IMG/VR virus record: IMGVR_UViG_3300044733_001686
Coordinates: 1-27,154 of that record
Strand: one strand, 5' to 3'
Source: a virus
DNA: 27,154 nucleotides
The notes under the pieces were generated by a model. That model had not been told where the DNA came from and made no database searches. It worked only from the letters and a program-made list of their open reading frames with translations. The translations under genes were made by a program, and so were the position numbers. This document shows positions 1-27,154 of the stretch, piece by piece. Positions within the stretch are counted from its first letter, which is position 1. Every line of letters begins with the position of its first letter.

Positions 1-50
1 ATAACATCAGTAACAATATTGTTTTGATCTAAAAAAGCATAGTGTGCCAT
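1..50 (-). CDS. Partial tail/fibre-region protein, N-terminus only
   Basis: Reading the minus strand from 50 gives ATG and sixteen sense codons, MAHYAFLDQNNIVTDV, before the window edge. The opening resembles the start of a small protein common in marine T4-like and related phages (MAHFA-x-LD-x-NN-x-V), usually found near structural genes; this is from memory of the family. The ATG shares one base with the stop of the glycine-rich gene (TAATG), implying translational coupling in the same leftward operon. Function is unknown and the rest of the gene lies outside the window. Confidence 0.7.
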   Translation of the reverse strand, partial: MAHYAFLDQNNIVTDV

Positions 51-1009
51 TACCAACTCACCGTTCCTGTTCCTGCTGTAAATGTATAAATTTTAAAACC
101 ATCTATGTTTTGGTATGTATATGTAAGACCAACTCCAATAGATGCCAAATCAAAAAATATATTAGAATAACGAATAATAACAATACCGCTACCACCAGTT
201 CCTCCAGAAAAAGCGTCATCACTTACTCGTGTACCACCGCCACCTCCACCACCACCGCCACGGTTAGCAGGTGCACTTGCGCCATTAGTTAAATAGGTTC
301 CACCGTTTCCACTAACATTAGCAGTACCAAGACCATTAGTACCGCCATTTCCGACCCCTCCGCCACCACCTGCTGCATATATAAGACTTGTTCCGCTTAG
401 GCTTGAAGAGGTTCCACTTCCACCATTTCCTCCATTGGCATTACCAGTACCACTTCCACCAACACTTCCACTACCTCCGCCGCCACCTGCACCCATCTGA
501 GTACTTCCAGCATAAGCAGGTCCGTTTCCGCCAGCATTACCCTGGCCAGATGTTCCAGCACCGCCAGATTGGGCAGATGGGTTAGATGTATCAGACTGAC
601 CTCCACCAGATCCTCCAGAAAAGGCTCTTCTTGTAGTTTCTGAAGGTCCTTCCCAAGAACCACCGCGCCCTCCGCCAATTGCTGTAAGTCCAAATGCTAA
701 AGAGTTTGCTCCATTTGTATTAGTTCCAGCAGATCCAGTAGTAGTTGCACCACCAGCGCCAACAGTAATAGTATAGTTTTGAACAGAAACATTTGCTGAA
801 CCACTTAATAAACCTCCAGCACCTCCTCCTCCACCAGTTGTTGTGTTAGAAAAACTTCCACCACCACCACCGCCACCTGCAACAATTAGATAATCAACGG
901 TTGTTGGAACGGTAGGAGGGGGGGTAGAATCAATTCCAAACCAAGAACCAACTTGGTTAGCGTTGCCTGCTGATTTTATCAACTGCGTTCTTTGCCCATA
1001 TCTGCTCAT
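50..1009 (-). CDS. Glycine-rich tail fibre/adhesin-like protein
   Basis: A 319-residue protein of low complexity. After about 38 ordinary residues it opens with DYLIVAGGGGGGG and continues as long glycine/serine/asparagine runs, ending in a GSGIVIIRY segment and a C-terminal beta-rich tail (about 275-319). This layout matches the glycine-rich domain proteins of phage tail spikes and fibres, in which polyglycine helices form a receptor-binding sandwich; assignment rests on the pattern. The start directly follows the TAA of the upstream 117-residue gene with no gap. Likely a distal fibre or adhesin in the virion. The polyglycine stretch is prone to repeat-length variation and assembly error, although the frame is intact here. 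Confidence 0.75.
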   Translation of the reverse strand: MSRYGQRTQLIKSAGNANQVGSWFGIDSTPPPTVPTTVDYLIVAGGGGGGGSFSNTTTGGGGGAGGLLSGSANVSVQNYTITVGAGGATTTGSAGTNTNGANSLAFGLTAIGGGRGGSWEGPSETTRRAFSGGSGGGQSDTSNPSAQSGGAGTSGQGNAGGNGPAYAGSTQMGAGGGGGSGSVGGSGTGNANGGNGGSGTSSSLSGTSLIYAAGGGGGVGNGGTNGLGTANVSGNGGTYLTNGASAPANRGGGGGGGGGTRVSDDAFSGGTGGSGIVIIRYSNIFFDLASIGVGLTYTYQNIDGFKIYTFTAGTGTVSW

Positions 1010-1363
1010 TTATGCAATCCGATTTACATATCCAAATATATTAAGAACGTTTCCTGTACCTGCAAAGGCACGAATAACAAGACCGTTTTGTAGTAATATG
1101 CCAGGGGAAACAAGAATCATGCCTGTTCCTTCGGCACCTATATTTATCTCAATGTGATCATCAGGTGCGGTTACTCCGCCCCACTCAAGAGTTAGTTTAA
1201 CTGCAGTTGCTGAAGTATTATGAGCATAGAGCCAAACCTCATCAAATGAAGATGTGCCAGCAACGGCAGTATGAATAACTGTTCCTGCTGTTGCAGTTGC
1301 TGCAACCTTAATTCCTTTACCATTTGTACTTCCGCTAAGAAGTTGTTTTGAATATGTTGCCAT
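1010..1363 (-). CDS. Small phage structural protein (tail/fibre region)
   Basis: 117 residues, rich in Ala, Gly, Thr and Val, with a predicted all-beta character (for example VWLYAHNTSATAVKLTLEWGG). It lacks a signal peptide or membrane segment. Proteins of this look sit between fibre genes in many tailed phages and are usually annotated as virion components. The ATG has a strong AGGAGA ribosome site six bases upstream, in the gap after the collagen-like gene. The stop abuts the start of the glycine-rich gene. No catalytic motif is visible and the role as a structural or adaptor protein is inferred from position. Confidence 0.6.
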   Translation of the reverse strand: MATYSKQLLSGSTNGKGIKVAATATAGTVIHTAVAGTSSFDEVWLYAHNTSATAVKLTLEWGGVTAPDDHIEINIGAEGTGMILVSPGILLQNGLVIRAFAGTGNVLNIFGYVNRIA

Positions 1364-1373
1364 TTGTTCTCCT

Positions 1374-2048
1374 TTATCCGAATACCTGATGTGCTAAAAT
1401 GCTTTGGTCATCATCTGCAAGAATCATTCCAGTTGCACCCGTGGCTCCTGCAGCGCCAGTGGCTCCCGTTGCACCTGTTTCTCCTTGCGGACCTTGAGCA
1501 CCTGTACTTCCTTGAGCACCTGTAGGTCCTACTATGGATGTACCAGAACCCCATATACCTGAAGTTTTTGGACCAAATATTAAATTATTTGCAGTATCAA
1601 TGTAAAAGTCACCATTAACACCTGTTTCTGCTGATGGAGTTCCGCTACCATTTAAAATAGTTTTGCCATCTGTTCCATTGCTACCATTAGTACCAGCCGA
1701 ACCTGTGGCTCCTGTATTTCCTGTATCACCTTTTACACCTTGGATACCCTGTTCGCCTTGTGGACCAGTGGCTCCCGCTGCACCTGTTGCTCCTTGTGCA
1801 CCTGCTGGTCCTTCTGGACCCTGTGCACCACCTGCAGTTATCCACTCACCATCATAAACACTAAGAACATTAGTTGTAGTGTTAAACCAAAGAGGATTAG
1901 CAGCCGTATCTGCTGGGGCAGTTCCTGAAAAATATACAGCATTTCTATCGTCAGCAAGGGTATCTATAAGATCAAGGTAGTCTTGGGATCTTGGAGATTT
2001 TCCTGATCCAAACTTAATTAAAAGGGTTTCTATACTCAACACAGCCAT
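1374..2048 (-). CDS. Collagen-like phage tail fibre protein
   Basis: 224 residues with two collagen-type G-x-y blocks, roughly residues 74-129 (18 triplets) and 174-207 (11 triplets), separated by a globular insert (about 130-173) with the GDFYIDT...FGPKT...WG pattern seen in many phage collagen-like fibres. The N-terminal 70 residues contain an NPLWFNTTTNVLSVYDGEW segment typical of the lead-in domain of such fibres. Triple-helical repeats probably give a trimeric fibre shaft. It begins the leftward fibre operon. There is no ribosome site before the ATG; instead an extended -10 TGGTATAAT ends 6 nt upstream, predicting a leaderless mRNA. Confidence 0.85.
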   Translation of the reverse strand: MAVLSIETLLIKFGSGKSPRSQDYLDLIDTLADDRNAVYFSGTAPADTAANPLWFNTTTNVLSVYDGEWITAGGAQGPEGPAGAQGATGAAGATGPQGEQGIQGVKGDTGNTGATGSAGTNGSNGTDGKTILNGSGTPSAETGVNGDFYIDTANNLIFGPKTSGIWGSGTSIVGPTGAQGSTGAQGPQGETGATGATGAAGATGATGMILADDDQSILAHQVFG

Positions 2049-2054
2049 TTAAAC

Positions 2055-2063
2055 ATTATACCA
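2055..2063 (-). promoter_or_regulatory. Extended -10 promoter, leaderless, collagen-like gene
   Basis: On the minus strand TGG-TATAAT is followed by exactly 6 nt and then the ATG at 2048. No good TTGACA-like -35 is seen at 16-18 nt, so activity would rely on the extended -10. The predicted start of transcription falls on or beside the ATG. Confidence 0.6.
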
Positions 2064-2076
2064 TAATAGTTCCGTA

Positions 2077-2105
2077 TTGCTTTTTTTGGCAAACCTTGCT
2101 ATACT
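2077..2105 (+). promoter_or_regulatory. Promoter for plus-strand small-gene cluster, leaderless
   Basis: TTGCTT, 17-nt spacer, then TATACT with an extended TGC in front, and 6 nt to the ATG at 2112. It lies in the 63-bp divergent gap between the fibre operon and the small-gene cluster. Confidence 0.65.
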
Positions 2106-2111
2106 AAAGAT

Positions 2112-2228
2112 ATGAATCCGAACGAATGCATTAAATGTGAGATGGCACATAAAGATCCTTTATTTTGGGAGACTCACCAGACTATGACTGATGGTAGGAT
2201 ATGGTGTGCTTATGCTAGAAAACCTTGA
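2112..2228 (+). CDS. 38-residue Cys-rich miniprotein
   Basis: A short frame with ECIKC near the N-terminus (Cys6, Cys9), several His (13, 20) and a late Cys (WCAY), ending ARKP. The Cys-x2-Cys knuckle suggests zinc binding but the set of ligands is not certain. It is supported by a promoter with the -10 exactly 6 nt before the ATG and has no ribosome site, so it is probably translated from a leaderless mRNA. Its end overlaps the start of the next frame. No known family recognised. Confidence 0.55.
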   Translation: MNPNECIKCEMAHKDPLFWETHQTMTDGRIWCAYARKP

Positions 2229-2421
2229 AATCCCCGACCCATTCCAAACCTTTGTAACTAAGAAATATGCTAATGCTAAGGGTCTTGTCTATGACTTCTT
2301 TGCCAAAGAGTGGTATCTTAAGACTGCTTGTTGTGGTGAAGAATTGTATGCCCCGAACAAAAAAACTATGACAAAAATACGTTTATACCATACAAGAAAT
2401 GAGTGTTTAAATGGATACTGA
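2212..2421 (+). CDS. Small hypothetical protein with CC motif
   Basis: From ATG 2212 it gives 69 residues (MLENLEIPDPF onward) with a TACCGEELYAP segment and a later Cys near the end. In-frame starts also exist at 2191 (ATG) and 2206 (GTG, with AGGA at 2196); I prefer 2206-2212 because the upstream codons overlap the previous gene and look out of character. The acidic/aromatic composition is like a soluble small domain. Function unknown; the paired cysteines could join a metal site. Confidence 0.55.
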   Translation: MLENLEIPDPFQTFVTKKYANAKGLVYDFFAKEWYLKTACCGEELYAPNKKTMTKIRLYHTRNECLNGY

Positions 2422-2533
2422 ACAAACTTTTGACCAAGAGTTTACAGTTGAAGAGATTACGAAGGCTATTGTAGATCAGGCCAAGTCTGATGTTAAGGCT
2501 AAGTATGGAAACAAGAAACGGCATAGACAATGA
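2411..2533 (+). CDS. 40-residue charged helical miniprotein
   Basis: Begins MDTEQTFDQEFTVEEITKA and ends in a basic KYGNKKRHRQ tail. An acidic helical front and basic back suggest a nucleic-acid or protein-binding peptide, but no family is recognised. It overlaps the 3' end of the preceding gene by 11 nt and its TGA overlaps the ATG of the next gene (ATGA), consistent with coupled translation. Confidence 0.5.
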   Translation: MDTEQTFDQEFTVEEITKAIVDQAKSDVKAKYGNKKRHRQ

Positions 2534-2646
2534 CTGGCATTACCTGTGTAAACTGTTATGGTACTAATGCTACTCAGGTAGTAAAGAGTGGTGCCTACTG
2601 TGCAGAGTGCTATACTTATATGATAAAGGAGGTTCAAAATGATTAA
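2530..2646 (+). CDS. 38-residue zinc-ribbon miniprotein
   Basis: Two Cys-x2-Cys knuckles, TCVNC (6-9) and YCAEC (24-27), separated by 14 residues, form a complete four-Cys zinc-ribbon. The start overlaps the previous stop (ATGA), and the end overlaps the next gene by 8 nt. Such stand-alone ribbons in phages often bind nucleic acid or host proteins; that role is inference. Confidence 0.65.
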   Translation: MTGITCVNCYGTNATQVVKSGAYCAECYTYMIKEVQND

Positions 2647-2728
2647 TGTATTATTTCTTATTCCCGCATTTTTTATGGGATATGTCGCTTGCTATGTTGC
2701 AATGACATATAAGGTGAAGCAAGATTAA
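2639..2728 (+). CDS. 29-residue single-helix membrane peptide
   Basis: MINVLFLIPAFFMGYVACYV followed by a basic KVKQD tail: one transmembrane helix with an N-out/C-in charge bias. A strong AAGGAGG ribosome site sits 7 nt before the ATG inside the 3' end of the zinc-ribbon gene. Too short for family assignment. Confidence 0.6.
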   Translation: MINVLFLIPAFFMGYVACYVAMTYKVKQD

Positions 2729-2741
2729 AGAGCCAAAGATT

Positions 2742-2855
2742 ATGAAGATGGACTGGAAGTCCCTTGGTTATGAAAGAGAGTATAAAGATGGAAAAGTCAG
2801 ATGGGTTCCTAGGGAAGTCTACAAAGGAACACAAGACGAACAACCTACCTCTTAG
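2742..2855 (+). CDS. 37-residue hypothetical protein
   Basis: MKMDWKSLGYEREYKDGKVR onward, soluble and charged, ending at TAG 2853-2855. A second ATG at 2748 is possible. An 80-residue reading in the +1 frame overlaps most of it and continues to 3030, so either two overlapping genes or one gene joined by a +1 shift is possible. No family recognised. Confidence 0.45.
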   Translation: MKMDWKSLGYEREYKDGKVRWVPREVYKGTQDEQPTS

Positions 2856-3030
2856 GTGGTTTGCTAATCTATGCGAAAAGCCTGCACACTACCATCTAGG
2901 AAAGTTCTTACATTATAGTGATCATGATGACTATGGCATTGTATGTAGATACCATGCACGTGTATCATATTGGTTTTATAAGCCCTATCTTAGGTGGGGT
3001 ACAGTATATAGGCTTGACAAACCTAAGTAA
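2788..3030 (+). CDS. Hypothetical Cys/His-rich protein, start uncertain
   Basis: Open in frame from ATG 2764, 2770 or 2788; I take 2788 because GAGAG lies 8 nt upstream. The C-terminal 58 residues look like real protein, with ANLCEKPAHYH and DYGIVCRYHARV, a Cys/His spacing that could bind a metal, then aromatic-rich YWFYKPYLRWGTVYRLDKP. The first 25 or so residues overlap the 37-residue gene in another frame and may be spurious if translation arrives by frameshift. Its last 17 nt carry the -35 of the next promoter. Confidence 0.45.
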   Translation: MEKSDGFLGKSTKEHKTNNLPLRWFANLCEKPAHYHLGKFLHYSDHDDYGIVCRYHARVSYWFYKPYLRWGTVYRLDKPK

Positions 3031-3042
3031 CATTGTTATACT
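3014..3042 (+). promoter_or_regulatory. Strong sigma70-type promoter, leaderless
   Basis: TTGACA (3014-3019), 17-nt spacer, extended TGT and TATACT (3037-3042), then 6 nt to the ATG at 3049. An inverted repeat ACTTAGT-n7-ACTAAGT (3040-3060) overlaps the -10 and start codon and could be an operator. Confidence 0.75.
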
Positions 3043-3048
3043 TAGTAT

Positions 3049-3123
3049 ATGACACTAAGTTCTGTATTGTTTGGTTTATTCTGCATGTCTTTGGGACTGT
3101 GGATTTTATTAGGTAGGAGATAG
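3049..3123 (+). CDS. 24-residue membrane microprotein
   Basis: MTLSSVLFGLFCMSLGLWIL then LGRR: a single hydrophobic helix with a two-Arg C-terminal anchor. It has no ribosome site but is preceded at the 6-nt leaderless distance by the best promoter of the cluster, which is the main reason to accept such a short frame. Possible roles are holin-like, host membrane modulation or superinfection control; none can be chosen from sequence. Confidence 0.6.
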   Translation: MTLSSVLFGLFCMSLGLWILLGRR

Positions 3124-3125
3124 TT

Positions 3126-3242
3126 ATGGCTAGGATAGTTATATGCTATATTTGTAAAAAACAAATTGAGTCTAGATCCGCCTTTGCACACGAAACTTTG
3201 ACAAACCATCTTAAAAAAGATCATAAGCAAGTAAATGCTTAA
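3126..3242 (+). CDS. 38-residue C2H2-like zinc finger protein
   Basis: Contains Cys7-x2-Cys10 and His28-x4-His33 (CYIC...NHLKKDH), the spacing of a classical C2H2 finger with a 17-residue middle. A strong AGGAG lies 6 nt before the ATG, within the tail of the membrane microprotein gene. DNA or RNA binding is the obvious hypothesis from the fold. The stop overlaps the start of the next gene. Confidence 0.7.
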   Translation: MARIVICYICKKQIESRSAFAHETLTNHLKKDHKQVNA

Positions 3243-3351
3243 GTTCCTATTTGGTATGCTTGCTGGGTATTTTGTAGCAAACCTTGAAATTGCAAGGTAT
3301 TTAGTTAGTAAAGGCTATAGGTCTGTTTATGACATTCCAGATAAAGATTGA
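3235..3351 (+). CDS. 38-residue membrane-associated small protein
   Basis: MLKFLFGMLAGYFVANLEIA followed by a charged soluble tail (RYLVSKGYRSVYDIPDKD). The hydrophobic front may insert in the membrane. ATG 3235 overlaps the zinc finger stop by 8 nt; an internal ATG at 3256 is an alternative start. The 3' end overlaps the next gene by 23 nt. Unknown function. Confidence 0.5.
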   Translation: MLKFLFGMLAGYFVANLEIARYLVSKGYRSVYDIPDKD

Positions 3352-3529
3352 AGAGTTTGATTACAGTAGCATTAAAAAAAATGCATTCTATCTACCGCCA
3401 ATTCCTTGGAAGTGGACATTAACTAAGTCAGGCAAAGTTCTTGGGTTTGGGTATTGTCATACAGAAGAGGAAGCCAACGAGATGGCCAATCAATCTTTAA
3501 ACTATTTTAAAAAGCCTCAGTACAAGTAG
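3329..3529 (+). CDS. 66-residue hypothetical protein
   Basis: MTFQIKIEEFDYSSIKKNAF onward, with a WKWTLTKSGKVLGFGYCHTEEEANEMA segment: a beta hairpin followed by a helix, resembling small phage proteins of DUF-type that pair a short beta sheet with an HTEEEA helix. No catalytic residues visible. Its 3' end overlaps the minus-strand zinc-ribbon gene by 23 bp tail to tail. Confidence 0.6.
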   Translation: MTFQIKIEEFDYSSIKKNAFYLPPIPWKWTLTKSGKVLGFGYCHTEEEANEMANQSLNYFKKPQYK

Positions 3530-3665
3530 AACAATAAAATTCGGGTCTATCAATAGCATCTGAATCACCAATAATAACATGACCAGATCTTGCCATCTCT
3601 AAAATATCAGGATTAAGAACTCCATAGGCTATGGGTGTTAGTCTTGAACCACAAGTATTACACAT
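3507..3665 (-). CDS. Zinc-ribbon miniprotein, antisense insert
   Basis: 52 residues with CNTCGSRL at the start, a central PIAYGVLNPDILEMARSGHV segment and a terminal YCSTC. The C-x2-CG...P-I-x-YG...A-x-x-G...C-x2-C order matches a widespread small bacterial zinc-ribbon family of unknown function, whose members read PICGYPSPE/AERGE-like in the middle; this supports a real gene although it lies opposite its neighbours. The -10 TATGAT with extended TGG stands 6 nt before the ATG, the leaderless arrangement. It overlaps the convergent plus-strand gene by 23 bp. Confidence 0.75.
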   Translation of the reverse strand: MCNTCGSRLTPIAYGVLNPDILEMARSGHVIIGDSDAIDRPEFYCSTCTEAF

Positions 3666-3671
3666 ACTTTA

Positions 3672-3699
3672 ATCATACCACACTTGCACCTGAAGCCAA
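3672..3699 (-). promoter_or_regulatory. Divergent leaderless promoter (minus)
   Basis: Minus strand: TTGGCT (3694-3699), 16-nt spacer, extended TGG and TATGAT (3672-3677), 6 nt to ATG 3665. It physically overlaps the plus-strand promoter at 3684-3712, so both are unlikely to fire on the same molecule at once. Confidence 0.55.
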
Positions 3700-3712
3700 A
3701 GTTTGCTATACT
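3684..3712 (+). promoter_or_regulatory. Divergent leaderless promoter (plus)
   Basis: TTGCAC (3684-3689), 17-nt spacer, extended TGC and TATACT (3707-3712), then 6 nt to the ATG at 3719. Confidence 0.7.
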
Positions 3713-3718
3713 GAGTAT

Positions 3719-3844
3719 ATGAAAAACACTTATAAATGTCCAGATTGCAAAACCTCTATAATTATTAATACCAAGGTTCACGAATTACCAGAATCAATTA
3801 TATGTCCTTGCGAAACGGTAATGCCGCTAGAGTCTTCCAAGTAA
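3719..3844 (+). CDS. 41-residue zinc-ribbon miniprotein
   Basis: MKNTYKCPDCKTSIIINTKV onward with CPDC at 7-10 and a second knuckle CPC near residue 31, a compact ribbon of the kind that opens many nucleic-acid-binding proteins. A longer in-frame reading from 3635 exists but would run antisense through the minus-strand gene and across this promoter; the leaderless -10 spacing fixes the start at 3719. Role unknown. Confidence 0.7.
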   Translation: MKNTYKCPDCKTSIIINTKVHELPESIICPCETVMPLESSK

Positions 3845-3845
3845 T

Positions 3846-4058
3846 ATGTGGTCGTGGGTATTAGCCTTTATTGGCGTTTCTGGAATCTTCCTTGTTGGTC
3901 GCAAGACTATCTGGGGATGGTTAGTTCTGTGCTTAAATGAGATCCTATGGATTGTCTATGCCCTCACAACAAAGCAATATGGTTTTATATTTGCAGCGGT
4001 AGCATATGGAATAGTTTATATTAAATCATTTATGCACTGGAGAAAAGATGAGTCGTGA
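3846..4058 (+). CDS. Small three-helix membrane protein, PnuC-like look
   Basis: 70 residues with three hydrophobic stretches (about 3-17, 22-41, 46-63) and the segments GRKTIWGWLV, LNEILWIVYALTTKQYGF and AYGIVYI. The arrangement resembles the small membrane proteins of actinophages and one half of a PnuC-type vitamin transporter, from memory; at 70 residues it cannot be a full transporter. A holin or membrane-modifying role is possible. Overlaps the following gene by 11 nt. Confidence 0.65.
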   Translation: MWSWVLAFIGVSGIFLVGRKTIWGWLVLCLNEILWIVYALTTKQYGFIFAAVAYGIVYIKSFMHWRKDES

Positions 4059-4503
4059 TTACTTTAAAAAGTTATGGTCAACCATCTTGTCAAACGGTGT
4101 TCGCCAAGACTCTGAGGGTAACTGGAATGTTATAAACTCTTCTACCAATAAGCGTAGGATGGAAGGTAAAGGCTCTAGTGTGGGTGGTTTATCTGGTCCT
4201 AATCAGCATCAATGGATCCCCGCTAAAATTTATGTAACACCAGATGAACTAAAAGAGATTTGGGATAGACAACTTGGCAAATGCTACTGGTTTGGTGTAG
4301 ACTTAGACTTAGAACTACTCTATAAGTCACACCCTGATTGGATGCCAAAGCACCCTATGTGTCCTAGCATAGATAAGATTGATGTTAATGGAGATTATAC
4401 AAAAGAGAATATTGTTATCACAACTAGGTTTGCTAACTTTGGCAGAAATGTTTGTGACTTTGACAAGTTCCACGATATAGTAAGGGTTTTAAAAAATGCA
4501 TAA
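4048..4503 (+). CDS. HNH-type endonuclease-like protein
   Basis: 151 residues. The C-terminal half has LGKCYWFGVDLDLELLY followed by CPSIDKIDVNGDYTKENIVI and FANFGRN, the SIDRID..GYT..N pattern of phage HNH/homing-type nucleases in which the D and N take part in the active site. The first strong His of a classical HNH is less clear (KHPMCPSID), so catalysis should not be assumed. A GGAG ribosome site is 5 nt upstream. Probably a stand-alone endonuclease or DNA-repair enzyme; mobility as a homing gene is possible but no intron is seen. Confidence 0.7.
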   Translation: MSRDYFKKLWSTILSNGVRQDSEGNWNVINSSTNKRRMEGKGSSVGGLSGPNQHQWIPAKIYVTPDELKEIWDRQLGKCYWFGVDLDLELLYKSHPDWMPKHPMCPSIDKIDVNGDYTKENIVITTRFANFGRNVCDFDKFHDIVRVLKNA

Positions 4504-4960
4504 TGCAGTTATATTTGATGTTGACGGTACCTTAGCAAATGTTGAGCCGTACCTACACTACATTAGAAATATACACAAGAGTCCTGACTTTAAGAAGGAT
4601 TACGATAAGTTTCATTCTGAATCAGTTAATGCTGAACCAAATCAAGAAGTAGTTGAGATGGTTAATCAAACTTTCTTTGATCAGAATCATGTTATCGTTG
4701 TTACTTCTCGTAATGAATACTGGCGGGGCATTACCTCATATTGGCTAGCAAAAAATGATATTGGACACCACGCTTTGTATATGCGTAAAGATGGTGACTT
4801 TAGACCTGACTATGAAGTAAAGAGTGAGATCCTTGCTAAGATTAAGAAGCAGTGGAATGTCATTCATGCTATTGATGATAATCCAGCAGTATTAAAGTTA
4901 TGGTTTGAGCACGGCATATCAACTACAAAAATTGGCGATTGGGATGGAAGTAGAGACTAA
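4496..4960 (+). CDS. HAD-superfamily phosphatase, polynucleotide 3'-phosphatase-like
   Basis: 154 residues with HAD motif I FDVDGTLAN (nucleophile Asp8, acid/base Asp10), motif II VVTSRNE (about 69-75), a KSEIL lysine helix and motif IV HAIDDNPAVL (about 124-133). The order and length match the phosphatase domain of T4 polynucleotide kinase and related phage 3'-phosphatases. Likely role: repair of DNA or tRNA ends, a fit with the tRNA genes nearby. No kinase domain is fused. Overlaps the upstream nuclease gene by 8 nt. Confidence 0.8.
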   Translation: MHNAVIFDVDGTLANVEPYLHYIRNIHKSPDFKKDYDKFHSESVNAEPNQEVVEMVNQTFFDQNHVIVVTSRNEYWRGITSYWLAKNDIGHHALYMRKDGDFRPDYEVKSEILAKIKKQWNVIHAIDDNPAVLKLWFEHGISTTKIGDWDGSRD

Positions 4961-4961
4961 T

Positions 4962-5066
4962 ATGTTTTGTATAGATTGCGGATCTAAAATAGTTAATGGA
5001 GACTGCAACTATTGTTTTAAAAATAAAAATGCATTAAAAGAATTTGAAGAGGAGTCAGATGAGTAA
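4962..5066 (+). CDS. 34-residue zinc-ribbon miniprotein
   Basis: MFCIDCGSKIVNGDCNYCFK: two Cys-x2-Cys knuckles (3-6 and 15-18) followed by an acidic tail (EFEEESDE). Starts 1 nt after the phosphatase stop and overlaps the next ATG by 8 nt. A miniature of the zinc-ribbon that opens many bacterial membrane proteins, here alone. Confidence 0.65.
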   Translation: MFCIDCGSKIVNGDCNYCFKNKNALKEFEEESDE

Positions 5067-5274
5067 CTGGACAGAAGAACTTACCGATGAACAAAAGAAG
5101 CAGGTATGGGACTTTATTGTGTTTACTGTAAAAGAAATCAGAGAACAGATAGCAGTTGATATTCTTGCTACATCTGATCTTTGGGCAGCAAAGGGTTTAA
5201 ATAAGTCCCGTCGTACACAAAAAGCATTTACTATATCTGCTGCTATTGCGAGAGGACAAAACGAAATCAAATGA
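5059..5274 (+). CDS. 71-residue hypothetical helical protein
   Basis: MSNWTEELTDEQKKQVWDFI onward, fully helical by eye, with EIREQIAVDI and SRRTQKAFTISAAIARGQNE, an amphipathic pattern found in small phage proteins encoded near nucleases. Start chosen at ATG 5059, which has GAGGAG 6 nt upstream, rather than the TTG at 5044. Stop overlaps next start (ATGA). Function unknown. Confidence 0.65.
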   Translation: MSNWTEELTDEQKKQVWDFIVFTVKEIREQIAVDILATSDLWAAKGLNKSRRTQKAFTISAAIARGQNEIK

Positions 5275-5414
5275 TTATGAATGTTATTAAATTTATTAAG
5301 TGTAAGATAAGCGGCCACAGACTAGCCTATGGTGGTGCATGCCCATTTACTGGGTTGCTATATGATTATTGTGAAAAATGTAGTATGATGATTCCAAGAC
5401 AGCCAGTGGGGTAA
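5271..5414 (+). CDS. 47-residue Cys/His miniprotein
   Basis: MIMNVIKFIKCKISGHRLAY then GGACPF...DYCEKCSMM. Four Cys (11, 24, 34, 37) and His16 can supply a zinc site; the C-x4-H...C...C-x2-C layout resembles small phage proteins of unknown function. Coupled to the previous gene by ATGA. Confidence 0.55.
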   Translation: MIMNVIKFIKCKISGHRLAYGGACPFTGLLYDYCEKCSMMIPRQPVG

Positions 5415-5422
5415 CTTTAATT

Positions 5423-5560
5423 ATGGAAAACAATTATGATGTGCCAAATGAAGTTCGTGATAAGATTATTAAAGATTATATGATGAAGTCTTATCATTGG
5501 ACAATTGGTCTTGGAATGTTTTTAATTGGTCTATTGTTGGGAGCATTAATAGGTGGCTGA
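5423..5560 (+). CDS. 45-residue single-pass membrane protein
   Basis: An N-terminal charged segment (MENNYDVPNEVRDKIIKDYM) precedes one hydrophobic C-terminal helix (WTIGLGMFLIGLLLGALIGG). Tail-anchored topology is likely. Its last 8 nt overlap the GTG start of the next gene. Unknown role. Confidence 0.55.
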   Translation: MENNYDVPNEVRDKIIKDYMMKSYHWTIGLGMFLIGLLLGALIGG

Positions 5561-5822
5561 TCCAAATCAAACCTCTGCTCGTGGCGACTGGCTCTGTCCT
5601 TGTAGTGGATGTTCAAAGTCTATTGCAGCAGAACGCAAACAACTGATTGAATTATTTGAAAAACATAAGTATGACTACTTAGTTTATCGTGGTTCATCAT
5701 TTGATCAGGATGGTAATTTAATGTGGGCTAAAGATGATGCTGAAGCATATGCTGAGGGCATTGATGAAGTTATTAAGTTGATTAAAGAAAGAATGCCCAA
5801 GCCTAAAATTAAGCACCAGTAG
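5553..5822 (+). CDS. 89-residue Cys-rich hypothetical protein
   Basis: GTG start. The motif DWLCPCSGCSKSIAAERKQL (about 12-31) carries three Cys, followed by helices and a WAKDDAEAYAEGIDEVI segment. Small proteins with CPCS-x-C near the N-terminus and a YRGSSFDQDG-like middle occur in actinophages, as far as I recall, without known function. The final 10 nt overlap the 5' end of the tRNA gene at 5813, an unusual arrangement. Confidence 0.65.
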   Translation: MADPNQTSARGDWLCPCSGCSKSIAAERKQLIELFEKHKYDYLVYRGSSFDQDGNLMWAKDDAEAYAEGIDEVIKLIKERMPKPKIKHQ

Positions 5823-5886
5823 CCAAGTTGGTTAAGGCACCGAACTCATAATTCGGCTATCGTAGGTTCAAGTCCTACCTGGTGTA
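5813..5886 (+). tRNA. tRNA with CAT anticodon (Met or Ile2)
   Basis: Cloverleaf folds: acceptor GCACCAG with CTGGTGT (one G-U pair at the end), anticodon stem CCGAA/TTCGG around loop CTCATAA, T arm GTAGG-TTCAAGT-CCTAC, discriminator A. No CCA is encoded. The anticodon stem lacks the three G-C pairs of initiators, so this is elongator Met, or Ile2 if its C34 is modified to lysidine. The 5' 10 nt lie inside the upstream gene. Confidence 0.9.
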
Positions 5887-5890
5887 CTAA

Positions 5891-5962
5891 ATCTCTGTAA
5901 CTCAGCGGAAGAGTGACACCCTTCTAAGGTGTAGGTCGTAGGTTCAAATCCTACCAGAGATG
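5891..5962 (+). tRNA. tRNA-Arg(TCT)
   Basis: Acceptor ATCTCTG/CAGAGAT, anticodon stem ACACC/GGTGT around CTTCTAA giving TCT, T arm GTAGG-TTCAAAT-CCTAC, discriminator G, no encoded CCA. It reads AGA/AGG, codons this AT-rich genome uses often. Confidence 0.93.
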
Positions 5963-5969
5963 CTATAAT
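5961..5969 (+). promoter_or_regulatory. Extended -10 promoter for the glycan cassette
   Basis: TGC-TATAAT where the TG are the last two bases of tRNA-Arg. Transcription would start near 5976, giving a leader of about 20 nt with an AAGGGG ribosome site before the TTG start at 5996. No good -35 is seen. Confidence 0.5.
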
Positions 5970-5995
5970 AGAATGAAACTAAAAGGGGTAATTCG

Positions 5996-6955
5996 TTGGC
6001 TAAAATTGTTTTTCTAGGAAACTTTGAGGTTTCTTATAGTAGTGAAAATCATCATGCTAAGAGTCTTGAATCTCTTGGGCATACCGTTGTAAAATTGCAA
6101 GAAAAGCAAGCAAAAAGCCACGTAATTCTTGACCAAGCCTTGAACTCAGACCTATTTATCTGGGTACATACGCATGGCTGGGAGACAAGCGGAAGAGTTA
6201 CAATGGATAATGTACTACTTCAGTTAAAGCAGGCAGGGGTAGAAACAATTACCTATCACCTTGATTTATGGTTTGGACTTGATCGCCAGAAAGATCTTGA
6301 TAATGACAACTTCTATAAAACTATTGGTCACTTCTTTACAGTAGATAAATTGATGGCTGACTGGTTTAACGAAAACACAGAGGTAAAGGGACACTTTGTT
6401 CCTGCAGGAGTTTATGATAAAGAATGTTATATTCATAAGGATTATGACCCAGATAAGTTTAAGTATGACGTAATATTTGTGGGTAGCAAGAGATATCACC
6501 ACGAGCATAAGTATAGATCAGACCTTATAGATTTTCTAAGAAAGACTTATGGAAGTAGATTTCTTCACGTTGGTGGAGATGGAGATACTGGGACTGTGCG
6601 TGGTGATGAGTTAAATAAGATATACGCACAAAGTAAGGTGGCAGTAGGAGATAGCCTTAACATTAACTTTAACTATCCTTATTACACTAGTGATAGGTTG
6701 TTTGAGAGTACTGGTCGTGGAGGATTTACTATCTACCCTCGCATCAAAGGTTTAGAAGATTACTTTGTTGATGAAGAAGAAATTGTTTTTTATGAACACG
6801 GTAACTTAGAAGATCTAAGAACTAAGATAGACAAGTATCTTGAAAATGGTGTTGATAGGGAGCGTATCAGGTTAAGTGGCCATGAAAAAACTAAGCAAGA
6901 GCATACATACATCCATAGATGGAAAATCATTATGAGTGAGTTAGGAATACAATGA
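5996..6955 (+). CDS. CgeB-like glycosyltransferase
   Basis: 319 residues from a TTG start with AAGGGG upstream. The C-terminal part has YTSDRLFESTGRGGFTIYPR (about 228-247), then EEIVFYEHGNLEDLRTKI and a terminal helix, the signature order of CgeB-like/GT4-type C-terminal domains that bind the nucleotide sugar. The N-terminal Rossmann half begins KIVFLGNFEVSYSSENHHAK. Likely transfers a sugar to a glycan acceptor in the cytoplasm. First gene of the cassette; its TGA overlaps the epimerase ATG. Confidence 0.8.
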   Translation: MAKIVFLGNFEVSYSSENHHAKSLESLGHTVVKLQEKQAKSHVILDQALNSDLFIWVHTHGWETSGRVTMDNVLLQLKQAGVETITYHLDLWFGLDRQKDLDNDNFYKTIGHFFTVDKLMADWFNENTEVKGHFVPAGVYDKECYIHKDYDPDKFKYDVIFVGSKRYHHEHKYRSDLIDFLRKTYGSRFLHVGGDGDTGTVRGDELNKIYAQSKVAVGDSLNINFNYPYYTSDRLFESTGRGGFTIYPRIKGLEDYFVDEEEIVFYEHGNLEDLRTKIDKYLENGVDRERIRLSGHEKTKQEHTYIHRWKIIMSELGIQ

Positions 6956-7836
6956 ACTGTATAGTGACGGGTGGTGCTGGATTTATTGGATCAAACCTTG
7001 TTGATAAGTTAATTAGTCTTGGTCATGATGTTATTTGTGTTGATGATGAGTCTGCAGAGTGTCATGAACAATTCTATTGGAATGATAAAGCACAAAACTA
7101 TAAGTATGATATTTGTGATTATGATCTGATTGCCCCACTCTTTAAAGATATTGACTGCGTATTTCACGTTGCATCTGATGCAAGAATACAGCCAGCAATA
7201 CTAAATCCTAAAAAATCTATTCAATCAAACGCAGTAGGAACAGCCAATGTTCTTGAACTTTGTAGGGTTAACAAGGTAGGTAGACTAATTTATTCAAGCA
7301 CATCTTCTGCATATGGAAAAAAGTCCTTTATTCCAAACACAGAAACTCAGCAGTCTGATCCACTAACACCTTATTCCGCAGCAAAAGTTTTTGGGGAAAA
7401 TTTAGCAAGAGTGTATTATAACTTGTATGGTTTAGAAACTATATCCCTTAGATATTTTAACGTTTACGGAAATAGACAGCCCCTTAAAGGTCAGTATGCA
7501 CCAGTAATAGGGTTATTCTTAAAACAATACCACGAAGGAAAGCCATTAACGGTAGTTGGAGATGGATCTCAACGCAGAGACTTTACACACATATCTGATG
7601 TAGTAGAAGCAAACATCCTTGCATCTCAGACAAAAGATGGGTTTGGTGAAGTATATAATATTGGGTATGGAAATAACTACTCTATACTTGATATTGCTAA
7701 TATGATTTCAAATGATGTTAAGTTTATCCCGTCAAGAGTTGGAGAGGTTCAAGAAACTCTTGCGTCTAACTCTAAGTTTAAAAATTTAACTGGATGGATG
7801 CCAAAGGTATCACTAATAGAATGGTTGCAAAAATGA
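6952..7836 (+). CDS. NAD-dependent nucleotide-sugar epimerase/dehydratase
   Basis: 294-residue extended short-chain dehydrogenase. NAD-binding GGAGFIG at 7-13, Asp31-Asp32 ending beta 2, the STSSAYG active-site strand (117-122) and catalytic Tyr141-x3-Lys145 are all present, followed by SLRYFNVYGNRQ typical of UDP-glucose 4-epimerase relatives. It would make an activated sugar for the neighbouring transferases. Substrate cannot be fixed from sequence; GalE/WbpP-like 4-epimerase is the best guess. The family is usually slightly longer (310-330), so the C-terminus is compact. Confidence 0.9.
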   Translation: MNCIVTGGAGFIGSNLVDKLISLGHDVICVDDESAECHEQFYWNDKAQNYKYDICDYDLIAPLFKDIDCVFHVASDARIQPAILNPKKSIQSNAVGTANVLELCRVNKVGRLIYSSTSSAYGKKSFIPNTETQQSDPLTPYSAAKVFGENLARVYYNLYGLETISLRYFNVYGNRQPLKGQYAPVIGLFLKQYHEGKPLTVVGDGSQRRDFTHISDVVEANILASQTKDGFGEVYNIGYGNNYSILDIANMISNDVKFIPSRVGEVQETLASNSKFKNLTGWMPKVSLIEWLQK

Positions 7837-8546
7837 CAGAAATGGTTAAAGCAGTTTTAAACGGAGAGTTTGAAATGATCTTGCCTAAGCATCGTGCAGA
7901 TAGACCAGACTGGTATGAACCACATGGGTGGGAAAAACCAAGATTAAAACATATGTCTGAGAACATTGGTACTGAAGATGTTGTTTACTACGTTGGTGCT
8001 GAAGAAGGAGAATTTCCAGCACTATGTCAAATGTGGGGTGCAGAAGTAGTTTTATTTGAGCCAAACCCTAAAGTTTGGTCGCACTTTCCTGCAACATGGA
8101 CTGCAAATAATTTAGAAATTCCCATGGTATGTATTCCTGGATTTGCATCTGACAAGATAAATAAACTTTCTAGAATATATTACAATGAATGGCCCCCAGA
8201 AGTTAATGATGTAATTGAAGCAGCACATGGATTTAAAGAATTGTATCTTGAAGGAGATACCTATGGGCAAATCACTATAGATTCTTGTGTATATGATCAT
8301 GGAATTAAACCACCTACCGCTATTTCATTGGACGTAGAGGGTAGTGAATGGAGGGTGCTAGGAGGTGCAGAGAAGGTGCTTAGAGAGTACAAACCAAAGA
8401 TTTGGCTATCTGGACACCCTGAGTTTATGTTACAGCAATGGGATGAATCTTTATATAATCTTAGACACTGGATCAAGGGATTAGGATATACTGAAATAAT
8501 TTTAGACTACCAGCATGAGGTGCATCTTTATTATGAATCATGCTAA
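7833..8546 (+). CDS. FkbM-family methyltransferase
   Basis: 237 residues from ATG 7833, which overlaps the epimerase TGA. SAM-binding region DVVYYVGAEEGEF (about 48-60) and VVLFEPNP (about 71-78) plus the family mark AISLDVEGSEWRVLGGAEKV (about 169-188), where Asp-Glu residues coordinate in FkbM enzymes. Likely O-methylates a sugar of the glycan made by this cassette. An upstream in-frame ATG at 7794 is less likely because it would overlap the epimerase by 43 nt. Confidence 0.85.
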   Translation: MTEMVKAVLNGEFEMILPKHRADRPDWYEPHGWEKPRLKHMSENIGTEDVVYYVGAEEGEFPALCQMWGAEVVLFEPNPKVWSHFPATWTANNLEIPMVCIPGFASDKINKLSRIYYNEWPPEVNDVIEAAHGFKELYLEGDTYGQITIDSCVYDHGIKPPTAISLDVEGSEWRVLGGAEKVLREYKPKIWLSGHPEFMLQQWDESLYNLRHWIKGLGYTEIILDYQHEVHLYYESC

Positions 8547-9081
8547 AACTTTTTGGGATAACGCTGCTAAAGATCCAGATGTAAGGTATAAATATATTGC
8601 AGATGAGTGGGCAACTACTGAAACATTTTTGGATCTTATAAAAAATAATAATGACGAATGGAACAATGTTTTAGAAATTGGTTGCGGAATAGGCAGACTG
8701 CTAGTTCCTTTTGCAGATATGCACAAAGACTGTAACTTCTATGGGATAGACATATCTGATGAAATGATAAACCTTGCACCTAAAAGAGATAACATAAAGT
8801 ATCAAGAACTTGCAGACAACCTTGATCTTGTATATTCAATGTTAGTCTTTCAACATATTGAACACCAAGAAAAGATTAACTACATAAAACTTGCTTATGA
8901 AAAATTAAAAGTTGATGGTATTTTATTCTTTCAGTTTGTTGTTGGGGAAGAGAACTCTCCATACTCTTATCAAACATCAAGGTTTGAAGTTGACAGAATA
9001 TTAAGTGATGCAGGATTTAAAAACTTAATATTTACAAATCATATGCATCCTGAATGGATGTTTGTTAGGGCTACAAAATGA
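8533..9081 (+). CDS. Class I SAM-dependent methyltransferase
   Basis: 182 residues from ATG 8533 (8515 also possible). Motif I VLEIGCGIGRLLVPF (about 42-56), motif II-like NFYGIDISDEMI, and DLVYSMLVFQHIEH as the post-II region match the Methyltransf_11/25 group. The final domain (FEVDRILSDAGFKNL) is typical of small sugar or lipid methyltransferases. With the FkbM gene it suggests a multiply methylated glycan. Overlaps the previous gene by 14 nt and the next by 4 nt. Confidence 0.85.
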   Translation: MNHAKTFWDNAAKDPDVRYKYIADEWATTETFLDLIKNNNDEWNNVLEIGCGIGRLLVPFADMHKDCNFYGIDISDEMINLAPKRDNIKYQELADNLDLVYSMLVFQHIEHQEKINYIKLAYEKLKVDGILFFQFVVGEENSPYSYQTSRFEVDRILSDAGFKNLIFTNHMHPEWMFVRATK

Positions 9082-9932
9082 CTAATGCATACATATATTC
9101 TATTGATCCGCTTGATGCTGCGGATGGTAAATGGGACTATGGATTACTTAAAGAAACATTTGAAAAAAATAATGTTAGTCAGATAGTTGTAAAAGAAATA
9201 CCAAAAGCAGATCGTGGGTTTGTTGTTATTCCTGGACATGGAAATGCTGGTAAAGAAAAAGAAATATCAAACCAATTAAAAAACCTTGATAGAGTTGTCT
9301 TGTTTATAACTGGTGATGAAAGCGCTCAATTTAATGTAGATAAAATTAGTCACTCTAATATTTCTATTTGGGTTCAATACCCACATCAAAAACATGAAAA
9401 ATATAATAAATTTTTTATTGGTCCACCTCAGCACTTAAAGTCTAACCTACCTGATTATCCTGTTAAAGAATATGACATTTATTTTGGTGGACAAATAACC
9501 CATCAGCGTAGACAACAGTTAGCAGAGGTTATGCCAGACCTTCCCAATGCCCTCTATAAGCCTACAAAGGGCTTTGCACAGGGAGAACAGCCTAAAGAGT
9601 ACTACCGCACCCTATCAAAGGCTAGAGTTGTTCCAGCCCCCGCTGGTGCCCAAGTTATAGACACCTTCAGATTTTTTGAGGCCATTGAAATGCTGGCTTT
9701 ACCTGTTGGTGATCTTATTGATTCTAAAGGTGAAATGATTGATTATTTTAATTATGTTTACCCTGCAGGAATTCCAATTGAAAAAGTTGATAACTGGAAT
9801 AACTTAAAAGAAATGCTTCCTAACCTTATTAGTGATTATCCAAACAATATGCATCAGGTTGTGTGTTGGTGGATTAAATACAAGAGAGATTTTTCTATTG
9901 AGATAATGAAGGACATTTATGAACAAAGATAA
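9078..9932 (+). CDS. Exostosin-like glycosyltransferase
   Basis: 284 residues. The segment VVPAPAGAQVIDTFRFFEAI with EMLALPVGD following (about 195-223) fits the exostosin-type C-terminal motif (APxG...DTxRxFEAL...xPV), which holds the donor sugar. The N-terminal half is an unrecognised Rossmann-like part with VVIPGHGNAGKEKEI. GT-B fold is expected. Sits in the overlap-linked plus-strand cassette (ATGA at the start, 14-nt overlap at the end). Confidence 0.65.
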   Translation: MTNAYIYSIDPLDAADGKWDYGLLKETFEKNNVSQIVVKEIPKADRGFVVIPGHGNAGKEKEISNQLKNLDRVVLFITGDESAQFNVDKISHSNISIWVQYPHQKHEKYNKFFIGPPQHLKSNLPDYPVKEYDIYFGGQITHQRRQQLAEVMPDLPNALYKPTKGFAQGEQPKEYYRTLSKARVVPAPAGAQVIDTFRFFEAIEMLALPVGDLIDSKGEMIDYFNYVYPAGIPIEKVDNWNNLKEMLPNLISDYPNNMHQVVCWWIKYKRDFSIEIMKDIYEQR

Positions 9933-10650
9933 TGTAACAATTATAGTAGTCAGTTCAGTTATTCCAAGTCATCCAGATACTTTTATTCTTGATGAGACGA
10001 TAGCCTCAATAAGATCACACTTTACGGACAATGAAATCATTCTGCAACTTGATGGTCTCAGAAAAGAAAGATTAGCCCGTAAGGATGACTACGATGAATT
10101 TAAAAGTAGGGTTCTCTGGAAGTGTTTACATGAATGGAAAAATGTTTTACCTATAATATTTGATGAGCATAGCCATCAGACAGACATGATGAAAAAAACT
10201 ATTGATGATATTCAAACAGCAGCAATACTTTATGTTGAAGGAGATGCTCCACTAACTCCTGACATTGAGATTGATTGGCAGAACTGTTTAGACATGCTTG
10301 AATATGAGAAGGCTAATACTATTAGGTTTCACTTTGAAACATCTATTCCTTTTGAACATGATCACCTTATGCTTGGTCTTGAAGATGGCTTTATGAAAAC
10401 CATTCAGTGGAGTCAAAGGCCACACCTTAGTCTAACTAAATACTATAGAGAAGTGGTTCTTCCTGCTTGTGATGAGAAAACTTTTATTGAAGATAAATTT
10501 CACGGAGTAGTCCAAGATGATGGATGGGATAAGCACAAGTTGTGGATCTATCATCCAGAAGGAAGTATTAAGCGTTCATATCACCTTGATGGTCGTGCAG
10601 GTACGAGAAAGTTTACATCAGACGATGATGCTTGGGGATACACAGAGTGA
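9919..10650 (+). CDS. Glycosyltransferase-like (GT-A) protein
   Basis: 243 residues opening VTIIVVSSVIPSHPDTFILD and reaching ILYVEGDAPLTPDIEIDW (about 94-111), where EGDAPL takes the place of the DxD metal/nucleotide motif. A late HLDGRAGTRKF is also typical of cyanophage relatives of unknown substrate. The overall layout is GT-A-like, but the DxD is degenerate, so activity is uncertain. AAGGA lies 5 nt before the ATG. GTGA overlap joins it to the next gene. Confidence 0.6.
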   Translation: MNKDNVTIIVVSSVIPSHPDTFILDETIASIRSHFTDNEIILQLDGLRKERLARKDDYDEFKSRVLWKCLHEWKNVLPIIFDEHSHQTDMMKKTIDDIQTAAILYVEGDAPLTPDIEIDWQNCLDMLEYEKANTIRFHFETSIPFEHDHLMLGLEDGFMKTIQWSQRPHLSLTKYYREVVLPACDEKTFIEDKFHGVVQDDGWDKHKLWIYHPEGSIKRSYHLDGRAGTRKFTSDDDAWGYTE

Positions 10651-11678
10651 CATTTGGAATAATTGCAAGGTGTGACAACACTGGATTAGGAAATCAGACA
10701 AGGGATTTAGTTAAAATGTTAAATCCAGATAGGATTCTTTTAATTAACTCTGCAAAATTTAATAACAATAAGCAATATCCTGAATGGTATCAAGGATATA
10801 ACGTAACAATGACCAATGGTTTTCCAACTAAGCAAGAGGTTGCTATATTTATGGATGGATTAAATTCTGTTTTAACCTGTGAAACTTTCTACCATCCACA
10901 CTTTATTAATTTGGCCCAAAGGCGTAAGGTCAAAACCTTAATGCAGTATAACTATGAGTTTCTTGATCATCTAAATAAACCAGATATGCCTTTGCCAACC
11001 TATATGATTTCTCCTAGTTACTGGAAGATAGATGAGGTTATTAGTAAGTTTAGTAATGATACGACTGTTGTTCATATACCGCCGCCAATTGACTCAGAAG
11101 AGTTTGCCACTGTTAGAAATAATAATCTTGCAAAAGATCATAAAAGAATTCTTCATATTGGTGGGAAAGTTGCTTCCAAAGATAGGAACGGTACTCAAAC
11201 CGTAATTGATATGTTGAGGCATTCAAAGGCCGACTATGAATTAGTAATTAGAAGCCAAAGTGAACTTGATATTAATTGTCAAGACTCTAGGCTTACTGTT
11301 GAAATAGGTAACGTTGATAGTAGGTCTTCAATGTATGATGGTTTTGATGCTATGGTTCTTCCAAGAAGATACGCTGGACTATGCTTGCCAATGAATGAAG
11401 CGCTTATGAGTGGCCTTCCAGTATTTATGACTGACATATCCCCCAATAATCAAGTACTTCCATCCGATTGGCTAATACCATCAAATAAGATTAATACACT
11501 TATGACAAGAGTTAAGTTAGATGTATATGAGGCTGATGCTAGAGAACTTGGCAAAAGAATTGATAGATATGTTAACAGTGACAAACAGGCACAAAAAGAA
11601 AAGGCTGCAACAATTGGCTTTGAAAACTTTGACCCATCTATTCTAAGGGATCAATACCTTCAGATTCTGGAAGGATAA
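10647..11678 (+). CDS. GT4-type glycosyltransferase
   Basis: 343 residues from GTG 10647, whose bases overlap the preceding stop. C-terminal GT-B domain: KRILHIGGKVASKDRNGTQT (about 165-184), VEIGNVDSRSSMYDGFDAMV and PRRYAGLCLPMNEALMSGLP (about 241-260), the E-x7-E donor-binding motif of GT4 enzymes. The N-terminal domain has the open acceptor fold beginning ARCDNTGLGNQTRDLVK. Last gene of the plus-strand cassette; it ends overlapping the convergent GT2 gene by 41 bp. Confidence 0.85.
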   Translation: MTFGIIARCDNTGLGNQTRDLVKMLNPDRILLINSAKFNNNKQYPEWYQGYNVTMTNGFPTKQEVAIFMDGLNSVLTCETFYHPHFINLAQRRKVKTLMQYNYEFLDHLNKPDMPLPTYMISPSYWKIDEVISKFSNDTTVVHIPPPIDSEEFATVRNNNLAKDHKRILHIGGKVASKDRNGTQTVIDMLRHSKADYELVIRSQSELDINCQDSRLTVEIGNVDSRSSMYDGFDAMVLPRRYAGLCLPMNEALMSGLPVFMTDISPNNQVLPSDWLIPSNKINTLMTRVKLDVYEADARELGKRIDRYVNSDKQAQKEKAATIGFENFDPSILRDQYLQILEG

Positions 11679-12324
11679 ACTCTTCGGAAAACTTTTGTTT
11701 CAAGTCTCCAAGAGTTAAAAATGTTGCTTTTCTATCTTTAATAAATTTAATATCTGTTCTGAGTTCTTTAATCTTATAGTCTGTAAACTTTAATACATAA
11801 TAAGATAACCACAGATCATCAATGATCCAGTACTCTTCAGGGCAGTCAAAGAAGTCTTCATTTAGAAAAAGTTTAGCATCACAAATAAGCCCACCAGTAC
11901 CAGCATAGTTACCTAACTCATTGCCAACAATTTTAATCTTTCTTTTATATCTTGAGTTAACCTTATGTGCCCAAAAAGATTTTACACAATCGCTTTCATA
12001 TTGTCTATGACATTCCTGGATAAAGGTGTTTGGAATTATTTCATCGTCATCAATAAATATTATTTTTTCATATCCTTCTTCAGCGAGATCTCTTGCTAAT
12101 AGAAACCTAGCAAACTGCTTAAAGTAATTTGAGTAATTGTGAACAGAGATATTTAAGTTGCCTTTAAACTTGTCTAAATACTTTAAAAGTTTTTCGTTTT
12201 GATTTGAATTATCAACAATATAAAAATCAAAATCTTTATCTGTTTGATTATTTATGCAGGCCAATGTAGCACTCAGGTTTTCAAACCTAATATACGTACA
12301 CATTATTAGCGCTGTTGTTGACAT
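11638..12324 (-). CDS. GT2-family glycosyltransferase
   Basis: 228 residues, GT-A fold: N-terminal TALIMCTYIRFENLSATLAC (UDP-binding start with NLS), DFYIVDNSNQ, and KIIFIDDDEIIPNTF (about 89-103) containing the DxD-type metal motif. GTGGLICDA and WIIDDLWLSYY give the acceptor and catalytic region. Start ATG with AGGA 5 nt upstream and a possible TACGAT -10. Encoded opposite to the rest of the glycan cassette yet functionally linked to it by type. Confidence 0.85.
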   Translation of the reverse strand: MSTTALIMCTYIRFENLSATLACINNQTDKDFDFYIVDNSNQNEKLLKYLDKFKGNLNISVHNYSNYFKQFARFLLARDLAEEGYEKIIFIDDDEIIPNTFIQECHRQYESDCVKSFWAHKVNSRYKRKIKIVGNELGNYAGTGGLICDAKLFLNEDFFDCPEEYWIIDDLWLSYYVLKFTDYKIKELRTDIKFIKDRKATFLTLGDLKQKFSEEFILPESEGIDPLE

Positions 12325-12346
12325 ATTTTCCTATCGTAGCATAGAA

Positions 12347-12372
12347 AGAGCCAGCCTAAATAGACTGGCCCT
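12347..12372 (-). terminator. Possible intrinsic terminator
   Basis: Minus strand AGGGCCAG, 10-nt loop, CTGGCTCT: eight pairs with one G-U. It follows the stop at 12388 of the holin-like gene and precedes the GT2 gene. The T tract after it on the minus strand is weak (TTCTAT), so efficiency is doubtful. Confidence 0.5.
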
Positions 12373-12387
12373 AACTATTTTTACTAT

Positions 12388-12663
12388 TTACTTCTTTGGT
12401 GCTGCCTTCTTGACTGCAGCCTTCTTCTTTACAGGTGCCTTAGCAGACTTGAGAGCCTTCTCTACTTCCTTAGCATCTGGCAATACGCCAAACGCCTTGT
12501 CATTAGGGTTGATTGCTCTGATTGCTACTGGTGCGATAGCAGCAACAAGTGCTGTCCATAGATCCTTTGGATCTGTTACGCCAGCCATGTAGAGTGCTAG
12601 ACCTGATGCGAGAACTGAGCGACCATATGATGCTAGCATTCCCTTTAGTTGTTCTGTATTCAT
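12388..12663 (-). CDS. Holin-like small membrane protein with Lys/Ala tail
   Basis: 91 residues. Two hydrophobic stretches (about 16-29 and 37-51) with SYGRSVLASGLALYMAG and AAIAPVAIRAINPNDKAFG, then a Lys/Ala/Pro tail APVKKKAAVKKAAPKK. The NPND-xAFG part is, to my memory, recurrent in small phage proteins of aquatic viruses annotated as holin candidates. Strong AGGAGG before the ATG. A basic C-terminal tail is usual in holins. Preceded in the same operon by the XapX protein. Confidence 0.65.
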   Translation of the reverse strand: MNTEQLKGMLASYGRSVLASGLALYMAGVTDPKDLWTALVAAIAPVAIRAINPNDKAFGVLPDAKEVEKALKSAKAPVKKKAAVKKAAPKK

Positions 12664-12673
12664 TTTATTCCTC

Positions 12674-12832
12674 CTAGGATATAACTCGTGTTAGTATTGT
12701 AAAGCCAATCCATAGACCAATAATTCCTGCGACTCCCGCAAAAACTGGTGGTGCTGGAACTGGCAATTTGAATGCTGCGAACACGACACCGCACCCAAAA
12801 CCTGTTAGTGTAGATAACAAAATATCTTTCAC
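12674..12832 (-). CDS. XapX-domain (DUF1427) membrane protein
   Basis: 52 residues from a GTG that overlaps the upstream stop (GTGA). The protein has two helices around the family core FAAFKLPVPAPPVFAGVAGI: the P-x-P-APP turn then G-x2-G-x2-G-x2-x-G is the XapX signature. Normally found in bacterial membrane proteins of unknown role, it is here beside a holin-like gene, so a lysis or membrane-energetics role is possible but unproven. Confidence 0.85.
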   Translation of the reverse strand: MKDILLSTLTGFGCGVVFAAFKLPVPAPPVFAGVAGIIGLWIGFTILTRVIS

Positions 12833-13260
12833 TTTACTTCCTCTTCTTCCTTTGGCAATAGTTTAATAAGTTTATCATATGATTCTGAAATCTTTTTCAT
12901 TGAGTGGTAATTTGGTTGCATAGAAATAATGTCACCATATTCTCTAAAGTATTCTATTTCTGGCTTAACATCTTCAATAAATTCTGTTAGACCAGTCTGA
13001 ACCTCTTCTATATATGCAAATGCCCAATCTCTAGAATCAGATAAGAACTTTAAAAAGTTTTCCTTGTGAACCTCTTGATCTGTGTTGTTAGACTTAGAGT
13101 CTTGCAATAGTTTTATGTATTGTTCTAATGCAAAATTATCAACATACAGTTTGCTGGCAACTTTTTTACTTACCACTAACTTATTTAAAGTATAAATATA
13201 TGACAATAAAAATACTACAGATGCTACCAACAAAGAAACAGTTGCAAGTTTATAAATCAT
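12829..13260 (-). CDS. Membrane-anchored helical protein
   Basis: 143 residues with an N-terminal transmembrane anchor (about 5-25, LATVSLLVASVVFLLSYIYT) and a long helical, charged remainder ending in KLLPKEEEEVK. It resembles an i-spanin-like layout (anchor plus coiled part), but lacks a recognised spanin signature and actinobacterial hosts usually lack an outer membrane. ATGA overlap with the upstream gene, GTGA with XapX. Function unknown. Confidence 0.55.
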   Translation of the reverse strand: MIYKLATVSLLVASVVFLLSYIYTLNKLVVSKKVASKLYVDNFALEQYIKLLQDSKSNNTDQEVHKENFLKFLSDSRDWAFAYIEEVQTGLTEFIEDVKPEIEYFREYGDIISMQPNYHSMKKISESYDKLIKLLPKEEEEVK

Positions 13261-13472
13261 TTTAGAACCTCTCTAGTTACTAGCACAATAGCGCCTTCCA
13301 TCTCTAAAGCATTCTTTAGTTGGACTACATATTGCAATGCTGCGATCTTTTCATCATGTGTAAGACCAGCAAAATGTCTTTCATCTAATTTAATAGTAAG
13401 GAAGTGCTCATTGTCAATAAGTTGAACCGAAAAACCTTTAGGTGCTTGGACCGCATGGAATGCTCTCTTCAT
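13257..13472 (-). CDS. Conserved small phage protein, unknown function
   Basis: 71 residues from ATG 13472, chosen because the TATACT -10 ends 6 nt before it (leaderless). MKRAFHAVQAPKGFSVQLID onward: an alpha/beta protein with NEHFLTIKLDERHFAGLTHD and an IAALQYVVQLKNALEMEG helix, a layout I associate with small proteins of aquatic tailed phages. No enzymatic motif. An ATG five codons upstream would overlap the -10. Confidence 0.6.
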   Translation of the reverse strand: MKRAFHAVQAPKGFSVQLIDNEHFLTIKLDERHFAGLTHDEKIAALQYVVQLKNALEMEGAIVLVTREVLK

Positions 13473-13478
13473 TGAATC

Positions 13479-13484
13479 AGTATA
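13479..13484 (-). promoter_or_regulatory. Leaderless -10 (TATACT)
   Basis: TATACT on the minus strand, 6 nt before ATG 13472. No convincing -35. It lies just downstream of the WhiB stop codon. Confidence 0.5.
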
Positions 13485-13487
13485 CAC

Positions 13488-13772
13488 TTATTTGTCCGTT
13501 GTTAAAATTTGCCACGTATCTGCCCAGTCTGCTTTAGTTTTGTGATTATTAAATTCTCTAGATATTTTACCATCTTCAAGGTATACACCACCCCAAACTC
13601 CCCACTCTTTACCAGATACGCCGTTAGCAAAACATTTTCTTGCTAATGGACACTGCATGCACAAGGCATCAACTAAAAATCTAGAATCTGGCTCATCTTC
13701 ATATTTATCAAAAAAGATATTAGTATCAAGGTCTTTGCACGGAGCATCGTCTTTCCATAGATGCTGCTTCAT
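13488..13772 (-). CDS. whiB: WhiB-like Fe-S transcription regulator
   Basis: 94 residues. Four cluster-binding cysteines in the diagnostic spacing: Cys12, then Cys38-x2-Cys41-x5-Cys47 (ALCMQCPLARKC), and the GVWGG turn at 58-62. WhiB proteins are limited to actinobacteria and their phages and bind sigma factor region 4 through the [4Fe-4S] cluster and the GVWGG turn. The phage copy probably redirects host sigma or blocks superinfection, as shown for the mycobacteriophage TM4 WhiB in earlier work. The C-terminal basic tail normally used for DNA contact is short. AAGGAG precedes the ATG. Confidence 0.95.
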   Translation of the reverse strand: MKQHLWKDDAPCKDLDTNIFFDKYEDEPDSRFLVDALCMQCPLARKCFANGVSGKEWGVWGGVYLEDGKISREFNNHKTKADWADTWQILTTDK

Positions 13773-13774
13773 GT

Positions 13775-13984
13775 TTACTCCTTGTACTTGCCTGGAATCT
13801 CCCAGCCATTGCGAGAAGGACTAAAAGTTTTTTTGATGTACCATTGATTGTTTATGCGAATACCATTTACGTCAGTTCTGCCAAGATTTGATTTCTTGAG
13901 TTCTAGAACATCCCAGCCAACCCACTTTAGGTCGCTATTTTTTGATACAATTTTTTCCATTGTACCTAAGTCTTTTATGATCAT
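13775..13984 (-). CDS. Small hypothetical protein
   Basis: 69 residues: MIIKDLGTMEKIVSKNSDLK onward with WVGWDVLELKKSN, RTDVNGIRINNQWYIKKTF and a basic C-terminus ending PGKYKE. Aromatic and beta-rich; WDV...NQWYIKK-type segments are found in small actinophage proteins of unknown role (from memory). Sits between WhiB and a Rossmann-like protein, with AGGGG 6 nt upstream of its ATG. Confidence 0.6.
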   Translation of the reverse strand: MIIKDLGTMEKIVSKNSDLKWVGWDVLELKKSNLGRTDVNGIRINNQWYIKKTFSPSRNGWEIPGKYKE

Positions 13985-13995
13985 CTTTACCCCTT

Positions 13996-14346
13996 TTAGT
14001 ATCTAAAAATTCCAACTTCAACATTATTAAGTTCTGCTTGTTCAACAAGTTTTAAATTTTGTTGTTTAGTAGTAGTTAAAAATGCAAAGTAATTAATGTA
14101 ACTCATATTTTCTTCTATCCATGACTGAGGTGCTTTATAGAACTTAATCTTTTTCCCACGAGCCTTCATGCCTCTTTCAGAAAGATTAGAAAATTCTGAA
14201 ACAAAAGAGTTGACTTTTGCTGGGCCAACCGAATAAATAACAAACTCTTTATCATCTTCTTTCATGCCAGAAAGAGCAACGCTCATTGCACGCAAAAAAA
14301 TTTGGTAGTCATTAAAGTCAGTCGTTCCTTGAACTGCCACTATCAT
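13996..14346 (-). CDS. Rossmann/SLOG-like protein, unknown function
   Basis: 116 residues from ATG 14346 with GGTGG about 7 nt upstream; a GTG four codons earlier is possible. Begins MIVAVQGTTDFNDYQIFLRA, with alternating strands and helices and VIYSVGPAKVNSF, then FAFLTTTKQQNLKLVEQAEL. The G-T-x-D-F-x-D-Y opening recalls the DUF2493/YspA branch of SLOG nucleotide-binding proteins, but the glycine-rich second motif is not clear. Nucleotide sensing is a hypothesis. Overlaps the upstream gene by 29 nt. Confidence 0.5.
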   Translation of the reverse strand: MIVAVQGTTDFNDYQIFLRAMSVALSGMKEDDKEFVIYSVGPAKVNSFVSEFSNLSERGMKARGKKIKFYKAPQSWIEENMSYINYFAFLTTTKQQNLKLVEQAELNNVEVGIFRY

Positions 14347-14737
14347 TTTTGTTTCCACCCCTTAAGTTATCTAATATAGATAACATCTTTTGAATATCTT
14401 TTTTGGACATATTGGCTGTGTCTACTGGCTTTGCAGTTTCTGGTACAGGTGTACCATTTTCTACATTAGCAACATAAAATATATTGCTAGTAACCCAATA
14501 GGCTTGATCTTCTATAACCAATACCTTAATTGTGTCCTTTTCTCTTCGCTTTTGCAACTGAGAAGAAGGATCTTCTTTTTCTGGTAACTCATAAGTAAAA
14601 AACTTTTTCATCATTTTATGCATATCGCTTTGGCGATAGATAATTCTATGAGATTTTCTGTACTTATTTTTTGTTACTACTCTAATTATAAGCCAAGAAG
14701 CAAGTATTGTCAAGCCAAAGGTTATGACATATAGCAC
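14318..14737 (-). CDS. Conserved membrane-anchored phage protein
   Basis: 139 residues from GTG 14737 with AGGAGG just upstream. An N-terminal transmembrane helix (about 3-20) and basic stop-transfer (KNKYRKSHR) precede a soluble part with KVLVIEDQAYWVTSNIFYVA and a C-terminal DIQKMLSILDNLRGG helix. No family recognised with certainty. The operon position between small phage proteins gives no further clue. Confidence 0.6.
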   Translation of the reverse strand: MLYVITFGLTILASWLIIRVVTKNKYRKSHRIIYRQSDMHKMMKKFFTYELPEKEDPSSQLQKRREKDTIKVLVIEDQAYWVTSNIFYVANVENGTPVPETAKPVDTANMSKKDIQKMLSILDNLRGGNKNDSGSSRND

Positions 14738-14746
14738 TAAGTCCTC

Positions 14747-14896
14747 CTATGGTTTGGGTTTTTTATCTACCTGAATACTTTCGGGCACTCTTGCATTCTT
14801 TAGTTGAAACTTTAGTACTTCAAACTCTAAGTCATTAGACTTTTGTCTGTAAAAGATAACTAATTGTTTTAGTTCATCTATTGTTAGATCTTCCAT
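14747..14896 (-). CDS. 49-residue coiled-coil miniprotein
   Basis: MEDLTIDELKQLVIFYRQKS onward: one long amphipathic helix (about 4-37) and a lysine-rich tail QVDKKPKP. Start shares a base with the preceding stop (TAATG). Small coiled-coil proteins like this are often overlooked. Unknown function. Confidence 0.6.
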   Translation of the reverse strand: MEDLTIDELKQLVIFYRQKSNDLEFEVLKFQLKNARVPESIQVDKKPKP

Positions 14897-15270
14897 TATT
14901 GTCTACCCCTTATACTAAATGGACTTCCAGCCCACAACTTTTCAGTTTTATTTTTTTCTCTTTCTACAATGCTTCTGCTCCAAGAAAATCCAGCATCTCC
15001 GCCCCAAGCATCCCACATAATGCGACCATTGGAAGGAAACTCTGGACCATCATAAAAGCCTTTTCCTTTTTTATCTACTTCGTGACGAGAAAAGAAAGAA
15101 AACATTCTCTTAACAGTATCAAGAGACATTGCAGAACCATTAACGATATCTGTTGCTCTACCCCAGCCTACTGGAGTTCCAGCACCTGTTGCCTTACCAT
15201 CTTCTTTCCACTTAAGTGCACGACGTGCAGCAGCCTTCATTCCTGAAGTAGGTGAGTATGTATCAGCCAT
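14896..15270 (-). CDS. Conserved phage protein (GWGRATDI/FFSRHE type)
   Basis: 124 residues with AAARRALKWKEDGKATGAGT, PVGWGRATDIVNG, SLDTVKRMFSFFSRHEVDKK and IMWDAWGGDAGFSWS. This motif order occurs widely in phage and prophage proteins, often fused to prohead protease or capsid-region proteins; its exact role is not known to me. It is soluble and basic, so it could bind nucleic acid or the procapsid. Start overlaps the upstream gene by 8 nt. Confidence 0.7.
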   Translation of the reverse strand: MADTYSPTSGMKAAARRALKWKEDGKATGAGTPVGWGRATDIVNGSAMSLDTVKRMFSFFSRHEVDKKGKGFYDGPEFPSNGRIMWDAWGGDAGFSWSRSIVEREKNKTEKLWAGSPFSIRGRQ

Positions 15271-15403
15271 TGTTATTTGCCTTCTTGTGTGTTACGTAAT
15301 AGTCGCCAATTACAGACTTGACTGTACCGTTTTTATTCATACGAACAATCTTTCCATCTTTAATTTGTGTTGCATTAAATGCTCCTGCTTTTTTCTTTGG
15401 CAT
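15263..15403 (-). CDS. 46-residue basic miniprotein
   Basis: MPKKKAGAFNATQIKDGKIV onward with RMNKNGTVKSVIGDYYVTHK: a very basic small protein with one beta hairpin. Its start shares a base with the stop of the 250-residue gene (TAATG), and its end overlaps the next gene. Likely a nucleic-acid or virion-associated peptide; unproven. Confidence 0.6.
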   Translation of the reverse strand: MPKKKAGAFNATQIKDGKIVRMNKNGTVKSVIGDYYVTHKKANNNG

Positions 15404-16155
15404 TACTTATTAAATCCTTTCGGATCAAAAAATCCATTCCAAATGCTTTTTGTTGTAGATGCTTGGTCAGCCTTGTAAGTTCCACCACGACGCTTATACT
15501 CTTGAACTACCCAAGAGTTTGCCACTGCAGAAGGATACACATCAAACTTATCTTTTGCTGCCTGAACAACTCTTGCATACAACTTTGGGTTTGCAGGAGA
15601 AGATCCACCACTGCGTGGCTTAATCATTGCTCCATAGTTAGGCTTCTTTGCTTTTCCAATTGAGGCATCATAAGCATCCATAAGGTCTGGCTGTGAATTC
15701 ATGTTAGGCATATCTTCAACTGTTAATTCTGGTTCTACTGGAAGTGGATCAATTGGAATAAATAAATTCATTGTGCATGCAGAATACGTTCTTGTTGCTT
15801 CCCATAGTCCACTTTCATCTTGTTCAAATAATTGTATAAGTACTGCTGGATTTTCTGCAGTTGCTTCAAGTGTATATTCTCCACCAGGCAAACCAAGCAT
15901 ACCTTCACGCATAACATGGACTACCTGTCCAATGTGAAATTCTTCATCTCCACCATGTGCGGTCATAGCAAAGTCGCCTTCTTTAAGGTTAGGCATTGCT
16001 TTACCTATGTTACCTTCACTGCGATTAATTGCATAAATTTGTGCTGCTGCTTCTGCTCTTGAAGTATGGCAACCCATTACTTCATTTGTACCCTCTTTAA
16101 GGGCAGGGTAGCCAGAGCACCCGAACGAACCTTTTGCTCCCACTTTATATGGCAT
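15403..16155 (-). CDS. Multi-domain phage protein, CGSGYP..EVMGCH and DUF5872-like ends
   Basis: 250 residues. N-terminal part SFGCSGYPALKEGTNEVMGC with HTSRAEAAAQI resembles the short domain found beside head-maturation proteases in many phages. The middle (about 53-130) is a beta-rich SH3-like region. The C-terminal KLYARVVQAAKDKFDVYPSA and NSWVVQEYKRRGG matches a small helical domain present in many phage proteins (DUF5872-like, from memory). Strong AGGAGG and an extended -10 TGCTATAAT precede it. Possibly virion-associated; function unknown. Confidence 0.65.
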   Translation of the reverse strand: MPYKVGAKGSFGCSGYPALKEGTNEVMGCHTSRAEAAAQIYAINRSEGNIGKAMPNLKEGDFAMTAHGGDEEFHIGQVVHVMREGMLGLPGGEYTLEATAENPAVLIQLFEQDESGLWEATRTYSACTMNLFIPIDPLPVEPELTVEDMPNMNSQPDLMDAYDASIGKAKKPNYGAMIKPRSGGSSPANPKLYARVVQAAKDKFDVYPSAVANSWVVQEYKRRGGTYKADQASTTKSIWNGFFDPKGFNK

Positions 16156-16181
16156 GACGATCCTCCTAGACCTATATACTG

Positions 16182-16190
16182 ATTATAGCA
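16182..16190 (-). promoter_or_regulatory. Extended -10 promoter
   Basis: Minus-strand TGCTATAAT in the 39-bp gap before the 250-residue gene, followed by a short leader with AGGAGG. No clear -35. Confidence 0.55.
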
Positions 16191-16194
16191 GAAT

Positions 16195-16524
16195 TTACTT
16201 TGCTAGAACTCTCTTTATCTCATTTAGACATTCTAGGGACTCTATGCTCATTTTTGATAATTCTTCTGGAATGAATGCCTTATTTGTTAGATTGACCATA
16301 GGGTTCTCATCTAGCAAATCAACAGTAACAAAGCCATCTTCCCAAAGACCCATTATCTGGTGGTTTACCTGGTTAAGATGTTCCTGATAAACTTCAGGCA
16401 TGATTTCAATCATCTTTTCTGTCATTGAATATAAAAATTCACCTGATATAGGGTCAAGACCTATAACCTCAATTGCTCCATTTAAAATGAGCATATCAAA
16501 AATATCAGTATAGTCTTCACTCAT
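16195..16524 (-). CDS. Conserved small phage protein
   Basis: 109 residues: DMLILNGAIEVIGLDPISGE, EFLYSMTEKM, MGLWEDGFVTVDLLDENPMV and NLTNKAFIPEELS. This order (I-E-V-x-G-x-D...T-x-K...LWxxGF...NPM..LTxKAF) recurs in tailed phages of aquatic bacteria, to my memory with a proposed winged-helix-like shape, but no established activity. Start overlaps the thioredoxin gene by 8 nt. Confidence 0.65.
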   Translation of the reverse strand: MSEDYTDIFDMLILNGAIEVIGLDPISGEFLYSMTEKMIEIMPEVYQEHLNQVNHQIMGLWEDGFVTVDLLDENPMVNLTNKAFIPEELSKMSIESLECLNEIKRVLAK

Positions 16525-16774
16525 TGTTCATTAACCCTAACAGTTGATCTTTTGTCTGTGCTCCAGAGAGTCTTTTTATCTCTTTACCATCTTCAATAAG
16601 AATAAATGTAGGAATTGACCTTACTTCAAATGATTTTACCAGATCAATTTCAGAGTCAGCATCAACAATTTGAAACCTTATATCAGCAGATTCACGATTA
16701 AGTTCTTCAACAATTGGCCTTACCTTCTTGCATGGGTTACACCACTCAGCAGTAAAGTAAAGAATGTGTCTCAC
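16517..16774 (-). CDS. Thioredoxin-like protein
   Basis: 85 residues, shorter than bacterial thioredoxin (about 105), with active site Trp11-Cys12-Asn-Pro-Cys15 and cis-Pro55 in RSIPTFILI. CNPC replaces the common CGPC, as in some phage glutaredoxin/thioredoxin hybrids. It could support ribonucleotide reduction or redox control, for example of the WhiB cluster (speculation). GTG start overlapping the thermonuclease stop. Confidence 0.9.
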   Translation of the reverse strand: MRHILYFTAEWCNPCKKVRPIVEELNRESADIRFQIVDADSEIDLVKSFEVRSIPTFILIEDGKEIKRLSGAQTKDQLLGLMNNE

Positions 16775-17178
16775 TTACCAGATTTCTTTCTAGCCTTTGC
16801 AAGTTCATCAAAATCTTTTACCTTGGTATCTCCTAGGTATCCCCAAGCATAACCATCGTTAATCATCATATCGTTTAGAGATACTGTGTCTCCATTGATA
16901 TATACCCAGCCTAAGACACGACCAAATTTTTCAGTTGAGTTCATCTTCTCAGTCTTGATCACGACAGATTTGGCATCTTTTAGAGCCTTCTTTAGGTATT
17001 CCTTAGACTCAAGGCCAAGAGCCTTCTCAGCAAGATCCTTTGTACGAGACTCAGGGGTATCAATACCCGCCAGTCTAACGCGGGATGCAAATAGTATATC
17101 AAACCCTAAATCAATAAGAACATCGATGGTATCTCCATCCACTACGTTCTCTACTTTTCTTACATAGTATTCATACAT
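16771..17178 (-). CDS. Staphylococcal-nuclease-like thermonuclease
   Basis: 135 residues from ATG 17178. VVDGDTIDVLIDLGFDILFA, RVRLAGIDTPES and EKFGRVLGWVY give the TNase fold with catalytic Arg35, Glu43 and Arg87, numbers that coincide with mature staphylococcal nuclease. No signal peptide, so it acts in the cytoplasm, probably in host DNA/RNA breakdown or repair. An ATG five codons upstream is less likely because the second ATG overlaps the DUF2061 stop as TAATG and has GGGGAG at good distance. Confidence 0.92.
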   Translation of the reverse strand: MYEYYVRKVENVVDGDTIDVLIDLGFDILFASRVRLAGIDTPESRTKDLAEKALGLESKEYLKKALKDAKSVVIKTEKMNSTEKFGRVLGWVYINGDTVSLNDMMINDGYAWGYLGDTKVKDFDELAKARKKSGK

Positions 17179-17381
17179 TATTTTCTCCCCCATTTAATTT
17201 TATTCCAACCACGCTCATGGAAGTAATAAAGAATTGTTTTTGTTAATACCTCAAAACTTGCAATTGCTCCTGCTGTAACTGGCTCTTTGGTTATAACCCA
17301 TGAAATAACAAAAGTATCTGCTGTTCCAATTATACGCCAGGTAATTGCTTTTAATGCTGATCTTTGTTTTGTTACGTTCAA
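17178..17381 (-). CDS. DUF2061 membrane protein
   Basis: 67 residues: RSALKAITWRIIGTADTFVI then AGAIASFEVLTKTILYYFHE and RGWNKIKWG, the full DUF2061 signature. Two membrane helices. In bacteria such proteins often accompany sulfate-activation genes; here it is next to the kinase/nucleotidyltransferase with APS-kinase look, an intriguing parallel. TTG start overlapping the upstream stop (TTGA). Confidence 0.85.
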   Translation of the reverse strand: MNVTKQRSALKAITWRIIGTADTFVISWVITKEPVTAGAIASFEVLTKTILYYFHERGWNKIKWGRK

Positions 17382-18139
17382 ATTCCTAGTTCCTTACGCT
17401 TTTGTGTAGCAGAAATAGAATGAATGTCTGCGCCCAAATCTACTTGTTCAATTTTATATCCTACATCACGACCATAAACAATGTTAGTAATGTTAGGTAA
17501 TCTTAGTACTAATGCCCCATCCATAAATTCATCCTTGGCAATATATTCTTTTACCTGATCAAACTTAAGTGGATCTTTCTCACTTGTGTTGTAGGTGTTG
17601 CGTACTCCAAGAAGCACTTGGTCAGTTCTATTGCCAGCCTCTTTATAAAGGGCGTGGTGGCCTTCGTGCCAAGGCTGGTACCTACCTAGCATAAGGGTTG
17701 TAGGTGCAGACCAATCGTGCAGTCTAAACTTTTCAATGATACGAGATGCCTTTTGTTCAGGTTCTAATTCGTGATTAGTGAAATAGAAATCAGCAACTTC
17801 TGGACGCTCAAACATTTTATTTGTATCTTCAAAACGACCCTCAGCGATTGTGTCCATAAAGATAAGAATATCTGGTTTACCAAATGCTGCACGAGTTAAG
17901 TCAGTAGGACAAACAAAATCTACAATTACTGGAGCAACACCCTGTTTAGAGATAAGCCTTGCCATCTCTCCCATACGACGGGCCTGCTCAATTCTATCAT
18001 CAGGACTAAATCCTAAATCTGAATTGACTGTTGCACGAACCTCATCTGCATTAAGATGGATAGCATTGATGCGCTCTTTAAGAGCCTTTGCTAATTCTGT
18101 TTTGCCAGAACCAGGAAGACCCATAATCTGAATAATCAT
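17378..18139 (-). CDS. Kinase-nucleotidylyltransferase fusion (APS-kinase/adenylyltransferase-like)
   Basis: 253 residues. The N-terminal half is a P-loop kinase with GLPGSGKT at 7-14, LNADEVR (29-35) and a VIVDFVCPTDLTR strand (71-83), the layout of adenylylsulfate kinase (CysC). The C-terminal half has GRYQPWHEGHHAL with HEGH at 158-161, the nucleotidylyltransferase HxGH motif, and a late ISATQKR (242-248), like the ISxTxxR of ATP sulfurylase and NMN adenylyltransferases. It may activate sulfate (PAPS) or work on NAD-type substrates. Neighbour DUF2061 favours the sulfate idea. Confidence 0.85.
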   Translation of the reverse strand: MIIQIMGLPGSGKTELAKALKERINAIHLNADEVRATVNSDLGFSPDDRIEQARRMGEMARLISKQGVAPVIVDFVCPTDLTRAAFGKPDILIFMDTIAEGRFEDTNKMFERPEVADFYFTNHELEPEQKASRIIEKFRLHDWSAPTTLMLGRYQPWHEGHHALYKEAGNRTDQVLLGVRNTYNTSEKDPLKFDQVKEYIAKDEFMDGALVLRLPNITNIVYGRDVGYKIEQVDLGADIHSISATQKRKELGI

Positions 18140-18141
18140 TT

Positions 18142-18369
18142 TTATTCCTTAACTAATTTATCTCGTTCATCAATAACACTAATCATAAATGCCATCATTT
18201 TTTTATAAGATTCTGGATTCTCCATAATTTTATTATAGTGATGACCACAAAACAAAAGATCTCCACTAATACCAGTAACCTTAACTAGTGCCTCTGCTGC
18301 ACACGCATCACAGCGGTCTGTTGCCTTAAGAGTCCACTGCTTTTCTACAATCTCTTCTGTTATCGTCAT
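18142..18369 (-). CDS. DUF7455-like zinc protein
   Basis: 75 residues from ATG 18369. Core: LKATDRCDACAAEALVKVTG then DLLFCGHHYNKIM: Cys-x2-Cys plus Cys-x-H-H. This matches a small actinobacterial family (DUF7455) with unknown function, also present in actinophages. The ATG two codons upstream abuts the -10 TATAAT; the 6-nt leaderless rule selects 18369. Supports an actinobacterial host. Confidence 0.8.
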   Translation of the reverse strand: MTITEEIVEKQWTLKATDRCDACAAEALVKVTGISGDLLFCGHHYNKIMENPESYKKMMAFMISVIDERDKLVKE

Positions 18370-18375
18370 ATTCAT

Positions 18376-18404
18376 ATTATACTCCTAGTTTCTCTAGTTA
18401 TCAA
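18376..18404 (-). promoter_or_regulatory. Leaderless promoter TTGATA-17-TATAAT
   Basis: Minus strand: TTGATA (18399-18404), 17-nt spacer, TATAAT (18376-18381), 6 nt to ATG 18369. A perfect dyad AACACA-GGT-TGTGTT (18403-18417) touches the -35 and may be an operator. Confidence 0.65.
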
Positions 18405-18422
18405 CACAGGTTGTGTTAAACC

Positions 18423-19079
18423 TTATTCAAAAGACTTTCTTTGCCAAATTTGTTTTTTATAAAAACCAGAAAAATTTTGTTTTTCTTTTATCTTTTCTTC
18501 CCAAAAAAAATCATTATACTCTTGAGTTTCAGACTTCCAATCTTCTCTTTTTATAGGCAATATTTGAAACATTGGAGTACCAGCAGGAATAGTTCCCGTA
18601 AAACCCTTTTTAATGAAAAACGGTATGTTGCCTATTGGTGCATGTATTGACTTGTCCAAATCAACAATTCCTGAAAGTGTCATAAAAGGTAGGTCAATCC
18701 TATTTAAAGGATGGACTATAAGGGCAGAATATCCCTTTGGCAATATTATTGACCAAGGTCTCTGCCATACAAACTCAATGTCATAAAAATATTTATCAAC
18801 TGGCATATCAGATGTTGGTCTTCTTCCAAATATGGGTACCTCGCTATCAAAAACAACTTTAGGTCCATCCTCTTCTTCTGTAACAATAATGTCACACCAA
18901 GTTGTTTGAATATATCCATTAGACATAGAGTCTAAAAAAGGAATGCATTTTTTTACATTAAAAAAATCTTTTCCTGATTTTATATTTTTATACCAATCTG
19001 GAATAAAGTTTTTTGCTGGCTGTGGAAACGTAACAGCATCTTCTATTTTTTTTGTGCCAGGAACAAAAGTTATTTTCAT
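18423..19079 (-). CDS. Conserved phage protein (FIPDWYK/GTPMFQILPIKRE type)
   Basis: 218 residues. Recognisable blocks are AKNFIPDWYKNI, VKKCIPFLDSMSNGYIQTTW, PWSIILPKGYSALIVHPLNR and PAGTPMFQILPIKREDWKSE. This set recurs in phage proteins, mainly of aquatic viruses, with no known function; the beta-rich pattern suggests a jelly-roll or dioxygenase-like fold, which I cannot confirm. A cytosolic enzyme or virion protein is possible. Overlaps the FmdB-like gene (ATGA). Confidence 0.65.
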   Translation of the reverse strand: MKITFVPGTKKIEDAVTFPQPAKNFIPDWYKNIKSGKDFFNVKKCIPFLDSMSNGYIQTTWCDIIVTEEEDGPKVVFDSEVPIFGRRPTSDMPVDKYFYDIEFVWQRPWSIILPKGYSALIVHPLNRIDLPFMTLSGIVDLDKSIHAPIGNIPFFIKKGFTGTIPAGTPMFQILPIKREDWKSETQEYNDFFWEEKIKEKQNFSGFYKKQIWQRKSFE

Positions 19080-19261
19080 TTTTTATTATCCGTAGAATAA
19101 AACCCAGTACCATTAAAAATTGCTGTTACATTAGAATACACACGTTCCAGCGGTAGAGTGCAAGTTTCACACTCATACCCTGGATCGTCTTCTTTAATAG
19201 AACGAACTTTAATGACTACACCCTCACAAGTATTAGTACATCTATATTCGTATGCTGGCAT
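19076..19261 (-). CDS. FmdB-like zinc-ribbon protein
   Basis: 61 residues: MPAYEYRCTNTCEGVVIKVR onward with a second knuckle YECETCTLPLERVY and a FNGTGFYSTD tail. The MP-x-YEYRC...C...C-x2-C...GxGFYxTD order defines the FmdB-type small regulatory/zinc-ribbon family. Function in phages unknown, possibly DNA- or ribosome-associated. Stop and start overlaps link it to both neighbours (TAATG, ATGA). Confidence 0.85.
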   Translation of the reverse strand: MPAYEYRCTNTCEGVVIKVRSIKEDDPGYECETCTLPLERVYSNVTAIFNGTGFYSTDNKK

Positions 19262-19866
19262 TACTTATTCTTCAATGCCTTGGCTACCACAGGTTTCTTG
19301 GATGCTGTAGGAACTGTTACCTCTGCCTTTAAAAGCAGCGCAGCACCTTCTTCACCAGCATATACTGGACGGCCCCAACCCACGATTCCGTTAAGTAACT
19401 TCTTCTTGTTGTTCTTAACATATGCACGAGTTTTTTCTACGCACATACCGCCATTTCGTTGGTCTCCTTTTGCAGTTCCTGAAGTGTTTCCTTCAATAAC
19501 TTGGATTGTTCCATCGCCATTATTCTTAATGCAAATGCCAACGTGTGAAATACGATTTACACCGTCATCTGGAAAATCAAAATAGATCCAGTCTCCTGGA
19601 GTTGGATCGTCATTACGAGCATCTGCCCAACGATTATTCTTTTTAAACCAATCTGATGCTGCTACTGTTGATGCTGATTTTGGATACTTCTTTGCATCTA
19701 AGCCAGATGTGAATGCACACCAAGAAACAAATGACTGGCACCATGGCTGAAAATTCATTCCAGTCCACTTACCGTACTTTGTCTCGTTATCTTTGGGACC
19801 TTCAATGGTTCCAACTTCTTTCTTTGCAATCTCAATGATTGCTTCTAATGAGCCTTTGACAGCCAT
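19261..19866 (-). CDS. CHAP-domain endolysin
   Basis: 201 residues with CHAP catalytic residues Cys43 (FQPWCQSFVSWC), His108 (RISHVGICI) and Glu125/Asn127 (VIEGNTS). These cysteine amidases/endopeptidases cleave peptidoglycan stem peptides to release progeny. The C-terminal 40 residues (KAEVTVPTASKKPVVAKALK) are low-complexity basic rather than a folded wall-binding domain. No signal peptide, so holin-dependent. Strong AGGAGG and a TTGACA-18-TATAAT promoter precede it, allowing expression apart from the upstream genes. Confidence 0.9.
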   Translation of the reverse strand: MAVKGSLEAIIEIAKKEVGTIEGPKDNETKYGKWTGMNFQPWCQSFVSWCAFTSGLDAKKYPKSASTVAASDWFKKNNRWADARNDDPTPGDWIYFDFPDDGVNRISHVGICIKNNGDGTIQVIEGNTSGTAKGDQRNGGMCVEKTRAYVKNNKKKLLNGIVGWGRPVYAGEEGAALLLKAEVTVPTASKKPVVAKALKNK

Positions 19867-19893
19867 ATATAACCTCCTAAAGTTAGTATTTCA

Positions 19894-19923
19894 ATTATAG
19901 CATTAAGCAGTCTTGCTTGTCAA
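19894..19923 (-). promoter_or_regulatory. Endolysin promoter
   Basis: Minus strand TTGACA (19918-19923), 18-nt spacer, extended TGC and TATAAT (19894-19899), followed by a leader with AGGAGG before ATG 19866. The -35 is inside the 3' end of the HNH gene. Confidence 0.7.
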
Positions 19924-20178
19924 CCTGTTGTAAGTTCTTATCCTATGACAGTTTGCACACACTACTTCACATTTTTCTATTTCTTTTTTTATTGCTGCCC
20001 AAGAAAATCCATCGTGAATCATCCTAGAAATATTATATTTTTTGTTGTGAAGATGATCAAAATCTAAAACTATATGATTACATTCTCCACAGTCAACACA
20101 ACCACTTGCCTCTTTGATTAGTCTAAGACGCATCTTGAATTGCTGTTTATTATAAACTGCCAATTCTTTATCTGACAT
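19903..20178 (-). CDS. HNH endonuclease
   Basis: 91 residues. Zinc knuckles Cys27-x2-Cys30 and Cys74-x2-Cys77, LDFDH (38-42) and CEVVCANCHRIRTYNR give a compact HNH nuclease of the phage type. Stand-alone HNH proteins of this size may be homing endonucleases or partners of the packaging machinery; no terminase is near here. The gene stands alone between the endolysin promoter and a structured element. Confidence 0.9.
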   Translation of the reverse strand: MSDKELAVYNKQQFKMRLRLIKEASGCVDCGECNHIVLDFDHLHNKKYNISRMIHDGFSWAAIKKEIEKCEVVCANCHRIRTYNRLTSKTA

Positions 20179-20186
20179 AGATCTTA

Positions 20187-20192
20187 ATTATA
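20187..20192 (-). promoter_or_regulatory. Possible -10 for HNH gene
   Basis: Minus-strand TATAAT 8 nt before the HNH ATG. No convincing -35, no extended TGn. Confidence 0.3.
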
Positions 20193-20207
20193 CACCTAAA
20201 TGTAAAG

Positions 20208-20286
20208 CCCTACACAGGCATTCCAGGCACTAGGCCACGGTAGATATAATGGGTAACTATTACCATCTCTAAGGTCCTGTGTAGGG
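20208..20286. repeat. 79-nt inverted-repeat element, possible structured RNA
   Basis: CCCTACACAGG (20208-20218) pairs perfectly with CCTGTGTAGGG (20276-20286), an 11-bp terminal stem. Inside, ATGGGTAACTATTACCAT (around 20249-20266) forms a second stem with one bulge, and CCAGGC..GGCC suggests another. It occupies the gap between the Hsp20 stop and the HNH start, and is the largest non-coding interval of the window. It could be a small RNA, an RNA processing or terminator structure, or a protein-binding site. Orientation is unknown. Confidence 0.6.
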
Positions 20287-20301
20287 ACCAATACAAGTAT
20301 A

Positions 20302-20718
20302 CTACTTGATTTTGATAGACTTAGGCTTCTTATCTTCAGGAATAATGCGGTCTACATTGATATGTAGCATTCCATCCTTTAATTCAGCCGAAGATACTTC
20401 CATATATTCACCTAGTGCAAATGATCGTGTAAACTTACGACTTGCAATGCCTTTATGAACTACTTCTGCATCTGTTACTTCTACAATTTCACCCTTAATA
20501 ATAAGAGTTCCATTGTCTACTGATACATCAATATCATTCTTTCCAAATCCTGCTACTGCAATAGACAGTCTATATGTATCTTCATCTAGTTTAAGAAGAT
20601 CATATGGAGGATATGATGTTGTGTTTGTTTTGTGTGCTGTATTAAGACGACCCAACTCTCTGTTGAATCCAATAAAAAAAGGATCATTGAATAGATCCAT
20701 TGCGAACTGTGTTACCAT
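20302..20718 (-). CDS. Hsp20/alpha-crystallin small heat-shock protein
   Basis: 138 residues. The N-terminal FNDPFFIGFNREL, then the alpha-crystallin core from YPPYDLLKLDEDTYRLSIAV through GTLIIKGEI and HKGIASRKFTRSFALGEYME, ending with a short IKIK extension. Strongest similarity by eye is to IbpA-like proteins. Hsp20 genes are a known auxiliary gene of aquatic phages, thought to protect virion or host proteins during infection. AAAGGGG precedes the ATG; a TGGTATAAT promoter lies in the preceding gap, after tRNA-Gly. Confidence 0.95.
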   Translation of the reverse strand: MVTQFAMDLFNDPFFIGFNRELGRLNTAHKTNTTSYPPYDLLKLDEDTYRLSIAVAGFGKNDIDVSVDNGTLIIKGEIVEVTDAEVVHKGIASRKFTRSFALGEYMEVSSAELKDGMLHINVDRIIPEDKKPKSIKIK

Positions 20719-20773
20719 TTTATTCCCCTTTCAAGCGAATAAGTTAATGTACCCCCGTAGGCAGTACAATACT

Positions 20774-20782
20774 ATTATACCA
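20774..20782 (-). promoter_or_regulatory. Extended -10 promoter for hsp20
   Basis: Minus-strand TGGTATAAT between tRNA-Gly and Hsp20, giving a leader of about 50 nt with AAAGGGG near the end. No good -35. Confidence 0.5.
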
Positions 20783-20790
20783 AACTTTGG

Positions 20791-20861
20791 AGCGGATAGC
20801 GGGAATCAAACCCGCACATTAACCTTGGCAAGGTTACGCACTATCACTATGCAATATCCGC
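20791..20861 (-). tRNA. tRNA-Gly(GCC)
   Basis: Acceptor GCGGATA/TATCCGC, anticodon loop TTGCCAA on a TAACC/GGTTA stem, T arm GCGGG-TTTGATT-CCCGC. No encoded CCA. Third of three tightly packed tRNAs. Confidence 0.93.
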
Positions 20862-20865
20862 ATTG

Positions 20866-20938
20866 TGTCTCCAACGGGATTTGAACCCGTGCTACTGCCG
20901 TGAAAGGGCAACGTCCTAGGCCCCTAGACGATGGAGAC
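20866..20938 (-). tRNA. tRNA-Glu(TTC)
   Basis: Acceptor GTCTCCA/TGGAGAC, anticodon loop CTTTCAC giving TTC, T arm ACGGG-TTCAAAT-CCCGT. Only 4 nt from tRNA-Gly and from tRNA-Asn, so probably processed from one transcript. Confidence 0.93.
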
Positions 20939-20942
20939 TTGG

Positions 20943-21015
20943 CTGGTCTGGTAGGCCTCGATCCTACGACTTGCGAATTAACAGTTCGCCACTCTACCAA
21001 CTGAGTTACAGACCA
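20943..21015 (-). tRNA. tRNA-Asn(GTT)
   Basis: Acceptor TGGTCTG/CAGACCA, anticodon stem GCGAA/TTCGC around CTGTTAA giving GTT, T arm GTAGG-ATCGAGG-CCTAC, discriminator G. First of the minus-strand set, immediately after the subtilisin-like gene. Confidence 0.93.
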
Positions 21016-21022
21016 AAACCTA

Positions 21023-21826
21023 CTACTTATTAACTGGAACAACCTTGTCTAAAAGATTTCCAGTTGATAGCCATTGTGCAGCAACTGCTACGGTAGCAGA
21101 TGATGTTGTTTGTGGGATTAGCCCAAAAACATTTGAGGTGTAACTTACAACTTCAGATGAAGCAAAGTAATCAGTGTTAATGTCAAATGCGTTAACGCTA
21201 ACAATATTGCCTTGTGAGTTTCTTCCACCAGTGCTAACAGAAACTGTGTCTGTAATGCATGCTGGATAGTCAACCTTTGCACCCATCTTGTTACCAGTTG
21301 AAACAAATACTGGAATACCCTTTGAGTTTAGCGTAGAAATCAAAGTGCGAATAGTATTGTCTGCTCCACGAACTCCACCATATGGCGCAGTGTTGACGGC
21401 TGCTGGAGAGCATGCCTTGTTTCCATTAAAGTATCGTGAGAGTGAAACTGCTCCAACTTTTGAGGAGTTTGCGTTTACCCAGTTTAGAGCATCAATAAAA
21501 TTTCCAGCATTTACTGGATTAACTGTTTTTGACGATGGGGTTGTTGCTCTCAACAAAATAATTGATAGCGATTGATTTTGCTTCTTGGCAACTTCAGCCA
21601 TAGCATTTCCATGATTAATCTCACTTGAAAGTGAGGAAGTTTGTGTTGTTACAACATCTGTACATGTTGTATTTGCAAGTGTAATACAAGTTACATCTGC
21701 ATTGTATACCTTTGAATCAAAGTATGAATCAATGATTACTAAAGCCTTTGGAGTTGCTGCTTGTGAAGGCATTAGAAACATTGTTGAAAAGATTACTGCT
21801 ACGAACCCTACTGCTATTTTTTTCAT
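21023..21826 (-). CDS. Secreted subtilisin-like serine protease
   Basis: 267 residues from ATG 21826 with AAGGAG upstream; a longer in-frame start at 21865 would not begin with a signal peptide. The signal peptide MKKIAVGFVAVIFSTMFLMP-SQA ends near 23. Catalytic triad of the S8 family: Asp33 (VIIDSYFD), His72 (EINHGNAMA) and Ser242 (TTSSATVAVAA, in place of GTSxA), with oxyanion Asn in STGNKMG. No propeptide is visible and the mature domain is small. Known in prokaryotes for degrading envelope or competitor proteins; for a phage it could strip host surface proteins. Confidence 0.85.
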   Translation of the reverse strand: MKKIAVGFVAVIFSTMFLMPSQAATPKALVIIDSYFDSKVYNADVTCITLANTTCTDVVTTQTSSLSSEINHGNAMAEVAKKQNQSLSIILLRATTPSSKTVNPVNAGNFIDALNWVNANSSKVGAVSLSRYFNGNKACSPAAVNTAPYGGVRGADNTIRTLISTLNSKGIPVFVSTGNKMGAKVDYPACITDTVSVSTGGRNSQGNIVSVNAFDINTDYFASSEVVSYTSNVFGLIPQTTSSATVAVAAQWLSTGNLLDKVVPVNK

Positions 21827-21834
21827 TTTTCTCC

Positions 21835-22026
21835 TTATATCATTAGACGGACTACATGACAACATGGGTCGCCACCGTCATCCCATTCTTGTTTTTCTTC
21901 TTCATCCATATATTCGTATCCACCATCATGGGTATTGCAGTATGGGTCTGAGATCCATCCCCGCTCAATACCACTTGTTAACCAGATACCAAATTCTGCA
22001 TCTTCTATATCATCTTCTTTATGCAT
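21835..22026 (-). CDS. Small acidic hypothetical protein
   Basis: 63 residues: MHKEDDIEDAEFGIWLTSGI then DPYCNTHDGGYEYMDEEEKQ and DDGGDPCCHVVRL. Very acidic, with a Cys, a Cys-Cys-His group and a His that may bind a metal. It starts without a ribosome site behind a leaderless TTGACG-17-TATACT promoter. Its stop overlaps the ribosome site of the protease gene. Similar short acidic Cys/His proteins occur in actinobacteria and their phages with unknown role. Confidence 0.6.
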   Translation of the reverse strand: MHKEDDIEDAEFGIWLTSGIERGWISDPYCNTHDGGYEYMDEEEKQEWDDGGDPCCHVVRLMI

Positions 22027-22032
22027 ATTACA

Positions 22033-22061
22033 AGTATACCCCTAAACACTTACTACGTCAA
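22033..22061 (-). promoter_or_regulatory. Leaderless promoter TTGACG-17-TATACT
   Basis: Minus strand: TTGACG (22056-22061), 17-nt spacer, TATACT (22033-22038), 6 nt to ATG 22026. The -35 is inside the 3' end of the proteasome-like gene. Confidence 0.7.
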
Positions 22062-22572
22062 CTGGACCCATACAAGATGGATTAAATTTAATTGCTGCTG
22101 ATACCGCTGAAATTACACGATTTCTTGCATTTTTCTGCTTATCTGTTGCGTACAAAACCCCATAAGCATATTCTGCACCAGACCCCATTGCAAGGTATGG
22201 AAGTGTGTATTTAGATAAAGACATATCTGCAGAACTGTGTTCATAGATTTGACCACGGATACAGATAATCAAACCAAGATCTCCGTCTTTGGAAGTGTCT
22301 ACCCAGAAATCATTATAAAATTCTTTAAGTTCTTTAATAAATTTGGTTTGCATAAACTTATCTGTATCTTTAACTGTTGGAGCAGTCGGATGAAAGTTGT
22401 ATCTAATTCTTTCGCCATCCATTGATCCTGCATACCCAATAAGGTATGGGCCAGACTTCCAAACCTTTGGTGCATCAAGTGCTAGAATAGTACCATCATC
22501 TGAAGCACCACGATCACCAGCCATAAAGATCTTATTGTTTATTTCATCACGAACGACTGCAATACAAGTCAT
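22042..22572 (-). CDS. Proteasome beta/HslV-like Ntn hydrolase
   Basis: 176 residues. Met then Thr2, which becomes the N-terminal nucleophile after removal of Met; MAGDRGASDD (Asp20, equivalent of proteasomal Asp17) and ALDAPKVWKSG (Lys36, equivalent of Lys33), and the AMGSGAEYAYGVL turn near 132-144, all match 20S proteasome beta/HslV/Anbu peptidases. C-terminal PVDVVSV completes the fold. No propeptide. No ATPase partner is seen nearby; it might use host Mpa/ARC or self-assemble. Preceded by a strong promoter with a palindrome in the spacer and GGGAGGGG as ribosome site. Confidence 0.85.
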   Translation of the reverse strand: MTCIAVVRDEINNKIFMAGDRGASDDGTILALDAPKVWKSGPYLIGYAGSMDGERIRYNFHPTAPTVKDTDKFMQTKFIKELKEFYNDFWVDTSKDGDLGLIICIRGQIYEHSSADMSLSKYTLPYLAMGSGAEYAYGVLYATDKQKNARNRVISAVSAAIKFNPSCMGPVDVVSV

Positions 22573-22602
22573 GCAGAAACCCCTCCCAAAGCGATATATT
22601 TA

Positions 22603-22631
22603 AGTATACCACCCCTAGGAGGGGCTGTCAA
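22603..22631 (-). promoter_or_regulatory. Strong promoter with palindromic spacer
   Basis: Minus strand: TTGACA (22626-22631), 17-nt spacer, extended TGG and TATACT (22603-22608). A perfect dyad CCCCT-AGG-AGGGG (22612-22624) fills the spacer, a candidate operator. Leader of about 25 nt. Confidence 0.75.
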
Positions 22632-22651
22632 ACAGGGTCAAATATGTTTAG

Positions 22652-22951
22652 TTATACTGTCTTTGATTTTGATCTGCGTTTTTCAACTGCTTCATCCTGC
22701 ACAGTTTTTGCATTCTTGTCTGTGGTGGAAAATGCTGCATTAATCTCATCTCTTGTGAGTCTACCGTCATCCATAAATGCACGAGCCAACTTCTCAACAA
22801 CTACTGCTACTGCGCTAAGGCCTGCAACTGTCATTGCTTTTGCTACTGAGATTCCTGCAATTGCTCCTGCACCAATAACTGCAAGGGCATTTGCTGCAAA
22901 GACTGCAACAATACGCATCAATATATTCCAAATATTTGTAATACTGTTCAT
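22652..22951 (-). CDS. Small two-helix membrane protein with EF-hand-like loop
   Basis: 99 residues. Membrane segments about 8-30 and 34-52 (VIGAGAIAGISVAKAMTVAG), then FMDDGRLTRDEINAAFS, half of a calcium-type loop (D-x-D-G-x-L-x3-E), and a basic tail EKRRSKSKTV. The layout resembles holin-like proteins of aquatic phages that carry a similar DGxLxxDE segment; unproven. GAGGAG precedes the ATG. Confidence 0.6.
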   Translation of the reverse strand: MNSITNIWNILMRIVAVFAANALAVIGAGAIAGISVAKAMTVAGLSAVAVVVEKLARAFMDDGRLTRDEINAAFSTTDKNAKTVQDEAVEKRRSKSKTV

Positions 22952-22953
22952 GT

Positions 22954-23133
22954 TTACTCCTCTCTATTTCTAATAGGACTAGTTATAATCCAAAGTGCTA
23001 ATGTAGCCATGATTCCATAGCCAACTATTGTTTTTGCACTACCATCTAATACAACCCAGGCAATAAACATTCCAAGAAGAGTCCATGCCTGATCTACTAG
23101 GTCTTTCATTATATTTTTTATTACTCTTACCAT
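22954..23133 (-). CDS. 59-residue two-helix membrane protein
   Basis: MVRVIKNIMKDLVDQAWTLL then GMFIAWVVLDGSAKTIVGYG and IMATLALWIITSPIRNREE. Two membrane helices, a basic N-terminus and an acidic end. From memory, similar small proteins in actinophages sit near lysis or large secreted genes. Together with the 99-residue gene it could form a two-component holin. Strong GAGGAGG ribosome site. ATG overlaps the PA14 gene stop by 7 nt. Confidence 0.65.
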   Translation of the reverse strand: MVRVIKNIMKDLVDQAWTLLGMFIAWVVLDGSAKTIVGYGIMATLALWIITSPIRNREE

Positions 23134-25304
23134 TTTCTTCCTCCTCTTGAACCTGGTGAATTGCTGCCTGAGCCTCCACCAGAACTTCCTCCACCACCAG
23201 AGCCTCCTGCTGCTCCTCCTGCTGCAACTGCTGCTGCGTTAATCGCTGCTCCTGTTGCTACTACTGTAGCCACAACCATGTCTGTTGCTTCTTCTCTTTC
23301 TTCTTCAGTCATATCTGCACCGATACTTCCAAAGGCTGCTAAGGCTGCTCCTGGATCAGTGAAAACTGCTTCTAACAGTGCCCCTGGATCTTGAACCAAT
23401 TCTACATTTGCAGCAACCTCTGCTGTAATAATTAATGCATTTCCATTTTCATCTGTACGAATTTCAATTGGTGTCTCTGCTGGAAGATCTGCATAAGATA
23501 CTCCAGATGCCTGAACTTCTGCTGCAGAAATAGATTCTCCTGGCTTAAGATTTTCTATCAATGCTGCCACTACAATTTCTGTTTGTTCTTCAGTTAATTC
23601 TTTTCCGTCTTTAGCATCTGCAATTATTTCTTTTAATTCTTCTTCTTCTGCTTTTGCTTCTTCTTCAGCAGTCTTTTCTTCTTCTAATTCTTTTGCCTCT
23701 GCTTCTTCCGCAATTCTTTCTTCTTCTGCAAGTGCCTCAGCCTCTGCCTTTGCCTTTGCTTCTGCGATAGCCTCTTCTTCTGCTGCTATACGCTCAGCCT
23801 CTGCCTTTGCTTCTTCTGCAAGTCTTTCTTCTTCCGCTATGCGCTCTGCCTCTATGCGTTCAGCCTCTGCCTTTGCTTCTGCTTCTGCTTTTTCTTCTGC
23901 TTCTTTAAGTTCTGCTGCAATGCGATCTGCTTCTTCTTGGGCTTCTATCTCTGCTTGAATTCTTGCTGCTTCAATCTCTGCTGCTTCACGGTCAGCCTTT
24001 TCTTTTAGTTCCAATTCTGCTTTAATTCTTTCTGCTTCTTGTGCTGCTTGAAGTGCTGCAATTCTTTCAGCCTCTGCTTGGGCTGCTGCTGCTTGGGCTG
24101 CAATCAATGCTGCTGTTTCTGCCTGTATTCTTGCTGCTTCTGCTTGCTGTGCTGCTGCTTGTGCTGCAGTTGTTGCAGCAATTTCTGCTTCAGTTGGCCC
24201 AGTTGGTATTGTCACAGTTGTTGTTTCACTAGGCGCAGGCGTTGTTACAGTTGTTGTTTCTGTAGGAGTTGTAACCGTTGTAGTTTCGCTGGGTGTTGTT
24301 ACAGTTGTTGTTTCGGGTGTTGGTGTTGGAATAGGTGATGGCTCTGGTGTAGGCGTTGTTGCAGTTGATGTTTCAGATGTTACAGTTGATGTTTCGCTAG
24401 GTGTAGGTTCTGGTGTAGGTGTAGGTTCTGGAGCAGGGGCTACATATGTAGAACCAGTAACAACATTTGAATTTGCAGAGTAAAGGGAGAAGGTATCGTT
24501 ATCTGATCTAATATGAAATGACCATACTGTTCCTGCTGGCATAAGACCATCTAGCAAGGAATGGTCAATTGTAATTGTTGTATTTAAAGAATTTGGTCCG
24601 CCAACATTTCCAGTAGCAATTCCCCAGCCATTGCACCCAGTACAATTAAAACTAATTGCATATCTTTCTGGTTGTGTGTTACCAGTGTCGGGTGCTTCCC
24701 AGTTTAATATTGTTGAGGTTTCTCCACTAATAATAGTTAAATTTCTTGGAGGTCCTATTGTTTTTACTACTGGTGCTGATTGTGAAGTAAATGCTGATGC
24801 TGGAATAATATCCATAGATCCAGACTGATCCCAATGAAGGAATACATTTGCTCCCCCGCCATTTTCATAATACATTAATTCTATTGTTTTTGGAACACCT
24901 GCTGTAAATGATATTGGGTCACTAATAGTACCTCCACCGCCTTTATCACGCCAGTCATCTGCTACTAAGACTCCATCAATATACAGTCTTGTTCCATCGT
25001 CTGCTGTTGCTAAAAACGATATTTCTTGAGTAGAATCACTTCTAATTGACCCTGTAAAGCGCACAATAACATCCTCTGAAGGGCCACCTAAGACACTCCC
25101 AGAACCCCACTGAAAGTCAATGTTGGGTACATTAGTAGTGACGACTGGAGAGGCTCCCTGGGGTATGTAGGGAGAACCATTTTGTCCTAGTACATTATAG
25201 ACCTGAGCAGTTAAACCTTCTGCTGCGTGGGCTTTATCAATTATTAAAAGCAGGGGAAATAGAGCAAGGGATAATACCAATGCTACTCTCAATAACTTTT
25301 TAAT
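23127..25304 (-). CDS. Secreted PA14/FN3/coiled-coil surface protein
   Basis: 725 residues from a proposed ATT start at 25304 (TTG 25292 gives 721). Signal peptide to about 27 (KKLLRVALVLSLALFPLLLI...AHA). PA14 domain about 28-170 (SFLATADDGTRLYIDGVLVA is its core), fibronectin type III about 182-285, a Pro/Thr/Ser linker with ETTTVTTP repeats about 290-370, then some 200 residues of Ala/Glu-rich helix, a folded end and a Gly/Ser tail SGGGGSSGGGSGSNSPGSRG. PA14 binds carbohydrates. Such modular proteins occur at the surface of actinobacteria; a phage copy may mask or bind the host envelope. TGATATAAT promoter and AAGGAG upstream. Confidence 0.75.
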   Translation of the reverse strand: MKKLLRVALVLSLALFPLLLIIDKAHAAEGLTAQVYNVLGQNGSPYIPQGASPVVTTNVPNIDFQWGSGSVLGGPSEDVIVRFTGSIRSDSTQEISFLATADDGTRLYIDGVLVADDWRDKGGGGTISDPISFTAGVPKTIELMYYENGGGANVFLHWDQSGSMDIIPASAFTSQSAPVVKTIGPPRNLTIISGETSTILNWEAPDTGNTQPERYAISFNCTGCNGWGIATGNVGGPNSLNTTITIDHSLLDGLMPAGTVWSFHIRSDNDTFSLYSANSNVVTGSTYVAPAPEPTPTPEPTPSETSTVTSETSTATTPTPEPSPIPTPTPETTTVTTPSETTTVTTPTETTTVTTPAPSETTTVTIPTGPTEAEIAATTAAQAAAQQAEAARIQAETAALIAAQAAAAQAEAERIAALQAAQEAERIKAELELKEKADREAAEIEAARIQAEIEAQEEADRIAAELKEAEEKAEAEAKAEAERIEAERIAEEERLAEEAKAEAERIAAEEEAIAEAKAKAEAEALAEEERIAEEAEAKELEEEKTAEEEAKAEEEELKEIIADAKDGKELTEEQTEIVVAALIENLKPGESISAAEVQASGVSYADLPAETPIEIRTDENGNALIITAEVAANVELVQDPGALLEAVFTDPGAALAAFGSIGADMTEEEREEATDMVVATVVATGAAINAAAVAAGGAAGGSGGGGSSGGGSGSNSPGSRGGRKW

Positions 25305-25348
25305 ACTTAACTCCTTATAGTCGTAGTGGTGATATGACTATTAAGGCT

Positions 25349-25357
25349 ATTATATCA
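25349..25357 (-). promoter_or_regulatory. Extended -10 promoter for the PA14 gene
   Basis: Minus-strand TGATATAAT in the 112-bp gap between the two large surface-protein genes, 44 nt before the proposed start. No good -35. Confidence 0.5.
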
Positions 25358-25369
25358 TTTTTTAGGTAC

Positions 25370-25400
25370 AAAAAAGAGGGCTAGCACTTGGCTAACCCCC
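25370..25400 (-). terminator. Intrinsic terminator
   Basis: Minus strand GGGTTAGC, 5-nt loop, GCTAGCCC (8 pairs, one G-U) followed by TCTTTTTT. It follows the stop of the S-layer-like gene and separates it from the PA14 promoter. A second weaker inverted repeat (CTTAATT/AATTAAG) overlaps the stop codon just before it. Confidence 0.8.
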
Positions 25401-25416
25401 TTAATTGTTGGACTAA

Positions 25417-27123
25417 TTAAGCCTTAACCTTTTTTTGGATCTTTACGACCAAAGCGGTTAGTGCTGTGATTTGCTTCTTAAGTGAAGCAATTAGTGCAGA
25501 TACATCTGCAGACAACTTAGCAACTGCATCAACTGCAGCCTGTGCCTGTACTGTAGCAGCATCTGCAGCCTTTGAAGCAGCAATCGCTGCATCTGTAGCA
25601 GCCTGGGCTGCCTTTGCTGCCTCTTCAGAAGCCTTTGTAGCAGCCTTTGTTGCTGCGTTAGAAACTTCTGCTGATGCTGTTACTACAACCTGTCCAGCAA
25701 GTGGAAGTGAAGTTCCACCTGTTGCTGAGATCTTAACAACGTTTTCAGCCAAAGGCATAAATACCTTGTATGACTTAGCAGTTGATGTATCTGTTGTAAC
25801 TGATGTTGCAGTTAGTACATCAGATGATGATCCAAATGCATAGTTAGGAACAATTCCACCTGTAGCAAATAGGTTAGCGTGTGTCTTTCCAGATACTGGA
25901 AGACCTGCTGCATCAAGAACCTGAACTGTGATAGTTGCTGCTTCTCCTGGAAGATAAACTTCCTTATCAAATGACAACTTAACAGTTGCTGCAGTTCCCT
26001 CTACACGAGTAGAAACTGGAGCAGATGATACTGTACCTGACTTAACAGTTACAGCGACTCCGCCTGTCTTGACTCCTGTAAGAGTGAACACTGCTTCACC
26101 ATTTACGATTGTTGCTGCAGTTCCTGAATCGGATACCACTGAAACATCGCTTGAGAAAGCATTGAGTGTTCCTGCTCCAACTGTTACTCCAGCAGCATCA
26201 TATGCCACTGCCTTAATTGTTGAAGCATTTGATCCTGTTGCAATAACAGGCTTGACTGCTGTTGCTACGATAGATGCAATATCTCCGTAGAATGTTACCT
26301 TCTCAGTTGCAAGAACTGCACCTGTAAGGGTTGTAAGAGTAATTGTTGATACTCCTGCTGTACCGTCAGCAAATACACCAATGTAATTTCCTGTTGGAAT
26401 AACTACTGAGCGACCAAGAGCAGTCATAGTTGTAGCATTTGTGCCATAACCAATCATACCTGTTCCTGAAACTGTTGCAAGAATTGACTCAGTTGCTGCT
26501 CCGCCTGCTGCATTCTTAGGTGTAACAACGATTACCGCTGCTGCATCTGCTGAAGTAGCCTTTGGTGCATAAACTGTGGCATCTGCTGTTGCAGTTGTTA
26601 CTTCGCCAGAGTTAAGAATTGATGTTGTTGTTGCTGCAGAAGGTGTAACATCTGCTGCTTTAACTGTTACTGTCCACGCAACTGATGGACCTGTTGCTGG
26701 ACGAGTTGTAAGAATACGTGCTTCGTATGTACCCGCAACTGTTGGTGCTACCAATGAAACTGTAAACTTTGCAGTTACATATCCTGGTGTTCCAACTGTT
26801 GAGTTAACATCTGCTGAAAGGCTTCCTGCTGCAATTGTAACTACAGAGGTTGTTGTTTCAAGCAATGAGAGTGTTGCACTCTTTGATGAGCCTGATGGCT
26901 GTGCAAAAATAGCAGATAGCACCGTTGCTGTGTCTGCTGCTGTTTCTGAAATAAATGACAATGTTACTACTGCTGTAGCAGTCTCACCTGCAGTGATTGT
27001 ATCTGTAGCAGAGTCAATCGTTAGTGCTGGTGCAATTACAGCAGCACTTGTCGGAAGTGCTGACATAACGCCAAAGGACATTGCTGCAGCGAGTCCTAGG
27101 GCAATTTTCTTAAATGAATTCAT
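25417..27123 (-). CDS. Secreted S-layer-like alanine/threonine/valine-rich protein
   Basis: 568 residues. Signal peptide MNSFKKIALGLAAAMSFGVM...SAA (to about 28), then several Ig-like/beta-sandwich repeats rich in Ala, Thr, Val (for example SFDKEVYLPGEAATITVQVL near 385) and a C-terminal helical segment of about 80 residues full of AATKA/AAKAA, ending ITALTALVVKIQKKVKA. This ending and the overall composition are, to my memory, typical of the abundant putative surface-layer proteins of Nanopelagicales. In a phage it may be a host-derived surface mimic or fibre. AAGGAG precedes the ATG. Whether it is virion-bound or secreted is not known. Confidence 0.75.
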   Translation of the reverse strand: MNSFKKIALGLAAAMSFGVMSALPTSAAVIAPALTIDSATDTITAGETATAVVTLSFISETAADTATVLSAIFAQPSGSSKSATLSLLETTTSVVTIAAGSLSADVNSTVGTPGYVTAKFTVSLVAPTVAGTYEARILTTRPATGPSVAWTVTVKAADVTPSAATTTSILNSGEVTTATADATVYAPKATSADAAAVIVVTPKNAAGGAATESILATVSGTGMIGYGTNATTMTALGRSVVIPTGNYIGVFADGTAGVSTITLTTLTGAVLATEKVTFYGDIASIVATAVKPVIATGSNASTIKAVAYDAAGVTVGAGTLNAFSSDVSVVSDSGTAATIVNGEAVFTLTGVKTGGVAVTVKSGTVSSAPVSTRVEGTAATVKLSFDKEVYLPGEAATITVQVLDAAGLPVSGKTHANLFATGGIVPNYAFGSSSDVLTATSVTTDTSTAKSYKVFMPLAENVVKISATGGTSLPLAGQVVVTASAEVSNAATKAATKASEEAAKAAQAATDAAIAASKAADAATVQAQAAVDAVAKLSADVSALIASLKKQITALTALVVKIQKKVKA

Positions 27124-27154
27124 CTTTCTCCTTGTTTGTTTTATTCCAGCCTTG

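Follow-up and report, generated by a model that had tools for sequence, protein, structure and literature searches.

What does a phage do with a single gene for a proteasome-like peptidase, and how does it decide when to make the product? This question is raised by the window, i.e. the whole stretch of DNA analysed here (27,154 nt, positions 1 to 27,154 of IMG/VR record IMGVR_UViG_3300044733_001686; Table 1). An earlier note on this DNA had recognised the peptidase, a strong promoter in front of it and an actinobacterial phage as the carrier. The latter is borne out by the virus record itself and by a gene for a WhiB-like protein, a family restricted to Actinobacteria and their phages (PMC6802176). 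The note had overlooked that the peptidase family is already known and widespread, and that the promoter is embedded in a hairpin predicted to sequester the Shine-Dalgarno sequence. This arrangement, in which the gene's own promoter sits inside an RNA hairpin predicted to silence the gene on read-through mRNA, as happens with the T4 lysozyme gene, is less ordinary than the peptidase itself.

Table 1. Coordinates of the features discussed in the text (positions in the window).
Feature	Coordinates	Strand	Remarks
WhiB-like protein	13488..13772	minus	marker of actinobacterial host
APS-kinase-like P-loop domain fused to cytidylyltransferase-like domain	17378..18139	minus	
Secreted protein beside the peptidase	21023..21820	minus	subtilase-like by eye (D, H, N, S motifs); no Pfam hit
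Small acidic ORF, 63 aa	21835..22026	minus	directly downstream of the peptidase; in 80/80 close loci
Proteasome-like Ntn hydrolase (peptidase), 176 aa	22042..22572	minus	Thr2, Asp20, Lys36, G130-S131-G132; from family, fold and alignment
Leader hairpin (predicted)	22578..22626	minus	5' arm in the -35/-10 spacer, 3' arm = Shine-Dalgarno GGGAGGGG; covarying
Sigma-70-like promoter, TTGACA-N17-TATACT	22603..22631	minus	kept in 74/77 close relatives
Small membrane (holin-like) protein	22652..22951	minus	directly upstream of the peptidase; PHROG 26427 label 'nuclease'
Large protein adjoining the lysis region	23127..25292	minus	apparent signal peptide, Ala/Glu-rich stretches
Large protein adjoining the lysis region	25417..27123	minus	apparent signal peptide, Ala/Glu-rich stretches

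The peptidase ORF starts with ATG and its product begins with MTCIAVV. Thr2, Asp20, Lys36 and a GSG turn had been singled out in the earlier note, and all are present, the three residues where it placed them: with Met counted as 1, these align with Thr1, Asp17 and Lys33, the catalytic residues of HslV and BPH. Of 82 aligned sequences, among them BPH and the HslV of E. coli, 80 have Thr at position 2 and the other two have Ser; Asp20 and Lys36 are invariant (82/82) and, in the turn, G130 is invariant and G132 nearly so. As Thr is residue 2, the peptidase has no propeptide. At two of the related loci (L199 and L226), the predicted nucleophile is Ser and not Thr, as in some BPH subfamilies.

At the profile level, residues 1-175 are matched by PHROG 1040, 'peptidase HslV family' (E 9.4e-21), a family already known from many phages. 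Pfam PF00227 (Proteasome) reaches 14.5 bits against the single sequence, below its gathering cut-off of 22.4, and gives no match above threshold in the whole-record Pfam search; the cut-offs of the HslV equivalog TIGR03692 (14.4 bits, cut-off 157.75) and of the bacterial 20S beta equivalog TIGR03690 (12.4 bits, cut-off 191.9) are not reached either. When a profile of the relatives is run against the PDB, HslV (1e-15) and BPH (6e-13) are matched, as are 20S beta chains; the single sequence matches BPH with an E of 0.06.

The AlphaFold2 model, a prediction of the monomer from an alignment of 69 phage sequences, has a pLDDT of 94.4 and a pTM of 0.90. Its strands and helices follow the HslV order, with helices H1 at residues 53-59, H2 at 70-88, H3 at 133-142 and H4 at 149-163. 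All the structural matches listed are proteasome-like and, in the Foldseek and VIA-align ranking, BPH comes first (Z 20.4) and HslV second (Z 20.3), both over residues 2-176, with M. tuberculosis PrcB next (Z 19.0). Residue 2 of the model is aligned with residue 1 of the chain at the start of the BPH and HslV matches. The features of the superfamily of proteasome-like Ntn hydrolases, i.e. a Thr or Ser at the mature N-terminus, equivalents of Asp17 and Lys33, and the Ntn fold, are all present. Judging from sequence and model, the gene product is a genuine N-terminal-threonine hydrolase, and its residues, profile matches and predicted fold agree with the earlier note in pointing to an apparently active enzyme of the proteasome-beta/HslV type. 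Fold and residues suggest that this Thr1-type Ntn peptidase is catalytically competent: once Met1 has been removed, Thr2 would supply the base through its free amino group and the nucleophile through its hydroxyl, with the assistance of Asp20 and Lys36.

Among the 22 new proteasome homologs reported by Fuchs, Alva and Lupas (2021) are PPH and AAH (PMC8665760). PPH is found in phages, is about 140 aa long and is devoid of helix H2 (PMC8665760). The window protein is likewise phage-borne with a Thr/Asp/Lys active site, but it is not a PPH, because H2 is present (residues 70-88) and its length is 176 aa; the protein of locus L145 (155 aa, no H2 segment in the alignment) is, from its sequence, probably a PPH-type example. 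The published description of AAH suits the window protein, which has a compact, HslV-like group I fold with H1-H4, a phage and actinobacterial distribution, and a relative in the Streptomyces plasmid protein P0002. AAH occurs in many phages, and no Actinobacteria-specific phage with AAH was found in the 2021 study (PMC8665760), whereas the window-type gene is present in many WhiB-encoding phages; its occurrence in actinophages fills the gap stated by these authors. Judged against the published description, the window protein is best filed as AAH-like, in group I and on the HslV/BPH branch.

BPH (PDB 5ovs/5ovt/5ovu), the top structural match, has no known unfoldase and a Thr or Ser nucleophile, but its identity to the window protein is ~19%, and it is a tetradecamer with a long acidic loop at the pore. 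HslV (ClpQ) is similar to the window protein in fold, catalytic residues and size, but HslU was not found in the contigs related to the window, and the TIGR03692 score is far under its cut-off. The position of HslV and BPH in the tree is unusable, because their branches are very long.

In one scan of viral contigs, at least 592 loci encode relatives, the best 80 of which are 87-100% identical, and a profile scan yields a further 80 diverse loci. The median dN/dS of the 174-aa members is 0.046 over 1218 pairs (median dS 0.77); as judged from these sequences, the gene is under purifying selection and is strongly conserved. Cellular genomes searched with the window protein give one spurious weak match only. 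Twenty-five isolate phages match the window protein directly, and 160 match the plasmid-encoded relative from Streptomyces; many of the latter phages infect Salmonella or E. coli and are of T5-like size, with annotations such as 'proteasome subunit-like', 'threonine-type endopeptidase' and 'peptidase HslV family'; relatives are also found in Vibrio phages.

In the tree, the window clade joins L218, L206, L210 and L211 (support 97/97), and a different clade (99/91) holds the Planktophila phages E7 and F5, the bootstrap of both groupings being not settled. In the window clade, 13 of 14 contigs encode WhiB, as do the larger ones of the E7/F5 clade and of L209, L213, L215, L219, L220, L223 and L176. 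WhiB-bearing actinophages thus carry the peptidase gene in at least two lineages, one of them with E7 and F5. The latter (OX376640/OX376641, PMC10202952) are cultivated freshwater actinophages with a peptidase relative (~31% identity), but this belongs to the other clade and their genomes are of 39 kb. Phage proteasome-like proteins are common and conserved, and the window family occurs in an abundant freshwater virus group. In the literature found, no function is reported for any of them; it is now testable, because relatives are available in laboratory phages of the T5-like type and in a phage-host pair in culture (E7/F5 on Planktophila LanE-43).

Many Actinobacteria have 20S proteasomes, and the earlier note had proposed that the phage subunit replaces or poisons the beta subunits of its host. 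A protein mixing into, capping or poisoning the host 20S proteasome would be in agreement with the actinobacterial host indicated by WhiB and with the presence of M. tuberculosis PrcB among the structural matches. The fold nevertheless resembles PrcB (Z 19.0 and below) slightly less than it does BPH and HslV, which are homo-oligomeric (Z about 20), the sequence match to bacterial PrcB is local and weak only, and the propeptide is absent. Moreover, the catalytic residues are fully conserved although a poison subunit would not need them, and the family has relatives in phages of Salmonella, E. coli and Vibrio, hosts for which no 20S proteasome is known. Nothing was found in the literature on a 20S proteasome in Nanopelagicales. 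The proposal finds no support in these results, and we consider it very improbable.

The other suggestion of the earlier note, that the phage subunits form their own chamber, is plausible in view of the compact, HslV/BPH-like fold of the model. The single-gene character of the peptidase also stands, with one copy per phage record: the PHROG 1040 profile, which need not detect alpha subunits, finds one in each of the 14 phages of the window clade. Two tandem 'peptidase HslV family' genes, possibly encoding a hetero-oligomer, are present at L095 (2501..3897) and L090 (Aeromonas phages 4L372XY and 2L372X).

An ATPase gene elsewhere in the phage, for which the earlier note had proposed to look, did not turn up: no dedicated AAA+ partner of the HslU/ClpX type was found in ~1 Mb of related contigs, no AAA_2 domain in the 14 phages of the window clade, the records of which are partly fragments, and ClpB_D2-small in 0/5 of the close relatives tested and in 2/50 overall. 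The single AAA-like match in the window is the P-loop kinase of Table 1. As many contigs are incomplete, an unrecognised partner could exist. Since none was found in the phage, any unfoldase partner would have to be the host's, and the phage peptidase could pair with an AAA+ unfoldase of the host, much as HslV pairs with HslU, and so draw host unfolding to itself. The HslV-like fold would suit such a partnership, as would the lack of a partner found in the phage. On the other hand, no AAA+ partner was seen to co-occur with such homologs in the survey of Fuchs et al. (2021), whose Table 1 leaves Actinobacteria unmarked for HslV (PMC8665760), and none was found for BPH (PMC5777263). We regard this partnership as unlikely.

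The protein could alternatively be a specific processing enzyme or a connectase-like ligase acting on one or a few phage proteins. Connectase, a member of the proteasome-like superfamily, is a precedent for a homolog that works as a monomer and as a ligase (PMC8665760), and the authors of the BPH study propose a specialised substrate spectrum for their enzyme (PMC5777263). Yet the two-helix insertion that connectase has after the early strands is absent from the model, and a prohead-protease role is ruled out, because a separate S78 prohead protease is encoded in five large close relatives; we find such a dedicated processing or ligase activity quite improbable.

We somewhat favour a peptidase of HslV/BPH-like type that assembles by itself, has no ATPase of its own and is made during a single phase of infection. 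The closest homolog with a solved structure, BPH, is a tetradecamer without an unfoldase; its Thr1 binds epoxomicin, and it failed to replace missing host proteases in tests (PMC5777263). The phage subunits would assemble into a homo-oligomeric double ring able to cut substrates that are small or unfolded, with no need for an ATPase supplied by the phage, host unfoldases perhaps helping. Its purpose could be to degrade host or surplus phage protein in one infection phase, premature activity being avoided.

As to the expression of the gene, the promoter counted by the earlier note among the strongest of the window holds as a consensus match. It scores 11/12, which is the third best in the 14.5 kb scanned, it is kept in nearly all close relatives (Table 1), and the window has 4 occurrences of the strict promoter pattern, where 0.1 would be expected. 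E7-type loci differ, with this promoter within 150 nt upstream of the gene in 0/47. The -35/-10 spacer of the window promoter is complementary to the Shine-Dalgarno sequence, GGGAGGGG, and a transcript started upstream is therefore predicted to fold into a hairpin of 49 nt (MFE -33.7, z -3.5), which the short transcript does not form. The computed probability that the Shine-Dalgarno sequence is unpaired is 0.06 with the 5' arm (long leader) and 0.54 without it (short leader), and such a behaviour is seen at the peptidase start only, among the ~41 gene starts of the window.

Leaders are likewise occluded in 32/51 distinct relatives, compared to 10/249 controls. Among the folds computed alongside that of the window hairpin, those of L302 and L293, for which the stretches folded lacked the 5' arm, were left out. 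The mean complementarity of the arms is 6.3 within loci and 5.2 between loci, a difference reached in 0/2000 permutations, a test that sequence relatedness inflates. Across the hairpins of the relatives, some pairs are changed on both sides in a compensatory manner, and G-U pairs are kept.

These observations are reminiscent of the leaders of T4 genes e, soc, 49 and I-TevI, in which a hairpin on read-through mRNA masks the ribosome-binding site; gene e also has promoters whose mRNA lacks the 5' strand of that hairpin (PMC3014915). The window leader differs from those of T4 in that it has a sigma-70-type and not a T4 late promoter, precedes a slot for the peptidase and the small ORF, and is known from sequence. 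By analogy with gene e, the sequence, its covariation and its predicted folding point to a timed expression switch. On mRNA read through from upstream, the hairpin would hide the Shine-Dalgarno sequence, and the peptidase gene should be silent; on mRNA from the promoter inside the hairpin, the 5' arm would be missing and the peptidase could be translated. The slot product is probably unwanted on early read-through mRNA, and the embedded-promoter hairpin is a first clue to its regulation.

As far as regulation is concerned, the hairpin might instead act mainly as a terminator or a DNA operator. Its GC-rich stem is followed by UUU(U) and might act as a weak terminator, and there is a dyad around the -10 element. 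However, the T-run is of 3-4 only and the hairpin is absent from the terminator-scan list, the wobble pairs and compensatory changes point to pairing in RNA, and the 3' arm coincides with the Shine-Dalgarno sequence. A principal role as terminator or operator is thus doubtful.

The translational switch may not be devoted to the peptidase. The small acidic ORF, which has the motif GW(I/V)..PFC.THDG...M.EEE..EWEDGGDPC and is widespread in actinophages, follows the peptidase gene in other peptidase lineages too (about 20 loci), and is found without a peptidase nearby in 55/76 loci, which rules it out as an obligate peptidase partner. A Pup-like partner was also considered and rejected, as neither Pfam nor PHROG gives a match to the ORF and, by reading, there is no terminal GGQ/GGE. 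At six loci, the gene before it encodes an M78-like metallopeptidase and not the Ntn peptidase. The holin-like gene borders the slot whether or not an actinophage carries the peptidase, and many peptidase-less loci have a promoter-hairpin leader immediately 5' of the small ORF, after a related membrane-protein gene; at L009, the first place behind the leader is occupied by a gene read as spermidine-synthase-like. As the leader also precedes other first genes, it belongs to a cargo slot, of which the peptidase is one possible cargo and, as the hairpin also precedes small ORFs at loci devoid of the Ntn gene, the small ORF may benefit from the timing no less than the peptidase. One tentative view, which we put forward with little confidence, is that of a 'timed proteolysis' slot of freshwater actinophages, in which the hairpin-embedded promoter would silence the self-assembling peptidase, or elsewhere the small acidic protein, until it fires, the small ORF encoding an adaptor, a substrate or an inhibitor.

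Some other neighbours of the peptidase gene may be mentioned. At L223 and L168, it abuts a thioredoxin gene and lies near a gene for a GroES-like protein (L223) or Hsp20 (L168), a context that hints, for some phages only, at a neighbourhood of proteostasis genes. Hsp20 is encoded near the peptidase gene in much of the window clade as well as at L168; a chaperone operon was rejected, as Hsp20 is found in only 9/50 relatives and at up to tens of kilobases. Finally, one of the two large proteins adjoining the lysis region has a PA14 domain, and such proteins are unusual for a phage.
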